A stretch of DNA of 64,000 nucleotides from Pseudanabaena sp. PCC 6802 (GTDB taxonomy: Bacteria; Cyanobacteriota; Cyanobacteriia; Pseudanabaenales; Pseudanabaenaceae): NCBI RefSeq assembly GCF_000332175.1, contig NZ_KB235914.1, forward strand, positions 2,290,868 through 2,354,867, written 5' to 3'. A program made the translations under genes and the position numbers. The notes under the pieces were generated by a model. The model made no database searches and was not told the origin of the DNA. It worked only from the letters and a program-made list of their open reading frames with translations. This document shows, one piece after another, positions 1 through 64,000 of this stretch (within the stretch, counting starts at the first letter, position 1; every line of letters begins with the position of its first letter).

Positions 1-606
1 GGGAGATCGGAGGCAAATCTGCGCAATGCCCTCAAGGCGGCTGAGTCCATCTCTCCCATGATTCTATTTATTGACGAACTTGATAAGGCTTTTGCTGGTA
101 GTGCTGGTTCAGCCGATTCCGACGGTGGCACTTCATCCCGCATCTTTGGTACATTCCTCACCTGGATGCAGGAGAAAAGATCGCCAGTATTTGTCATGGC
201 AACCGCTAATCGCGTAGATCGACTACCTGGTGAGTTCCTGCGCAAGGGACGGTTTGACGAGTTATTCTTTGTCGATCTACCAAACTTTGAAGAACGCAGC
301 CAAATTTTCCAAATTCACTTGAGCAAACGGCGCTCAGATGTTTCCCGCTTCGACTTACCCCAACTCTCTAGCGTGAGCGAGGGCTTTTCAGGGGCAGAAA
401 TCGAGCAGGCAATTATTGCTGCTATGTATGAGGCATTTGCCCAAGACCGAGAGTTTACCCAGTTGGACATTATATCCGCAGTTAAATCTACAACCCCCCT
501 TTCGCGGACGATGACAGAGCAGGTAGCAGCTTTGCGCGATTGGGCACGACTGCGGGCTCGCCCAGCCGCAACTACCGTCGCTGAGTATCAGCGTATGGAG
601 TTTTAA
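1..606 (+). CDS. ycf46: Ycf46-like AAA+ ATPase, C-terminal part (5' end outside window)
   Basis: The reading frame is open from base 1, so the 5' part, including Walker A, lies upstream of the window. Visible are Walker B (ILFIDELDKA, bases about 58-87), a sensor-1-like ATANR and an arginine-finger segment FLRKGRFDE, followed by the AAA+ lid helix bundle. This arrangement and wording match the Ycf46 family of cyanobacteria and plastids, an ATP-driven remodeller of uncertain substrate. Two ycf35 genes follow on the same strand after 136 bp. The family call is firm; the cellular role is not known from sequence. Confidence 0.85.
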   Translation, partial: GRSEANLRNALKAAESISPMILFIDELDKAFAGSAGSADSDGGTSSRIFGTFLTWMQEKRSPVFVMATANRVDRLPGEFLRKGRFDELFFVDLPNFEERSQIFQIHLSKRRSDVSRFDLPQLSSVSEGFSGAEIEQAIIAAMYEAFAQDREFTQLDIISAVKSTTPLSRTMTEQVAALRDWARLRARPAATTVAEYQRMEF

Positions 607-742
607 AAGCTTTCCCGGCTAGTGGCCGGGTAAAGGCTAGCTCATAAGTCGCCATACTTAAGGCTAGCAGCACAATACGTACCTTTTTAGGTAAGTATTC
701 TCCCTCAGTTCACACTTATTCGTTTACAGGAGTATACCCATT

Positions 743-1093
743 ATGTCTCACTTCAGCACTCTACGCACAAAAATTACTGATGCCGAAATCCTCAAGACCT
801 CGCTACGCGATCTAGGGATTAGCGTCAAAACTGAAGCAGATGTACGCGGCTACAACGGTCAGCGCATTCGTGCCGACATTGTTGCCACCCTCGAAGGCGA
901 CTACGACCTGGGCTGGTCTCGCAATGCTGATGGCAGCTTCGATCTAATTGCCGACCTTTGGGGTGTTGCCAAGAAGCACAACCAAACTGAGTTGATCAAC
1001 TCGATTAACCAGAAGTACGCCGTTAACAAGACCCTCAACGAAGTCAGACGACCTGGTCTTAGCAATGCTAACGTCAAACTCGTCGTGCAATAG
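743..1093 (+). CDS. ycf35: Ycf35 (DUF1257) protein, copy 1
   Basis: A 116-residue protein starting MSHFSTLRTKI, with the family blocks VRGYNGQR, ADIVA and DLIADLWGVA near residues 34-41, 45-49 and 67-76. The length is usual for Ycf35, a small conserved protein of cyanobacteria and red-lineage plastids with no settled function. An AGGAG ribosome site lies 9 bases before the ATG. The next gene is a second copy that differs at only a few residues. The link to ycf46 just upstream may be functional but is only positional evidence. Confidence 0.88.
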   Translation: MSHFSTLRTKITDAEILKTSLRDLGISVKTEADVRGYNGQRIRADIVATLEGDYDLGWSRNADGSFDLIADLWGVAKKHNQTELINSINQKYAVNKTLNEVRRPGLSNANVKLVVQ

Positions 1094-1324
1094 CTCGCTA
1101 GGCTTGTTACGCCATAGCATTTGGCAATAGCTTGTCTATACAAATCTATTCTCCGGTAATACCCCAGTAACGCATAGTAAAGGACTGTAACGCGCGATCC
1201 GAAAATTAGTTAAGTTGTATGGCTAGATCGTAGCGATCGCGCTCCTCTCTATTAATCTTGGGTATTAGCAATTATTAGTATTATTTCCTAGTTATTTCTT
1301 AATTCATTAGGAGCAATCGCAATC

Positions 1325-1675
1325 ATGTCTCACTTCAGCACTCTACGCACAAAAATTACTGATGCCGAAATCCTCAAGACCTCGCTACGCGATCTAGGGA
1401 TTAGCGTCAAAACTGAAGCAGATGTACGCGGCTACAACGGTCAGCGCGTTCGTGCCGACATTGTTGCCACCCTCGAAGGCGACTACGACCTGGGCTGGTC
1501 TCGCAATGCTGATGGCAGCTTCGATCTAATTGCCGACCTTTGGGGTGTTGCCAAGAAGCACAACCAAACTGAGTTGATCAACTCGATTAACCAAAAGTAC
1601 GCAGTCAATAGAACCCTTAACGAAGTCAGACGGCCTGGTCTTAGCAATGCCAACGTCAAACTCGTCGTGCAGTAA
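1325..1675 (+). CDS. ycf35: Ycf35 (DUF1257) protein, copy 2
   Basis: Same length and start as copy 1. Two residues differ: Ile to Val after GYNGQR, and Lys to Arg before TLNEVRR. At DNA level the first about 270 bases are identical apart from one base, while about nine differences cluster in the last 80 bases. It has its own leader of 231 bp, unlike that of copy 1, and its own AGGAG site. The pattern indicates a tandem duplication with recent gene conversion of the 5' part rather than a very recent duplication of the whole unit. Confidence 0.87.
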   Translation: MSHFSTLRTKITDAEILKTSLRDLGISVKTEADVRGYNGQRVRADIVATLEGDYDLGWSRNADGSFDLIADLWGVAKKHNQTELINSINQKYAVNRTLNEVRRPGLSNANVKLVVQ

Positions 1676-1714
1676 GGAGATCTAAAAGATCGATACTTTA
1701 CTTACAATCGCAGG

Positions 1715-2128
1715 CTAGCCACCCTGGCTAGCCTGTTTTCGATCTTGCTGCTGCGGTCGACTTCCCTCTAAACCAATTGTTTCGAGGTATCTACGCTTTA
1801 ATTCGTCGATGTGTAGTTGAGGAACACAAAAGCGATTGCGTGCATCTTTTTGCCATGTGTGGATTTCTTCGGTACGGCACGAGCGACATACCAAAGCTTC
1901 GATATCTCGATCGAAGCTGGAGTAACAGCCGCCGCAAATAACAGTATTGCTAAAGGGAAAGCGCTCTTGCCGCAGCCGTTGCCATACAGGTGTATATCTG
2001 TGCATACCCGGTAGGATTGGAACTCGCTCTGTCACGAGCGGTTCTTGGTGGACAGGACATACGCGAACCAGACTCTCTCCTTCGTTCATAAAACACTTGG
2101 GTATAAAGAAACCATCTTCCAAGAACAT
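1715..2128 (-). CDS. Zinc-ribbon hypothetical protein
   Basis: A 137-residue protein with C65-x2-C68 and C81-x2-C84, a classical four-cysteine zinc ribbon, plus an N-terminal CPVH (residues 24-27) that may add ligands. The C-terminus is charged and glutamine-rich. It converges on ycf35 copy 2 with a 39 bp gap. No enzyme motif is visible. I do not recognise a named family; a nucleic-acid or protein-binding role would be typical for such ribbons but is inference. Confidence 0.6.
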   Translation of the reverse strand: MFLEDGFFIPKCFMNEGESLVRVCPVHQEPLVTERVPILPGMHRYTPVWQRLRQERFPFSNTVICGGCYSSFDRDIEALVCRSCRTEEIHTWQKDARNRFCVPQLHIDELKRRYLETIGLEGSRPQQQDRKQASQGG

Positions 2129-2178
2129 ATTCTAATTACATATACCAACCCCGCAAGCAACCATCATGGCAAGATATT

Positions 2179-2704
2179 TTGAAAAATCCCGCTCAACTGG
2201 CGATGCCGAAAATACTGGAAGCACACTTGGAGAATTTTTTCCCATTTATGGGGTTAATGCATGGAGAGAGTAAACTATTGAGTTTCAAGGAATGTCATTT
2301 TTATCTTCCTGAAATCGATCGCCGATCTTGCATATTCGTATTGATGTATATGAAGGCACATGCCCCAATCGCGCATTTGCTCAAAGGCAATTTGCTGAAG
2401 CTAATTGATGTAGTTATAGAACAAGACGCGCAGATTTTAAGCAAGATTTATCCCAATACACCACAAAGGATTATAGCGGTTTTCAGATCGGAAAAAGTAG
2501 GGGGTTTGGGGGGCAACGCCCCCAAGAAGGGGTACCACCCCTTCACCCCGTCAGTGAAACCTGTTCTCAATTGAAAAACGCTATAAGCTGAACAATGAAG
2601 TGGGAATGGATTGGGTACGGCGTAATTTTGCCAGCTTCCCAGCAGTCGAAGAACCAAATCTATCACGTTCTATGCAAATCGCAGGGGTGAAAGTTGGGGA
2701 ATAA
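2179..2704 (+). pseudogene. Unknown gene interrupted by palindromic element A1
   Basis: A frame open from 2179 (TTG; the first ATG is at 2203) encodes about 98 residues of unrecognised protein ending ...SKIYPNTPQR, then runs into element A1 and stops inside it at 2574. If A1 is removed together with one TA, the frame continues as ...PQRIKLNNEVGMDW... to a TAA at 2702-2704, overlapping the 3' end of the convergent oxidoreductase gene by about 35 bp. The restored product would be about 138 residues from 2179. A second frame starting at ATG 2166 also looks protein-like for 35 codons, so a further frameshift near 2270 is possible. Function unknown. Confidence 0.55.
2472..2585. mobile_element. Palindromic MITE-like element, family A copy 1 (A1)
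   Basis: The ends are TATAGCGGTTTTCA and, on the other strand, TATAGCGTTTTTCA. The core is G-rich then C-rich (GGGGGGCAACGCCCCC) and folds on itself. The 114 bp element carries no gene. It sits in the reading frame described at 2179-2704, and the ends fit a duplicated TA target. Confidence 0.8.
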
Positions 2705-3851
2705 TATCATCGCTTGCACCGTTGGCAAAGGCGGCGAACCTGCGGGCTAAGGTCGGAACGTAGACCATAGGACTGGTAAAGCCAGAGAATATGTGGATAT
2801 TGGCATAATCCGGTACCGCTCCAATTAAGGGCAAGCCATCTTGACTAAAAGCCACCAGGCAACTGTGCCACTGACCGGGTAGTGATGCGATCGCGGGTAA
2901 AACTTTACCCACTTGCGAGCGAATCTTAGCTTCGCTCTGTACCGCATCTACCTTTGCATGGGGATTAGTCAGGAGGCGGCTCAGTTGACCGATCTCGATC
3001 GTGCGATCTAAAAACTGAATTGCCCCAGGATCGATAGATGGCGGCGCTAATTCGCGATCGCTTTCATCCCATAGGGCATCGATTTCCCCTTGACTGGCAT
3101 CTGTCTCAAATTGCATCCGTTGGTTTGTTGCTGGCATCACTAAGGCGCGCAACTTCAGATCTACGGGCTTTGTTTCGATTAGTTCGGCGTGGGTGAAATA
3201 TTGCTTGATATGGATGCCAGCATCCTTGAGCAACTGACGGCTCATTCCACCGGCGCAGATCGCAACGTTATTGGCATGATACGTCGTTCCGTTGGCAATT
3301 GCACCCTGAGTCCTATGGCGATCGCACAGCAGGCGTTCGAGTTTGGCATGAATCAAGGTGCCGCCATGTCGCTGAAATGCACTACAGTAGGCTGCAACCA
3401 ACCGCCTGGGATTCACATGGGCATGTTTGAATAGCAAAGCTCCAGCGATCGCCTTGGAATCGAGCAAAGGTTCTAACTCGCAAGCCTGAGATACAGAGAC
3501 TAAGGTGGGTGCGATCGCGCCATCTCGATAACCTGCCAGAGTTCTTCGCACATCTTCGTCCAGCCCGATGGTCAGAACCAGATCCAGATAGCGAAATTCC
3601 GTATCAGCGCCTAACTCATCCGTAAGGTGACTTTGAATATCTATACCCTCAGTACAGAGTTGGCGTGTTAGGGGTGTTGTCCCCGACCAGTAGGGAATAC
3701 CGCCGTAGCTATAGCGCGTGGCATTCGATGCGCGATCGGAGATGGGATATGGTTCGAGCAGCAGAACGGAAAACCCAACCCGACCTAGCTCGTAGCTGAG
3801 GGCAGCACCAGTAATGCCCCCACCCACCACAATCCAGTCATAGGTTTTCAT
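2670..3851 (-). CDS. FAD-dependent oxidoreductase, DAO family
   Basis: The product of about 393 residues opens MKTYDWIVVGGGITGAA, a Rossmann dinucleotide-binding GxGxxG motif within the first 20 residues, with the FAD ribose-binding acidic residue in LLLEPYP. The rest has the D-amino-acid/glycine oxidase layout, with a late GLPLIGAVPD segment. I chose the ATG at 3851 because AGG lies 9 bases upstream; an in-frame ATG at 3860 is also possible. It probably oxidises an amine or amino acid in the cytoplasm; the substrate cannot be read from sequence. Its 3' end overlaps the restored end of the neighbouring disrupted gene. Confidence 0.82.
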   Translation of the reverse strand: MKTYDWIVVGGGITGAALSYELGRVGFSVLLLEPYPISDRASNATRYSYGGIPYWSGTTPLTRQLCTEGIDIQSHLTDELGADTEFRYLDLVLTIGLDEDVRRTLAGYRDGAIAPTLVSVSQACELEPLLDSKAIAGALLFKHAHVNPRRLVAAYCSAFQRHGGTLIHAKLERLLCDRHRTQGAIANGTTYHANNVAICAGGMSRQLLKDAGIHIKQYFTHAELIETKPVDLKLRALVMPATNQRMQFETDASQGEIDALWDESDRELAPPSIDPGAIQFLDRTIEIGQLSRLLTNPHAKVDAVQSEAKIRSQVGKVLPAIASLPGQWHSCLVAFSQDGLPLIGAVPDYANIHIFSGFTSPMVYVPTLARRFAAFANGASDDIIPQLSPLRFA

Positions 3852-3871
3852 GTTATGCATACCTATAATGC

Positions 3872-4078
3872 CTAGCGATCGTTTTCTATAGAAGCTCTAG
3901 CAAGCTTAACGGCGGTCAGGAAAAAGAAGACGCAGGCAGGTAAGCTAACTCCTAAAATTGCCCAGGTGATCGTGCTACCAAGTTCCGGCTCGCCCGAGGA
4001 TAGCTCGTATATGCAGCCTACAAAAGCGATCGCGGCTATGACGGAAACTGCTAGCAATAGTTGTGCTTTGACGTACAT
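3872..4078 (-). CDS. Small two-helix membrane protein
   Basis: A 68-residue protein with two hydrophobic segments (about residues 6-24 and 35-58) separated by the acidic linker SSGEPELGS, and a charged C-terminus. It lies 20 bp upstream of the oxidoreductase on the same strand and may be co-transcribed with it. No motif for function is visible. A membrane location is well supported by composition. Confidence 0.6.
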   Translation of the reverse strand: MYVKAQLLLAVSVIAAIAFVGCIYELSSGEPELGSTITWAILGVSLPACVFFFLTAVKLARASIENDR

Positions 4079-4138
4079 TCTCGTTCTATCCTACATTTAC
4101 CATCTCTCATCTTACCTTGAACGATGCTTTGCTTGGTT

Positions 4139-5860
4139 CTATCGTTTAGTTTTCTCTTTTTGCTTCTCTTTTTGTTTCTCTTTTTCCTTAGCTCGCTTAG
4201 CAGCATCCTTAGCAGCTTTGGCAGCCATAGCAGCAGCGTGAGCAGCTTCGCGCTTTTCTTCATCAATTTTTTCGAGATAGTAGGCATAGTCACCTGCATA
4301 TACCCGCAGATCGCCATCGCGAATCTCGACAATCTTATTTGCCACTTGAGAGATAAAGTAGCGATCGTGGGATACGATCGCTACGGTACCATCGTATTCT
4401 TTTAAAGCTTCTTCGAGCATCTCTTTAGCAGGGATGTCGAGGTGGTTGGTCGGCTCGTCTAAAATCAAAAAGTTGACGGGTTGCAGTAGCATTTTCGCTA
4501 GCGCCAGACGGGCTTTTTCACCGCCGCTGATATCTGCAACTTTCTTAAATACGTCATCGCCGCTAAATAGGAATCTTCCGAGCAGACTGCGTACTTCCTC
4601 TTCCTTCATTTTGGGAAAGTCATCGTGAATCGTTGCCAGGACGGTCTTATGTAGATCCAGAGCCTCCGCTTGATTTTGCTCGAAGTAGCCGGGCAGGACG
4701 TTATGACCCAATTGAATTTCTCCATCGTTATATGGCTCTTGACCTACGATGATTTTGAGTAGAGTTGATTTGCCCGCACCGTTAGGGCCGAGAAAGGCAA
4801 TGCGATCGCCTTTCTCTATTAATAGGTTTGCCCCCAAAAACAGAATTTGCTCGCCGTACGCATGGGTGAGGTCTTTAATTTCCACCACAACTCGACCGCT
4901 GCGACTGGCGGGTGGGAAGCGGAATTTTAACGTACGAACTCCGCCATCTGGAGCCTCAATACGCTCGATTTTATCGAGGAGTTTCTCGCGGCTCTTTGCC
5001 TGCGTGCTGCGCGTGGCACTAGCGCGAAATCTCTCTACAAACACCTGTTGCTTTTCTAAGTATTTCTGCTGGCGCTCAAAAGCACCAAGTTGCGCTTCTC
5101 TAGCTTCTTCCTTTTGGGTTAAGTAGGCGGAATAATTACCCAAATAAGTAGTAGATACGCCGCGCTCGGTTTCCACAATTTGAGTGCAAAGTCGATCGAG
5201 AAACTGACGATCGTGAGAAACAATCACCATAGGGGTTTTGAGATTCTTGAGATAGGTTTCCAACCACTCAATTGTTTCTAAGTCGAGGTGGTTCGTCGGT
5301 TCGTCCAGTAGTAGTAGATCTGGTTCTTGTAAGAGAATCTTGCCCAAACTCACGCGCATCTGCCAGCCACCGCTAAACTCATCTACAGTGCGATCGCTAT
5401 CGCCCAATTCAAATCCTAGCTCCGGTAAAATTTTATCGATGCGACTCTCTAGCTCGTAGCCATTGAGGGCTTCAAATTGCCGCTGCAATCGATCCATTTG
5501 CTTGAGCAGTTTCTCAAAATCATCCCCAGGTTTGAGATTTTCTAGCTTATGGCTGACAATCGCTAAGTCTGCCTGAATCTGATTTGCCTCGTGGAATACC
5601 GTCCAGAACTCTGCTTTGATCGTACGCTGCGGATCGACCTCAAACTCCTGGGTCAGGTAGGCAATCTTGAGGCTAGAGGGTTTCACTACCTGTCCGTCAG
5701 TTGGTTCGATCTCCCCCGCAATAATTTTAAGCTGCGTCGATTTACCAGCGCCATTTACGCCTACCAGACCAATGCGATCGCCCGGTTTAACCTCCCAGTT
5801 TACATCTTTCAACACTTCGCCTGTCGGGTAAATTTTCTTGATATGTTCGAGGCGCAGCAT
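4139..5860 (-). CDS. ABC-F family ATPase (ribosome-associated type)
   Basis: A 573-residue protein with two ABC cassettes and no membrane segments: Walker A GVNGAGKST near residue 35, signature SGGWQMR and LLLDEPTNHLDL in the first half; GPNGAGKST, SGGEKAR and LILDEPTNHLDI in the second. The linker between the cassettes is rich in charged residues. ABC-F proteins act on ribosomes or translation rather than transport. The last about 40 residues form an Ala/Lys/Glu tail encoded by a low-complexity AAG/GAG-rich stretch, probably a flexible or coiled extension. Which subfamily (Uup-like or other) it belongs to is not resolved. Confidence 0.9.
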   Translation of the reverse strand: MLRLEHIKKIYPTGEVLKDVNWEVKPGDRIGLVGVNGAGKSTQLKIIAGEIEPTDGQVVKPSSLKIAYLTQEFEVDPQRTIKAEFWTVFHEANQIQADLAIVSHKLENLKPGDDFEKLLKQMDRLQRQFEALNGYELESRIDKILPELGFELGDSDRTVDEFSGGWQMRVSLGKILLQEPDLLLLDEPTNHLDLETIEWLETYLKNLKTPMVIVSHDRQFLDRLCTQIVETERGVSTTYLGNYSAYLTQKEEAREAQLGAFERQQKYLEKQQVFVERFRASATRSTQAKSREKLLDKIERIEAPDGGVRTLKFRFPPASRSGRVVVEIKDLTHAYGEQILFLGANLLIEKGDRIAFLGPNGAGKSTLLKIIVGQEPYNDGEIQLGHNVLPGYFEQNQAEALDLHKTVLATIHDDFPKMKEEEVRSLLGRFLFSGDDVFKKVADISGGEKARLALAKMLLQPVNFLILDEPTNHLDIPAKEMLEEALKEYDGTVAIVSHDRYFISQVANKIVEIRDGDLRVYAGDYAYYLEKIDEEKREAAHAAAMAAKAAKDAAKRAKEKEKQKEKQKEKTKR

Positions 5861-6027
5861 ATGGATTTCGCAATAAAACTTAACTTTATTTTAAGATTAG
5901 CATTGTTTGTGGCTGCGCATACGAACGACTTATGCTTTCTAAGTTAGGTAATAATGAGCGATAATTTATAGCTTCACAGCTTTTCGCTAGCTCATAACCA
6001 GCCACTGTAATAGCAGGTACACAAATA

Positions 6028-6942
6028 ATGGGAAGTTTGCAGGGTCGAGATCTACTTAGCCTGGCCGATCTACAAAGTGCTGAAGTACAAGCGCTGCTTA
6101 ATTTGGCGCACCAGCTTAAAAAAGGGGAATCAACAGGCCCAGACCTTCGCCACAAGACGCTGGGCTTGGTATTCCGTAAAGCTTCGACCCGTACGCGAGT
6201 TAGCTTTACGGTGGCAATGCACCAACTAGGCGGGCATGTTATTGACCTTGACCCTAGCGTGACCCAGGTGAGTCGGGGCGAACCGCTTGAGGATACAGCA
6301 CGGGTACTCGATCGCTATGTCGATGTTTTGGCAATTCGTACCTTTGCCCAATCCGACCTGGAAACGTTTGCCCACTATTGCCAAATCCCCATCATTAATG
6401 CCCTGACCGATCTAGAACACCCCTGCCAAGCCCTTGCCGACTTGCTTACAATCCAGGAAAATTTTGGCAAGCTTCAGGGGCTGACCCTAACCTATGTCGG
6501 AGATGGCAACAATGTGGCACATTCACTGCTACTGGGATGCGCTCTAGTGGGTATGAACGTACGGGTAGCAGCGCCAAACGGGTTTGCCCCCGATCGCGAA
6601 GTCGTCGCCAAAGCTAAAAGCATTGCCCAAAATTCGGAAGCGATCGTGACTGACGATCCCAAATTAGCGGCTCAGTCCGCCCACGTACTCTACACCGATG
6701 TGTGGGCAAGCATGGGGCAAGAAGCCGAAGCCGACGATCGCATTCCTATTTTTCAGCCATTTCAACTAAATGCCGATCTGTTGTCCTTAGCCGATCCCAG
6801 CGCGATCGTCCTGCATTGTTTGCCCGCCCATCGCGGCGAGGAAATTACCAACGATGTAATTGAGGGTAGCCAGTCGCGGGTCTGGGATCAAGCCGAAAAC
6901 CGCCTCCACGTGCAAAAGGCTTTGCTAGCAAGCATACTTTAG
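6028..6942 (+). CDS. argF: Ornithine carbamoyltransferase
   Basis: Makes citrulline from ornithine and carbamoyl phosphate, step 6 of arginine synthesis. The 304-residue length is usual. Visible are the carbamoyl-phosphate loop STRTR (residues 53-57), HPCQALAD, a DGNNVAHS ornithine-side segment and the catalytic HCLPAHRGEE near the C-terminus. The enzyme acts as a cytoplasmic trimer. The ATG at 6028 is preceded by GCAGG. It stands alone, divergent from the ABC-F gene. Confidence 0.95.
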   Translation: MGSLQGRDLLSLADLQSAEVQALLNLAHQLKKGESTGPDLRHKTLGLVFRKASTRTRVSFTVAMHQLGGHVIDLDPSVTQVSRGEPLEDTARVLDRYVDVLAIRTFAQSDLETFAHYCQIPIINALTDLEHPCQALADLLTIQENFGKLQGLTLTYVGDGNNVAHSLLLGCALVGMNVRVAAPNGFAPDREVVAKAKSIAQNSEAIVTDDPKLAAQSAHVLYTDVWASMGQEAEADDRIPIFQPFQLNADLLSLADPSAIVLHCLPAHRGEEITNDVIEGSQSRVWDQAENRLHVQKALLASIL

Positions 6943-7025
6943 TCAGTCAACTAGAAAAAAACTGATTGCCCGACCAAACCTTGAGAGGTGGTTGTATGAC
7001 TACTCAGGCGATCGCAATTCATACA

Positions 7026-7136
7026 TATAGCGGTTTTCAGATGAAAACAAGAAGGGGGGGTGGGGGCGTTGCCTCAAGAAAGGGTTCCACCCTTCACTCC
7101 GTCGATAAAACCCGTTCTCAAGTGAAAACCACTATT
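7026..7136. mobile_element. Palindromic MITE-like element, family A copy 2 (A2)
   Basis: Starts TATAGCGGTTTTCAGAT and ends with GTGAAAACCACTATT, the complement of a slightly mutated TATAGTGGTTTTCAC. It has the short (about 110 bp) form of family A. It lies in the 211 bp space between argF and the methyltransferase-like gene, so it may alter the leader of the latter. Confidence 0.75.
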
Positions 7137-7153
7137 GTAGGGAAAACAGCGTT

Positions 7154-7861
7154 ATGGTAATGCAATTGGAGGGAGTAGTTCCTTTCGGGCGCTCTTTCGA
7201 TGAGTACGTCAAAATATTCGATCTCACGGCACGCGATCTAAGTAAAACAATTTTGAGCGTGGCTGATGGGCCAGCTAGCTTTAATGCCGAAGGGACAAAG
7301 CTTGGATATCGCATCAAATCCATTGACCCGCTTTATAGCTTTACTGCAGAGCAAATTAGAAATCGCTTTTACGAAGTCGTTGACAATATTATCGAGCAGG
7401 TAGAGCGTACCCCAGACGACTGGTTGTGGGCGTATCACAGTTCTCCCAGGGGATTGAGGGAAAATCGAGAGCGAGCAATAAGCCTCTTTTGCGATGATTA
7501 CGAGAACGGTAAGGAACAGGGACGGTACGCAATCGGTGAATTGCCCGGATTAAAGTATCGAGACTGCGAATACGAACTGGGTTTGTGTTCCCATTTCCTG
7601 TTCTTGTATTCCGACCATTTTGATGAGGCGTTTCATTTAGATTCCATTTTGGAAATGCTGAGAGTCTGCCAAGAGGTGAGAATTTTTCCATTACTAACCT
7701 TAATGCTACAACCGTCGCCGCATCTAAGAACAATAGTAGAATATCTAGAGAAAACAGGATATACCTGTGAAATCAGGAGAGTTTCGTATGAGTTGCAGCG
7801 CGGAGGGAATGAAATGCTGAAGATTACAAAAATTGCATCCTACACTGCCACACTGTGTTAG
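7154..7861 (+). CDS. SAM-dependent methyltransferase-like protein (cyanobacterial family)
   Basis: A 235-residue protein. Near residue 35 it has VADGPASFNAE, which resembles the glycine-poor SAM-binding loop of a cyanobacterial family annotated as SAM-dependent methyltransferases, followed by an acidic SIDP after the second strand. CSHFLFLYSDHFD and EVRIFPLLTLMLQPSPHL are further conserved-looking blocks. The substrate is unknown. Starts at 7154 and 7160 are both possible (MVMQLEGV or MQLEGV). Upstream is element A2; downstream is an orphan Fur-like site. The family call rests on my recall of similar proteins. Confidence 0.65.
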   Translation: MVMQLEGVVPFGRSFDEYVKIFDLTARDLSKTILSVADGPASFNAEGTKLGYRIKSIDPLYSFTAEQIRNRFYEVVDNIIEQVERTPDDWLWAYHSSPRGLRENRERAISLFCDDYENGKEQGRYAIGELPGLKYRDCEYELGLCSHFLFLYSDHFDEAFHLDSILEMLRVCQEVRIFPLLTLMLQPSPHLRTIVEYLEKTGYTCEIRRVSYELQRGGNEMLKITKIASYTATLC

Positions 7862-7926
7862 CTGACGGCTTAAGGGAATAACTCAAAAACCCGATCGCCT
7901 GGAACTAAAGCCAGAAGCCAAAAAAT

Positions 7927-7945
7927 GAGAACGATTATCATTCTT
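7927..7945. promoter_or_regulatory. Fur-box-like operator without an adjacent gene
   Basis: GAGAACGATTATCATTCTT matches 14 of 19 positions of the standard Fur consensus and is largely palindromic. An AT-rich stretch with TATAAATATGATATAT follows. No start codon of a real gene lies within several hundred bases downstream on either strand: the next items are tRNA-Val on the other strand and an IS. The gene it once served may have been lost or moved. Confidence 0.5.
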
Positions 7946-8000
7946 ATAAATATGATATATTGCTTCTAGCAAATATGGCTATACCTGGCTCCCAAACCAA

Positions 8001-8072
<72 letters not shown>

Positions 8073-8110
8073 TCAGGCGGTTAATTATAGCAAAGATCGA
8101 CAGGTTATAA

Positions 8111-9594
8111 CTGGAGTTTAGACTAAAAGGCAACAAGAAGCATCTCGCTAGATAGAAACTAGCGAGAGAGAGGATAAAAGGGAAGAAGTTGAGCTAAGCA
8201 GTTGCAGCGGAAGCTTTTTTGAGGGGCTTGGCATAGCGTTTTTTGACAGTAGGATAACGAATCCGTTGGGTTCGTTTTTTCCCAAGAGGCCAACCTGGAG
8301 ACTTACCGCGAGGTTTAGGGTCAGGGGAAGGAGAGCCAATCCTGACCAAAACTAAAGCAAAAGCATTTGCAACTCGACCAGGAGACAATTTAGTCATCGG
8401 TTTCTGCCAAGGCAGAGGAGAGTCTTGGACAAGTTCACGAGCGAGCCACAATTGCCAAGTAAGTAAAGGCATCAAGTCCGACCAAGTCTCCATCTGAGCA
8501 GGGGTAGAAAGCTGAGGGATTGTCCAATGGAGACGTTGACGCACCAAGCGATACCAATGCTCAATGGCAAATCTGCGCAGATATTTTTGCCATACCTCAC
8601 TCAAGATTGGCTCGTCTTTAGCGACCCAAATCAACCACAGGGGTTTCGATTCAGGCATATCAAGACGTTCGACCAGAATGAGTGTAAAGGGATGGTCTGC
8701 GGCTTGCTTTAAGTGCAGGTTTGGCCATCGACGAATTTGCAATCGTCCCAGTTTAGGCTCTGCAATTGTGATGTCTGCTTGGGGAATAGACCAAGTGTCA
8801 GAGTCTTTGAGGCTAAATTTCTCTCCATGCTTATGGGGTCGCCCATGCCCCTCGTAATCCTTTGGGGCATGATACAGAACCCGGTTGGGGCGTAGCCTGA
8901 GCAGCTTGATACACGGGATGTCTGCTGTTTGCTGCAAAAATGGTGCGCACCCATACTCGCCATCCCCCAGGAAAAGCACAGTCCCAGGAATTTCCGCACA
9001 AACCAAGCGTAACTGACTAGCGGCTTTCTGAATCGGGTTCTCGAAACTGGTGATCCGCTCATGCCGCAACGGTAAGGCAAAACTCCCTTCTGACTCTGGA
9101 ATCCAGGCAATTGTGCTGTATCCTTGCCCCACCGTAACAGGTTTGCTTCCTACTCCCGGTTGAGGTTGATGTTCGTAGGTGCGTTCTTGTAATGTCACCG
9201 CATAGGGACGCGACCAGGCTGTATGGTCGCCCGCCAATATCGTCACCTCTGCTGCCGGCATTTGCTGTATGTATTGCTTCATCAAGTCTTCACGTGGAGG
9301 ATGACTATCTTGCAGTGCTTCATAGATACTCGACCACTCCCTCCGAAATAATGGGCTTAACGAAAGTTCCACAAACGATGAAACACTCCGACTCGTCAGT
9401 ACCGCATCCATCAAGTCGAACAGCGCATCTCTCCCGTTCCCTATAATTTCGTACGTGTACTTGCGAAATTGCTCAAGTTTATCCAAACTAATCATGATGA
9501 AGCTGTTGATTTTATAGTCTTTTCAGCTTCCATCATCAAGCGGTCAGTCTGCAATGGCTGGCTGCTTTTTACCACTTTTTAGTCTAAACTCCAG
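8111..9594 (-). mobile_element. Complete insertion sequence flanked by TTATAA
   Basis: Terminal inverted repeats CTGGAGTTTAGACTAAAA are perfect over 18 bp at both ends. TTATAA lies directly outside each end (8105-8110 and 9595-9600), the likely target duplication, although the word is itself a palindrome. The 1484 bp element encodes one transposase on the minus strand and appears intact. Confidence 0.85.
8194..9495 (-). CDS. DDE transposase (NF041680-type) of the TTATAA-flanked IS
   Basis: The 433-residue protein opens MISLDKLEQFRKYTYEI. It carries a likely first catalytic Asp in LAGDHTAWSRP, a second in LFLGDGEYG and a downstream Glu region, FAIEHWYR, which is the usual spacing for DDE enzymes. 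The C-terminus is very basic (GKKRTQRIRYP, KKRYAKPLKK). It resembles the cyanobacterial putative transposase group NF041680. The frame is undamaged and lies fully inside the inverted repeats. Confidence 0.85.
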   Translation of the reverse strand: MISLDKLEQFRKYTYEIIGNGRDALFDLMDAVLTSRSVSSFVELSLSPLFRREWSSIYEALQDSHPPREDLMKQYIQQMPAAEVTILAGDHTAWSRPYAVTLQERTYEHQPQPGVGSKPVTVGQGYSTIAWIPESEGSFALPLRHERITSFENPIQKAASQLRLVCAEIPGTVLFLGDGEYGCAPFLQQTADIPCIKLLRLRPNRVLYHAPKDYEGHGRPHKHGEKFSLKDSDTWSIPQADITIAEPKLGRLQIRRWPNLHLKQAADHPFTLILVERLDMPESKPLWLIWVAKDEPILSEVWQKYLRRFAIEHWYRLVRQRLHWTIPQLSTPAQMETWSDLMPLLTWQLWLARELVQDSPLPWQKPMTKLSPGRVANAFALVLVRIGSPSPDPKPRGKSPGWPLGKKRTQRIRYPTVKKRYAKPLKKASAATA

Positions 9595-9863
9595 TTATAA
9601 TACCTGCCATCCTCGAAATTAAAGCGCATAGAGCAGCTACTTTTTTACAAAAAAGGGGCGCTGGTTCACCGTAGCTCATTTTAGATCTATTAAAAAACTG
9701 GCATCCGTACTGCCTTTTAACCAAAAATTGGTACGAACTTGGTACGAAATGTCCCCCAAAAGGCTCTGTAGCTATGGAAAAACACGATAGTCGCATTGGT
9801 GGCAAGTAAGGAAAGCCTGCCCTGCGTTCTGCCATCTTTATGACCCGTCAAACTGACGTTAAC
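9595..9863. other. Intergenic stretch right of the IS, no gene seen
   Basis: Outside the IS there are about 265 bp with no convincing gene. The only frame of note (9584-9835, minus) ends inside the IS repeat, has odd composition and no ribosome site. A near-direct repeat GGTACGAACTTGGTACGAAA is present near 9730. Confidence 0.4.
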
Positions 9864-10613
9864 TTAAAATAAATCGCAATAACCTTGCTCTATCTCTATT
9901 TGCTCCAACACCCTCAGTCCACGCGGATCGCCTAGTTTTCTGATAGTGATCTTGGCATCATCCTGGACGCTGAGATCGTCGTCTTCCAATGCTCCAATCA
10001 GGGCATCTAAAGCATCATGATAGATATCGTCGCGGCGATGAGGGGCATCGGCAACTCTAAGCCGCAACAGCTTCCCTAATGACCAGGCACAATTACTTCG
10101 GACTGCAGCGATGCGATCTGACTGTAAAGTCTCAGTTAAAGATTCTATAGCACTGAGGTCGCCCAACTGCCCAAGCGCGCTGGCGGCCCACAGCCGCACT
10201 GCAGCAATATCATACTTTAGGGCAGAGATTAATGGGGCTAATGCGCGTCGATCCTTACAGGTACCTAAAGCCCACACGATACCTTTACGCACGTAGCCGT
10301 TCCATTCCTGGTCTAGCTTGGCAATCAAGGGCAATACGGCAGTAGTCGAGGGATTGCGCCCCAAAGCATAGGCAGCACTGACGCGTACTAGCGTGCAGTC
10401 ATCTTGCAGCAGATCGATCAAGTGAGGGATAGCTCGTCGATCTTCAAGCTCGCAAAAAGCTCTGGCAGCCTGCATTCTTTCCAGAACTGACTCAGAATCT
10501 AACAAAGCCAACATTTCATCTGGATCGGGGCGCGGCAATTCCTCCTCTGGACGATCCAGCGGGCTGGCGAACGATGTTTCTATGTCTAGTAAAGCGATAT
10601 CTTCATCGATCAT
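9864..10613 (-). CDS. HEAT-repeat protein (PBS-lyase type repeats)
   Basis: About 249 residues from the ATG at 10613. The protein is a run of about 30-residue helical repeats: LLQDDCTLVRVSAAYALGR, WNGYVRKGIVWALG and YDIAAVRLWAASALGQLGD are three of roughly six units. Such PBS-lyase HEAT repeats occur in phycobilin lyases and in many cyanobacterial scaffold proteins; I see nothing that ties this one to bilin attachment. The acidic N-terminus (EEELPRPDPDE) is not part of the repeats. The first in-frame ATG at 10649 is less likely because MIDED starts the acidic segment. Confidence 0.75.
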   Translation of the reverse strand: MIDEDIALLDIETSFASPLDRPEEELPRPDPDEMLALLDSESVLERMQAARAFCELEDRRAIPHLIDLLQDDCTLVRVSAAYALGRNPSTTAVLPLIAKLDQEWNGYVRKGIVWALGTCKDRRALAPLISALKYDIAAVRLWAASALGQLGDLSAIESLTETLQSDRIAAVRSNCAWSLGKLLRLRVADAPHRRDDIYHDALDALIGALEDDDLSVQDDAKITIRKLGDPRGLRVLEQIEIEQGYCDLF

Positions 10614-10661
10614 GTTTCCTAGATTAGCGCTTAATAGTCCGCAACACAATTAGATCGCGAA

Positions 10662-11030
10662 CTAGATTCGCGGGCTTTTGGAACGATTCGATCCGGGCAG
10701 CCCGATCTTTTGCCCCCTGTACAACCTGAACATAAGGTATATGGAGGTGACGAAGTAAGCCGAAGTAAAAGTCCCTTTTAGCAATTCTGTTGCGATCTGC
10801 AAGCTGTCCCCACCGCGATCTGGACTGCCTAATATTGCTGTAGATGCTAGCCAGACCAGAGCTAACAATATAGCTACTTTGCTAGTATCTTTGACTTCCT
10901 GACTGCTGCGATCGCCGATCGATGCCATCAATGCAGGAACTACCCCAAATATAGGTACAAGAGCGGCATACATCCACACTTTATTGGATAAGGAAAAACT
11001 GCGCGGTACTTTTGCTTTCGAGTTATTCAT
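10662..11030 (-). CDS. Three-helix membrane protein, unknown
   Basis: 122 residues with hydrophobic stretches near residues 18-38, 51-66 and 88-104 and a basic C-terminus. It lies 48 bp upstream of the HEAT-repeat gene on the same strand, so the two may share a transcript. No family motif is recognised. Confidence 0.55.
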   Translation of the reverse strand: MNNSKAKVPRSFSLSNKVWMYAALVPIFGVVPALMASIGDRSSQEVKDTSKVAILLALVWLASTAILGSPDRGGDSLQIATELLKGTFTSAYFVTSIYLMFRLYRGQKIGLPGSNRSKSPRI

Positions 11031-11087
11031 ACGCTGTCCTCAGACCGGTTTTCTAGCTCTAAGGTGATTGTAAACCTTACACACAAA

Positions 11088-11114
11088 GTAGGGTGGGCAT
11101 TGCCCACCCTACTA
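11088..11114. repeat. Short perfect palindrome AGTAGGGTGGGCA...
   Basis: A 27 bp hairpin built on GTAGGGTGGGCA and its complement around a TT core. It sits between the 3' end of rpe and the start of the membrane-protein gene. A very similar palindrome occurs at 23340-23366. This is a REP-like repeat common in cyanobacteria and may also act as a transcript end. Confidence 0.75.
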
Positions 11115-11136
11115 CTATAAATTTTGTTATGCGCCT

Positions 11137-11826
11137 CTAGGCGTGAACTAATTCTGGACGCTTGCTGTGGCGGATATCGCTAATTGCTTTAGTGTAGTCG
11201 CTGGCTTTGAATACTGCCGAACCAGCCACAATGGCATTGGCTCCAGCTTCGAGGACTTGCCAGGTATTGTTGCCTTTTAGACCACCATCTACCTCAATCC
11301 ATGGATCGAGACCGCGCTCGTTGCACATACGACGCAGGGCAGCAATCTTAGGTACTACTTCAGGGATAAAGCTTTGACCGCCAAAGCCGGGATTAACGCT
11401 CATGATTAATACCAGATCGCAAAGTTCTAGAACGTGTTCGATAAAGCTTAATGGCGTGGAGGGGTTGAGCGAAACGCCTGCCTGCTTGCCTAGTTCGCGA
11501 ATTTGCCCTAAATTGCGATGCAGGTGAGGGCAAGCATTGTGTTCGGCGTGCACGGTGATGATATCAGCCCCTGCTGCCGCAAAGTCCGGCACGTACTTCT
11601 CCGGTTCTACGATCATTAGGTGCACGTCCAATGGCTTGGTTGTAGTAGGACGAATTGCCTCAACGATTAATGGCCCAATCGTAATATTAGGCACAAACCG
11701 ACCATCCATGACATCGACATGAATCCAATCCGCGCCTGCTGCATCAACTGCACGAATTTCCTCTCCCAGACGGCTGAAATCAGCAGATAGGATCGATGGG
11801 GATATTACAGTGGTTTTTTGAGGCAT
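11137..11826 (-). CDS. rpe: Ribulose-phosphate 3-epimerase
   Basis: Interconverts ribulose-5-P and xylulose-5-P in the Calvin cycle and pentose phosphate pathway. The 229-residue TIM barrel shows [14 protein letters not shown] (strand 1), [14 protein letters not shown] with the catalytic and metal-binding Asp, [20 protein letters not shown] and DGG near the phosphate site. Length and order are typical. It stands alone on the minus strand. Confidence 0.96.
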
Positions 11827-12044
11827 GTTTTTTTCGTAGTAGTTATAAACACAGATTTATTTAATATTAACATTTGTAGAGTCGTAAAAATACTTATTGC
11901 TTGCAGCAGTCAGCGGTCAGCCTTAGTGAAGAAGTTTTGAACCTGGAGAACGATCGCACAAGATTTTTAAAAAGCTCAAAGCTGAAAGCTGAAAGCTATA
12001 ATAATTGCCTAGGCTGCCTATTTTACGGATGTTTGGGACATTCC

Positions 12045-12515
12045 ATGCTCTGCCCTTTCTGCCAACATACTGATAGTCGAGTGTTAGAGTCGCGCTCTGC
12101 GGAAGAGGGTCATAGTATCCGTCGCAGGCGGGAATGCCTGAAATGCAACCGACGCTTTACCACGTACGAACGTATTGAATTCGTGCCAATTACAGTGATC
12201 AAGCGCGATGGCACCCAAGAATCCTTCGATCGCTCCAAACTGTTACGCGGGGTCATCCGTGCCTGCGAAAAAACGGGAGTACCGCAGGAAAAGCTGGAAG
12301 CGACGATCGACGAGATCGAAGCACAGCTACAAATGCGGAGCGATCGCAACGTCCACAGCGTAGAGATTGGCGAGGCAGTTCTAGAGCAATTACGAGGAAT
12401 CAGCGAAGTTGCTTACGTCCGGTTCGCCTCGGTCTATCGCCAATTCAAAGGAGTTCGGGATTTCGCCGACGCGCTCAGCCATCTCACAATTGATAACCAA
12501 CTAACAAAAAATTAA
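12045..12515 (+). CDS. nrdR: Transcriptional repressor NrdR
   Basis: Controls ribonucleotide reductase genes by sensing (d)ATP. From the ATG at 12045 it is 156 residues: a zinc ribbon with CPFC at residues 3-6 and CLKC about 25 residues later, then an ATP-cone domain beginning [15 protein letters not shown]. The frame stays open upstream to 11901, but the family always starts with M-x-CPFC, which fixes the start. Target NrdR boxes are not in this window. Confidence 0.93.
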
Positions 12516-12652
12516 GGGCACTCAGAGGCGCAGCCCCTACTGGTCGAGAAATCTCTTTATCAGAAAATTGGGTCTAAGAAGCCATTTAGGAAGTAAAAGG
12601 CGCACCAAAAGCAGGTATAAATACTGATGAAGTCTAGTATAAACCTGAAGAG

Positions 12653-13444
12653 ATGCGCCGATCCTATAATACCGATTTATCCAACCAAGAATGGGAAATT
12701 ATCGCACCCATGCTACCCAAACCATCAAAATGGGGTAGGCCACCCAAAACAAATATGCGAGAGTTACTGAATGCCATTTTCTATATACTCAAAAATGGTT
12801 GTACATGGCAGAATCTACCCCATGACTTTCCGCCTTACTCAACGGTCTATTTCTACTGGCAAAGGTGGGAAAGAACTGGGCTACTGGAGGAGATTAATCG
12901 CAAATTGAGCCAACAATTTAGGGAAAAGGTTAGTAAAGAGGCGACCCCAAGCTTGGTGAGTATCGATAGCCAGAGTGTGAAGACAACAGAAAGTGCGGGC
13001 AGTCGAGGTTTTGATGGCGGTAAGCAAATCAAGGGCAGAAAACGCTTCGCTATGGTTGACACCTTGGGCTTAGTTGTAAAGGTGTTGGTGTGTGCAGCTA
13101 ACATCGGTGAAAGAGCAGGAGCTAAGCAGTTGTTACAGAATCTCACATCTCCATTACCACGATTAGAGAAAATTCTGGTTGATGCTGGATTCTCTGGTGA
13201 TGAAATCACACAATGGGTCAACGACAACTTCGGATGGCTTTGGGAAGTTAGCAAACGGGCAGACAATCAGAAAGGTTTTGTAGTGGAGTCAAAGCGTTGG
13301 GTGGTAGAGCGAACCTTTGCTTGGTTAGGTAATTGTCGTAGACTAAGCAAGGATTATGAATTTTATGAGCAAATGTCTGAATCGTTTATTTACTTGGCTT
13401 TAATCCGCAAAATGCTAAGAAATCTGGCAACTGCGACTTCCTAA
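12653..13444 (+). CDS. IS5-family transposase (copy 1)
   Basis: A 263-residue protein with an N-terminal DUF4096-like domain (LSNQEWEIIAPMLP, GCTWQNLPHDFPPYSTVY) and a DDE domain: first Asp in SIDSQSVKTTES, second in VDAGFSGDE, and Glu in WVVERTFAWLGNCRRLSKDYE. The translation is identical to the copy at 48036-48827. The frame is complete, so the element may still be active or was until recently. Confidence 0.92.
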   Translation: MRRSYNTDLSNQEWEIIAPMLPKPSKWGRPPKTNMRELLNAIFYILKNGCTWQNLPHDFPPYSTVYFYWQRWERTGLLEEINRKLSQQFREKVSKEATPSLVSIDSQSVKTTESAGSRGFDGGKQIKGRKRFAMVDTLGLVVKVLVCAANIGERAGAKQLLQNLTSPLPRLEKILVDAGFSGDEITQWVNDNFGWLWEVSKRADNQKGFVVESKRWVVERTFAWLGNCRRLSKDYEFYEQMSESFIYLALIRKMLRNLATATS

Positions 13445-13580
13445 ATGGGTTCTTAGGTAATTGTCGTAGACTAAGCAAGGATTATGAATTTTATGAGCAA
13501 ATGTCTGAATCGTTTATTTACTTGGCTTTAATCCGCAAAATGCTAAGAAATCTGGCAACTGCGACTTCCTAAATGGGTTC
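13326..13580 (+). repeat. Tandem 128 bp duplication of the IS5 3' end
   Basis: Bases 13326-13453 and 13454-13581 are the same sequence, covering the last 40 or so codons of the transposase, its stop codon and the right inverted repeat. The first inner right end is followed directly by TTAGG from inside the gene. The target duplication lies outside the second unit only. Confidence 0.85.
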
Positions 13581-13589
13581 TAAAACCCC

Positions 13590-13744
13590 GTGCTTCTAGC
13601 ACGGCTTTTTGGTAAGATGTAGCTAGTCGCCATAGGGCATTGGGAGACTCTAAACGGACGTGGAGCGATGGTAAGACTACTTCGGTAGCGCGTTGCTGTG
13701 AAGCGTCAAGAATCACCGTTGCTTTAGCTCGGTGAGTATGTCAA
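13590..13744 (+). mobile_element. Remnant of the 3' end of an IS200/IS605-type tnpB and its right end
   Basis: One frame near 13640-13735 reads GDSKRTWSDGKTTSV and SRITVALAR then stop, resembling TnpB C-termini in cyanobacteria. It is followed by the hairpin CACCG-TTGCTTTAGCT-CGGTG and GAGTATGTCAA, a motif I associate with right ends of these elements. No left end, tnpA or tnpB body remains. The remnant touches the stop codon of the convergent nagA gene. Assignment rests on motif memory. Confidence 0.5.
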
Positions 13745-14775
13745 CCGACGATCCCATATCCAAACCAAGTCGTGGGCAGTGGTGGGGGTGCATTGTAAGA
13801 CAACTGATACCACATCACCCGCCTAGGGGCTTGGGGCTCGATCTCTAGATTCATCGCAAGACGCGGCGCGGCGATCGCCAAATTAATTGCTTGTTCTTCT
13901 GCCTGAATAATCCCCCAATCCAGGAGATTCTTGATTGCGTTGAGCAAAGGAACGGTCGTACCTGAGAGCGTACCATCGGGTAACCTTGCCGTGCCATTGG
14001 CAACTGCGATTTGTCGATCGTCCCAAGGGTAGCTGCCATCTGGCAACCCAAGTGGCGCCAGGGCATCGCTGACCAGAAAAATCTTGCTTGTCATCCGATA
14101 GAGCAATTTCACCATTTGCGGCGAAACGTGAACGCCATCGGCGATTAGCCCGCACCAAACTCGATCGCTTAAAATTGCTTCTCCCAATAACCCCACATCG
14201 CGATGATGCAAACTGGGCATGGCATTAAAGGCATGGGTAACCATTGTGGCGCCGCGCTCGATCGCAGTTCTGGTTTGTTCGGCATTGGCCGTGGAATGTC
14301 CCAAGCTGACTACGATCTGGCGATCGCATAAAAACTGAATCGTGTCGCCCGTGGGATCGAGTTCGGGCGCGAGCGTAATTAGTTTAATAAATGCGGTGAA
14401 GTCGCCCAGTACTTTTGACAACGTATCGAGATTAAGCGGTAACAAATGTTCCTGAGGATGCGCCCCGCGCTTATCGGGATGTAGAAAAGGCCCCTCGAGA
14501 TGAATGCCTAAGATTTTTGCTTCGAGCGGATCGGGAGCTTGCTGTTGTCGCTCGATCTCGGCGGCTAAGATTTCTAGCGATCGATGCAATTGCGCGATCG
14601 AAGTAGTTACGAGGGTGGGCAAAAATCCATCAATACCCTGATGATACAAGAAGCGACAAATCTCAGGCAGCTTGGTGGCGCGATCGCGATTCAGGTCATT
14701 AAAGGAAATGCCTAAGGCTCCGTTGATCTGGAGATCTACCGCGCCCGGTGAATAACAAATAACCAGACCTGTCAT
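13741..14775 (-). CDS. nagA: N-acetylglucosamine-6-phosphate deacetylase
   Basis: Removes acetate from GlcNAc-6-P in amino-sugar recycling. The amidohydrolase barrel shows HLEGPFLHPDKRGAH (metal-binding Glu), SLGHST, THAFNAM, IADGVHVSP and the catalytic Asp in FLVSDALAP. At 344 residues it is somewhat short: the N-terminal strand region before PGAVDLQINGA is brief. The C-terminal residues after PRRVMW overlap the edge of the IS605-like remnant and may have been altered by it. No other amino-sugar gene lies next to it. Confidence 0.88.
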   Translation of the reverse strand: MTGLVICYSPGAVDLQINGALGISFNDLNRDRATKLPEICRFLYHQGIDGFLPTLVTTSIAQLHRSLEILAAEIERQQQAPDPLEAKILGIHLEGPFLHPDKRGAHPQEHLLPLNLDTLSKVLGDFTAFIKLITLAPELDPTGDTIQFLCDRQIVVSLGHSTANAEQTRTAIERGATMVTHAFNAMPSLHHRDVGLLGEAILSDRVWCGLIADGVHVSPQMVKLLYRMTSKIFLVSDALAPLGLPDGSYPWDDRQIAVANGTARLPDGTLSGTTVPLLNAIKNLLDWGIIQAEEQAINLAIAAPRLAMNLEIEPQAPRRVMWYQLSYNAPPPLPTTWFGYGIVG

Positions 14776-14954
14776 GTTTTAAAAAAGTTGAAGAATAGTT
14801 CTACTCCCATCAACCAGTCTGACCAACTCTCGACCTCATCTCTACTGAAATTGTCTTTTGCAGTCGCGAGCGAGTCAGCGGTATGACAGACAGCAAGGTC
14901 GTACCGCTGACACCACTGGGGATTCAGGGCATCCGGTGTCAGGTGAGGTAAGTC

Positions 14955-15965
14955 TCAAAACCTAACCCGCAAATTGGCAAGGCGGCGGTTGCGAGCGATC
15001 GTAATTACGGCTGACGATGGTCGTTGTTCCAGAAATTGGATAATTTGGACGACATCAAATAAGCGCTGACCATTTAAGGCTAGCAGGCGATCTCCTGGTT
15101 GCAACCCCGAATTACTAGCCACCGAACTGGGTTGTACGTCCTCTATTATGAGAGTTTCAGGATCGACGGTTACGCCTAAACGGTACCCCCCTCGCCGATT
15201 GGGAGAGCTAAACTCAGGTGCCCCAAACGGGTTGACTCTAAATTCTGGTTGTCTTGATTGTGGTTGTCTTGCTGCCGTGCGAAAATCCGCCGGAGAATTA
15301 TTGCGGTTGCGTTGAATAAATTCGTTGGCAATAACCGCGCTGGTAGCAATGCCAATATTGGCACTGCCGGGGAACCCAGGTCTGACTACGGCCTTATTGA
15401 CACCAATCATCTCGCCACGGGAATTTAGCAAAGGCCCGCCCGAGTTACCAGGGTTGAGGGAGGCATCGGTCTGTAAATTGCCATCGCGTCCCACCCGGCT
15501 GAGAATACCTGTAGTTAAAGTCCCAGACTGCCCAAATGGGCTGCCGAGCGCGAATACTCTCTGACCCACCAGGATGTTATCAGCCCCAGCGATGCGGATG
15601 GCAGGCAGGCGATCGCTAGTCTGCAATCTAATTAGCGCTAGATCGTTGCGGCGATCGGTGGCAATCACGGTGCCAGTGTACTGTTGACCTGAACTGGTAA
15701 TCACCCTAACCTGTCCGTTAGAATCGCGCACCACGTGATCGTTAGTTATAACCAGGCCATCAGTACTGACTATACTGCCGGAGCCTGTTGCTCCACCCGC
15801 TCTAATTGTTACTACAGAAGGGTTTGCCAATCTGAAGACATCAATACCAACATTTTCTTGTCCTGAAAATTGAGATGGGGCTGCTACGCTAGACAACCCC
15901 AACACATTTGCATAACCAATTAATCCGGCAGAAAGTACCCCAATAGTAATCAATCTCAGCTTCAT
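14955..15965 (-). CDS. HtrA/HhoA-type serine protease with PDZ domain
   Basis: A periplasmic or lumenal quality-control protease. A hydrophobic signal-like segment covers residues 4-28. The trypsin-like triad is His in TNDHVV, Asp in RRNDLALI and Ser in NPGNSGGPLL. A linker rich in Gln, Arg and Pro follows, then a single PDZ domain (GYRLGVTVDPETLIIEDV to the C-terminus). The 336-residue length is a little under that of cyanobacterial HhoA/HhoB/HtrA. Which paralogue it is cannot be decided here. Confidence 0.9.
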   Translation of the reverse strand: MKLRLITIGVLSAGLIGYANVLGLSSVAAPSQFSGQENVGIDVFRLANPSVVTIRAGGATGSGSIVSTDGLVITNDHVVRDSNGQVRVITSSGQQYTGTVIATDRRNDLALIRLQTSDRLPAIRIAGADNILVGQRVFALGSPFGQSGTLTTGILSRVGRDGNLQTDASLNPGNSGGPLLNSRGEMIGVNKAVVRPGFPGSANIGIATSAVIANEFIQRNRNNSPADFRTAARQPQSRQPEFRVNPFGAPEFSSPNRRGGYRLGVTVDPETLIIEDVQPSSVASNSGLQPGDRLLALNGQRLFDVVQIIQFLEQRPSSAVITIARNRRLANLRVRF

Positions 15966-16069
15966 AGCAGTAGTACAACCAAATTATTGCCACTAGGCTA
16001 GCATTTAGCGATTGTATCTGGGGACAGGTTTTTGCAGAAATTAATACCAATTTGAACAGTTTCGTAGGG

Positions 16070-18016
16070 CTATATTACAGTTCTTAGTAGATAAGAACGA
16101 GTTCCAGTTTGAGTAGTGCCTGTGGCATCTTGGTAAGTAAATGTGCCATAGGCAGCAACATCACCAAAGTTGTTGATGGCGTTGGCGCGAATCAAAGTGA
16201 CGTTACCACTGTTAAAAGTGGGACGTGCGGTCACCAGATTGTTCAGATCGAACATTATGCCATTTTGCCAGATAAAAGCAGCATCTTGCCCAGATGCATT
16301 TTGAGAGAAGCCAACCACTTGACCAAACTGATTAATCCCAGATGTTTCACCTCGGGAGCCCCCAAAGCTACCCAGGTCGATTTTAATGCCATTCTGCCAG
16401 AGGAAAGGAGAGCTAGTTGCTAGAGAGCCAGTACCATTGCTAGTCCAGCCAATAATTTGACCGACATCATTGATATCGCGGGCAACGCTCTGCTCGGCAC
16501 CAAAAGTACCCAGATCGGTCAGGTTATATTCACCACCAACTTCTTGCCAGAGAGCGGCAGTGTTTATTGTTAGATCGTTAATTCCATCGCGATCGATTTG
16601 TCCGACGATTTGTCCTTTGCTATTGATGCCGCGAGCAGTCCCTGTATCTCCATCTAGATCTTCCAGGTTGACGATCTCACCATCCTCCCAGTAAATGGGG
16701 GAACTGCGATTGGAAGCAGTTGGAGTGGAACCCGGTCCGTAGATATGACGACCAGCAATCCGATTTTGATTGTTAATATCAAAGAAATAGCTCTCTACGC
16801 CGCCAAAATCGGTAATTTCTAAGCTATATCCACCTGATTCAGGTTCCCACCGCGTGGCGCGATCGGTAGACTGCCCTAAAATCTCGTCAGCCGCTCCAAC
16901 AAGAACCGAGCGATCGTTGATGCCATTGACAAAGCCGCCCGCTCCAGGCAGTGTAATTGTCTGTCCGTCGTTGCTGCCACCAACTTTGAGTCCGGTACTG
17001 GGGAGCGGAGCGATCGCACCATTTTGCCAAATGAATCCCTGAGACAGATTAAATGTTCTGGTACCCACTGTTTGGGTTTGACCAGTTTCCGAGCGCCCTG
17101 AAATTTGACCTAGATCGTTAATTGTATTGGCTCGAACATTCTTGGCATTAGTGTTGAGCGCACCTAAATCGATCGCTTCATAACGATACGGTAGAGTGCC
17201 CGTAACCAGTACTTCCGAGCCAACGCTGACTCCCTTCAGTTTTGCTAGCAGGTCATTGCCTGCCTTAACTAGCGTGTTGCCGTTTTGAGTTGTAAATGCG
17301 AGCGATCGCCCCAACAAACTACTGCCCAAGTACAGGTTGTCACTACTAGCATTGAAGCCAGTTACAGTCACAGAGCCAGAGCCAGCTTCTAGAATAATGC
17401 GATCGATACCACTACCAACAGTAACGCTATCCTCGCCATTTCCAGCACTGATAATGTTGTTGCCATTGCCAGCGGCGATCGTGTCATTACCTCTGCCCGT
17501 GTAAATTACATCATTGCCACCACCCGTAGAAACATAGTCATTGCCTTTACCTGTGAGAATGCGATTATTGCCATCACCAGCGTAGATCGTGTTCTTTCCA
17601 TCCCCGGCATAAATCACATCATTTCCAATTCCAGCAAAGATCAGATCCTTACCAACTCCACTAGTAATAATGTTATTGCCTGCACCAGCATCAATCCCAT
17701 TACGTCCATCGCCAGCGTTAATAATGTCACGCCCACTGCCGGCGTAGATAATGTCATTACCTAAACTACTGGTCACAACGTTGTTACCTTCACCGGCATA
17801 GATCGTATAGCTGAGGTCGTCAACTGTAATTACATCATCGCCTGCTTGATAGTAGAGGATGGAACCCGCACCACTGCCACTACTACCATTGCGATTGGCA
17901 ATTAGCAGCGTATCCAGGCTGGAGGGATCGCCAGTGGGTAATCCCGATCCCATTGATGTGGGGATAGGTAGTCCAGAAACATCATTAGAGGTGTTCGTTA
18001 AGTCGTCCATCGTCAA
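16070..18016 (-). CDS. RTX-repeat plus HAF-repeat protein, probably extracellular
   Basis: A 648-residue protein in two parts. Residues about 50-210 are RTX calcium-binding nonapeptides (GSGRDIINAGDG, GIGNDVIYAGDG and similar). From about residue 275 on there are repeats of about 45-50 residues with INDLGQISG or INNFGDVA and AFIWQNG cores, which match the HAF type of beta-propeller-like repeat. There is no signal peptide, as expected for type I secretion of RTX proteins, but the RTX block is N-terminal, whereas secretion signals of this type are usually C-terminal. Localisation is inferred. Confidence 0.75.
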   Translation of the reverse strand: MTMDDLTNTSNDVSGLPIPTSMGSGLPTGDPSSLDTLLIANRNGSSGSGAGSILYYQAGDDVITVDDLSYTIYAGEGNNVVTSSLGNDIIYAGSGRDIINAGDGRNGIDAGAGNNIITSGVGKDLIFAGIGNDVIYAGDGKNTIYAGDGNNRILTGKGNDYVSTGGGNDVIYTGRGNDTIAAGNGNNIISAGNGEDSVTVGSGIDRIILEAGSGSVTVTGFNASSDNLYLGSSLLGRSLAFTTQNGNTLVKAGNDLLAKLKGVSVGSEVLVTGTLPYRYEAIDLGALNTNAKNVRANTINDLGQISGRSETGQTQTVGTRTFNLSQGFIWQNGAIAPLPSTGLKVGGSNDGQTITLPGAGGFVNGINDRSVLVGAADEILGQSTDRATRWEPESGGYSLEITDFGGVESYFFDINNQNRIAGRHIYGPGSTPTASNRSSPIYWEDGEIVNLEDLDGDTGTARGINSKGQIVGQIDRDGINDLTINTAALWQEVGGEYNLTDLGTFGAEQSVARDINDVGQIIGWTSNGTGSLATSSPFLWQNGIKIDLGSFGGSRGETSGINQFGQVVGFSQNASGQDAAFIWQNGIMFDLNNLVTARPTFNSGNVTLIRANAINNFGDVAAYGTFTYQDATGTTQTGTRSYLLRTVI

Positions 18017-18426
18017 TCAAAACTCCTTTGCCAAGTTTGGCTGTCATTAGGACATGTGAAACTAACTCTTAATTCAGAAAAACACTAAGCATCTCTAATT
18101 AAGAATATTTATTAATAACAAATTATTTTTCAAGACAATTTTCCCAACCCTGAGTTGGTAAAATGCGTCGCAATTATTTATAGCTGTAGACAAATCTGTT
18201 AAGACAGCGGGTGTAGGAGCCGCGCCCCCCACGTAAGGGATTTATCCCTGCACTCTGTCATTAGCCTCTTGGCTATAGCCATATCGAATAAGCCATGACA
18301 TCAGCTTGTTCTTAAGTAGTAATTGAGAACAGTTGCAATTACTGATTAAGGATATAATCATAATTAAAAATTAATGTCAACTATGAATCATAGTTATTGA
18401 TAATGACTTCAGAAACAAAACTTGCT
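18017..18426. other. AT-rich intergenic region with a diverged family B element
   Basis: Between the RTX/HAF gene (minus) and holA (minus) lie 410 bp with no gene. The first 160 bp are AT-rich and probably hold the promoter of the RTX/HAF gene. Element B1 follows. The last part is AT-rich and lies downstream of holA. Confidence 0.5.
18179..18283. mobile_element. Palindromic MITE-like element, family B copy 1 (B1, diverged)
   Basis: TATAGCTGTAGACAAATCTG at one end and TTAGCCTCTTGGCTATAGCC at the other, with a C-rich core. It shares the layout and many positions with B2-B5 but has many substitutions, so it is an older copy. Confidence 0.65.
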
Positions 18427-19413
18427 TTAAGCTTTGCCAAGTAAGGTACATAGCTCTATAAGTGCAGTTTGCAAGGCGGCGGATTCATCCATACCGCGCT
18501 TTAAGCTAAATTCTAATCTCAACAAAATTGCTAGCGATCGCACGAGTTTGTCGCTGGTTAGGAACCTTACCTCTTGCTTGAGGAAATACAGTCGTTTGGG
18601 GTTGCCAATTTCAGCAGCGGCAGCAATTACTTTGTCGTCGCGCTCGCCAGACTCTTGCATCAGCTTGACCCAGAGCCAGGTGCGAAATTGTCCGGTTAAG
18701 GTGGCGCAGATTTTCAAGGCAGCTTCGTTGTTGCTTAATAGTTCAGCTAGTAGTGACAAAGCACGACTGGTGTTGCCCTCGCGGATGGCTCCAGCCAATT
18801 GCAAGCTGTTATGGGCGCTCGATCGCACCAACGGTGCAATATCTTTGGCATTAAGCGGTGCTGACCGTCCTTGGTGCCACAGCTTAAGTTTTTCCATCTC
18901 CATTACCAAACGGCGCGAGTCGCTTCCCACAGACTCGACCATCAGATCTACGCCATCGTCAGTAAGCTCTAAACCAAGATCGGCAGCTAATCGTCTAATT
19001 AATTGCGCGATCGCATTGCTATTCCAAGCGGGTATAGGCGAAAATTCCTGAATGGACGCATATTTTTGCAAAAGCTTGGTAGACTTTAGCCGATTGTCTG
19101 GCTTACTGGGTGTGGTAAACAAAAGATATGAGTTAGGTGGCAAGTGTTCTAAAGTCCTCTCTAGTTCTGCTAACACCTTTTCAGAACACCGCTGGGCAAT
19201 ATTAGTCTCAGACAACCAGGTTAAACGATTACCTATACCCAAAGGAGGAGTTGCAGCTTGATTGAGTCCATCTACGATCTGTATATCGTTAGTTGCAGAA
19301 AGCTTGACGTAGTTAAAGTCTAGCCATGCGGGGTCGAGTAAATCCGAGCGCAGTTTCTGTACGGCCTGTGCTAATTGATACTCATCTTCACCCCAGAAGA
19401 AGTAGGTTGGCAT
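18427..19413 (-). CDS. holA: DNA polymerase III, delta subunit
   Basis: Clamp-loader subunit that opens the sliding clamp. The 328-residue length is usual. The start MPTYFFWGEDEYQLAQAVQKL is typical of HolA, with the later LLFTTPSKPDNRLKSTKLL and ESVGSDSRRLVMEMEKL blocks of the AAA-like fold and the C-terminal helical domain (AALQTALIELCTLLGKA). It is divergent from the sugar transferase gene, with 40 bp between the starts, so promoters must overlap. Confidence 0.9.
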   Translation of the reverse strand: MPTYFFWGEDEYQLAQAVQKLRSDLLDPAWLDFNYVKLSATNDIQIVDGLNQAATPPLGIGNRLTWLSETNIAQRCSEKVLAELERTLEHLPPNSYLLFTTPSKPDNRLKSTKLLQKYASIQEFSPIPAWNSNAIAQLIRRLAADLGLELTDDGVDLMVESVGSDSRRLVMEMEKLKLWHQGRSAPLNAKDIAPLVRSSAHNSLQLAGAIREGNTSRALSLLAELLSNNEAALKICATLTGQFRTWLWVKLMQESGERDDKVIAAAAEIGNPKRLYFLKQEVRFLTSDKLVRSLAILLRLEFSLKRGMDESAALQTALIELCTLLGKA

Positions 19414-19453
19414 TGTATGATTGAAAACATGTGGTGTGAATGCAAGAGGTTAA

Positions 19454-20182
19454 ATGATTACAAAAAGCCGATATGGAAAGGCTAGAGCAAATCGAACGCA
19501 GCTACGGGCAACCGAGCGCGTGATTGCTGCTACAGCCAAACATGTAAGACGACGAGCAGATGCCTATTCTAGTGGAGGGAAAAGGCTCTTCGATATTTTA
19601 TTTTCTTTAAGCGTACTGATCTTATTTTCTCCGATTTACTTAATTATCGCGCTGTTAATCTATATAAACTCCCCCGGCCCCATCCTTTACGTGCAAAGGC
19701 GTGTGGGGCGTAACGGTCGTTTATTTGGCTGCTATAAGTTTCGGACAATGGTAGTCAATGCCGATCGCATTCTGACGGATATGCTCAATACCTGTCCGAT
19801 CAGTCGCGCCGAATATGAGAATAGTTTTAAGCTCAAGGACGATCCGCGTATTACGCCGATTGGCAGATGGCTGCGCGTCACCAGCCTTGATGAGTTTCCT
19901 CAGTTCTGGAATGTTTTGGTGGGAGATATGAGCGTGGTTGGGCCTCGCCCATTAGTAAAGGAAGAATTACCCAAATATGGCGATGCCATCGATCGGGTGC
20001 TTACCATTAGACCTGGACTGACCGGGCTGTGGCAAGTGTCCGGGCGTAATGATATTCCTTATCCGCGTCGCGTGCAGATCGATATGCACTACGCCAAGCA
20101 TCACTGCTTCTGGATGGATCTCTACATTATTGTGAAAACCATCGGCGTTGTGATATTCCCTAAGGGTAACGGGGCTTATTAA
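19454..20182 (+). CDS. Sugar transferase (undecaprenyl-phosphate glycosyl-1-phosphate transferase type)
   Basis: Starts exopolysaccharide or glycan synthesis by moving a sugar phosphate onto a lipid carrier at the membrane. One strong membrane segment (residues about 48-72) is followed by the family motifs YKFRTM, DDPRITPIGRWLR, SLDEFPQFWNVL, MSVVGPRP and RPGLTGLWQVSGRN. It is the short form (242 residues), without the extra N-terminal helices of WcaJ. No other polysaccharide genes are adjacent. Confidence 0.9.
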   Translation: MITKSRYGKARANRTQLRATERVIAATAKHVRRRADAYSSGGKRLFDILFSLSVLILFSPIYLIIALLIYINSPGPILYVQRRVGRNGRLFGCYKFRTMVVNADRILTDMLNTCPISRAEYENSFKLKDDPRITPIGRWLRVTSLDEFPQFWNVLVGDMSVVGPRPLVKEELPKYGDAIDRVLTIRPGLTGLWQVSGRNDIPYPRRVQIDMHYAKHHCFWMDLYIIVKTIGVVIFPKGNGAY

Positions 20183-20240
20183 CCCCATCACCGCGCTTGT
20201 CATTAGCTACGATCTCAATTAAAGCTTTTTAAGTTAGCTA

Positions 20241-20861
20241 ATGTCAGATTGCTTGATTCACCCCATCACGGCTCAAAGTTTTGCCATCATCGATCGCGAA
20301 ATTGGCGAGCATAGTTTTACCGCGCCTGAATATGCCATTGTCCGCCGGATTATTCACACCACAGCGGACTTTGAGTTCAAACAATTAACCAGATTTACCG
20401 ATGGGGCGATCGCCTTCGCCTTAGAAGCGATCGCGCACCGTACCCCGATCGTGGTTGATGTCGGCATGGTCAAGCAAGGCATCGTCGGTTTATTAATTAA
20501 AACATTTGGCAATGAAGTAATTACCGCACTGGACTTTAGTTCCGAGCAAGCAGATCGCGGCGATCGCACCAGATCCGAACTCGGGATGCGGCAATGTATG
20601 CAGGCGTACCCCGAAGCAATATTTGCGATCGGTAATGCCCCAACCGCTTTGCTTGCCCTCTGCCAGCCTACAGATTTTATCTTTACGCCCAAATTAATTA
20701 TTGGTGCCCCTGTGGGGTTTGTCTCTGTACTTGAGTCGAAAGCAGCACTGGCGCGATCGCCCCATCCACATATTCGCGTTGAAGGACGCAAAGGCGGCTC
20801 CCCTGTTGCCGCTGCCATCGTTAATGCTTTGGTGACACTTGCCTGGGAACGGCGATCGTAG
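20241..20861 (+). CDS. cobH: Precorrin-8X methylmutase
   Basis: Moves the C-11 methyl to C-12 in corrin (B12) synthesis; called CobH or CbiC. The 206-residue protein has the active-site His in RRIIHTTADFEF (about residues 35-46) and the conserved TDFIFTPKLIIGAPVGFV and EGRKGGSPVAAAIVNAL blocks. Spacing of 58 bp from the sugar transferase suggests independent function. No cobalamin riboswitch is visible upstream. Confidence 0.9.
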   Translation: MSDCLIHPITAQSFAIIDREIGEHSFTAPEYAIVRRIIHTTADFEFKQLTRFTDGAIAFALEAIAHRTPIVVDVGMVKQGIVGLLIKTFGNEVITALDFSSEQADRGDRTRSELGMRQCMQAYPEAIFAIGNAPTALLALCQPTDFIFTPKLIIGAPVGFVSVLESKAALARSPHPHIRVEGRKGGSPVAAAIVNALVTLAWERRS

Positions 20862-20990
20862 TCGATCGATTTTCATCAGATTGGCGACAAAATTCTTTGT
20901 AGCTCCGCACAAGCGTCCTGCATGGAAGGTGGAGTGTCATTTGCGACGCATTTATGCCCAACGCATAACCAACCCTAGAGGCTCGAATTA

Positions 20991-21095
20991 TATAGCCATA
21001 GACAGATTTGTTAGGACAGGGGGGTGTGGGGGCTGCGCCCCCAGGCAGGGGTGGAACCCCTGCACCCCGTCCTAAGCCTGTTGGCTATAGCTATA
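20991..21095. mobile_element. Palindromic MITE-like element, family B copy 2 (B2)
   Basis: TATAGCCATAGACAGATTTG at the left, CCTGTTGGCTATAGCTATA at the right, around GGGGGCTGCGCCCCC. 105 bp, no coding content. Sits in the 276 bp space between cobH and a convergent small secreted-protein gene. Confidence 0.78.
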
Positions 21096-21137
21096 CCTAT
21101 CAACTTCGAGGTTGAGATGCCAAAGTCTTATGTTGAC

Positions 21138-21464
21138 TTAGTCGCCGTACAATTCCCGATCGAATTTGTGGATGACTGTCATGTCATACTCATCCTGTGC
21201 TTCTGGGCTTTTTACCCTTGTGGTTGGTTCGCTAAGGAGATCTTTCTCTGATTCCAGTACGTCCGATTTTTTCCTAGGGTTAACGATTGTCCGATCTTTT
21301 TCAGTGCTTTTTAGCTCTGTGGATGGTGGGGTGGGGCCATCTGGAGATGGGGTAACTTGGGCGAAAAGAGGAGGGCTGAATGCCAAATTACTAAATATCA
21401 ATGCGATCGCCAGTAAGGAGAAAGCTAGGCATCGCAGTGCTAATTGCCTGAATGATTTCAACAT
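21138..21464 (-). CDS. Small secreted hypothetical protein
   Basis: 108 residues: a signal peptide with a hydrophobic core (about residues 14-33) and an AQV-like cleavage region near residue 36, then a hydrophilic, proline-, lysine- and glutamate-rich mature part ending in DMTVIHKFDRELYGD. It is divergent from ilvD. No family is recognised. Confidence 0.6.
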   Translation of the reverse strand: MLKSFRQLALRCLAFSLLAIALIFSNLAFSPPLFAQVTPSPDGPTPPSTELKSTEKDRTIVNPRKKSDVLESEKDLLSEPTTRVKSPEAQDEYDMTVIHKFDRELYGD

Positions 21465-21615
21465 GGCTGCTTTGTGGTTTGCGTGCGAAGGCTTGCTGTA
21501 ACTGAGTCATGACTAACAGGAGTTTAAAGAATTCCTAATAGCTTCAAAGACTTGTTAATCAATCCTTAGAATATAGGTTTAGTATAAACGATCGCACTTA
21601 AGGATATTAAAACCT

Positions 21616-23301
21616 ATGCCAGATAACCGCAGAAGCAAGGTTGTGACTGAAGGCGTGCAGCGATCGCCCAATCGTGCCATGTTACGCGCTGTTGGTTTTA
21701 GCGATGCAGACTTTCACAAGCCAATTGTGGGGGTTGCCAATGGCTATAGCAATATTACTCCCTGTAACGTCGGTCTTGGCGATCTGGCCGATCGAGCTGT
21801 CGCCGAGTTAAAAGAGGGGGGTGCTATGCCGCAGGTATTTGGCACAATTACGATCAGCGATGGCATTTCAATGGGTACCGAAGGGATGAAATACTCGCTG
21901 GTCTCTCGCGAAGTGATTGCCGACTCCATTGAAACAGTATGTAACGGTCAAAGCCTCGACGGTGTCATCGCGATCGGTGGCTGCGATAAGAATATGCCTG
22001 GCGCTATGATCGCAATAGCACGCATGAATATTCCATCGATTTTTGTTTATGGCGGCACGATTAAACCCGGACATTACAACGGGCGCGACCTTACTGTAGT
22101 TAGCGCGTTTGAAGCAGTCGGTCAGTACAGTGCTGGCGAAATAGACGAGCAGGAACTCATGGAAGTAGAGCGCCGCGCTTGCCCTGGCGCTGGTTCCTGT
22201 GGCGGCATGTACACTGCTAACACCATGTCGTCTGCATTTGAAGCTATGGGCATGAGTTTGATGTACTCCTCGACTATGGCAGCCGAGGATGCGGAAAAAG
22301 CAGATAGTACGGCTCAATCGGCTGCCGTTCTGGTAGAAGCAATTAAAAAGCAAATTCTACCCCGCCAAATTCTCACTCGCCAGGCATTTGAGAATGCCAT
22401 TGCGGTAATCATGGCAGTGGGCGGCTCGACTAATTCAGTGTTGCATTTACTGGCGATCGCCAACGCCGTTGGCGTACCGCTGACGATTGATGACTTTGAA
22501 GCGATTCGGGCGCGGGTGCCGGTGTTATGCGACCTGAAACCCAGCGGTCGCTATGTGGCAACGGATTTGCATAAAGCGGGTGGCATCCCGCAGGTAATGA
22601 AAATATTGCTTGTCAATGGGGTGCTGCATGGAGATGCCCTCACGATTACTGGTAAAACTGTGGCGGAACAGTTAGCGGATATCCCAGATCGACCCGATCC
22701 CGATCGGGATGTGATTCGTCCTTGGGATAAGCCGATTTACACCCAGGGGCATTTAGCGATTCTCAAGGGGAATCTGGCAACCGAAGGCAGCGTCGCTAAA
22801 ATTACAGGGGTAAAAAATCCCAAAATTACTGGCCCCGCCAGGGTGTTTGAATCGGAAGAGGCTTGCCTTAGGGCTATTCTGGACAAACAAATTAATCCTG
22901 GCGACGTAATCGTGATTCGCTATGAAGGGCCAAAGGGCGGTCCCGGCATGAGAGAAATGCTGGCTCCCACCAGTGCCATTATTGGTGCGGGTTTGGGCGA
23001 TTCGGTGGGATTGATCACGGACGGACGATTTTCTGGCGGCACCTATGGGATGGTAGTCGGACACGTAGCACCGGAGGCATTTGTGGGCGGGGCGATCGCC
23101 CTCGTCCGCGAAGGCGATTCAATTACAATCGATGCGGAGGCCAGATTATTACAACTGAACATCTCAGATGCCGAACTGGAGGAGCGCCGCGCTAACTGGA
23201 GACCTCCTGCTCCTAGATATACGAAGGGCGTATTGGCAAAATATGCCAAGCTCGTATCCAGTAGCAGCGTGGGGGCGGTTACCGACCTAAATTTGGGATA
23301 A
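21616..23301 (+). CDS. ilvD: Dihydroxy-acid dehydratase
   Basis: Third common step of valine, leucine and isoleucine synthesis, dehydrating dihydroxy acids with an Fe-S cluster. The 561-residue protein carries the cluster and metal motifs [13 protein letters not shown] and [20 protein letters not shown], a [13 protein letters not shown] block and [15 protein letters not shown] near the C-terminus. The start at [13 protein letters not shown] fits the family. A palindrome at 23340 follows the stop by 38 bp. Confidence 0.96.
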
Positions 23302-23339
23302 GTTATTGACGCTCCCTTTCAAACTTCCATATCCTGGTG

Positions 23340-23366
23340 GTAAGGTGGGCATTGCCCACCCTACCT
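23340..23366. repeat. Short palindrome between convergent genes
   Basis: GTAAGGTGGGCATTG and its near-complement form a hairpin almost identical to the one at 11088-11114. It lies between the ends of ilvD and the DUF2358 gene, where it could end both transcripts, although no T-run follows. Confidence 0.7.
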
Positions 23367-23379
23367 ATTGATTTTCGAT

Positions 23380-23775
23380 TCAGTTCTGCGATCGCCGGAA
23401 TAGGGCGTGCTGTTTGATTACATCCCAACGCGAACAGTCCCAATAGTCAATGTGAGAAGCTATGAGATTGTCGGCGTTGAGCTTTAGCTCGCTCCAACCA
23501 TCGACTGAGATGCGCGGCTTCCAGGGTAAAGGAGCATCCCAACTCATCGTCCAGCGGGTTTTAATTGTCGTATCATCAACGCGATCGATTTCGTGCAGTT
23601 CTAATTTGAGTGCTCTGAACCAGGTCGTGATAAATCCGATCATTAACTTATAACGACCCAAGCCACGAAATTTAAACACCGGATCTTGAAAGTAAACATC
23701 TTCAGCATAAATGCTGTAAGTCTGTGCGGCTGGAAATTTTTGATAATCCGCTTTGACAACCTCAACAAGATCCAT
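23380..23775 (-). CDS. DUF2358 (NTF2-like) protein
   Basis: 131 residues with the family pattern IYAEDVYFQDPVFKFRGL near residues 23-40, RWTMSWDAPLPWKPRI and VDGWSELKLN; the fold is NTF2/SnoaL-like. The DUF2358 family occurs in cyanobacteria and plants and has no assigned reaction. It starts at ATG 23775 and is divergent from the TA pair. Confidence 0.8.
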   Translation of the reverse strand: MDLVEVVKADYQKFPAAQTYSIYAEDVYFQDPVFKFRGLGRYKLMIGFITTWFRALKLELHEIDRVDDTTIKTRWTMSWDAPLPWKPRISVDGWSELKLNADNLIASHIDYWDCSRWDVIKQHALFRRSQN

Positions 23776-23861
23776 GAAACCTTCTCCAACTGTAGCTTAG
23801 TTTTTCCCCATTCAATATAACAATTCGTTATTCCGATCTAGTGGAAGCTTTGTTTACAATG

Positions 23862-23889
23862 TTTACTTTGCAGATCGTGCTGCTATACT
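23862..23889 (+). promoter_or_regulatory. Likely sigma-70-type promoter of the CopG/ParE pair
   Basis: TTTACT and TATACT hexamers are separated by 16 bp, 25 bp before the antitoxin start. A repeated GTTTAC (TGTTTACAATGTTTAC) just upstream could serve as operator for the RHH antitoxin; that part is inference. Confidence 0.5.
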
Positions 23890-23913
23890 TGAAGCAGAGA
23901 TATAAGCAAAGCC

Positions 23914-24165
23914 ATGACGAAAGAAATTACTATTTCAACTCGCGTGACGGAAGAGATGGCAGAACAGGTGGATCGGCTCTCCGAACAGATTGGTCGAACA
24001 CGTGCTTGGATTTTACATGAGGCACTACAGGCTTACGTTGCTTCCGAACAGGAGTTTATTGATGCAGTTCAAGAGGGTTTAAACGATCTGGCGCAGGGGA
24101 ATGTAGTTGACCACGATCGGGTTGTGGCAGATTGGTCTCGTCGGCGTAATGAGTCTGGACAATAG
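23914..24165 (+). CDS. Ribbon-helix-helix antitoxin (CopG/ParD type)
   Basis: 83 residues. The N-terminal strand EITISTRVTEEMAEQVDRLSE and the helix RTRAWILHEALQAYV form a standard RHH DNA-binding domain; the acidic C-terminal half would wrap the toxin. It lies 5 bp upstream of the toxin and probably represses the shared promoter. Confidence 0.88.
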   Translation: MTKEITISTRVTEEMAEQVDRLSEQIGRTRAWILHEALQAYVASEQEFIDAVQEGLNDLAQGNVVDHDRVVADWSRRRNESGQ

Positions 24166-24170
24166 TACTA

Positions 24171-24449
24171 ATGTCTATTGTCTGGACTACTTCAGCTCGA
24201 CAAGATGTGAATGCCATCTGGGATTTTATCGAGCAGCGGAACCCAGATGCAGCTGAGTTGGTAGAGAGTGCAATTTTGAAGTCAGTTGAAGGGTTGTTGC
24301 AGTTTCCAAAGCGAGGTAAGCCTGGGCGCGTTAAAGGAACGCGAGAACTTGCCCTACCAGGTTTACCTTATGTGGTGGTTTACCTGTTGGCGGAGTCTAG
24401 AATTGTAATTCTGCGGGTGCTGCATGGGGCGCAGAATTGGCCTGGCTAA
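24171..24449 (+). CDS. RelE/ParE-family toxin
   Basis: 92 residues with the fold signature WTTSARQDVNAIWDFIEQRNP, LLQFPKRGKPGRVKGTREL and YVVVYLLAESRIVILRVLHGAQNWP. ParE toxins block gyrase and RelE toxins cleave mRNA; the lack of the basic RelE catalytic set makes ParE more likely, but this is not certain. The last 4 bp overlap the end of the convergent methyltransferase gene. Confidence 0.88.
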   Translation: MSIVWTTSARQDVNAIWDFIEQRNPDAAELVESAILKSVEGLLQFPKRGKPGRVKGTRELALPGLPYVVVYLLAESRIVILRVLHGAQNWPG

Positions 24450-25570
24450 TAGAGTTCGTACTGCATCAACTGGCAGGGAATAGAGCCATTATGCACCGGA
24501 ATTTGTCGCGACGATTTTAAGCCTATCGTGCTGGCAAGCGCTTTATTACCGCTGAGGATATATACTGCCCAGCCCTTAAACCGTTGCTTTAATACGCGAC
24601 CCAGTTGCTTGTAAAACTCGCCCAGCTCGCGATCGCTTCCCAGACGTTCGCCATAGGGGGGATTGCATAGCAATACGCCGCAATCGGCAGGAGGTTCAAC
24701 CCGATCGAGCGCGGTTTGAGAGAATTTCACGTGTTGAGCAACGCCGCACTGCTTGGCATTTGTACGAGCTTGCTGGATCGCGCTGGCATCGCGATCGCTG
24801 CCCAAAATCTTCGCTGGCAGGCGATCTAGCTGGCTGGCTATTGCTTCCCGTCGCAGGCGCTCCCACAGCAGTTCGTCAAAGTCCGGCCAGGTTTCAAACC
24901 CAAAGCGATCGCGAAACAGCCCCGGCGCGATCTGCAAAGCTGTTAAGCTGGCCTCCAAAGGCAAAGTTCCGGAGCCACAGAGCGGGTCGAGAAATGTCAA
25001 ATCCGGCTGCCAGCCGCTTAGTTGAATGAGGGCAGCGGCGAGGGATTCCTTGAGCGGGGCTTTACCAACAGCGGGGCGGTAACCGCGACGGTGCAGACTG
25101 CTACCCGAACTGTCGAGACTAACCGTACAGCTCTCGCGCTCGATATGCACGTTAATTCGCACGTCCGGAGACTGGGTATCAACATTAGAGCGATCGCCTG
25201 AAGTTTGTTGCTGCCGATCGACAATGGCATTTTTAACCTGAAGCGCCGTGAAGTGGGTATGGTTGAGTCGATCGTTCTTACCCGTGGCATTGACTGCCAG
25301 GGTACGATCGGGCGTGAGGTATGCCTGCCAGTCGATTTTTTGAATACTGCGATAAAGTTCTTGCGCGTCGTGGCAGGGAAACTCGCCCAGTTTTAGCAAA
25401 ACTCGAAAGGGAAGTCTAGCCCATAGATTAACGCGGTATAGGAGGGTGCGATCGCCCTCAAATGCCACCCCGCAGAATCCGGGAGCAATCGAACGCGCCC
25501 CCAAGCTTTCCAACTCTTGAGCAGCTAAATACTCCAAACCACGAGCTACCGTCGCAAAATATTCACCCAT
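24446..25570 (-). CDS. THUMP-domain rRNA guanine-N2 methyltransferase (RlmL/YpsC type)
   Basis: 374 residues. An N-terminal ferredoxin-like plus THUMP region (YFATVARGLEYLAAQELES) is followed by a Rossmann methyltransferase: motif I DPLCGSGTLPLEA, GSDRDASAIQQA, and catalytic NPPYGERLG. This is the RlmL N-terminal half/YpsC arrangement, which methylates a guanine in 23S rRNA with SAM. It lacks the second methyltransferase domain of the E. coli RlmKL fusion. Confidence 0.88.
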   Translation of the reverse strand: MGEYFATVARGLEYLAAQELESLGARSIAPGFCGVAFEGDRTLLYRVNLWARLPFRVLLKLGEFPCHDAQELYRSIQKIDWQAYLTPDRTLAVNATGKNDRLNHTHFTALQVKNAIVDRQQQTSGDRSNVDTQSPDVRINVHIERESCTVSLDSSGSSLHRRGYRPAVGKAPLKESLAAALIQLSGWQPDLTFLDPLCGSGTLPLEASLTALQIAPGLFRDRFGFETWPDFDELLWERLRREAIASQLDRLPAKILGSDRDASAIQQARTNAKQCGVAQHVKFSQTALDRVEPPADCGVLLCNPPYGERLGSDRELGEFYKQLGRVLKQRFKGWAVYILSGNKALASTIGLKSSRQIPVHNGSIPCQLMQYELY

Positions 25571-25682
25571 AGCTCAGAAGTATACCGACAAGTTGCCTAT
25601 GGTTGGGCAAAAGTAAGCGAGGTATTCTGGTAGGCTTGAATAACTGATGTAACGAGGAACTATAAAGGTAATTTCTCGTAAA

Positions 25683-25786
25683 TATAGCCATAGACAGATC
25701 TGTTAGGACAGGGGGTGTGGGGGCTGTGCCCCCACGCAGGGGTTCTACCCCTGCACCCCGTCCTAAGCCTAGTGGCTGCAGCTATA
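25683..25786. mobile_element. Palindromic MITE-like element, family B copy 3 (B3)
   Basis: Same layout as B2: TATAGCCATAGACAGATCTG on the left and a GGCTGCAGCTATA right end with one change in the stem. It lies 38 bp before the DUF3386 start and opens a spurious 36-codon N-terminal extension of that frame. Confidence 0.78.
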
Positions 25787-25824
25787 AAATACCAATTGAC
25801 AAACCTCGATCGACAATTATTGAC

Positions 25825-26532
25825 ATGATTACTACAGAAAAAGTAGATAACAAAGCCCGCGATTTATTCCGCGCCGCCTATGAAAATCGCTATACCTGGG
25901 ACGATCGCTTCCCTGGTATGACCGCAGATTTGAGCGTGACGATTGATGGCGAGACCCGCACGGGTAAGGCAAGCATCAACCCCGATCTATCTGTAAGCGT
26001 AACCATGGACGAGCCTAAATTGGTCGAGCGTACGACTCGTGCGCCCAGCGGCGAAGAAAAAACCGTCACTGTCGATGAAGGGCAAGAATGGCTGACCAAT
26101 CAGTTGAGAGATGTCGTTACCCACCGCAAGCGCAAGTCCTTTGAAGACGCGCATGGTAAGTCGGAATTTTCCATGGGTGCAACGGATGAAACTGGAGCGG
26201 TAGAAATTCTGGTTTCCGGCGATAGTATGGGTTCCAACTACAAGGTGCGCAATAACGAGGTTTCTATGGTTAGCCGCGTCATGGGGCGTATCGGCTTTGT
26301 CATCAACCACCTGGCTCACCTCGACACGGGCGAAGGCTATATCTCTAGCGCCTATAGCGCCGTCTTCCGCAATCCTCAAACCAATGAGATCGTGCGGCAA
26401 GCCAAGTTTGAGGATAACTACGAAAAAATAGGCGACTACTATGTCATGACCAGTCAGGTCGTTCATTCCAACGAACAGGGTCAGCAAAAAAACTACGAAA
26501 TCAATTTTACGAATATTCAGTTGCTAGCTTAG
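25825..26532 (+). CDS. DUF3386 family protein
   Basis: 235 residues from the ATG at 25825, chosen because the frame upstream is made of element B3. It opens with ARDLFRAAYENRYTWDDRFPGMTADLSV, which matches the DUF3386 family of cyanobacteria and plants. The remainder is beta-rich with no membrane segments and no catalytic motif. The function is unknown. Confidence 0.8.
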   Translation: MITTEKVDNKARDLFRAAYENRYTWDDRFPGMTADLSVTIDGETRTGKASINPDLSVSVTMDEPKLVERTTRAPSGEEKTVTVDEGQEWLTNQLRDVVTHRKRKSFEDAHGKSEFSMGATDETGAVEILVSGDSMGSNYKVRNNEVSMVSRVMGRIGFVINHLAHLDTGEGYISSAYSAVFRNPQTNEIVRQAKFEDNYEKIGDYYVMTSQVVHSNEQGQQKNYEINFTNIQLLA

Positions 26533-27018
26533 TACGTTAAGACTGACTGGCAGCACCCGTTTTTGTCACCTATTCTTTAGTCTTCAGTATCTAACCTTGG
26601 CAACCCTGCTGAGGTATTTTTGTTTAGTTGAGGACAGATTCTGTTATACCAAATCAGTACGCATTATCCCTACATTGCCTGGCGACTAGAAGTCGCGGCT
26701 ATGCAAATAAAATCTGCCTGCGCAGACTGCAAGAAAAGGGGTTAACAGATCGGGATTTGGTATTAGTCCAAGAGTTATGAGGGTTGCGGTTCCATGCACG
26801 GGTTCTGTCAGTGTATTCCATCTTAAACATGTTGACTGTTGCTATAACTTTAGTGCGGCTAGCCTGGGACAATTGCCCGATATTTAGGAGAGCGGTCGTC
26901 GAAGATAGCAGCAACAGTCTGGCAATTCGCTATAAATTAATTTAAGCCATTTGCACTCTCGATATGGTAAATAAGGTAACGTTATTTCCCAATCTTTAGC
27001 TTTTTAGGAGTGTGGAAA
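26533..27018. other. Non-coding region with element C
   Basis: 486 bp without a supported gene. It contains element C (26646-26763). The final AT-rich 60 bp with TTTTTAGGAG is the leader and ribosome site of the next gene. Confidence 0.5.
26646..26763. repeat. Element C: 118 bp unit with inverted ends ATACCAAATC
   Basis: The ends are ATACCAAATC and its exact complement GATTTGGTAT. Inside lies GGCGACTAGAAGTCGCGGCT, a small hairpin of a type often repeated in cyanobacterial genomes. Non-coding. Only one copy was seen in this window, so its mobile nature is inferred. Confidence 0.5.
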
Positions 27019-27636
27019 GTGAATTTTGTTAAATATTTAGGCTTCAGGCATGTAGATGTAGTTTATCGCAGAATCTCACTATTTTTGATCTCGCTATTTG
27101 CAGTTATTGGCTTACAGCATTTTGTTGCCGAGCCAATCCTATCGGCTCCTGGTTCGATATCTAATGCGATCGCACCATCTGCATCGATTGCATTAATTAC
27201 CCATTTTAACGAGCAAATTGTCGCTCAGGATAGTACACAAGACAATACATCTAGCGAAAATAACCCCACGACTGCTCCCCTCACTGAAGAACAAAAAGCC
27301 CTTGCAGACAAAATCCTCCTTTTTAGTGGAGTAATTGGTCTTTTGGCTTACTTGTTTGTCAGTTTCTGTTTGATGAAAATTGCGGAGAAACTGAGTATCC
27401 CTAATAGCTGGCTGGCCTGGGTACCAATTGCCCAAATTTGGGTCATGATTCGCGCTGCCGGAAAGCCAGGATGGTGGCTGATCTTGTTGTTCGTGCCCCT
27501 GGTCAATTTTGTTATTGGCTTAATCGTTTTATTCTCGATTCCGCCAAATCTGGGAAAATCTTCTCTCTTAGGACTATTGATCTTCTTACCCGTACTTGGG
27601 GTGTTTCTATACTGGGGTTTGCTAGCATTCACCTAA
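27019..27636 (+). CDS. DUF5684-like membrane protein with N-terminal secretion/anchor segment
   Basis: About 205 residues from the GTG at 27019, which lies 8 bp after AGGAG; a GTG at 27010 overlaps that site and is less likely. Residues about 17-40 are hydrophobic (signal or anchor). After a Ser/Thr/Glu/Pro linker come three or four membrane segments with SWLAWVPIAQIWVMIRAAGKPGWW and PLVNFVIGLIV, the DUF5684 pattern. No transport motif is visible. Confidence 0.65.
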   Translation: MNFVKYLGFRHVDVVYRRISLFLISLFAVIGLQHFVAEPILSAPGSISNAIAPSASIALITHFNEQIVAQDSTQDNTSSENNPTTAPLTEEQKALADKILLFSGVIGLLAYLFVSFCLMKIAEKLSIPNSWLAWVPIAQIWVMIRAAGKPGWWLILLFVPLVNFVIGLIVLFSIPPNLGKSSLLGLLIFLPVLGVFLYWGLLAFT

Positions 27637-27670
27637 ATCTGCAATTTCCGGACAACTGGCGCTTCCGAAA

Positions 27671-28447
27671 CTACAGCGGCAGCTTGGGTGCGTGGTCGAT
27701 CGCGCAGTAAGGACGACTGTAGCTCAGTGGCATTTCGAGGCCACGATCGAGCAAAAAGTCCCGATCGCTCAACACCTTTTCCGTTTGACCGTCATAGGCA
27801 ACTCGCCCTTCGCTGAGGACGACAGTGCGATCGCATAGTTCTAAGGCCAGATCAAGATCGTGAGTGGCAATTAGCTGAGTCTCTGGCAGGCTTTGTAATA
27901 AATGAATTAACTGGCGGCGCGATCGCGGATCGAGTTGAGCGGAAGGCTCGTCAAATACTAAGATCTGCGGTCGCATTGCCATTACCCCCGCGATCGCCAC
28001 CCGCTTCTTTTCTCCTCCAGATAAATTACCAGCTTGGCGTTTAGCGTAAATATGGGGATCGAGTCCAACTGACTGCATCGCCCCTATTACCCGCTGTTGT
28101 AGTTCTGCCCCTCGCCAGCCCTGATTCATTGGCCCAAATGCCACATCCTCCCAAACCGTGGGCATAAATAGCTGATCGTCTGGGTTTTGGAAAACCAGTC
28201 CTACAAAATTGCGAATTATTTGCAGATTTTTTGATTTAACCAGGTTTTCTCCCACCATCACCTCACCCTTTTGCGGCATCAATACACCATTGAGGTGGAG
28301 AAGTAGCGTTGACTTGCCAGAGCCATTCGCTCCCACCAGCGCTACCCGCTCTGTAGCTCGAATTGATAGATTAATTTCCCTAAGTGCGTGCGTCCCATCG
28401 GGATAGGTATAGCTAAGATTCTCAATAAAGATGGGATTGTGGTGCAT
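27671..28447 (-). CDS. cbiO: Energy-coupling factor/cobalt-type ABC ATPase
   Basis: 258 residues from the ATG at 28447 (the frame also opens at a TTG 9 bases earlier). Walker A GANGSGKST, Q-loop VFQNPDDQLF (typical of EcfA/CbiO), signature LSGGEKKRVAIAG, Walker B ILVFDEPSAQLD and switch His in ATHDLD. It powers uptake of a metal or vitamin with membrane partners CbiQ and a substrate subunit, which are not adjacent here. The substrate is therefore unknown; the symbol is by family. Confidence 0.85.
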   Translation of the reverse strand: MHHNPIFIENLSYTYPDGTHALREINLSIRATERVALVGANGSGKSTLLLHLNGVLMPQKGEVMVGENLVKSKNLQIIRNFVGLVFQNPDDQLFMPTVWEDVAFGPMNQGWRGAELQQRVIGAMQSVGLDPHIYAKRQAGNLSGGEKKRVAIAGVMAMRPQILVFDEPSAQLDPRSRRQLIHLLQSLPETQLIATHDLDLALELCDRTVVLSEGRVAYDGQTEKVLSDRDFLLDRGLEMPLSYSRPYCAIDHAPKLPL

Positions 28448-28686
28448 AAATGGCAAATTTAGCGATCGGGAGGAGAGGCGTGTCGAATTGACCTTAGCAA
28501 GCTGACCGCTATTCTATTAAAAAAATACCCCAAATAACTTTGGGGCAGTGAAAGAGGATTCGTAAGTGTTGAATTTAGTTTATGCGGGAATAAGCTCCTG
28601 CCACATCACCTCGTCGAGCAGACAGAAGCATGAAACTTTCCTCGCCCAATTGGGTGAAGTGTTTGGTACTTAGAATTCCGAACCCG

Positions 28687-29262
28687 CTACTTTTTCATGC
28701 CCTTCGCCATGTTGCGGAACATATCCATGCTCGTGTCTCTGCGATTGCGATCGCTACTTTCCTTGGTGGGTTTAATCTCAGGTGCAGGCTCCTTTGGTGC
28801 TTGACCAAAAGAACCGGCAGTGCCTTCTGTTTTGTTTAGAGAAGAAGTAACTTCTACCACTTCAGCACCTTCTGCACGACCACCAAATCTAGGGAAGGTT
28901 TTTTTGATCGTCTTGGTGGTACGCATGTAGTCAATATTACCGAAGGTCTTGGCTGAGTCAGCATCCAAAAAGTAGGAATTAGCATCTTCTGTGGGTTGGT
29001 AAGTCCACTTTGGTTCTGCCTCTGCCTCTGGCTCTGGGGTTGGGTCGCTTTTCTTAGAGTTAAATAAACCACCAAGCAAGCCCTTACCCTTCGCTTCAGG
29101 GACTGAGGTAGGTTCTGCTTCTGCAGCTTTTGCCTCTGCTTTAGCTGGAGCAGCTGGTTTCTTTGTTTCAGCTTTCACCTCCGCTTTAGCTGGTGCAGCT
29201 GGCTCTTCAGACTTAGAAGGTTCTGCCTTCTTCTTGTTAAACAATCCTTTAATAAAAGTCAT
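28687..29262 (-). CDS. Ala/Lys/Glu/Pro-rich hypothetical protein
   Basis: 191 residues from the ATG at 29262, preceded by AAGGA; the frame runs 13 codons further but without a better site. It begins MTFIKGLFNKKK, then carries a low-complexity part with PAAPAKAE repeats, a GLLGGLFNSKK segment that echoes the N-terminus, and an ordered-looking C-terminal part (DADSAKTFGNIDYMRTTKTI and KKTFPRFGG). No membrane helix or signal. The end MDMFRNMAKGMKK is basic. I do not recognise the family; it stands just downstream of an RTX gene on the same strand. Confidence 0.6.
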   Translation of the reverse strand: MTFIKGLFNKKKAEPSKSEEPAAPAKAEVKAETKKPAAPAKAEAKAAEAEPTSVPEAKGKGLLGGLFNSKKSDPTPEPEAEAEPKWTYQPTEDANSYFLDADSAKTFGNIDYMRTTKTIKKTFPRFGGRAEGAEVVEVTSSLNKTEGTAGSFGQAPKEPAPEIKPTKESSDRNRRDTSMDMFRNMAKGMKK

Positions 29263-29352
29263 AATATCCTTGTGAATACTGTCTTGAATATTTGTTAACA
29301 CATACTAAATTTTATTAAAAACGCGCCCATCTGTATACTTGATTGATAAAAA

Positions 29353-29377
29353 ACAGGGCAAGCACTGCTTGCCCTGT
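29353..29377 (-). terminator. Intrinsic terminator of the RTX gene at 29413
   Basis: Perfect hairpin ACAGGGCAAGC-ACT-GCTTGCCCTGT; on the minus strand it is followed by a run of six T, 36 bp after the RTX stop codon. Confidence 0.85.
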
Positions 29378-29412
29378 AACAGAAATTACTTTTATATCCC
29401 AACCTGCGCGCC

Positions 29413-30990
29413 CTAAGCCACAATTCGGAAGAATGGGAAACCAGGGATTCCAGGAGGTGCCGGAACGGGTGAAAGCTGCGCAAATTGCACGAAGCCAGTA
29501 CCTGAGCCGCCACCATCGCGATCGAAGTAAAGACCGCCACCAGTTACGTCATAGTAGAAAGCAGAAGTGCCAACTGGTATCCCTAATACAGATGCATCAG
29601 CCGGTGCTGCTCCAGGAGTGGGGGGGAAGAAAAGAAACTGCCCTATGCCTCCAGTTTGTCCGGCAACTAACGAACCACCAAACGCCGCTGCGCTAACTTC
29701 AATAATATCGAGATCGCCTATAGGTGGGGGAGAAAATTTATAGTCAGTGATAACATCAACTTCACCCGGAGTGAAGTCAGTGAACCGGAAAATATCAGAA
29801 CCCGAGCCACCCGTAAGCGTATCGATACCGCGACCGCCAATTAGCGTATCGCCGCCTTGGGCATCGCTGCCAGGAATCTGTAGGAAAATAGGATTAATAG
29901 TACTGCTATCGCCACCATTGATGCTGTCATTACCATCGCTGCCGAACATAAAGTCATTGCCAGCATTGCCAGCTAAGGTATCGTCGTTGACAGTCGTGAC
30001 TAGCTGAATCCCGGCAGCGGTAGTAGCAGCGGTCGGATCGTCAGTAAAGCTATCAGCAGTAGGGCTACCTACTAAGCTCTTACCCTTGATATCGCCTCCA
30101 GGTAGACGATTGCCCACCGTGAAGGTAGAAGTGCCACCGTTATCACCCGTGTTGATAGTGTCGTTGGTGGTGATGAAGCTACCGTTGATAGCGAATAACT
30201 GCGATCCAGGTGCCAATAGCTGCTCTCTCGTGACACCAACAACCGTAATCGTTTGGGCTGCCGACGTACCGTCGCTAGCCGTTCCTGCAATGGTAATCAC
30301 CGCCGCGCCAGCAGAATTGGTGGTAACTGTTACTGTGGCATTGCGGTCTAGTTGGGAAATTGAAATCGTGTCACCAGTGGCGAAGTCGAAGATCGTGTCA
30401 GAGCCACCAAAGCCGCCTCTGCTGCGCACCACCTGCTCTGCACCTGTAAATGCCACTAGATCCTGCGGTACGGCGGTAAAGAATTGGAACTGGTCGTTGC
30501 CAGCTTCGCCGAACATGTCGTTGTTGCCTTTGCCACCGATGAGGGTGTCGTTACCATCGGCACCCAACATGCGATCGCTTCCGTTACCAGCTACCAATAC
30601 GTCATCGCCGAGGTCGCCGTTCATCGTATTGGCATTGGAGACGCTACCGTAGATGGTGTCATTACCTTGACCGCCAAACAGAGTGTTACCACCGTTAGTA
30701 GAAGCGACTAGCAAGTCTTCGCCTCTGTTGCCACCTAGGCTATCGGCGCTAAATCCGAAACGAGCGCCCACCAGGGTGTCAGCGCCTTGACCGCCAAACA
30801 GGCTGTCGTTGCCACCTGCGGTTTGGGTTAAGCTGTCTGCAAATAAAAGGTCATTGTCAGCATTTCCGTTGAGCGTATCTCTGCCGACATTACCAATTAA
30901 AGTATCGTCGCCTCTGAGACCTCTAGCGTTGTCGCCTTCGGTAGTTGCTAAATAACTATCGTTGGCATTAGTGCCTGTAAAAACTGCCAT
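29413..30990 (-). CDS. RTX calcium-binding repeat protein, paralogue 1
   Basis: 525 residues, no signal peptide. Residues about 10-180 hold RTX-like nonapeptides (GRDTLNGNADNDLLFAD, GGQGNDTIYG, GADGNDTLIGGKG). A non-repeat middle (about 185-300, VFDFATGDTISISQL-like) is followed by more RTX units and a C-terminal serralysin-like segment (DVITDYKF, IIEVSAAAFGGSL, AFYYDVTGGGLYFDRDGGG). Residues 1 to about 290 are nearly identical to paralogues 2 and 3; the rest differs. Probably exported by a type I system and surface-bound; the role is unknown. Confidence 0.85.
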   Translation of the reverse strand: MAVFTGTNANDSYLATTEGDNARGLRGDDTLIGNVGRDTLNGNADNDLLFADSLTQTAGGNDSLFGGQGADTLVGARFGFSADSLGGNRGEDLLVASTNGGNTLFGGQGNDTIYGSVSNANTMNGDLGDDVLVAGNGSDRMLGADGNDTLIGGKGNNDMFGEAGNDQFQFFTAVPQDLVAFTGAEQVVRSRGGFGGSDTIFDFATGDTISISQLDRNATVTVTTNSAGAAVITIAGTASDGTSAAQTITVVGVTREQLLAPGSQLFAINGSFITTNDTINTGDNGGTSTFTVGNRLPGGDIKGKSLVGSPTADSFTDDPTAATTAAGIQLVTTVNDDTLAGNAGNDFMFGSDGNDSINGGDSSTINPIFLQIPGSDAQGGDTLIGGRGIDTLTGGSGSDIFRFTDFTPGEVDVITDYKFSPPPIGDLDIIEVSAAAFGGSLVAGQTGGIGQFLFFPPTPGAAPADASVLGIPVGTSAFYYDVTGGGLYFDRDGGGSGTGFVQFAQLSPVPAPPGIPGFPFFRIVA

Positions 30991-31256
30991 GGTGCTCCGT
31001 TCTCCTCACAAATGTTCAAGTTGCGCGCTCAACCCGCATTGAAATTCTATGTTTATTGAATCTATCACGAATTTGGGCACATATACTTACAGGTTCCCGC
31101 ACTTTTCACTACCAGAAATACTAAGCTTGCGAAACCTCATATCCCTTGCTAGGGAAAGCTTGCCCAACGATCGCTGCAGGTTGAGAATACCAGATGGGAG
31201 AGGTTTGGATTGAACGAGCGATCGCTTCTCTCTCATCTCTATCCGTTTCTCATTTA

Positions 31257-32339
31257 TCAGCAAATGCGAGGTAGTTGCTCGCCGCTCAGCATATCGATAA
31301 TGCGAGTTACACCAATCCGACTAACCATAGTTACCAAGCCTTTCATAGTATTATTGTCAGTCGCTCTGCCGATTTGGCAGGCACAACTATTGGAATCATC
31401 GCTTGCATTATGCGATCGCATAATCTCTAAAGCCTTTTCTGCTTGCGTCTGAGGCACGAATGCGATAAATCTCCCTTCGTTAGCGATGTAGATCGGATCG
31501 AAGCCGAGAATTTCGCAGGCTCCCTGCACGTCTTCGCGTACGGGAATTAGATTCTCGTCAATCTCAATACTCATCCCAGCAGCAAGGGCGATTTCATTGA
31601 GGGCGCTGGCCAGACCGCCCCGCGTTAAATCCCTTAGCATGTGGATTTCAATTTCTGCTGCTAGCAGTTCCAGAACGAGATCCGCCAATGGAGCGGCATC
31701 GCTTTGGATGGTCGTCTCAAATCCCAAGCCCTCGCGTACTGCCATAATCGCAATGCCGTGACGACCGATATCCCCACTCAGTAATATGGCATCTCCCGAT
31801 CGCACGGATTGAGATGAAATGATGCGATCGCATTCAACAATACCAACTCCAGCAGTATTGATAAATATGCCATCTCCTTTTCCTTTGTCCACGACTTTGG
31901 TGTCGCCTGTCACGATTTGCACGTTCGCGATTTGTGCCGCAGATCGCATGGATTGGATGATTTGCCATAACGTTGACATGGGCAATCCCTCTTCCAAAAT
32001 GAAGCTGGCACTGAGATAAAGCGGGCGCGCTCCTGCCATTGCCAAATCGTTGACAGTGCCGTACACCGCCAGCGCGCCAATATCACCACCAGGGAAGAAT
32101 AACGGTTTCACGACATAAGAATCCGTTGTAAAAGCCAGCTTGGGCGATCGGTTACTAGGAGTTAATTCCAACACTGCGGCATCGTGTTGGAGAGATGTGG
32201 GCACGTCGAATGTTGGCAAGAACATTTGAGAAATTAACTGGTGCATGAGCTTGCCACCGCCACCATGCGCCATCAGAACGTGGGGATATTGTTGGATAGG
32301 AATAGGACAGGATAAATTGAAATCTGTAGGATCTGACAT
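31257..32339 (-). CDS. hypE: Hydrogenase maturation protein HypE
   Basis: Dehydrates the carbamoylated C-terminal Cys to thiocyanate, giving the cyanide ligands of the NiFe centre. The 360-residue protein shows the AIR-synthase-like fold with [14 protein letters not shown] near residue 23, [34 protein letters not shown] and the required C-terminal PRIC at the very end. It is the last gene of hypC-hypD-(toxin pair)-hypE. Confidence 0.95.
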
Positions 32340-32377
32340 AAAGTAGGGCTTGCTTATAGACTGCGTTTTTAAAGAAT

Positions 32378-32797
32378 TTACTCCGGGTAATAACGATTGA
32401 GAAAGTCTTGTGGGTTCAGGATTGGAATGCCATTTACTTTAATCAGTACTAATAAGTCCAGATCTCCAGTAATTAGAGCTTCAGCATTAGCACTTAAGGC
32501 AGTACCTAGAATCTTATTATCCTTAGGATCGCGCAATTCAGCTATCCTGATAGGAACTGTTGGGCATATTTCTGATAGTTCTCGCACGACAGCCATTAGA
32601 GTCTCTACTGTACAAGCCCGCTGTTGTAAGCGTTGTTGAAATTTGGCATGTCTTAATGTAGTTTCTAGTTCCAAGAGCAGGGTATCTGAGACAAAGAGGG
32701 AAATTTGAGTGTTGCGAGCAAGACGGAATAAGCGGCTGGGGGTTCCTCCCCACAATAGACCTGAAATCCAAACATTGACATCGAGTACAATTCTCAT
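32378..32797 (-). CDS. PIN-domain toxin
   Basis: 139 residues with PIN-fold acidic residues: Asp in [15 protein letters not shown] (residue 5 area), Glu in [10 protein letters not shown], Asp in [10 protein letters not shown] and Asp in [11 protein letters not shown] toxins are Mg-dependent RNases. It is placed after an AbrB-like antitoxin (81 bp gap) and 38 bp before hypE, all on one strand. Confidence 0.85.
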
Positions 32798-32878
32798 ACC
32801 AAATCGATCCAGATTTATTTTTTGATAACGCCATAGTCTTTCAGAAGCAAGGTGTTATAGTGTGCAGATTTGTTATTA

Positions 32879-33139
32879 TTAATCAGACCATAGCTCCTGT
32901 CGCACTTCTTTCACAATCTCGCTAATCTCTTGAAGTGCTGGCTGACTTGGATCTATTTCTAGCTCCTCAAGTTCTTGAAGAAATGCATCTAGATCTACAG
33001 GTGGCTTGAAGATTTTTTCAAGTACAATACCATCCACTTTTACAATCGCTCTGTATTCATCGCCTGCTTTAAGTTGCGATCGTATCTCTGGAGGTAGATC
33101 CAGGTGACCTTCATTAGTTACTTTTACAATTGCGTTCAT
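32879..33139 (-). CDS. AbrB/SpoVT-like antitoxin
   Basis: 86 residues. The N-terminal IVKVTNEGHLDLPPEIRSQL is a swapped-hairpin AbrB-type DNA-binding start; the acidic helical C-terminus (DAFLQELEELEIDPSQPAL) would bind the PIN toxin. It starts only 18 bp after the hypD stop, so it is likely on the hyp transcript and perhaps also has its own promoter. Confidence 0.78.
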   Translation of the reverse strand: MNAIVKVTNEGHLDLPPEIRSQLKAGDEYRAIVKVDGIVLEKIFKPPVDLDAFLQELEELEIDPSQPALQEISEIVKEVRQELWSD

Positions 33140-33157
33140 AGTTTACAATCTACCTCA

Positions 33158-34300
33158 TTAGCTATTAGATACCCAACTTGGCTGTATGTCAGCATTAGGC
33201 AAATGCTGTCTATATCTATAGTATGCCGCACATGCTCCTTCTGAGGAAACCATCGGTGCTCCTAAGGGGTGTTCTGGCGTGCACTGTATGCCGAAAGCCG
33301 AGCATTCATGCGGCTTCTTCGTGCCTTGTAAAATAAGGCCGCTAATGCATAAATTTGCATCCTTTGGCTGGATCTCATGCCGCACTATGGAATCTAATGA
33401 AAAGCGTTTTTCGGCATCGAATTCAGCATATTCATCCCTAATCCCTAAACCGCTAGCAGGGATTTCACCAATCCCGCGCCATCGACGCGGCACAATTTGA
33501 AATACTTCATTCATTAGTTGCATGGCTTTAGCATTGCCATCTTGATGCACGGAACGGGCATACTGGTTCTCAACTACTGCTTTTTCCATCTCCAATTGTC
33601 GCACGCACATGTGAATGCCCTGTAAAACATCTAACGGTTCAAAGCCCGTTACGACAATGGGAACACCGTACTTTTTCGCAATTGGCGCGTATTCGTTGTA
33701 TCCCATCACGGTGCAGACGTGACCCGCAGCCAGAAATCCCTGTACGCGGCAGTCGAGCGCGCTGAGGATGGTCTCCATCGCAGGAGGTACCAGAACATGG
33801 GAAACGAGCATGGAGAAATTCCGAAGCCCCAATTTTTTTGCTTGATAGAGGGTCATCGCAGTAGCTGGAGCGGTCGTCTCAAATCCAACTGCGAAGAAAA
33901 CTACTTGTCGATCGCAATTCTGTTGCGCGATTTTCAGACTATCTAAAGGAGAGTAGACAACGCGAATATCGGCTCCTGTAGCCTTGACAGATAGCAGATC
34001 GATCGCGCTGCCGGGCACGCGCAACATATCGCCAAACGAACACAAAATTGTATTGGGCTGAGAAGCGATCGCGATCGCGCGATCGATAATTTCTATAGGC
34101 GTAACGCAGACTGGGCAACCTGGGCCATGAACGAGCGATATCTCTTTAGGTAGTAGTTCGTCAATGCCATACTTTACAATCGCATGGGTTTGACCGCCAC
34201 AAATTTCCATAATCGTCCAGGGACGAGTTGCGAGCGCGCTAATTTCTCTACCTAGCTGCTTTGCAATCTTGGCATCGCGGAATTCATTAACGAATTTCAT
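33158..34300 (-). CDS. hypD: Hydrogenase maturation protein HypD
   Basis: Fe-S protein that, with HypC, assembles the Fe(CN)2CO unit. About 380 residues from the ATG at 34300, which has AAGGAG 7 bp upstream; six more codons upstream are less likely. Motifs: [52 protein letters not shown] and the C-terminal cysteine-containing cluster region ([20 protein letters not shown]). Typical length and order. Confidence 0.95.
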
Positions 34301-34350
34301 ATCGATTCTCCTTGTCAAATTTGTTCCATCGATCGCAACACTTACGGGTG

Positions 34351-34415
34351 GTAGGGGCAGGTTTGGCTAGAGATCGCGGTTTTGCCAATAGCGCTCGTAC
34401 AAAACCTACCCCTAC
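34351..34415. repeat. Inverted repeat GTAGGGGCAGGTTT between hypC and hypD
   Basis: GTAGGGGCAGGTTT and its complement AAACCTACCCCTAC lie about 37 bp apart in the hypC-hypD gap. Such units are repeated in many cyanobacterial genomes. It could fold in the hyp transcript. Confidence 0.6.
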
Positions 34416-34450
34416 ACTACGGATTTTTACGATGAGAATTCGTTCGCACC

Positions 34451-34678
34451 TCACTCATTCATTTGAGCTAGATCGCGGAGCGTTTGTTCGGCTTCGGTTT
34501 CATCTAGTATTGACAGCGCAAACCCAACGTGCACGATCGCATAATCTCCTACCTGCGCTTCGGGGACGTATGCCAAACTCACTTCTTTGACAACGCCACC
34601 GAAGCTGACCCTGCCCGATCGCGTCAGGTCATCATCACCGCTAATACTGAGAATTTTGCCTGGAACTGCTAGACACAT
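34451..34678 (-). CDS. hypC: Hydrogenase maturation chaperone HypC
   Basis: 75 residues starting MCLAVPGKILSI, with the essential N-terminal Cys2, followed by the small beta-barrel blocks RVSFGGVVKEVSLAYVPEA and VGDYAIVHVGFALSILDE. It carries the Fe centre with HypD to the hydrogenase large subunit. First gene of the local hyp set; 150 bp from hypD. Confidence 0.95.
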   Translation of the reverse strand: MCLAVPGKILSISGDDDLTRSGRVSFGGVVKEVSLAYVPEAQVGDYAIVHVGFALSILDETEAEQTLRDLAQMNE

Positions 34679-34868
34679 ACATTTAGGAACCGCTGCTATT
34701 AGTTGCTAATTAAAAGGGGCATAGCGGAGGAGTTGTTTGTCCGATTTGGAAAACTGGGCGATCTGACGATCGTGCTCTGCGGTCGAATATAATAGTTAGG
34801 TGATATAACCATAACCAATAAGCACCCGATCTTGATTATAAGGTGCTAAAAGGAGCCAGGACGCATTT

Positions 34869-37478
34869 ATGACCAACTCAACTCATACCCCAGAGGATCG
34901 TATTATACCTACCGATCTTCGAGGTGAGATGTCAAGGTCTTATCTTGAATATGCCATGAGCGTGATCGTCGGTCGCGCCCTGCCGGATGCTAGAGATGGA
35001 CTCAAACCAGTGCATCGCCGCATCCTCTATGCCATGCACGAGCTGAACCTCAGCCCCGATCGCCCGTTCCGCAAATGCGCCCGCGTAGTGGGGGACGTAA
35101 TCGGTAAATATCACCCCCATGGCGATACGGCAGTGTACGACGCGCTGGTGCGGATGGCGCAGGATTTTTCCATGCGCGATCGCCTCGTAGACGGGCATGG
35201 CAACTTTGGCAGCGTCGATAACGATCCGCCAGCGGCGATGCGGTACACGGAATGCCGCCTCACCCGTGTTTCCCAAGAGGGGATGCTCCAGGATATCGAG
35301 TATGAGACGGTTGACTTTGGCGATAACTACGACGGCTCGCAGCAGGAACCGTTGGTAATGCCTGCTCGCATCCCGCAACTGCTGCTGAATGGCTCCTCCG
35401 GGATTGCCGTGGGGATGGCGACGAATATTCCACCCCATAATCTGGGTGAATTAGTAGATGGACTGGTAGCCCTAATTGCCGATCCGCAATTGAGCGATCT
35501 CGACCTCATGCAGTATATTCCCGGCCCCGATTTCCCCACGGGGGCGCTGATCCTCGGCAAAGAAGCCATCCGCGAAACCTATACAACGGGGCGGGCTTCG
35601 ATTACCATGCGGGCGGTGGCGGACTTTGAAACGATTTCCGCATCGGGGCGGCAGGATCGAGAAGCTATAGTAGTAACGCAACTGCCCTATCAGACGAATA
35701 AGGCTGCCCTAATTGAAAAAATTGCCGAACTGGTTAACGAAAAGCGCATTGATGGCATTTCTGACATTCGCGATGAAAGCGATCGCGATGGTATGCGCGT
35801 CGTCATCGAACTCAAGCGCGATGCCTACCCCAAAGTCGTACTGAATAACCTTTACAAGAGTACGCCCCTGCAATCGAATTTTGGTTGCAACATGCTGGCG
35901 CTGGTAGACGGCGAACCGCGATTGTTAAGACTTAAAGAAGCTCTGCAAGTCTTTCTAGATTTTCGCTCGGAGGTGATTACGCGCCGCACGCAGTACGAAT
36001 TGCGCAAAGCGGAGGAACGCGATCATTTGCTGCAAGGCTTACTAACTGCGCTTGCCAACCTCGATAGCGTCATTGCCCTGATTCGCGGTGCCGAGGATAC
36101 TGCTACTGCGAAGGCGGGTCTGATTGAAACTTACGGTCTGTCAGAAGCCCAAGCCGATGCCATCTTGCAAATGCAGTTACGCCGCCTCACGGCTCTAGAA
36201 TCTGACAAGATCGAGTCGGAACACAATGAGTTAGTTCTAAAAATTGCTGACCTGCGCAATATTCTTGCCAATCGCGATCGCGTCCTGGCTATTACCAGAG
36301 AGGAACTGGAAAAGATCAAGGCGGAATTTGCCACCCCCAGAAAAACGGTGATTCTACAAGCGGAGGGGGACATCGACACCGCCGATCTAATTGCAAACCG
36401 CGAAACTTTGGTTTTGGTCACAGAGCAAGGCTATATCAAACGCTTGCCGCTCGATACCTTTACGGCACAAAGTCGGGCAACGCGCGGTAAATCTGGCACC
36501 ACCATGAAAGAAGATGATGCCGTCGATCATTTCTTTGCCTGCCGCAGCCACGACAGCGTGCTTTTCTTTACGGATCGCGGTAAAGTTTACAGCCTCAAAG
36601 GTTACGAAATTCCCGAAGGTAGTCGCACTTCTCGCGGTACGGCAATCGTACAGATGCTGGCGATCGCCAGCGGCGAAAAAATTACATCTGTAATTGCCGT
36701 TAGCGAGTTTAGCGAAGACGATTACCTGGTCATGCTGACGACGGGCGGGTATATCAAGAAAACCAAGCTATCAGCTTTCGTCAATATTCGCACCAATGGC
36801 TTGATTGCCATTTCCCTAGAAGAAGGCGATCGCCTGCGCTGGGTGCGTCGTGCCAAAGCAGACAACACGATTATAATTGGCTCCCAAAATGGGATGTCCA
36901 TCCGTTTCCGCACTGATAACGATCAGTTGCGACCTATGGGGCGCGATACTAGAGGTGTCCGCGCTATGAAGCTGAGCGCGGGCGATCGCCTGGTCAGTAT
37001 GGATATCCTTCCCGCTGGTTTAGCTGAGATTGAAGGAGAGGAAACAGAAGAAGAAAATCCCATCTTGGAAACCACCGTTACGGAAAGCGATGACGAATCC
37101 TTAGAACAATGTAACGATAAATCCCAAGGCCCTTGGGTACTGGTCGTGACCCAGGGTGGTTTTGGCAAGCGGGTGCCTGTAGACCAGTTCCGCATCCAAA
37201 GGCGTGCTGGTAAGGGATTGCGCGTCACTAAATTCAAAACCGGCCAAGATCAGTTAGCAGCATTACGTTTAGTCAATGTTGACGATCAATTGATGATCGT
37301 TACCAATCGCGGCATTGTCATGCGCCAATCCACCGATGCGATCTCCTGTTATTCCCGCGCTGCTAAAGGCGTACGGTTGCAAAGACTAGATGCCGACGAT
37401 GCGATCGCGGCTGTAACCCTCGTACCGCAAGCTCTAGAAGATGATGGCGAATTAGCAGTGGAGGGCGAGAATGAGTAA
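34869..37478 (+). CDS. gyrA: DNA gyrase subunit A
   Basis: 869 residues. N-terminal breakage-reunion domain with [28 protein letters not shown], quinolone-region [21 protein letters not shown] and the catalytic Tyr in [10 protein letters not shown]. The C-terminal six-bladed pinwheel contains a GyrA box variant QRRAGKG (the usual form is QRRGGKG), which is what separates gyrase from ParC. An acidic insert ([13 protein letters not shown]) interrupts the pinwheel near residue 725. The last codons overlap the next gene. Confidence 0.93.
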
Positions 37479-38055
37479 CGCCAAGTCGCGATCGGGGGAT
37501 GGGATAATCCCTAGCAAATTGCTCGACAACCGCCTGCATTATCAGGGACATAAATTCACCTATCGGGTCGATCGCCTCCAGTTGCCCAACGGTGCGCAAG
37601 GGGAATACGAACACATCCGCCACCCTGGTGCGGGCTTAGCAGTTCCGGTGAACGCCGACGGCAAGTTTTTATTGGTCAAACAATATCGCTTTGCCGTACA
37701 GCGCTATCTTCTGGAGTTCCCTGCCGGAACTTTAGAGGCAGGCGAAAATCCGGATAATACGATCCAGCGCGAATTAGAGGAAGAAACGGGCTACCGCGCC
37801 CATCGTTGGCAAAAGCTCGGCTCCTTTTTCATTTGCCCCGGTTATTCCGATGAAATCATCCATGCCTATCTCGCCCAGGATCTGGAGCTACTGGACAATC
37901 CACCGCCACAGGACGATGACGAGGAAATCGAAGTGGTTTGTTTGAGTGCCGATGAAATTCAGGCTCTGATCGCCGCCGGTGATGCCGCAACCAGCCTTGA
38001 CGCTAAATCAATTACGAGTTTTCACATGGCTTTGCCCTATCTGCGATCGCACTAG
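37471..38055 (+). CDS. NUDIX hydrolase (ADP-ribose pyrophosphatase-like)
   Basis: 194 residues. The NUDIX box is [20 protein letters not shown] followed by TGY, and [16 protein letters not shown] downstream resembles ADP-ribose pyrophosphatases. The ATG lies in ATGAGTAA, so it overlaps the gyrA stop by 8 bp, which implies translational coupling. Substrate by family only. Confidence 0.88.
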
Positions 38056-38569
38056 GGTTGAGGGGCAGGTTTAGTCCAAATTCAACATCCAAGATGTATG
38101 CAGTATTGTAGCCATCTGGCGATCGCTACATTTATAGCGGTTTTCATCTGAAAACGAGAAGGGGGTTTGGGGGCAACGCCCCCAAGAAGCGGAGGCAGGG
38201 CGGTCTTGGGGGTTCCCCGCTAGAGCCACTGCCGTGTGGAACCCCTTCACCCCGTCAATAAAACCTGTTCTCAATTGAAAAACGCTATAGCAGGCAAGTT
38301 TAGCTGCTTCAACGCCGAATATTGCTGAAAACTGCACAATTACCTAGTACATATTGTGATATTACTAGAAGTTTAAGGTGGCAAGTTTCTAATTTCGTGC
38401 AAATTACACCTGTTTAGTTAATTGCTTGTTAGGGCAATGGCGCTACAAAAGCGATCGTCCAAAGTTATTGCCCTAGATGGTATGACGAGGTTTGTACTGC
38501 CTCATCGCAACCTATAGCAACCCCCGAGCAAGAACTTTTTAACCCCCAAAACTTGAGGAGTATATATTA
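38056..38569. other. Intergenic region with element A3 and the leader of RTX paralogue 2
   Basis: 514 bp without a gene. Element A3 covers 38133-38289. The last 150 bp should hold the promoter of RTX paralogue 2; a similar tract (TATTGTGATAT... then GGTGGCAAGTTT or GGTGGTAAGTTT) also precedes paralogue 3 near 40315, so the leaders of both copies are related. Confidence 0.55.
38133..38289. mobile_element. Palindromic MITE-like element, family A copy 3 (A3, long form)
   Basis: TATAGCGGTTTTCATCTGAA at the left and TTGAAAAACGCTATA at the right. Compared with A1 it has an extra block of about 45 bp in the middle (GCGGAGGCAGGGCGG... to ACTGCCGTGTGG), shared with A4. 157 bp. Confidence 0.8.
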
Positions 38570-40144
38570 ATGGCAGTTTTTACAGGAACCAACGCTAACG
38601 ATAGTTATTTAGCAACCACCGAAGGCGACAACGCTAGAGGTCTCAGAGGCGACGATACTTTAATTGGTAATGTCGGCAGAGATACGCTCAACGGAAATGC
38701 TGACAATGACCTTTTATTTGCAGACAGCTTAACCCAAACCGCAGGTGGCAACGACAGCCTGTTTGGCGGTCAAGGTGCCGACACCCTTGTTGGCGCTCGC
38801 TTTGGCTTCAGCGCTGACAGTTTGGGCGGTAATAGGGACGCAGACTTGCTAGTCGCTTCTACCAATGGTGGTAACACCCTCTTTGGCGGTCAAGGCAATG
38901 ACACCATCTACGGTAGCGTCTCCAATGCCAATACGATGAACGGCGACCTCGGCGATGACGTATTGGTAGCTGGTAATGGTAGCGATCGCATGTTGGGTGC
39001 CGATGGTAACGACACCCTCATCGGTGGCAAAGGCAACAACGACATGTTCGGCGAAGCTGGCAACGACCAGTTCCAATTCTTTACCGCCGTACCGCAGGAT
39101 CTAGTGGCATTTACAGGTGCAGAGCAGGTGGTGCGCAGCAGAGGCGGCTTTGGTGGCTCTGACACGATCTTCGACTTCGCCACTGGTGACACCATTTCAA
39201 TTTCCCAACTAGACCGCAATGCCACAGTAACGGTTACCACCAACTCTGCTGGCGCGGCGGTGATTACCATTGCAGGTACGGCTAGCGACGGTACGTCAGC
39301 AGCCCAAACGATTACGGTTGTTGGTGTCACGAGAGAACAGCTATTGGCACCTGGTTCGCAGTTATTTGCAGTCAACGGCAGCTTCATCACCACCAACGAC
39401 ACCGTCAACACAGGTGATAACGGTGGCACATCCAAATTCACCGTTGGTCAAGGTGCTCCCGGCGCTAATATCAAGGGTTCTAATCTGATTGGTAGTCCTA
39501 CGGCTGATACTTTTACCGACGATCCGACCGCTGCCACCACTGCTAATGGCATCGTATTGTTAACCACAGTCAACGACGATACCGTCAATGGTAACGCTGG
39601 CAACGATTATATGTTTGGCAGTGATGGTAACGACATCCTCAACGGTGGCGATAGCTCTATTACTCCTCCTCGTAATTTTGCAGATGGTGTAGCTGAACTC
39701 GCACCTGTAGATTTGATTATCGGTGGCAGAGGATTTGATACCATGACTGGTGGTACAGGTAGCGACTATTTCAAACTAGATATTTTTGAGCCTGGTGTGA
39801 TTGATACGATCGCTGATTACAAGCCTGCTGCTCCTCCTGCTGGTGAGATTGATAGAATCTTGATCAGTGCTTCTGGATTTGGTGGCTCCCTAATTCCCAA
39901 TCAACGAGCTGTTTTAGTTACAGCACCAGCTGGCTTCTTTGGTACCCTTGGTGCAGGTGGTGTAGAGGGGCAAAATGCCACCAATGCTATTGGCACCTCT
40001 GCTTTCTACTACGATACTGTTGGCGGCGGTCTCTACTACGACCAGGATGGTGGCGGCACAGGCAAGACATACACCCAGGTAGCTCAGATTACACCGCAGT
40101 TTGGCAATCCTTTCAGCTTTACTCAAGTTGGAATTGTTGCTTAG
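38570..40144 (+). CDS. RTX calcium-binding repeat protein, paralogue 2
   Basis: 524 residues; GAGGAG 9 bp before the ATG. Residues 1 to about 290 match paralogue 1 almost exactly (one visible change is REDLLV to DADLLV). The C-terminal part differs: DYFKLDIFEPGVIDTIADYKP, RILISASGFGGSL, AFYYDTVGGGLYYDQDGGG. First of a direct tandem with paralogue 3, and inverted relative to paralogue 1 about 7.6 kb away. Confidence 0.85.
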   Translation: MAVFTGTNANDSYLATTEGDNARGLRGDDTLIGNVGRDTLNGNADNDLLFADSLTQTAGGNDSLFGGQGADTLVGARFGFSADSLGGNRDADLLVASTNGGNTLFGGQGNDTIYGSVSNANTMNGDLGDDVLVAGNGSDRMLGADGNDTLIGGKGNNDMFGEAGNDQFQFFTAVPQDLVAFTGAEQVVRSRGGFGGSDTIFDFATGDTISISQLDRNATVTVTTNSAGAAVITIAGTASDGTSAAQTITVVGVTREQLLAPGSQLFAVNGSFITTNDTVNTGDNGGTSKFTVGQGAPGANIKGSNLIGSPTADTFTDDPTAATTANGIVLLTTVNDDTVNGNAGNDYMFGSDGNDILNGGDSSITPPRNFADGVAELAPVDLIIGGRGFDTMTGGTGSDYFKLDIFEPGVIDTIADYKPAAPPAGEIDRILISASGFGGSLIPNQRAVLVTAPAGFFGTLGAGGVEGQNATNAIGTSAFYYDTVGGGLYYDQDGGGTGKTYTQVAQITPQFGNPFSFTQVGIVA

Positions 40145-40189
40145 GATGTAAATAAATAATTCATGTTTTTTGCAATCTGAATAAGTTAC

Positions 40190-40216
40190 AAAGAGGCGAT
40201 TAGCAACCGCCTCTTT
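40190..40216 (+). terminator. Terminator of RTX paralogue 2
   Basis: Hairpin AAAGAGGCG-ATTAGCAAC-CGCCTCTTT followed by AAATTTG, 45 bp after the stop. Confidence 0.75.
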
Positions 40217-40398
40217 AAATTTGTGAAAATTTCTGATGTAGGAGCGTCTTTGCAGGCGATTTTACGTGCTTCGGCGCAGAACATTGCTGAAAACTGCATA
40301 ACTACTCAGCGTGTATTGTGATATGCGTAGTGATTAAGGTGGTAAGTTTTTAAGCTCGTGCAGGGTTATACCTTAAGACTTGAGGAGTGCAAAATTTA

Positions 40399-41958
40399 AT
40401 GGCAGTTTTTACAGGAACAAATGCTAACGACAGTTATTTAGCAACTACCGAAGGCGACAACGCTAGAGGTCTCAGAGGCGATGACACTCTCATCGGTAAC
40501 GTCGGCAGAGATACGCTTAACGGTAATGCTGACAACGACCTTCTGTTTGCCGATAGCTTAACCCAAACCGCAGGCGGCAACGACAGCCTGTTTGGCGGTC
40601 AAGGCGCTGACACCCTGGTGGGCGCTCGTTTCGGATTTAGTGCTGACAGTTTGGGCGGTAATAGGGACGCAGACTTGCTAGTCGCTTCTACCAATGGTGG
40701 GAACACCCTCTTTGGCGGTCAAGGCAATGACACCATCTACGGTAGCGTTGCCAATGCCAACACAATGAACGGCGACATCGGCGATGATGTGGTAATTGCT
40801 GGTAACGGGAGCGATCGCATGTTGGGTGCGGACGGTAACGACACCCTGATTGGTGGCAAAGGCAACAACGACATGTTTGGAGAATCTGGCAACGACCAGT
40901 TCCAATTCTTCACCGCCGTACCGCAAGATCTAGTGGCATTTACTGGTGCAGAGCAGGTGGTACGCAGCAGAGGCGGCTTTGGTGGCTCTGACACGATCTT
41001 CGACTTCGCTACTGGCGACACGATTTCAATTTCCCAACTAGACCGCAACGCCACAGTAACGGTTACCACCAACTCGGCTGGCGCAGCGGTAATTGCAATT
41101 GCGGGCACAGCTAGCGATGGCACTCCTGCCAACCAAACCATCACGGTCGTGGGTGTAACTAGAGAGCAGCTACTGGCACCAGGATCGCAGTTATTCGCTA
41201 TCAACGGTAGCTTCATCACCACCAATGACACCGTCAACACGGGTGATAACGGCGGTACGTCTACCTTCACTGTCGGTCAAGGTCAACCTGGTGCCAACAT
41301 CAAGGGTAAGAACCTGGTAGGAGCGCCTACACCTGACACATTCTCCCCTATTGCTGGCGTAGCAACGACGGCTAATGGCATTCTGCTCCAATCTACTGTC
41401 AACGACGACACCCTGGCTGGTAATGCTGGCAACGATGTTATGGCTGGCGGCGCTGGCAATGACAGTATCAATGGTGGCGATAGTATTACTACTCTTCCTA
41501 TTGATGCAGGGAATACGGTTGATGAGTCAGGTGGAGATCTGCTAATTGGTGGTAGTGGATTTGATACGTTGGTTGGCGAGCGAGGCACTGACTATTTCAA
41601 GCTAGATGTCTTCGAGCCTGGTGTCATCGATACGATCGCTGACTTCAGACCCATAACGGAGTTCGATCGCATTCTGATTAGTGCATCTGGCTTTGGCGGC
41701 TCTCTAGTGGCTGGTCAAGGGGCTTTTGGTGCTGCACCAGTTAGCTTCTTCCTCACAACTGGTGCAAATAGTGTAGAGGGACAGAATGCTCCTGCTGCTA
41801 ACATCGGTACTTCTACCTTCTTCTACGACACAGCAGGTGGTGGACTCTACTTCGACCGAGATGGTGGCGGTACTGGCACTACATTTACCAAAGTCGCTCA
41901 GATTACACCTCAGAATGCTAATACGTTTGCTCCCACTCACATAGTAATTGTCCCTTAA
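40399..41958 (+). CDS. RTX calcium-binding repeat protein, paralogue 3
   Basis: 519 residues from the ATG at 40399, aligned with the paralogues (a GTG four codons upstream is also open). The N-terminal half is again almost identical, with small changes such as GDIGDDVVIAGNG. The C-terminal half shares the DYFKLDVFEPGVIDTIADF block with paralogue 2 but diverges elsewhere (EGQNAPAANIGTSTFFYDT). It has an imperfect hairpin after the stop near 41994-42024. Confidence 0.84.
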   Translation: MAVFTGTNANDSYLATTEGDNARGLRGDDTLIGNVGRDTLNGNADNDLLFADSLTQTAGGNDSLFGGQGADTLVGARFGFSADSLGGNRDADLLVASTNGGNTLFGGQGNDTIYGSVANANTMNGDIGDDVVIAGNGSDRMLGADGNDTLIGGKGNNDMFGESGNDQFQFFTAVPQDLVAFTGAEQVVRSRGGFGGSDTIFDFATGDTISISQLDRNATVTVTTNSAGAAVIAIAGTASDGTPANQTITVVGVTREQLLAPGSQLFAINGSFITTNDTVNTGDNGGTSTFTVGQGQPGANIKGKNLVGAPTPDTFSPIAGVATTANGILLQSTVNDDTLAGNAGNDVMAGGAGNDSINGGDSITTLPIDAGNTVDESGGDLLIGGSGFDTLVGERGTDYFKLDVFEPGVIDTIADFRPITEFDRILISASGFGGSLVAGQGAFGAAPVSFFLTTGANSVEGQNAPAANIGTSTFFYDTAGGGLYFDRDGGGTGTTFTKVAQITPQNANTFAPTHIVIVP

Positions 41959-42388
41959 ACCTGTGTAATAACACTTTGGTACCAAGCCAAGTAACAAAGA
42001 AGCGGTTAATAACCATCTCTTTCAGGAGTTAGGCAAAACAGATCCCCAACCCCCTACCCTTATGGGAAGGTAAAGCCTAGAAAAAGGGGGCTTTGGGATT
42101 TCCCCCTTTTTTAAGGGGGGCCAATCGAGATAGTTAAAGATGGCAAAGTTCGAGGGCGAGGGCAGATATAGCGGTTTTCAGATCGGAGGTGAGCAGGGGG
42201 TTTGGGGGCGTTGCCCCCAAGAAGGGGAGGCAGGGCGGTCTTGGGGGTTCCCCGCTAGAGCCACTGCCGTGTGAAACCCCTTCACCCCGTCAATAAAACC
42301 CGTTCTCAAGTGAAAACCGCTATAAGTCATCGAACTGATGTCAGGATCAGAAGGCGAATATTGCGCGAACCTTTCACGGTTCCAGTCC
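41959..42388. other. Intergenic region with a palindrome-rich tract and element A4
   Basis: 430 bp without a gene. At 42040-42120 there is a G-run/C-run tract (GGGGGCTTTGGGATTTCCCCC) of a type often repeated in cyanobacteria. A4 follows. Confidence 0.5.
42167..42324. mobile_element. Palindromic MITE-like element, family A copy 4 (A4, long form)
   Basis: TATAGCGGTTTTCAGATCGG at the left and GTGAAAACCGCTATA at the right. It has the same central block of about 45 bp as A3. 158 bp. Confidence 0.8.
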
Positions 42389-43879
42389 TTAAGGGAACCA
42401 TTGAGGGCGTATCCCGAATAGTGGAAGTAGCTGAGCTTCAGATTCAGATGCGATCGATGTCAGAGGTAACAGGCTGAGCTGCGGTTTTATCTCGATCTCC
42501 GCCGTTCCCAGCAGAGTTTGTGCCTCTGTGGTATCGGCCTGTATATTGATTTGCTTGTTTCTGGAATTACCTGTTTGGTCTTTAGGAGAGGGTATTTTCT
42601 GCCTAACTTGCTCGAACAAGAGATATTGCCCATCGGGAGCGATGCTGATTTGGAGATTGCGCTGGTTGGGAAAATCGAGAAGCCGCGTTAGATTCCTGGT
42701 CTTGAGATTAATTACCGCTAGGTACGGCAATTCGCGATAGGTTTCTTTAGTCTGCTTGACATCCGTTAGCAGACAATAAAGGTTCTCTGCCTGCGGATCG
42801 AATTGGGCGCTGAGAATAGAACCATTAGTTTGAAAAATCTCCTGCTGAACTCCCTGATTGGTGACGCGGAAGAGCGATCGCGTATAGTTATTGCCGTATT
42901 TCACCATCGCCGCCTGCGCTCCATCCCGACTAAAGCTGAGAATCGTGCCAAATTTAGGTAAAAAATCCAGCGGTTTCGCCTGTGGTTCCAGAGGGAGAAT
43001 CGCTACTCCTGCCCCTTGAAGGATGGCGATCGAGCTACTATCGCGGGTGAACGTAAAATCGCCACCAGGTTGATTTTCAAGTGGTTTGGGCGGTTGGTTA
43101 TCTTTAATTATCCAAAGCCCGTACTGACCGGGAACGAGACGATTTAGTCTCTGAACCAGTATGGTTGAGCCATCAGGAGATAGATCGAATTTGAAATTCT
43201 GGTATTCATTACTATCTAGAATGAGCTTCACTTCTGGCTTGGGCTGAAGCGAGACAGTGTAGAGCTTGCGGTCGAGCGGATCGATGACTGGTGCTTTCTC
43301 TGTCGCAATAAAGAGCATCCTTTGACGATCTGGGTAAATGCGAAAGTCAGATACCAGTAAATTCTCTGGTGTCAGCACTTGTTTCGACTTCTTCGTGAGA
43401 TCGTAGACAACCAATCTCCCCAATTCCCGATCGCCAGTACCAATATAAGCAAAAATGGGCTTAGGAGTATGGAAAGTGCCAGTAAATGGCTGGATCGGCG
43501 TATGGTTTCCGGCTTCGTTCGCAAAGCGATCGTAGGCATTCTCCAGCTTGACCTGATAGGATTTGCCATAGACGGCTGGCGATAGCAGAGTATACGCCAT
43601 TCTTCTTCCCGCCCAACTGAATTTCCCACGGAGTTCTGGACTGAGCTTGAGATTCTTCTCGACAGTCTCATGGTTCATGGGGCGGTTAAACGTCAATACG
43701 AAACCCGTGTCGTCAGAGCTTACTTCCTGCCCTTGCCAACTAAAATCCCTCACCAGCGGCGCAGTGCGATCGCCGCTCCACAGGAGGATCGCAATCAAAA
43801 TACTCAGGACTGCAACTGCTGCGATCGCCGCTCGATCCAGAGGTTGTGTTAGCGATTTGAAATTCCTTTTAGTACTCAT
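42389..43879 (-). CDS. Membrane-anchored beta-propeller protein with Ig-like domain
   Basis: 496 residues. One membrane helix (about residues 17-36) at the N-terminus is followed by an Ig-like block (GFVLTFNRPMNHETVEKNLKL, SbsA-like) and then repeated propeller blades (LVVYDLTKK, FDLSPDGSTILVQRL, LSFSRDGAQAAMVKYG, SIAPDGQYLLFEQ), as in TolB-type WD-like propellers. The start overlaps the upstream gene by 11 bp, so translation is probably coupled. It likely acts outside the plasma membrane; its partner is unknown. Confidence 0.72.
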   Translation of the reverse strand: MSTKRNFKSLTQPLDRAAIAAVAVLSILIAILLWSGDRTAPLVRDFSWQGQEVSSDDTGFVLTFNRPMNHETVEKNLKLSPELRGKFSWAGRRMAYTLLSPAVYGKSYQVKLENAYDRFANEAGNHTPIQPFTGTFHTPKPIFAYIGTGDRELGRLVVYDLTKKSKQVLTPENLLVSDFRIYPDRQRMLFIATEKAPVIDPLDRKLYTVSLQPKPEVKLILDSNEYQNFKFDLSPDGSTILVQRLNRLVPGQYGLWIIKDNQPPKPLENQPGGDFTFTRDSSSIAILQGAGVAILPLEPQAKPLDFLPKFGTILSFSRDGAQAAMVKYGNNYTRSLFRVTNQGVQQEIFQTNGSILSAQFDPQAENLYCLLTDVKQTKETYRELPYLAVINLKTRNLTRLLDFPNQRNLQISIAPDGQYLLFEQVRQKIPSPKDQTGNSRNKQINIQADTTEAQTLLGTAEIEIKPQLSLLPLTSIASESEAQLLPLFGIRPQWFP

Positions 43880-44651
43880 ATGGATTTCTAGGCGGTGAAA
43901 TCGGAACGATCTTTGACGCTTGGATCGCCAGTTGACGCTTGCCGTTATTTTCGATAGTAATCATTTGACCTTCTACTTCCAGCCAGCGATCGCTAGGGTA
44001 GGCGGAGCGTCCTTGCTCGGTCTTGACGGGAAGGCTGACTGGATAAACATCGGCGGCACAGCAGGTAATGACAAAGCGCGAAATTAAGAAATATTGTTCT
44101 GGTAAGTCTTTGGGATAGACCACAAACCCCTGTACTTTAGCTTTTTGGCCGACATAGGTATCTGGCTCTGGATAAACGTTGATGGTACGAATCCAATCTA
44201 CGAGCGATCGCTCTTCGGATCGACTGTTAGCCCGAAAAGACTGCGGTACGGCGCGGGTAGCCGTGAGGCTATCATTTACGCCGCGCTGGATGGCGGTATC
44301 GCTAGCAAATGGTTGCGGTGTCACGATCAGTCCCAGTAATGCCGTAATCAGCAGGAGGCTGCTACTCCAACCTGGTAATAGTAAGGTAACGTGCTGAACT
44401 GTCTGTCCTGTTTGTTGGGAACGGTGGCGACGCATGACTTGTCTGGCTTCTGCTGCTGCGATCGCCACTAAGAAAAATCCCGCCACAACCGTCATCCAGA
44501 AATAGTTGGGATGAACCAAGAGACTCAGTTGGTCGAACAACCATAATTTGAGGAGTAGAATTCCCCATCCCCCAATTGCTAGTACGTCCAACCAGGGAGC
44601 TACGGAGCGAAATAGTTTGGGATATTGTTGACTGCGAGTTCCCATTTTCAT
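43869..44651 (-). CDS. TIGR03943-family putative permease subunit
   Basis: 260 residues: three or four N-terminal membrane segments (about residues 22-40, 48-66 and 92-110) then a soluble C-terminal domain with VQGFVVYPKDLPEQYFLISRF and VITCCAADVYPVSLPV, where a CC pair may bind metal. This family travels with the DUF318/YraQ permease, which is the next gene upstream on the same strand, 127 bp away. Confidence 0.85.
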   Translation of the reverse strand: MKMGTRSQQYPKLFRSVAPWLDVLAIGGWGILLLKLWLFDQLSLLVHPNYFWMTVVAGFFLVAIAAAEARQVMRRHRSQQTGQTVQHVTLLLPGWSSSLLLITALLGLIVTPQPFASDTAIQRGVNDSLTATRAVPQSFRANSRSEERSLVDWIRTINVYPEPDTYVGQKAKVQGFVVYPKDLPEQYFLISRFVITCCAADVYPVSLPVKTEQGRSAYPSDRWLEVEGQMITIENNGKRQLAIQASKIVPISPPRNPYEY

Positions 44652-44778
44652 GTCATCAATCTAATTCATATTACGCAAATTGGTATAAGGAGCGCAGGGG
44701 CGTAGCCCCCGCTTTAGTTTTCTCTCTCCCTGAGAGAGAGGATTAGAGGTGAGGGTAAAATCTTTCGCATAGGATGAG

Positions 44779-45831
44779 TTATCTAACATGTAAATTAATG
44801 AATAAGCAAGCGAGAAATGTGAGTTGTCCAGCTAAGAGAAAAAGATACATTACCGCTCTCTTTTTGAAGATTGTCAGCATTAGCCCAATGCCTTTAAGGT
44901 CAATCATAGGGCCAAATACGAGGAAAGCAAGCAAAGAACCACTAGTAAATGTGGAAGCGAAGGAGAGGGCAAAGAAAGAATCTACAGTAGAGCAGATCGA
45001 CACTACCGCAGCCAGGATCATCATCGCCACAATTGAACTAACGGGACCCTGGCCCAAACCGATGATAATTTCCCTAGGGATACCGACCTGAATAATAGCA
45101 GCGATCGCGCTGCCCACCACCAATACTCCCCCCAATTCGCGAATTTCGGCGATCGTATTATCGATTAGCAAGCGCATTTTATGGGTTAAGTATTTTCGTT
45201 TGCTTGCGTTCGCCTTTGTCCCCGACATTGCATCCGAGGCACTTGCTGGCATGACAGAGCCAAGCGCTGTGTCCAACTGCAATGGCTGCGACTCGCCCAA
45301 AATAAATGTCCCCGTTGGCACGCGCGCTCCCGCTACTGCTAGAGCAGGTTCTTGTGGAATTTTTTGGCTAAATCGCAGCGATCGCGCTACGGATGGTTGC
45401 AACAAGGCACTTATATCCTCCTGAGCGCTGAATATCCAGCCTACAATCGTGGCGATCGTCAAAGATAGACCCACCCGTAAAAACACGATCTCCGGCTGGT
45501 CGCGGAATGCCGTCCAGGTTGCCCAAAATACAATTGGATTGATCGTAGGTGCTGCCAATAGAAACCCGATTGCCACGGCTGGAGGCACGCCTTGCACGAT
45601 TAGCCGCCGCGCCACCGGTATATTGCCGCACTCGCATACGGGAAAAAGAAAGCCCACCATGCTGCCTGCTAGCGAACCCAGCAACGGATTTTTGGGAATC
45701 ATGGTTAACAGCTTGCGCTCGTCTACAAAGATCAGTAACAAACCGGAGAGCAATACGCCCAAGATTAAAAATGGTATAGCCTCAACCAAAAGGCTGAGAA
45801 ATAGGGTGAAAGCACTATCGATCTTATTCAT
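44779..45831 (-). CDS. Permease of the YraQ/DUF318 family
   Basis: 350 residues, about eight to ten membrane segments in two similar halves joined by a polar loop (about residues 150-215). The motif GFLFPVCECGNIPVARRLI with a Cys-x-Cys-Gly (residue 60 area) and LLAAPTINPIVFWAT are family marks. Members are linked to metal or metalloid handling in other bacteria; the ion here is not known. Works with the TIGR03943 partner downstream. Confidence 0.87.
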   Translation of the reverse strand: MNKIDSAFTLFLSLLVEAIPFLILGVLLSGLLLIFVDERKLLTMIPKNPLLGSLAGSMVGFLFPVCECGNIPVARRLIVQGVPPAVAIGFLLAAPTINPIVFWATWTAFRDQPEIVFLRVGLSLTIATIVGWIFSAQEDISALLQPSVARSLRFSQKIPQEPALAVAGARVPTGTFILGESQPLQLDTALGSVMPASASDAMSGTKANASKRKYLTHKMRLLIDNTIAEIRELGGVLVVGSAIAAIIQVGIPREIIIGLGQGPVSSIVAMMILAAVVSICSTVDSFFALSFASTFTSGSLLAFLVFGPMIDLKGIGLMLTIFKKRAVMYLFLLAGQLTFLACLFINLHVR

Positions 45832-45901
45832 CCCGGATCGCCATTTCCATGCAAAACTGTTTTAGTTTAACCGACGCAGAACGGTTAATGTTGCAAACTT
45901 G

Positions 45902-46382
45902 GGTAGTGTTCTAGATCTGTGGTAATCATTTTAGACAGCACACTTAAATTCAAATCGATTGATGAACAGACCAATCACAATATCGTGCATCACAATAGAT
46001 TTAGAAAAGCAAATAGTTTTGCGCACTAAGCGCTTGATGCGGGTACGAAACGTTGCTGTGTTTGCGCTCAATTTTTTGAGTATTTTGTGTGCCCACTGTA
46101 TGTTCAGCAGGGTCAAGATGGCGTTCATAGGCTCCCCAGCCATCTGTGTAAAACTGGCTGATGCCAAAAGGTTCTAACCACGTTTTGAGCTTTACAAAAG
46201 CTTCGTCTGCATGGGACGCTAAGACGTAGGCTAAAATTCGCCATGTCACTAATCTGTTGTTTGACCTCAGCTAAATGACCTCGGTAGGTGTAGTTCAGGA
46301 TCGAGGTGCAACGATCGCATTCTGGATTACGACATCTATAGCGTGGTTTTCCCTCACCAGATGAACCATGTCTGACGACATC
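45902..46382 (-). pseudogene. Remnant of an IS1-family element
   Basis: Minus-strand pieces of one IS1-type transposase: SGEGKPRYRCRNPECDR and LNYTYRGHLAEVKQQISDM (near 46250-46375), then after a deletion of the middle EPFGISQFYTDGWGAYERHL and TQKIERK, then after a frameshift FRTRIKRLVRKTICFSKS to the stop at 45931. The missing centre and frameshift make it inactive. No intact inverted repeat pair is seen. Confidence 0.75.
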
Positions 46383-46409
46383 GCTACTTTACCAAGTTGG
46401 ACAAAGAAC

Positions 46410-46621
46410 TGGTTCCAATACCATTAAAATTTCTCGCCTCAGAATTTTGAGATATTATCCCCCATTTCCACAGATTCAGAACATTACCGATTTAACGATG
46501 AGCTACTGCGAGACTGGATGCAAAACCGTCACGACGAACTTGCCCACCAACGTGCGATCGAGATTTACCAAGCTAGTCTGCTAAGCAACCGGAAAAAGAA
46601 AAACAACCCATACACCCGATA
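46410..46621 (+). pseudogene. Possible C-terminal coding remnant, unknown
   Basis: A frame without start codon reads EHYRFNDELLRDWMQNRHDE, then LAHQRAIEIYQ, ending SNRKKKNNPYTR and stop. It looks protein-like but has no upstream part and no recognised family. It sits between the IS1 debris and the tRNA fragment. Confidence 0.3.
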
Positions 46622-46670
46622 GCTTGGGTCAAAAATGGGGCGATATGAACTATGCTTTTGTGAAACCAAT

Positions 46671-46716
46671 CGGAGCGAAAGGATTTGAACCTTCGACCCC
46701 CACTACCCCAAAGTGG
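46671..46716 (-). other. 3' fragment of tRNA-Pro(GGG), probable attachment site
   Basis: On the minus strand this is the anticodon stem-loop CCACT-TTGGGGT-AGTGG (anticodon GGG), variable loop, T arm with GGTTCAAATCC and the acceptor 3' strand CGCTCCG. The D arm and 5' acceptor strand are absent: the upstream sequence is unrelated. It lies 101 bp from a tyrosine recombinase gene, the classic layout of an integrated element that has displaced the 3' end of a tRNA gene. Confidence 0.75.
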
Positions 46717-46817
46717 ATTTCAATTGAATTGCGTACGCAATTTGAGTGCTTTTAACCTATACTGTTAGCTAATTTACAGGCTTTTTTAGGTCACTTTAGT
46801 AGCATTTTGAGTACGCA

Positions 46818-47948
46818 ATGAGTACGCGAGGCGAGAAGGGTAAGGTTGCAGTTGAAGCGATCGATGGGTGGCTGCGGTTGCGATGGCGAGTGTACGGTAC
46901 GCAATATGCCTTACGAATTGGTCTGCCAAATACCAAAGCCAACCGCATGGTTGCACAGAGCAAGGCTCATCAAATTTATCTCGATGTTATCAGTGGCAAT
47001 TTCGATCCGACGCTGGATAAGTATCGCCCACCACGCCAAAATGATTGTGGGCAAGTCAAAAGCACTAGGGTTAGCCTCATCGATGCTTACGAACAGTTCT
47101 GCAAGTACAAATCCAAACAGCTTGACCCGCGTACCTATGAGAAATACCAAACGTTGGGCAAGCAATTGAAGGCATTTCACCAGAATAAGGAATTAGCTGC
47201 GATCGCTCCTGAAGATGTTGAGGGCTTCTGGAATTATTTGGAGGAGTTAGGACTAGAGAAACTTACCCGCAAGGGGAAAGCGGTGCTCCTAGCTGCTTTT
47301 GGTAAATGGGCATTTGAGCAAGGTTTTATTAAGGATAATTTCTGGCGAGATGTGCCTAAGTGGGTCAGGTTACCTGCTCCAGAGTCTCCGAAGCCATTTA
47401 CTCCCGAAGAAACCCAGAAAATTTTGGCTGCGTTTAAGTCCCATCGTTACTACAGCTACTACTACCCATTTGTTCTGTTTTGCTTTGGTACGGGTGTTCG
47501 TTTGGGTGAGGCGATCGGGTTGCAGTGGAAAAGACTATCTGAAGATTGTGCAACCATCGAAATTGTGGAAGCATTATCTCGTGGAGTGCGCAAGCCCACT
47601 AAAACTAACCGTTCGCGGCAGTTCAGGCTGGCTCGTAACATTGCGGTGATGTTACTACAGCACAAGCCTGCAAACGCAGAGCCTGAAGATATTGTGTTTA
47701 CTACACCCAGAGGTCATGCCATTGACGATCATAATTTCCGCAATCGGGCATGGATAACTGTTCTGAGCGAACAGCAGATTTCCTATCGCAAGCCCTACAA
47801 CATGAGGTCAACCTTTATCAGCTATGCACTGGCATCGGGCATGAGTCCGATGATAGTCTCGCAAATTACGGGGCACGATCCGCAGGTGATGTTCAATCAT
47901 TATGCTGGAGCTATTGAAAGTACACCTGCAACCCCTGAACTTTATTGA
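46818..47948 (+). CDS. Tyrosine recombinase (integrase)
   Basis: 376 residues. The N-terminal arm-binding/core-binding region is followed by a catalytic domain with Arg in FGTGVRLGEAIGLQWK, a second Arg in YNMRSTFISYA, His in ITGHDPQVM and the nucleophile Tyr in FNHYAG. The usual HxxR is Y-N-M-R here, as in several cyanobacterial integrases. Its start is just beyond the tRNA-Pro fragment, supporting site-specific integration there. It is followed by the interrupted Fic gene. Confidence 0.92.
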   Translation: MSTRGEKGKVAVEAIDGWLRLRWRVYGTQYALRIGLPNTKANRMVAQSKAHQIYLDVISGNFDPTLDKYRPPRQNDCGQVKSTRVSLIDAYEQFCKYKSKQLDPRTYEKYQTLGKQLKAFHQNKELAAIAPEDVEGFWNYLEELGLEKLTRKGKAVLLAAFGKWAFEQGFIKDNFWRDVPKWVRLPAPESPKPFTPEETQKILAAFKSHRYYSYYYPFVLFCFGTGVRLGEAIGLQWKRLSEDCATIEIVEALSRGVRKPTKTNRSRQFRLARNIAVMLLQHKPANAEPEDIVFTTPRGHAIDDHNFRNRAWITVLSEQQISYRKPYNMRSTFISYALASGMSPMIVSQITGHDPQVMFNHYAGAIESTPATPELY

Positions 47949-47960
47949 TATGGTATTTGA

Positions 47961-48835
47961 GAAGCCATTTAGGAAGTAAAAGGCGCACCAAAAGCAGGTA
48001 TAAATACTGATGAAGTCTAGTATAAACCTGAAGAGATGCGCCGATCCTATAATACCGATTTATCCAACCAAGAATGGGAAATTATCGCACCCATGCTACC
48101 CAAACCATCAAAATGGGGTAGGCCACCCAAAACAAATATGCGAGAGTTACTGAATGCCATTTTCTATATACTCAAAAATGGTTGTACATGGCAGAATCTA
48201 CCCCATGACTTTCCGCCTTACTCAACGGTCTATTTCTACTGGCAAAGGTGGGAAAGAACTGGGCTACTGGAGGAGATTAATCGCAAATTGAGCCAACAAT
48301 TTAGGGAAAAGGTTAGTAAAGAGGCGACCCCAAGCTTGGTGAGTATCGATAGCCAGAGTGTGAAGACAACAGAAAGTGCGGGCAGTCGAGGTTTTGATGG
48401 CGGTAAGCAAATCAAGGGCAGAAAACGCTTCGCTATGGTTGACACCTTGGGCTTAGTTGTAAAGGTGTTGGTGTGTGCAGCTAACATCGGTGAAAGAGCA
48501 GGAGCTAAGCAGTTGTTACAGAATCTCACATCTCCATTACCACGATTAGAGAAAATTCTGGTTGATGCTGGATTCTCTGGTGATGAAATCACACAATGGG
48601 TCAACGACAACTTCGGATGGCTTTGGGAAGTTAGCAAACGGGCAGACAATCAGAAAGGTTTTGTAGTGGAGTCAAAGCGTTGGGTGGTAGAGCGAACCTT
48701 TGCTTGGTTAGGTAATTGTCGTAGACTAAGCAAGGATTATGAATTTTATGAGCAAATGTCTGAATCGTTTATTTACTTGGCTTTAATCCGCAAAATGCTA
48801 AGAAATCTGGCAACTGCGACTTCCTAAATGGGTTC
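47961..48835 (+). mobile_element. IS5-family element, copy 2
   Basis: Same 875 bp unit as copy 1 without the extra tail. Ends GAAGCCATTTAGGAAGT and the complement of GAACCCATTTAGGAAGT; target duplication TGA at 47958-47960 and 48836-48838. Inserted at codon 4 of the Fic gene. Confidence 0.92.
48036..48827 (+). CDS. IS5-family transposase (copy 2)
   Basis: 263 residues, identical in translation to the copy at 12653-13444, with the same DDE residues (SIDSQS, DAGFSGDE, VVERTFAWLGN). Its TAA stop is followed without gap by an ATG (48828) that opens the Fic fragment, so re-initiation of translation is possible. Identity of the copies points to recent transposition. Confidence 0.92.
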   Translation: MRRSYNTDLSNQEWEIIAPMLPKPSKWGRPPKTNMRELLNAIFYILKNGCTWQNLPHDFPPYSTVYFYWQRWERTGLLEEINRKLSQQFREKVSKEATPSLVSIDSQSVKTTESAGSRGFDGGKQIKGRKRFAMVDTLGLVVKVLVCAANIGERAGAKQLLQNLTSPLPRLEKILVDAGFSGDEITQWVNDNFGWLWEVSKRADNQKGFVVESKRWVVERTFAWLGNCRRLSKDYEFYEQMSESFIYLALIRKMLRNLATATS

Positions 48836-49591
48836 TGAGCGCAACTACCCCTTCAACGATCTACCCTTATTACCACCGCCTGTTGAATTAGAGACTAAGG
48901 TGGTTCTGAAGCAGGCAATCTCTGCCAACCGATCGCTGGCAGAATTGAAAGGGGTTGGAGATCTGATTCCGAATCAAGCAGTTCTGCTCAATACCTTGGC
49001 TATCCAGGAAGCTAAGCTGTCATCGGAAATCGAAAATATTGTCACAACTAACGATGAACTGTACCGAGCCTTAGCGGATGAAGGACAGCCGAGCGATCCT
49101 CACATCAAGGAAGTGCTGCACTACAATGAGGCGCTTTGGTATGGTTTCCAGAAAATCAAGCAAGACCAGCCGCTAACGACGCGACTGTTTGAGGAGATCG
49201 CTCAGATCGTTAAGCCCAGTGTTTCAGGAGTGCGGAAGGTGCCTGGAACACTGGTGGTTGACGGAATTACTGGAAATGTTATTTATACACCTCCAGAGGG
49301 CGAAGCGATTCTCAGGGATAAATTAGCCAATCTCGAAAGTTTTATGTATGCCAATGACGACTTAGACGTGCTCATCAAGATGGCAATAATGCACTACCAG
49401 TTTGAGTCAATTCACCCTTTTACAGATGGCAATGGCAGAACGGGACGCATTTTGAATATTCTCTTCCTGGTGGAAAAACACTTACTGGAATTGCCCGTTC
49501 TCTATCTAAGTAGCTACATCATTCAGCATAAACGTGACTATTACATGGGGTTGCGTGGCGTGACCGAGCAAGGAGACTGGGAAAAATGGCT

Positions 49592-50788
49592 GGGAGCATC
49601 TCAGTTTTGCAAGGCAAGGTTAAGAGAGCCATTAAGGTAAGCAGAACGGTGTTTGAGGACTTGTGGCACATTATCACGGTTCCATTGAGCGCCAGAGATT
49701 TTGATGCGTCTAGCGATTTGCTTAACAGCAGATTCCACTGCGCCAGAACCAATAGAGCAAATCTGCTCGGTTTGGAAATACCAATAATCAGGAATACGAT
49801 GGCGATGCTTGTGCAGATAAGCAATAAAATTGATGCTCTGAGGACTAGCTAAGTGATTGAGCTCAGCAATAGCTGCAGTCACATTACCCCGCCACAAAAA
49901 AGCTTCGACCCCAGTCAAAAGTTGAGCTGTAGCCTCAATTTTATGCAGGTTTTCCACCAAATGGAACCAGTCCAAGATTTCATAGCGACTATCAGGTATA
50001 GAGATCTGGGCAATAATATTCCAAATCCCATCATGTCCATCCCCAATACAGGTAACCATATCTGCTAAAGGCTGTCGATTTACCCAGTCTGTTAAGGCAA
50101 TGTTATCTTGAAATGTGGCAAATATGGCTTGTCCATGCAAGTTCACAGCTTTATAGTCCTTCCACTCACTTGGCTGTCCAAGTGGCGTGCGCAGTCTGAT
50201 TCTGCCTCCATCGACACTTAATTCCTCGACCGACTCTTCTACCTCTAGGGGGCTAAATTCATGGCGATGCACCAGGCGCTGTTGTGTACTGCGCGATATT
50301 TGCACTCCCATCAACATGGCTAAGTCTTTGGCGGCTTGTTCGTAGGATACATTCGCACTCAAGATCAGGCTACATCTTTCCACATACGGGCTCACCTGGC
50401 TATAGGGGGCTACTTTGAGCTTCTGCGCTTGCTTTTGCGTGAGGTGGAGCTGTCCGATGCTGCTTTGCACTCGCCTGCGGCGTCCTGCTTCTGTGCCCGT
50501 AACTGTGCGGATAAAAAACTCCCTATTTCTGGGCTGACATGTTCGAGGATTTGCTGCCGCACAGCGATTTCGATCCCTTCCAAGCTGGTTAGTTGTTCCG
50601 ATGGTGTATTCTGATAAAGGATGGCGGCAATAGCTTGAACGTGCGCTTGCATTTCTTTTTCCTGCTCTGGAGTCATGGTTGCTCTCCTTGGGGTTGGTTT
50701 CTCGTATTCCTATCTTCTGATTTCTTCCCCCTTTTGGCTACCCATCTATATTAAGCATTATTACTCAGTGCAAAGTTGAGATGCTCCC
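49592..50788 (-). mobile_element. ISKra4-family element inserted in the Fic gene
   Basis: The ends are GGGAGCATCTCAGTTTTGC and, on the other strand, GGGAGCATCTCAACTTTGC; target duplication AAATGGCT (49584-49591 and 50789-50796). 1197 bp, one transposase in two overlapping frames on the minus strand. Confidence 0.9.
49601..50676 (-). CDS. ISKra4-family transposase, two frames joined by a -1 shift
   Basis: The first frame (50676-50410, 88 residues, MTPEQEKEMQAHVQAIAAIL...) overlaps the second (open from before 50470 to 49601), which lies at -1 and holds the catalytic part: SVDGGRIRLRTPLG (first Asp), VTCIGDGHDGIWN and EILDWFHLVENLHKIE (second Asp), and SGAVESAVKQIARRIK (Glu). The overlap contains CGCAAAAGC, a candidate slip site. 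Programmed frameshifting is known in this IS family; decay by a simple frameshift is the alternative. Confidence 0.82.
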
Positions 50789-51193
50789 AAATGGCTGTTG
50801 TACGTGCTTCGAGCTATTGAGGAAACTTCTTCGATCACTCGTGACAAAATTCTAGCTATCCGAGGACTAATGGAACGAGTTTCGGAAACGGTGAAGCGCG
50901 AACTACCCAAAATATATAGCAAGGAACTTGTCGAAGTCCTGTTTCAACAACCTTATTGTAAGATTCGTTTTTTGGAAGAAGCTGATATTGCAAAACGTCA
51001 AACTGCTTCAAATTACTTACGTGAGTTAGAGGGTTTTGGTTTGCTCAAAGGGGTTAAACGCGGACGCGAAGTTTACTACGTTAATATACCTTTCTTCGAC
51101 TTGCTGACTAAGTAATAATACTTATGTGTATATTTTTTAACTAAAAATCGACATGTATACATAATATGTACGTGCCATCGACATATTATTTCA

Positions 51194-51340
51194 ATGGCGA
51201 TCGCCGACTATCTATCTCAGCATCCAGACCTGAATTTTGATTCAGATTCTGGCGAAGCTATGCTCAATCGGTTTAATCGAGGCATTGATGACCTCAAGGC
51301 AGTGGCAGAGTACATCGAAAATAAGCCGAGATCGCTTTAA
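51194..51340 (+). CDS. Small hypothetical protein (48 residues)
   Basis: ATGGCGATCGCCGACTATC opens a frame of 48 codons, MAIADYLSQHPDLNFDSDSG to ...AVAEYIENKPRSL and stop. Composition is protein-like and acidic, but there is no clear ribosome site and no known family. It follows the Fic end by 78 bp and may be a leftover of the same accessory region. Confidence 0.35.
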   Translation: MAIADYLSQHPDLNFDSDSGEAMLNRFNRGIDDLKAVAEYIENKPRSL

Positions 51341-52188
51341 GGAACCTCAGTTAGGGTTAACCTGCATTATTCATGAAGAGCAGATGCTACACAAATAGTG
51401 GTAGGTTGACTATTTTGTTAAACTAAAACACTATATACACACGACTTGGAAGGTTAAGCAGGTAAGGTCTAAAAAGGGCAACAAAAGGCTAAGATGAAGG
51501 AATAAACGACGAAAAAGCCTTGTTTTGCCAATGTTATTACCTTTTTTCAGGCTGGTAGGAGTAGCACCAACCATAGCTAAAGGGATGCAGGCATATCGCA
51601 GCGTGTTTTGTCGCGAAGAGGGATTTAACCACGTCAGTCGATATGTCAATGGTTTGATTCTAAGTCCCAACAAGACATTACAAGGGATCCACAGCCAAAT
51701 AGTGTGGCCAGAGGGAGAAGCCGTGAGCCGACGGGCAATGCACGAGGCAGTGTTTGAGGCAGGGTGGGATAGCGAAAAGTTAATGCAAAAGCATCGGGAG
51801 ACATTATCATCGGAGCATCAAGGCAAGGGGAAAGAGGTAATCAGCCTGGATTGGACGTTGGCACATCACGAACGGGGCAAAGAAATCTTTGGAGTCAAAC
51901 GCAGTTACGATTATGTAGAGCATCGCATGAGCAACTACCAAACAGTGGTGACTGCAGTAATCTCAAATCGGGAGTATATCGATGGGTTAGACGTGGTAGT
52001 GCAACCACCGAATTGGCAGGAGGCAGAGAAAGCATATTTGCAGATGAGCGCACAACAGAGTTACACGGAGATGGCGCAGGTAATGGCGCGTCTGAGCGAG
52101 TTAATCAGCTACCAGAGCAATCGGCTGGAGTATCGTAAACGCACGGAAATCGTGCGAGACCTCGTGGAACAACTGGAAACAGAGGGAC

Positions 52189-53539
52189 GAGACTGATCAG
52201 AATTTTGTGTAAGCGGTCTAGAATCACAAAAACCAAGGAGACCGCAACATGTTAAGAGGCAAACAAGCAACTAATCGTACAGATGAACTACTAGACGAGT
52301 TGGTGTCAGAGTGCCATAGCCCCGAGGACATTCTAGGAGAATCGGGCTTACTGAAGCAACTGAGTCAACGACTAATCGAGCGAGCGCTCACGGGAGAGCT
52401 GAGCCATCACCTCAAATCAAGCACGCCTAAGGGAGAGGAAGCGGTAGAAGACGAAGTTGTGCGACGCAACAGCCGCAATGGCTACTCGCAGAAGACGGTG
52501 CAGTCGCAACAGGGCGAAATGGAGTTGTCGATACCGCGAGACCGTAACGGCGAGTTTGACCCCGTGCTGGTACCGAAACACCAAAGGCGAATAGCAGGAC
52601 TCGATGAGAAAATCCTGGCTATGTATGCACGGGGATTAAGCACCCGAGACATTAGTGCTCAACTCGAAGAACTCTATGGTGCCAAGATCTCCGCCGCACT
52701 CATCAGTGAGGTCACTGATGCAGTTAGCGACGAGGTCAAGGCTTGGCAGTGCCGTCCCCTGGAACCTGTATATCCCATCATTTACCTCGATGCCCTCTAC
52801 GTGAATATCAAGGTGTCGGGTCGGGTGAGCAAGCGAGCGGTCTATGTCGTCTTGGGTATTACGGTTGAGGGCAACAAAGAATTGCTTGGGCTGTGGATTG
52901 GGGAGGTGGAATCCGAAGGCGCTAAGTTCTGGCTCAAGGTGCTGACTGACCTCAAAAACCGTGGGGTCAAGGACATTCTGATTGCCTGTTGCGATGGCTT
53001 AGTGGGATTCCCCCAGGCGATTGAGGCTGTTTTCCCGCAAACCCAGGTGCAACTATGTATTGTGCATCTGATCCGCAACTGTTTGCGTCATGTGCCCTGG
53101 AAAGACGCTAAAGCTGTTGTGGCTGACCTCAAGCCCATTTATCATGCTGCCACTTTGGCAGAAGCCGAAGCTGCGCTTGAGGCTTTTGCCGCCAAGTGGG
53201 ATCGCCTATACCCCGCGATTAGCCAAATCTGGCTGCGCCATTGGCAGAACATTATCCCCATCTTTGACTATCCCATGGACATCCGCAAAGTCATCTACAC
53301 TACCAATGCCATTGAATCCCTCAATCGCTCCCTGCGCAAGGTGATTAAAACCAAGGCTGTCTTCCCCGATGAGGAATCTGTCTTCAAGCTCATGTTCTTG
53401 GCCATGCATAACATTGCCAAGCGTTGGACTCGCCCCCTTAAAGATTGGAAGGCAGCGTTGTCATATTTTGCTATCCTATTCCCAGGACGTTTAAATTACT
53501 GACCTTATTTCTCGCTTACACAAAAATCTGAGCACTCTC
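52189..53539 (+). mobile_element. IS256-family element
   Basis: Ends GAGACTGATCAGAATTTTG and, on the other strand, GAGAGTGCTCAGATTTTTG, both continuing TGTAAGCG (24 of 27 matching). GAGGGAC is repeated at 52182-52188 and 53540-53546, a 7 bp target duplication. 1351 bp, complete. Confidence 0.9.
52249..53502 (+). CDS. IS256-family (mutator-type) transposase
   Basis: 417 residues. N-terminal ALTGELSHHLKSS and NSRNGYSQKTVQS, then YLDALYVNIK (first Asp), IACCDGLVGFPQAIEAVFPQ followed by CIVHLIRN (second Asp and the C-x2-H of the family), and the Glu in YTTNAIESLNRSLRKV. Frame intact and preceded by a GGAG site, so probably functional. Confidence 0.94.
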   Translation: MLRGKQATNRTDELLDELVSECHSPEDILGESGLLKQLSQRLIERALTGELSHHLKSSTPKGEEAVEDEVVRRNSRNGYSQKTVQSQQGEMELSIPRDRNGEFDPVLVPKHQRRIAGLDEKILAMYARGLSTRDISAQLEELYGAKISAALISEVTDAVSDEVKAWQCRPLEPVYPIIYLDALYVNIKVSGRVSKRAVYVVLGITVEGNKELLGLWIGEVESEGAKFWLKVLTDLKNRGVKDILIACCDGLVGFPQAIEAVFPQTQVQLCIVHLIRNCLRHVPWKDAKAVVADLKPIYHAATLAEAEAALEAFAAKWDRLYPAISQIWLRHWQNIIPIFDYPMDIRKVIYTTNAIESLNRSLRKVIKTKAVFPDEESVFKLMFLAMHNIAKRWTRPLKDWKAALSYFAILFPGRLNY

Positions 53540-54291
53540 GAGGGACAGTTCCCCAACGCCCACTATGCTTTTGACAACGGCGTATTGACCCTGGAGTTGA
53601 CGCGTTTGATTGAAAGTAAGGGCAAGCACTGGGTCAGCGAAATTGAATCATCGCGACATATCCTTTGGGATAACCAGTGGCAACGAGTTGATGCTGTCGC
53701 CACCCTGTTACGGTCTCAGCATCCTCAGAGCTTTCGGGCTGTGACGATCGCCTGTCGTAATGGTCAAAGTAAGACCATGTGGGCATTTACGAAAGTGATA
53801 CGGCTGAAACGCTATGGACGCAAGCGTTTGGTCATTGTACACGAGCAGTCGGACTTGGGTGATGCCCCGCGCTTTTTACTCACGGATGCCCAACATTGGG
53901 AAAGCACGCGCATCATGGAAACTTGGAACTATCGCTGGTCTTGTGAAGTCTTTCATGAGTTCTGCAAGCAAGTTACAGGATTGGAAGCGGCTCAGGTACG
54001 CAACCAGCAAGCGGTCAAACGCCACTTGCGTTTATGTTGTCTAGCGCAGTCTTTGCTCCAACGCGTAACGGGCTCGGGCGGAAAATCGGAAAGTTTTTCG
54101 TTTGCTAAGGGAACGCAAACCATCGGGCAGAAGCTCCATTCCCTCTCGCGTGAAGCGCTTGCTCAACTACTGGAGTTGGCTCATGGCTTGTTTGCCAACG
54201 GACGTTCTATAGCTCAGGTATTGGAGGTGCTTATGCCTGCTTAGATTCATCTGACATTCTGTCCTCGGCTTGAATAACCTTCCAAGTCGTG

Positions 54292-54533
54292 CCAAGTTAT
54301 CGTACTGACAGAGGGCGTAGAGTAAAGGTCCTCTTTTTTGTTCCATGCCAACGGCAATTTTCCCCTCTCCATAGCGTGCTCGCAGTTGATTAACCCAATC
54401 CAAGAGGTCTTGGGGGCGAGTTTGGATGATGTATTCTTGCGCCTGTGCCGGACGCACAATCGTAGAGGGCAATATCATGTTTGCGATCTGCCCAGTCAAT
54501 GCCAATGTAGGCAACATATTGGTCAGTGGTCAT
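54292..54533 (-). pseudogene. 5' fragment of an IS110-family transposase
   Basis: Minus-strand start MTTDQYVAYIGIDWADRKHD (54533 on) has the DEDD first Asp of IS110 enzymes in GIDWADRKH. After a frameshift it continues EYIIQTRPQDLLDWV and MEQKRGPLLYALCQYD, then is cut by the IS701 end. The remainder of the gene is not found on the far side of IS701, so a deletion or rearrangement occurred. Confidence 0.75.
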
Positions 54534-54545
54534 GTTAGATTAATT

Positions 54546-54647
54546 CCATTGATTTTGGTCGAACTCAGAGAGCCTGCCGCCGACACACGCGAAAAGATTA
54601 TGGAAAAGGTTGTAGCCTTGTTCCCTGAGAATTCGTTAAAAGTGTAG
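54546..54647 (+). pseudogene. Short coding remnant beside the IS110 fragment
   Basis: The frame reads LILVELREPAADTREKIMEK then VVALFPENSLKV and stop. It looks like the C-terminal end of some protein cut by the IS110 insertion, but is too short to assign. The 250 bp to the next gene hold only the half element A5. Confidence 0.25.
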
Positions 54648-54753
54648 GATAAAGGTTCAGAGGCGATACGATATGTTAGTAGTCATCTAGTGACTTGCGC
54701 TGCAATGTCGCTGAACCCGACCGTTTGAAGGCGATCTGTTGGAGGCGGGGGGT

Positions 54754-54806
54754 TATAGCGTTTTTCAATTGAGAACAGATTTTATTGACGGGGTGAAGGG
54801 GTGGAT
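54754..54806. mobile_element. Half of a family A palindromic element (A5)
   Basis: TATAGCGTTTTTCAATTGAG then CAGATTTTATTGACGGGG and TGAAGGGGTGG match one arm of A1 and A3 in inverted sense. The other arm is missing. Confidence 0.65.
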
Positions 54807-54896
54807 TGTGGGAGCCTATATCGGCGATCGCTCTCTTCGCTCCGCCAAGAAGCTATGGCAATCAATACCTGCAGTCTATCGTCAAGGTGCGTTATG

Positions 54897-55763
54897 TTAT
54901 ACCGATTTTTGCTCCTGGTCTTCTAGAGCCGCAAGTGCGGCCTGACTTAGCTGGCATAGATCGGCATGACAGCGACGATTGCTTGCCATAACTCCTCCCC
55001 ACTGAAATACGTCTTCATTGTTATAGGTTAAAGGAGTGAGATCGAAGTGCGTAATTTTGCCTCCGGCTTCCGTGAGGATAATTTCTGGGGCGCAATAATC
55101 CCAATCCTTGGGTGCGGAATGACCGGAAATGGAAACGTAGTAGTCTGCTCTACCCTCTGCGATCGCTGCTAACTTGCCACCGATACTGCCCAGAGCGATT
55201 TCGCCCTCCTTAGGTAAGTGTTTGAGAATGTAGTCTAACTTCTCACTGCGATGGCTGCGACTGGCGATTGCGATCATATTTTCCATTTCGATTTTGTTAG
55301 AAACGCGCAGCGGCGTTTTGCTGCCATCGACAAGTTCCAAATGCGCACCTCCTCCACTGGTCGCGGTAAATAGTTTGCCCGCGACAGGCGATGCCACCAG
55401 CCCGAGGACGGGGCGCTGCTGATAGGCAAGACCGATATGCACGGCAAATTCACCCGTGCGTTTGATAAAGTCAGTGGTGCCATCCATCGGATCGATCGCC
55501 CATACCCAGTCATAATCGAGGCGGCTGAGATCGTCCTCAGTCTCTTCGCTGAGATAGGCAAAATCCTGCGTGCCCAATTTTTGCTGGAGATTTGAGAGGA
55601 TATACTCATTGGCGGCAAGATCGGCTGAAGTCACGTCACCCTCATGATTGCCCTTGTCAGTAATTTGCAAATCCTGGGGGGATTCATAATATTTCAGTAA
55701 AATTTCGGCTGCTCCCCACGCAATAGGACGGGCGATCGCTAATAATTCCGCTAGATCGTGCAT
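54897..55763 (-). CDS. Inositol monophosphatase/CysQ-family phosphatase
   Basis: 288 residues. Metal-binding motifs: SEETEDD (Glu), AIDPMDGTTDFIKRTGEF (the family D-P-x-D-G-T-x-x-F signature, near residues 90-107) and KDWDYCAPEIILTEAGG. Members hydrolyse inositol phosphates or 3'-phosphoadenosine 5'-phosphate; the TDF variant after DGTT and cyanobacterial context favour a CysQ-like (PAP or PAPS) phosphatase, but that is inference. Confidence 0.85.
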   Translation of the reverse strand: MHDLAELLAIARPIAWGAAEILLKYYESPQDLQITDKGNHEGDVTSADLAANEYILSNLQQKLGTQDFAYLSEETEDDLSRLDYDWVWAIDPMDGTTDFIKRTGEFAVHIGLAYQQRPVLGLVASPVAGKLFTATSGGGAHLELVDGSKTPLRVSNKIEMENMIAIASRSHRSEKLDYILKHLPKEGEIALGSIGGKLAAIAEGRADYYVSISGHSAPKDWDYCAPEIILTEAGGKITHFDLTPLTYNNEDVFQWGGVMASNRRCHADLCQLSQAALAALEDQEQKSV

Positions 55764-55892
55764 TGGCTGACTTTCTTAATTTTAGGTGAAATAATACAGC
55801 GATCGCGATCGCTGAATACTGGCGCTAGTCCATTAGTCTATGCCAAAATTCGACCAAAATTTTAAGGTGTTACAATTAATCAACGCTCGTTG

Positions 55893-55997
55893 TATAGCTA
55901 TAGACAGATCTGTTAGGACAGGGGGGTGTGGGGGCGTTGCCCCCACGAAGGGGTTCCACCCCTGCACCCCGTCCTAAGCCTGTTGGCTATAGCTATA
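55893..55997. mobile_element. Palindromic MITE-like element, family B copy 4 (B4)
   Basis: TATAGCTATAGACAGATCTG at the left and GTTGGCTATAGCTATA at the right, core GGGGGCGTTGCCCCC. Lies in the leader of ldpA, 50 bp before its ATG. Confidence 0.78.
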
Positions 55998-56046
55998 AAT
56001 TTTCATGGTCTTTGCCATCTTTGCTAAATCCCTTCTAAATCCCTAG

Positions 56047-57108
56047 ATGTCTAAGCCCTTAGACTCTCTCTTAACACGGCAGTGGTTCAAGCTGATCTGT
56101 GGTGCTAGTTATCAGTATTTGCCTGTCATTCGTAATTTAGCTCTGGTTTATACCCTGGCAGGGGCTGACTGTATCGATATGGCCGCCGACCCGGCTGTAG
56201 TGAATGCGGCGCGCGAGGGCATCAAAGTCGCCCTCAACTTAAGCAGTAACTTTAACCCTAATGCAAACCATGCTGCACGCAATATAACCAACTCCCAACC
56301 CCCAACCCCTTGGGTAATGGTGAGCATTAATAACGTTGAAGATTTGCATTTCCGTAAGGCGCAATTCGATGCGATCGCTTGTCCTCCCACCTGCGATCGC
56401 CCCTGCATTAGTGCCTGTCCCACTCAAGCCATTCAGTTTAGCGATCGCTTTCAAGGTGTGAGGGATGAACTTTGCTATGGCTGCGGGCGCTGTCTGCCCC
56501 TCTGCCCCGTACAGATTATCCACACCCGCGAACAATCCTACGATCTAGAAGACATTGCCGACATGGCGATCGACGCGATCGAAATCCACACGCAACCCTG
56601 GCGAGTCGATGAATTTCGCCACCTTTGGCAGCGGTTGGCTCCCCTAATTGTTAATCTCAAGCTAGTTGCAGTTAGTTTTCCTGACTGCGACAATCTTAAG
56701 GAGTACTTGTTAGCATTACTAGATTGTATGCAGCCTTTACCAAACCAGTTAATTTGGCAAACGGACGGTAGGCCCATGAGTGGCGATATTGGTAACGGTA
56801 CGACCCGTGCCGCGTTGCAACTATGTCAAAAGGTATTGGGCTTGCAATTGCCCCGAGGTTTCGTGCAATTGGCGGGTGGTACAAACGCCAGTACTGTTGC
56901 TAAACTACGGGCAGCTAACATAGAAGCTTCTGGTGTCGCCTACGGTAGCTATGCCCGCAAGTTGGTATCAGAATTTTTAGAAGCAGGAGGCGATCGCCTT
57001 GAATCACACCCCCATTTACTCCAGCAAGCCGTAAACCAGGCAAGCAGTCTGGTCGCACAAATTAAACCTCTCAAAACCTCTCGAAAACTCTCAAATACAA
57101 CCGCTTAA
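56047..57108 (+). CDS. ldpA: Light-dependent period protein LdpA (Fe-S)
   Basis: 353 residues. It has an N-terminal domain (WFKLICGASYQYLPVIRNLALVY split across residues 13-35, then AGADCIDMAADPAVV) and two ferredoxin-type cysteine clusters: CPPTCDRPCISACP (about residues 118-131) and CYGCGRCLPLCP (about 147-158). This is the layout of LdpA, which in Synechococcus carries Fe-S centres and passes redox or light state to the circadian clock. The role in this organism is inferred from the family. Confidence 0.88.
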   Translation: MSKPLDSLLTRQWFKLICGASYQYLPVIRNLALVYTLAGADCIDMAADPAVVNAAREGIKVALNLSSNFNPNANHAARNITNSQPPTPWVMVSINNVEDLHFRKAQFDAIACPPTCDRPCISACPTQAIQFSDRFQGVRDELCYGCGRCLPLCPVQIIHTREQSYDLEDIADMAIDAIEIHTQPWRVDEFRHLWQRLAPLIVNLKLVAVSFPDCDNLKEYLLALLDCMQPLPNQLIWQTDGRPMSGDIGNGTTRAALQLCQKVLGLQLPRGFVQLAGGTNASTVAKLRAANIEASGVAYGSYARKLVSEFLEAGGDRLESHPHLLQQAVNQASSLVAQIKPLKTSRKLSNTTA

Positions 57109-57153
57109 TTAAGCTTAATTAATAACTAAATTATTAACCTGAATTACTAACCT

Positions 57154-58893
57154 ATGTCCGAAGTTATCCGCAGACAGGTAACCGACAATCTAGACCAACT
57201 TTTGGCCATACTGCCAACCGAAATCAGACAAAGCATTGAAACCTACGGACATCTCGATAGTCTTGTTGAAGTGGTACTGGATCTGGGCAGACCGCCGGAA
57301 GCAAGATATTTCGAGCAAACGCGCTATTTAGCAGAAGCACCAATTACTCAAGCCGATCTAGATCTGTGCATCCAGCGCGTGGGCGAATTTAGTGGCGACA
57401 ACCGGGCTGGCATCGAACGCACCCTGCACAGAATTAGCGCGATTCGCAATCGCAAAGGTGTAATTATTGGCTTAACCTGTCGGGTCGGTCGTGCTATTTT
57501 CGGCACGATTGAGATGATTCGCGATTTAGTCGAAACGGGCAAGTCGATTCTGTTGCTGGGCCGACCGGGTATGGGAAAAACCACGGCTCTGCGCGAGATC
57601 GCTCGCGTGCTGGCGGATGAAACTCACAAACGGGTGGTAATTATCGATACTTCCAATGAGATTGCGGGGGATGGCGACATTCCTCACCCCGCGATCGGGA
57701 GAGCGCGGCGGATGCAAGTTGCCAAGCCCGAACTCCAGCATCAAGTCATGATCGAAGCGGTGGAAAACCACATGCCGGAGGTAATCGTGATCGATGAGAT
57801 CGGTACGGAGTTGGAAGCTTTAGCGGCCAGAACGATCGCCGAGCGTGGCGTGCAATTAGTCGGCACCGCCCACGGCAATCAATTGGCAAATTTGATTAAA
57901 AATCCCACCCTATCGGATTTAGTTGGCGGCATTCAGTCCGTCACCCTGGGCGATGAGGAAGCACGACGGCGCGGCACGCAAAAAAGCATTCTCGAACGCA
58001 AGGCTCCACCCACATTTGACATTGCCGTGGAAATGCTAGAGCGCTACCGCTGGATCGTACATAAGGATGTTTCAGATACCATTGACGGTCTATTGCGCGG
58101 ACGCGAACCTGCCTATCAGATTCGCGGTGTGAGCGAAGAGGGCAAAGTGACCATCTCAGAAGAACAACCGCGTCAGCCGGAAATAGTCAGAAACCCTGGT
58201 GCCAGGGGATGGCGTGCCTCAGGACGCATGGAACCTTTGCCGCTGGATCGCAGTTTGGTACGCAATGGTGCCGACCAGTCCGACCGCCAATACGATCTAG
58301 ATAGCGAGTCGAGCGGGTCTAGAGCTGAGGAAAGACCTGGAGCGAGGCCCTTGCTCAATGCTGGCGCGATCGCCGATCGCGATGGGGATGTTGTTTACGT
58401 CTACCTCTATGCCGTGAGCCGCCACCAAACGGAACAGGTAATCGATATGCAAAGTCTACCTATCGTTTTGACTAAAGAATTAGATCGGGCTGATATGGTA
58501 CTGGCATTGCGATCGCAGGTACGCAGCCACTCCAAACTGCGCCACTTAGCCGAAACGCATTCGCTGCCCATTCACACGATCAAAAGCAGTACGATCCCGC
58601 AAATTACGCGGGCACTGCGGCGGATGCTGCAACTTGACGAGCCTGCCGGAATTTCTGCTGTTAACGACCTGAACTTGTTTGCCTATGGTGACTCCGAAGA
58701 CGAAATGGAAGCTTTAGAGGAAACGCGCCTGGCGGTGGAGCAAATCGTGATCCCCAAAAGCCAGCCCGTCGAGCTTTTACCCCGTTCCTCTACGATTCGG
58801 CGGATGCAGCACGAATTGGTGGAGCACTATCACCTCAAATCTACCAGTTTCGGGACAGAACCAAATCGCCGCCTGCGTATCTACCCTAATTAA
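57154..58893 (+). CDS. ycf45: Ycf45-type AAA ATPase with C-terminal R3H domain
   Basis: 579 residues. An N-terminal region is followed by an ATPase core (Walker A LLGRPGMGKTTALREIA near residue 135; Walker B VIVIDEIGTELEALA; sensor-like GTAHGNQLANLIKNP), a variable acidic linker (about residues 330-415), a small alpha/beta domain and a C-terminal R3H domain (IRRMQHELVEHYHLKSTSFG) that binds single-stranded nucleic acid. Present in cyanobacteria and some plastids. It follows ldpA by 45 bp and probably shares its transcript. Confidence 0.88.
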   Translation: MSEVIRRQVTDNLDQLLAILPTEIRQSIETYGHLDSLVEVVLDLGRPPEARYFEQTRYLAEAPITQADLDLCIQRVGEFSGDNRAGIERTLHRISAIRNRKGVIIGLTCRVGRAIFGTIEMIRDLVETGKSILLLGRPGMGKTTALREIARVLADETHKRVVIIDTSNEIAGDGDIPHPAIGRARRMQVAKPELQHQVMIEAVENHMPEVIVIDEIGTELEALAARTIAERGVQLVGTAHGNQLANLIKNPTLSDLVGGIQSVTLGDEEARRRGTQKSILERKAPPTFDIAVEMLERYRWIVHKDVSDTIDGLLRGREPAYQIRGVSEEGKVTISEEQPRQPEIVRNPGARGWRASGRMEPLPLDRSLVRNGADQSDRQYDLDSESSGSRAEERPGARPLLNAGAIADRDGDVVYVYLYAVSRHQTEQVIDMQSLPIVLTKELDRADMVLALRSQVRSHSKLRHLAETHSLPIHTIKSSTIPQITRALRRMLQLDEPAGISAVNDLNLFAYGDSEDEMEALEETRLAVEQIVIPKSQPVELLPRSSTIRRMQHELVEHYHLKSTSFGTEPNRRLRIYPN

Positions 58894-58926
58894 CTGCCCT
58901 ATTAACCGCTATCCCTAACTATTCTC

Positions 58927-59520
58927 TTGTACACTCGCCCCCTAGCTCATTTAATCGAACAACTGCAACGCCTGCCTGGAGTCGGGTCTAAGACTGCGCA
59001 GCGTCTGGCTTTGCATATCCTCAAACGCCCGGACGATGAGGTAGAAGCTCTAGCAAAGGCTTTATTAGCCGCAAAACAGCAGGTAGGTTACTGCTCCGTG
59101 TGCTTTCACCTCTCTGCTGAGCCTGTATGCGATATCTGTAGCAATCCCAGCCGCGACGAGACCACTATTTGCGTAGTGGCGGATTCGCGCGATCTGATTG
59201 CCCTGGAGAAGACCCGCGAATATCGAGGTAAGTACCATGTTTTGGGGGGACTGATTTCACCAATGGATGGCATTAGTCCAGATAGTTTAAACATTCAAAG
59301 CTTGGTGAGACGTGTTAGTGGGGGTAAGGTAAGCGAAGTAATCATGGCAATTAGCCCCAGCGTAGAAGGCGAGACGACCACTCTTTATGTGGGCGGCCTA
59401 CTGAAGCCATTTGTCAAAGTAACCCGCATCGCCTTTGGCATTCCCATGGGCGGCGATCTGGAGTATGCCGATGAAGTAACTCTGGCTAAAGCGATCGAGG
59501 GGCGGCGCGAACTAGATTAG
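58927..59520 (+). CDS. recR: Recombination mediator RecR
   Basis: 197 residues, starting at TTG 58927 because [20 protein letters not shown] is the family start. Helix-hairpin-helix [17 protein letters not shown], zinc finger C-x2-C ... C-x2-C ([18 protein letters not shown]) and a Toprim domain ([27 protein letters not shown]). Acts with RecO to load RecA on gaps. 33 bp after ycf45. Confidence 0.95.
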
Positions 59521-59523
59521 AAC

Positions 59524-59627
59524 TATAGCTATAGCCAATAGGCTTAGGACGGGGTGCAGGGGTTCCACCCCTGCGTGGGGGCTGCGCCCCCACACCCCCT
59601 GTCCTAACAGATCTGTCTACGGCTATA
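59524..59627. mobile_element. Palindromic MITE-like element, family B copy 5 (B5, inverted)
   Basis: Inverted relative to B2-B4: TATAGCTATAGCCAATAGGC at the left and CAGATCTGTCTACGGCTATA at the right. Just after the recR stop. Confidence 0.78.
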
Positions 59628-59695
59628 GATTAATAGACATTAAATGGCAGGGCTGTGGTATAACAACCAAGCAGTCTTCACACAACTGATATCTG

Positions 59696-60235
59696 ATGCG
59701 AAATCCATTCAAAAAAGCTAAATCGGCAGTTGCCCTGTCTGGGTTGGTTGCTTTTGGTTGGCTAATTTCTGGTGGTGTTTTTCCTGCGACCAAGCGATCG
59801 CCTCAGGCAATCTTAGTCCTGGGCGGAGCGCCTTCGCGGGAGAAATTTGCCGCTAAGTTTGCTTTGCAACACCCCGATCTCCCAATCTGGGTCTCATCAG
59901 GTAGCCCTGAAGAATATTCCAACTACCTGTTTTCGGAAGCTGGCATTTCACCTAAGCGAATTCATTTGGACTATCGTGCTGTCGATACCGTAACTAATTT
60001 CACCACCCTGGTCGATGACCTCCAGAAACGACAGATTACAGACGTTTACGTCATTACCGCCGATTACCATATGCCGCGAGCGCAAGTAATTGGCAGTATC
60101 GTTCTGGGCAGCCGAGGTATTCGGATGTACCCAGTTTCGATTCCATCTACAGCTAAAGGAGAAGAACCGCTGAAGGTAGTGCGCGACGGACTGCGATCGG
60201 TTTTCTGGCTAGCAACGGGTTCTTCATTGCGGTAG
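59696..60235 (+). CDS. YdcF/DUF218-family protein
   Basis: 179 residues. An N-terminal hydrophobic stretch (about residues 12-30) looks like an anchor; the DUF218 core follows with AILVLGGAPSREKFAAKFA, WVSSGSP and VYVITADYHMPRAQVIGSIVLG, matching the family's GGG/S...S and HMPRA blocks. Members such as ElyC and SanA affect envelope integrity. The exact role is unknown. Confidence 0.82.
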   Translation: MRNPFKKAKSAVALSGLVAFGWLISGGVFPATKRSPQAILVLGGAPSREKFAAKFALQHPDLPIWVSSGSPEEYSNYLFSEAGISPKRIHLDYRAVDTVTNFTTLVDDLQKRQITDVYVITADYHMPRAQVIGSIVLGSRGIRMYPVSIPSTAKGEEPLKVVRDGLRSVFWLATGSSLR

Positions 60236-60308
60236 GGTGCATTGGGAGTACGACGCAACGCACCTTAACTTCAACCTGGTGCGTTACGCTGCGCTAACGA
60301 CACCCTAC
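60232..60308. repeat. Palindromic repeat GTAGGGTGC ... CACCCTAC
   Basis: GTAGGGTGCATTG opens and GCTAACGACACCCTAC closes a 77 bp unit with inner TGCGTT/AACGCA pairs. A type seen widely in cyanobacteria. It lies between the convergent DUF218 and hisG genes and could end both transcripts. Confidence 0.65.
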
Positions 60309-60315
60309 AATCGAT

Positions 60316-60969
60316 CTATTTGCTAGCAGGTTCGGCTGCAATCGCAAAACGCAACTTGTCTACCAAAGTAGTTAAGTTGTCAGCATTAATGCGATAGCTG
60401 AGTGGATGCGCGATCAGTCTGGCCGTGCTTTCAAATAACACTTCGATCTCCTGCAAACCGTTTTCGCGCAGGGTTTTTCCCGTCGAGACCAGATCGACGA
60501 TCGCGTCCGACATACCTGTAATCGGTGCTAACTCCACGGAACCGTACAGAGGAATCACTTCTACAGGCAGATCTATGCTTTGGAAATACTCGCGAGCGCA
60601 ACGCACCGACTTGGATGCTATGCGACTGTGGGGTGGCAGATCGAGTACGGATTGATAGGGGCTGGCTTTGGGTACGGCGATCGACATGCGGCAATGTCCA
60701 AATCGCAAATCCAGGAGCCGTGCTACGTTAGGTTGTTTTTCTCGCAGCACGTCTTCGCCCACAATACCTAATTGTGCTTGTCCGTACTCCACATAGACAG
60801 ACACGTCCTGCGCCCGTACGAGCAAAGCTCGAGCAGCGCCAGTAGGATCGGTAATTTGAAGTTGGCGATTAGAACTGTCTAAAAATGCGCTAAAGTCCAG
60901 TCCTATAGATTGGAGCAGAGCAATCGATTCTTTAAGTAACGAGCCTTTGGGCAGGGCAAAGACAATCAT
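60316..60969 (-). CDS. hisG: ATP phosphoribosyltransferase, short form
   Basis: First step of histidine synthesis. At 217 residues it is the short HisG_S type, which needs the regulatory subunit HisZ (not seen here). Visible: [18 protein letters not shown], the [28 protein letters not shown] region and the phosphoribosyl site [18 protein letters not shown]. Normal length and start. Confidence 0.94.
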
Positions 60970-61533
60970 GGATAGTTGAAAATTTACTTATTCCAGGATA
61001 AGACTTTTGGACTCTAACCAGATCGAAATTCCACGAAACTGTCTTGTCGTAGTGCATTTGCAAGTTGTGACAAATCTTAAAACTAAGAGGGACAAACTTT
61101 TCTTAAGCAAAATCCAGATAGCTAAAGCGATATTGGCAAGATTGTCAGGCAGGAGCGATCGCCACTTGAATGCTATAAGCCTTGCAGTTAGGAGGTTTCA
61201 AGGTTTAGTTACCTGGAAGCTATGTAAAGTCGAACTGCTTTCAATATTAAAAAAATAATAACTATTTGCTAAATGCCAAGTAAATAAAGGAAAAAGTCCA
61301 CATAACTTAAAGTTTTCACCTGTACACAAATGGATGGTTGCTATTAGAATAAATCCTTGAAAGCCCAACCCTATAGGAGTTTCACAACTATGGGGATGAT
61401 TTTTCGCTAATTAACCCTTGGCAACTGCATAAAAGAGTTGCCTTTACATATTTTTGCTCGGTTTATGCCGTAAATTCAGCTAAAACGAGCATTTTCATAC
61501 TAAACTCTCGATCCACTATATACGGAAGGCAAT
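60970..61533. other. Long leader region upstream of the HU gene
   Basis: 564 bp with no supported gene; an 83-codon frame at 61007-61258 has no good start or ribosome site. Near 61410-61443 GGCAACT ... AGTTGCC forms a hairpin followed by a T-rich tract (TTTACATATTTTTGC), which could be the end of a small transcript or an attenuator-like element before HU. No known RNA family is recognised. Confidence 0.4.
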
Positions 61534-61818
61534 ATGAATAAAGGTGAATTGGTTGATGCGATCGCCAAAAAAGCGAGCGTCAATAAAAAGCAGGCTGACG
61601 AAGTGCTAACTGCGACTTTAGAAGTAATTGTTGATGCGGTTTCATCCGGCAATAAGGTAACTTTGGTTGGTTTCGGTTCTTTCGAGCCTCGCGAACGCAA
61701 GGCTCGGGAAGGTCGTAACCCCAAAACAGGCGACAAAATGGAAATTCCTGCCACGACGGTACCCGCCTTCTCGGCTGGCAAATCGTTTAGGGAAAGGGTC
61801 AGCCCACCAAATGATTAA
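61534..61818 (+). CDS. hup: Histone-like DNA-binding protein HU
   Basis: 94 residues: helical dimer part MNKGELVDAIAKKASVNKKQ, beta core VTLVGFGSFEPRERKARE, and the arm GRNPKTGDKMEIPATTVPAF that intercalates in DNA. Family length is 90-95. Bends and packs DNA. A terminator follows. Confidence 0.96.
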   Translation: MNKGELVDAIAKKASVNKKQADEVLTATLEVIVDAVSSGNKVTLVGFGSFEPRERKAREGRNPKTGDKMEIPATTVPAFSAGKSFRERVSPPND

Positions 61819-61837
61819 TTGAATTGCTGGCAATATA

Positions 61838-61867
61838 CAAAGCCTCCAACTCAGGAGGCTTTGTTAT
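61838..61867 (+). terminator. Terminator of the HU gene
   Basis: CAAAGCCTCC-AACTCA-GGAGGCTTTG hairpin followed by TTATT, 20 bp after the stop. Confidence 0.85.
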
Positions 61868-61933
61868 TCCTAGTTTCCAAAAATTAGGTGCGATCGTGTT
61901 AGGTTAAATCTGAAATGCTATTTATTACATGCC

Positions 61934-62698
61934 ATGTCTGAAGCTCTTGCCTTTGACCTGGATATCGAAGATATCGTCACCGAAGATGATGAACCTGTGG
62001 ACAATCTTGCCTCAGAAAAGCAGCAACGACTGCTGACAGAACCACTCTACAGCTATCCCTTTCAACCGCCTGACAGTGAAATATTTTTAGCGGCTGCTAA
62101 TGTTGGCGTTTTTTACTCGACTCATCAACCGCCTTTAGTACCTGATATGTTCCTGAGTTTGGACGTGCAGGTCGCGGATAACTGGTGGGAAAAGCAAAAT
62201 CGTTCTTATTTTGTCTGGGAATTTGGTAAGCCACCCGATGTAGCGGTCGAAATCGTCTCTAATCGCAAAGGAAAGGAATTAGACCGCAAGTTAAGAGACT
62301 ATGCCAAAATTGGCGTGAAATATTATGTGGTATTCGATCCTAGCCATCAAATTAGTACCGCAACTTTACAGGTATTTCAACTACAGGGACGCTTCTACTC
62401 AGCCCAAGACACAACCTGGCTGGAGCAGGTGGGACTAGGGTTAACTTTATGGACGGGTGCTTATGAAGGTAAAACAAATGAGTGGTTGCGCTGGTGCGAT
62501 CGCAATGGTCAGGTAATCCCCACAGGGGCAGAAAAAGCTGAAGCCGCACAGCAACAAGCTGAAGCCGCGCAGCAACAAGCTGAACTTGCACAGCAACAGG
62601 TCGAGGCTGTTTCGGCAGAATTGGACGCAGAACGGCAGAGATCGCAACGATTAAGCGATCGCTTGCGAGAAATGGGCATCGATCCAACCGCTCTATAA
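61934..62698 (+). CDS. Uma2-family (DUF820) PD-(D/E)XK nuclease-like protein with coiled-coil tail
   Basis: 254 residues. The nuclease-like core is PDVAVEIVSNRKGKELDRKL (catalytic-type Asp, E-x-V and Lys, near residues 99-118) and RDYAKIGVKYYVVFDP. After about residue 200 three copies of EAAQQQA-like heptads, encoded by a 21 bp tandem repeat, form a coiled coil running to QRSQRLSDRLREMGIDP, the tail typical of this very numerous cyanobacterial family. The natural substrate is unknown. Confidence 0.88.
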   Translation: MSEALAFDLDIEDIVTEDDEPVDNLASEKQQRLLTEPLYSYPFQPPDSEIFLAAANVGVFYSTHQPPLVPDMFLSLDVQVADNWWEKQNRSYFVWEFGKPPDVAVEIVSNRKGKELDRKLRDYAKIGVKYYVVFDPSHQISTATLQVFQLQGRFYSAQDTTWLEQVGLGLTLWTGAYEGKTNEWLRWCDRNGQVIPTGAEKAEAAQQQAEAAQQQAELAQQQVEAVSAELDAERQRSQRLSDRLREMGIDPTAL

Positions 62699-62703
62699 AA
62701 AAA

Positions 62704-62738
62704 GCAAACTGGGTAGTGCGTAGCACTACCCAGTTTGC
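62704..62738 (-). terminator. Terminator of cysK, possibly bidirectional
   Basis: Perfect 16 bp stem GCAAACTGGGTAGTGC with a 3-base loop. On the minus strand a run of eight T follows, 17 bp after the cysK stop; on the plus strand it is 6 bp after the Uma2 gene. Confidence 0.88.
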
Positions 62739-62754
62739 TTGTACGATCGCCGAT

Positions 62755-63708
62755 TCAGCTCAGCGCGACTAATTCGGGATCTTGGAACAGGGGCGTGCTG
62801 AGATAGCGTTCGCCAAAACTGGGCTGAATCATGACAATGAGTTTATTTTTATTTTCGGGTCGCTTGGCAATCTGAATTGAGGCATACAATGCCGCGCCAC
62901 TGGAAATGCCAGAAAGCAGTCCTTCTTCCTTGGCTAACCTGCGTCCGTAAGCGATCGCGCGATCGTCGGTTACGGTAATTACCTCGTCAATTAATGATGT
63001 ATCCATTACCTCTGGGATAAAGCCCGCACCAATTCCCTGAATTTTATGCGGCCCAGGTTGTCCGCCAGAGAGAACAGGACTGTTGGCAGGTTCGACCGCG
63101 ATCGCCTTAAATTCGGGCTTGCGTTGTTTGATTGCCCCGGCTACGCCTGTAATCGTGCCCCCTGTACCAACACCAGCTACCAGAAAATCTACCTGACCGT
63201 CTGTATCCTCCCAAATTTCTTCGGCGGTGGTGAGACGGTGAATTTCAGGGTTGGCTGGATTGCGAAACTGCTGCAGCATGTAGGTGTTGGGTGTATTAGA
63301 TGCAATTTCCGTGGCACGACGAATGGCACCACCCATACCTTCACTGCCAGGAGTCAGTTCCAGTTCGGCTCCATAAGCTCGCAACATAGCTCGGCGTTCG
63401 AGGCTCATGGTATCGGGCATTGTCAGAATCAAGTGATATCCTTTTGCAGCCGCAACCATGGCAAGAGCGATGCCAGTATTTCCCGAAGTGGGTTCTACCA
63501 AAGTAGTTTTGCCGGGTAGAATTAGCCCTTGTTTCTCGGCATCCTCGACCATGCTAATACCTATGCGGTCTTTGACAGATGCAGCTGGGTTCATACCTTC
63601 AAGCTTGACCGCGATCCGTGCTAAGCATCCCTCCGCCTGGGGAATGCGGTTTAGTTCAACGAGAGGAGTACGACCAATTAGTTCTGTGATGTTATGGGCG
63701 ATTTTCAT
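62755..63708 (-). CDS. cysK: Cysteine synthase A (O-acetylserine sulfhydrylase)
   Basis: 317 residues. PLP lysine in [15 protein letters not shown] (about residues 35-49), substrate loop [34 protein letters not shown] for the PLP phosphate and [11 protein letters not shown]. Makes cysteine from O-acetylserine and sulfide in the cytoplasm. It follows the Rrf2-type regulator by 21 bp on the same strand. Confidence 0.95.
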
Positions 63709-63729
63709 AGGTATTATTAGCTGTATTTT

Positions 63730-64000
63730 TTAGATGTAGTACATCGTGGTAGATAACTGGCGTTGCTTTTCCAGTTCGTACAAATCTTTTAATGTGGAGT
63801 TTGCCAAAACTTCAGTCGCCGCTTTTTGCGCGGTTTGCCATAACTCCCGCACAACGGAAATATCCGGAGCATCTGGGCTGTTCTGCACTTTACCAGTTAC
63901 AGAAGATGGCGGATCGTTTCCCTCAATGCAGCGAACAATTTCCAGAATACTGATACTCCAGGGTTCTCGTGCGAGCAAATAGCCACCCTTAGAGCCACGT
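63730..64000 (-). CDS. Rrf2-family transcription regulator (5' end outside window)
   Basis: Open to the window edge on the minus strand; the N-terminal helix-turn-helix is outside. The visible part begins RGSKGGYLLAREPWSISILEIVRCIEG, the wing and following helix of Rrf2 proteins, with a C-terminal dimer helix (VRELWQTAQKAATEVL). Only one Cys is present, so the three-Cys cluster-binding pattern of IscR is missing. Placement before cysK fits a CymR-like control of sulfur genes, as inference. Confidence 0.85.
   Translation of the reverse strand, partial: RGSKGGYLLAREPWSISILEIVRCIEGNDPPSSVTGKVQNSPDAPDISVVRELWQTAQKAATEVLANSTLKDLYELEKQRQLSTTMYYI

Follow-up and report, generated by a model that had tools for sequence, protein, structure and literature searches.

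The closest described systems are the tRNA-targeting islands of the Islander type, which share with the locus examined here a displaced 3′ tRNA fragment, a crossover centred on the anticodon, an integrase at one end and an arrangement in tandem arrays; among the 3919 islands catalogued (PMC4383910), tandems of at least three occur only four times. The present locus departs from these islands in two respects: the fragment under study, hereafter fragment A, is wrongly oriented relative to the only intact tRNA-Pro(GGG) gene of the genome, and the array to which it probably belonged appears to have been torn by rearrangement. Because of this wrong orientation, an orientation filter would discard fragment A. 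Most likely, the site represents a known kind of tRNA-targeting genomic island with an unusual, broken and rearranged history.

Among phages, PaV-LD encodes an integrase that is 37% identical to that beside fragment A (IntA) over its full length and that is likewise preceded by a 3′ fragment of tRNA-Pro(GGG), although the PaV-LD fragment points the same way as its integrase. PaV-LD is a complete phage; by contrast, the examined proteins of two elements described below, E2 and E3 (a non-exhaustive set, with ten scanned by profile), included none recognised as phage structural proteins, and the ten had matches to integration, replication or repressor functions, or none. The tycheposons of Prochlorococcus, cyanobacterial cargo islands with a tRNA-targeting tyrosine recombinase, may provide a further lead for comparison, although the hosts differ. 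A parallel for the proposed rearrangement is the integrase of Thermococcus pTN3, a tyrosine integrase with inverted tRNA-derived sites and large chromosomal inversions; that system, however, is archaeal and its action was shown experimentally (PMC5495485), whereas the inversion proposed here is inferred.

Fragment A and its integrase

The window (the whole stretch of 64,000 nucleotides that was analysed, C5:2290868–2354867) comes from a 5.6 Mb genome in 6 contigs (G000); its features around fragment A are listed in Table 1. An earlier reading, made from the sequence alone, had described a minus-strand 3′ fragment of tRNA-Pro(GGG), running from the anticodon stem to the 3′ end, next to a tyrosine recombinase. 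Both features are real, although the fragment measures 48 bp and not the 46 bp then given. All 48 positions agree with the 3′ portion of the sole intact tRNA-Pro(GGG) gene of the genome (E 2.5e-18), the first base being the start of the anticodon stem (CCACT-TTGGGGT-AGTGG) and the last the acceptor 3′ end; CCA is unencoded. Neither ARAGORN nor Rfam called a tRNA at fragment A, as expected for a gene truncated at its 5′ end. The folding stability of the fragment as single-stranded DNA is not unusual, and folding therefore supports no claim.

The intA gene begins 101 bp from the fragment. Its product matches Phage_integrase (2.5e-14) together with SAM-like and arm-binding domains in Pfam, and the PHROG integrase at 6e-39. 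Residues R228, K259, R330 and G352 are invariant in alignment A1, whilst H353 and Y362 were read off the IntA sequence. A repeat pair, TGAGTACG, is located at 46808 and 46819 with a spacing of 11 bp. As the sequence-only reading had proposed, the fragment and its integrase mark one end of an element that extends to the right; this is a mobile element targeting tRNA-Pro(GGG), and fragment A is its integrase-side end.

Table 1. Features around fragment A, in window coordinates
Feature	Position	Strand	Evidence
DUF1980 and ArsP_1-type permease genes	43869..45831	-	Pfam
IS1-type transposase remnant adjoining truncated xisA (limits approximate)	45902..46463	-	DDE_Tnp_IS1 2.3e-11 for 46004-46249
xisA, C-terminal remnant of excisionase-like gene	46464..46601	+	46-aa match to xis3 (next to fragment B), 78% identical in aa sequence
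tRNA-Pro(GGG) 3′ fragment, att core A	46669..46716	-	48/48 identity to intact gene C5:2540437-2540512
att-site arm, integrase side	46717..46817	.	carries arm-type repeats; position matches homologous loci
Arm motif TTGCGTACTCAAAA	46805..46818	-	whole-genome pattern search: 2 matches, other copy at fragment B (C5:2602550)
intA, tyrosine integrase, 376 aa, intact ORF	46818..47948	+	Pfam and PHROG
IS5-family insertion, codon 4 of fic, right after intA	47961..48835	+	DDE_Tnp_1/DUF4096; TGA target duplication; many near-identical copies
fic 5′ part (Fic_N and Fic domains)	48836..49591	+	Pfam PF13784, PF02661
Second IS, within fic	49592..50788	-	inverted ends GGGAGCATCTCA/TGAGATGCTCCC; 8-bp target duplication AAATGGCT; many near-identical genome copies
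fic 3′ part (SoFic-like C-terminal domain)	50789..51115	+	Pfam PF21248 3.4e-31
Third IS with nested Mutator/IS256-type IS (~52188-53541)	51441..54293	+	terminal inverted repeats CACGACTTGGAAGGTTA; DDE_5, Transposase_mut, DDE_Tnp_1 domains

Integrases related to IntA

Homologues were surveyed in named genomes and in 390 genomes of the class by an alignment-based scan, a single-sequence scan of contigs having found none. Nearly all cyanobacterial IntA homologues with enough upstream sequence have a tRNA gene or 3′ fragment, of several isoacceptors, at a distance of 80–260 bp, and the homologues in phage PaV-LD and on 22 IMG/VR contigs show this pattern almost throughout; the distance at fragment A falls within this range. 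Across the tree, the tRNA and the integrase point the same way in 50 rows and in opposite ways in 17 rows; in this quick tree, based on an incomplete search, IntA is placed in a four-row clade (starred) inside the same-way group, yet it has the opposite orientation, as does G002-Ea, an element of the relative G002.

In phage PaV-LD (HQ683709) the tRNA-Pro(GGG) 3′ fragment lies 121 bp before the integrase, at approximately 10238–10283 (L138 3834–3879), and 22 IMG/VR contigs with related integrases contain similar tRNA fragments, flanked 5′ of the anticodon by non-tRNA sequence. By their sequence context these fragments are probably free attP sites, and the comparison gives PaV-LD and many of its IMG/VR relatives a likely attachment site.

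In G002 (C3:1490000–1540000; L096, L097), three integrases and two fragments occur within 10 kb, and the intact tRNA-Pro locus follows after 31 kb; the whole is another tandem array. It also contains metal-efflux genes related to those of E2. Many relatives have a tRNA-Pro(GGG) gene with no integrase detected beside it, and the flanks are too little syntenic for an orthologous empty site to be called. On one contig of G005 (C95; L073 213–640), the two halves of tRNA-Pro(GGG) are 355 bp apart, through an insertion within the gene or else a mixed assembly. Nostoc punctiforme NIES-2108 (L185 2992–5300) has two related integrases in tandem by a tRNA-Thr-like fragment. On the 882-kb contig C1 (L074 7241–8323), a tRNA-Val-like sequence adjoins another integrase of the IntA family.

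The flanks of fragment A

The Fic gene and the IS-rich stretch reported earlier to the right of intA are present, with fic broken by two insertion sequences. The IS5-family copy split the gene at codon 4, and the second IS, with its AAATGGCT duplication, split it again. Read from the IS flanks, intA and fic were formerly neighbours one base apart, the original start of fic probably being the ATG at 47950, one base past the intA stop. A recurrent int–fic pairing was sought in homologous loci and none was found. The third IS, for which no clear target duplication was found, possibly marks the edge of the E3 remnant; past its end, at approximately 54.3 kb and about 8 kb right of A, chromosomal genes resume.

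To the left, where a simple reading would place chromosome, lies instead the excisionase remnant xisA. Over 232 bp, tRNA fragment included, the regions of A and B are 78% identical in nucleotide sequence. The adjoining stretch with the IS1-type remnant has repeated matches in relatives. With xisA on its 3′ side and intA on its 5′ side, fragment A is no plain border between chromosome and element. The longest stretch common to the xisA side and the intA side of A is only 7 bp, which suggests that xisA came from another element; it probably belongs to a further one, E4.

Beyond these remnants, the DUF1980 and ArsP_1-type permease genes probably represent old chromosomal flank. Their orthologues in the relative G003 keep order and strand and are located approximately 12 kb left of the G003 tRNA-Pro fragment, a placement that fits this assignment of the left side of the window. 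The two genes that adjoin the G003 fragment are found here away from A, at 2.686–2.688 Mb, which calls for more than one rearrangement. Farther left, two adjacent RTX-type calcium-binding repeat proteins, closely alike and 524 and 523 aa long (window 38570–40144 and 40387–41958), look like a recent duplication.

Other copies of the tRNA-Pro(GGG) sequence

The fragment sequence occurs three times in the genome: at A (−), in the intact gene at C5:2540437–2540512 (+) and at fragment B, C5:2602479–2602526 (+). A partial match at 1444603 is tRNA-Pro(CGG); approximately 300 bp downstream of this gene (C5:1444567; L078 8568–9111) the decayed remains of an integrase of the IntA family are found. ARAGORN finds one intact tRNA-Pro(GGG) in the genome. 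The sequence-only reading had advised searching for a complete gene with the same 3′ sequence, and this gene is identical over that part. It had also assigned such a gene to the other end of the element beginning at A; the gene lies instead 203 kb to the right of A, on the opposite strand, and heads a different element, E2.

E2 extends over 62 kb from the intact gene to fragment B, with both ends on the same strand, and is an ordinary textbook island. Its integrase gene, int2, is positioned 163 bp past the tRNA end and reads away from the tRNA, whilst an excisionase-like gene, xis2 (named by 51% identity to xis3, and without a profile match of its own), adjoins B. Among the cargo are an RND efflux pump, P-type ATPases, an Nramp transporter and a cation efflux protein; a helicase-loader/replication-type gene, an S24 repressor-like protein and a cytosine methylase are encoded at the right end.

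Across fragment B from E2 lies a third element, E3. Its gene xis3 (PHROG_66 excisionase) is located 3′ of B and reads towards the fragment, and beyond xis3 come the E3 module and IS-rich DNA, followed from approximately 2.618 Mb by apparently ordinary chromosomal genes. A genome search for fragment copies and integrases revealed neither an integrase nor a tRNA fragment closing E3 to the right of B. Both A and B are flanked on each side by element genes. In terms of the Islander definition, A is a displaced fragment fully identical to the intact gene (48/48), with an integrase near one end; flanking in the same orientation is found for the pair of intact gene and B, which bounds E2, and not for A (−) and the intact gene (+), 203 kb apart.

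These positions bear directly on the simplest layout, in which the chromosome would end at A and a single element would run rightward to an intact, same-strand tRNA-Pro(GGG) at its far end. With respect to intA, the fragment is on the strand expected of such an end, and G003 and G002 show exactly that layout, but here the sole intact gene belongs to E2 and sits 203 kb off on the opposite strand, ordinary chromosomal genes start about 8 kb right of A, and the supposed chromosomal side bears an excisionase remnant. As stated, this layout is refuted, and we regard it as hardly credible.

Pairing of element ends by an arm motif

Integrases of the general type of IntA bind arm sites on either side of the core. 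The motif TTGCGTACTCAAAA occurs exactly twice in the 5.6 Mb genome, on the integrase side of A and on the xis3 side of B, and each of the two sites contains two CGTACTCA repeats spaced 11 bp apart; in a control, 600 random 135-bp segments compared with the A side gave a 12-mer as the longest match. The ends of single intact elements also have motifs in common, of 17 bp for E2 (GTATAAAATTGGTATAC), 21 bp for the G003 element and 10 bp for G002-Ea. In PaV-LD, G002-Eb and the IMG/VR contigs no clear arm motif common to both sides was found, the signal being weak in free phage attP sites; the arm rule is therefore not universal, and the pairing argument is strong but not absolute. Given TTGCGTACTCAAAA on both the intA side and the xis3 side, intA and xis3 are most simply read as the two ends of E3, whose other end is thus most likely fragment B, 265 kb from A and inverted. 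Matching of arm motifs offers a simple means of pairing the ends of torn elements.

Two other assignments of A and B were weighed against this pairing. Fragment A could be the attP of one decayed element with the order xisA–core–intA, for example a circle captured via an IS, the tRNA gene here never having been used. The xis–core–int order does equal that of attP, and free attP sites of such a kind occur in PaV-LD and the IMG/VR contigs; however, the arm motif of intA is absent from the xisA side and present on the xis3 side at B, where E3 is without precisely the integrase end that A supplies, and we consider this origin decidedly unlikely. Alternatively, A and B may be ends of two different, related elements, each having lost its other end. 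In favour of this, both are IS-rich and decayed, and the genome has other related integrases, but two independent and exactly complementary losses would be needed and TTGCGTACTCAAAA occurs nowhere else in the genome; such an origin appears unlikely.

A probable tandem array torn by inversion

The reading we favour, and consider probable, is that of a tandem array at tRNA-Pro which was torn by an inversion of approximately 265 kb, with A as the integrase-side end of E3. The observations are three copies of the tRNA sequence on their respective strands, the flanking element genes, the common arm motif and the tRNA association of the integrase lineage; from these the order of integration, the former unity of E3 and the inversion with its mechanism are reconstructed. 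The attP of the IntA family is arranged as xis, tRNA 3′ fragment and int, with the crossover at the anticodon loop or beside it, and the element-borne fragment completes the tRNA upon integration. Successive integrations would have built an array in the order tRNA-Pro, E2 (62 kb, metal efflux), B, E3, A and E4, the last now presumably represented by the excisionase remnant alone. Ends of an integrated element are expected as direct repeats; A and B are inverted relative to each other, 265 kb apart. An inversion of this size would have parted A, with intA, from B, with xis3, leaving them in opposite orientations, and either an inversion with one end inside E3 or one mediated by the integrase at the cores would yield this geometry.

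For the latter route, the integrase would have recombined the attP of an unbroken E3 with an inverted tRNA-derived site, the flip falling exactly at the cores of A and B. Undoing an inversion at these cores gives, besides an ordinary E2/E4 junction, a perfect E3 attP (intA–core–xis3) whose arms match, and inversion by a tyrosine integrase between tRNA sites is documented in Thermococcus (PMC5495485). E3 must, however, first have sat at a non-tRNA site, and the breakpoints give no evidence separating this route from an IS-mediated or random inversion inside E3. We view the flip at the cores as possible but doubtful.

Unbroken counterparts of the proposed arrangement exist in G003, where fragment, int and an intact tRNA 32 kb on are found in sequence, and in G002, as a 32-kb element within its array. 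The unrearranged order is seen in none of the closely related genomes, and the available relatives have gene orders too scrambled for the inversion to be proved from them. Around A and B, GC skew is uninformative, and in seven relatives the IMPase gene right of the E3 remnant is not syntenic with the genes right of B. A route for the inversion through two IS5-family copies, one at window 47961 and one at C5:2612878, was weighed and discarded, as these are simple insertions with target duplications in the same orientation. If torn as proposed, this cyanobacterial array of tandem tRNA-Pro elements would be a case of the kind that orientation-matching programs miss.

As the intA and xis3 ORFs are intact and A and B are inverted, recombination between A and B would flip the intervening segment and not excise E3. 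The two sites might even form a live switch, by which IntA and Xis3 flip the 265-kb segment with tRNA-Pro(GGG) and the metal-efflux element whilst E3 stays unexcised, although we judge this quite improbable; were the sites still active, excision would have been turned into a large chromosomal inversion.
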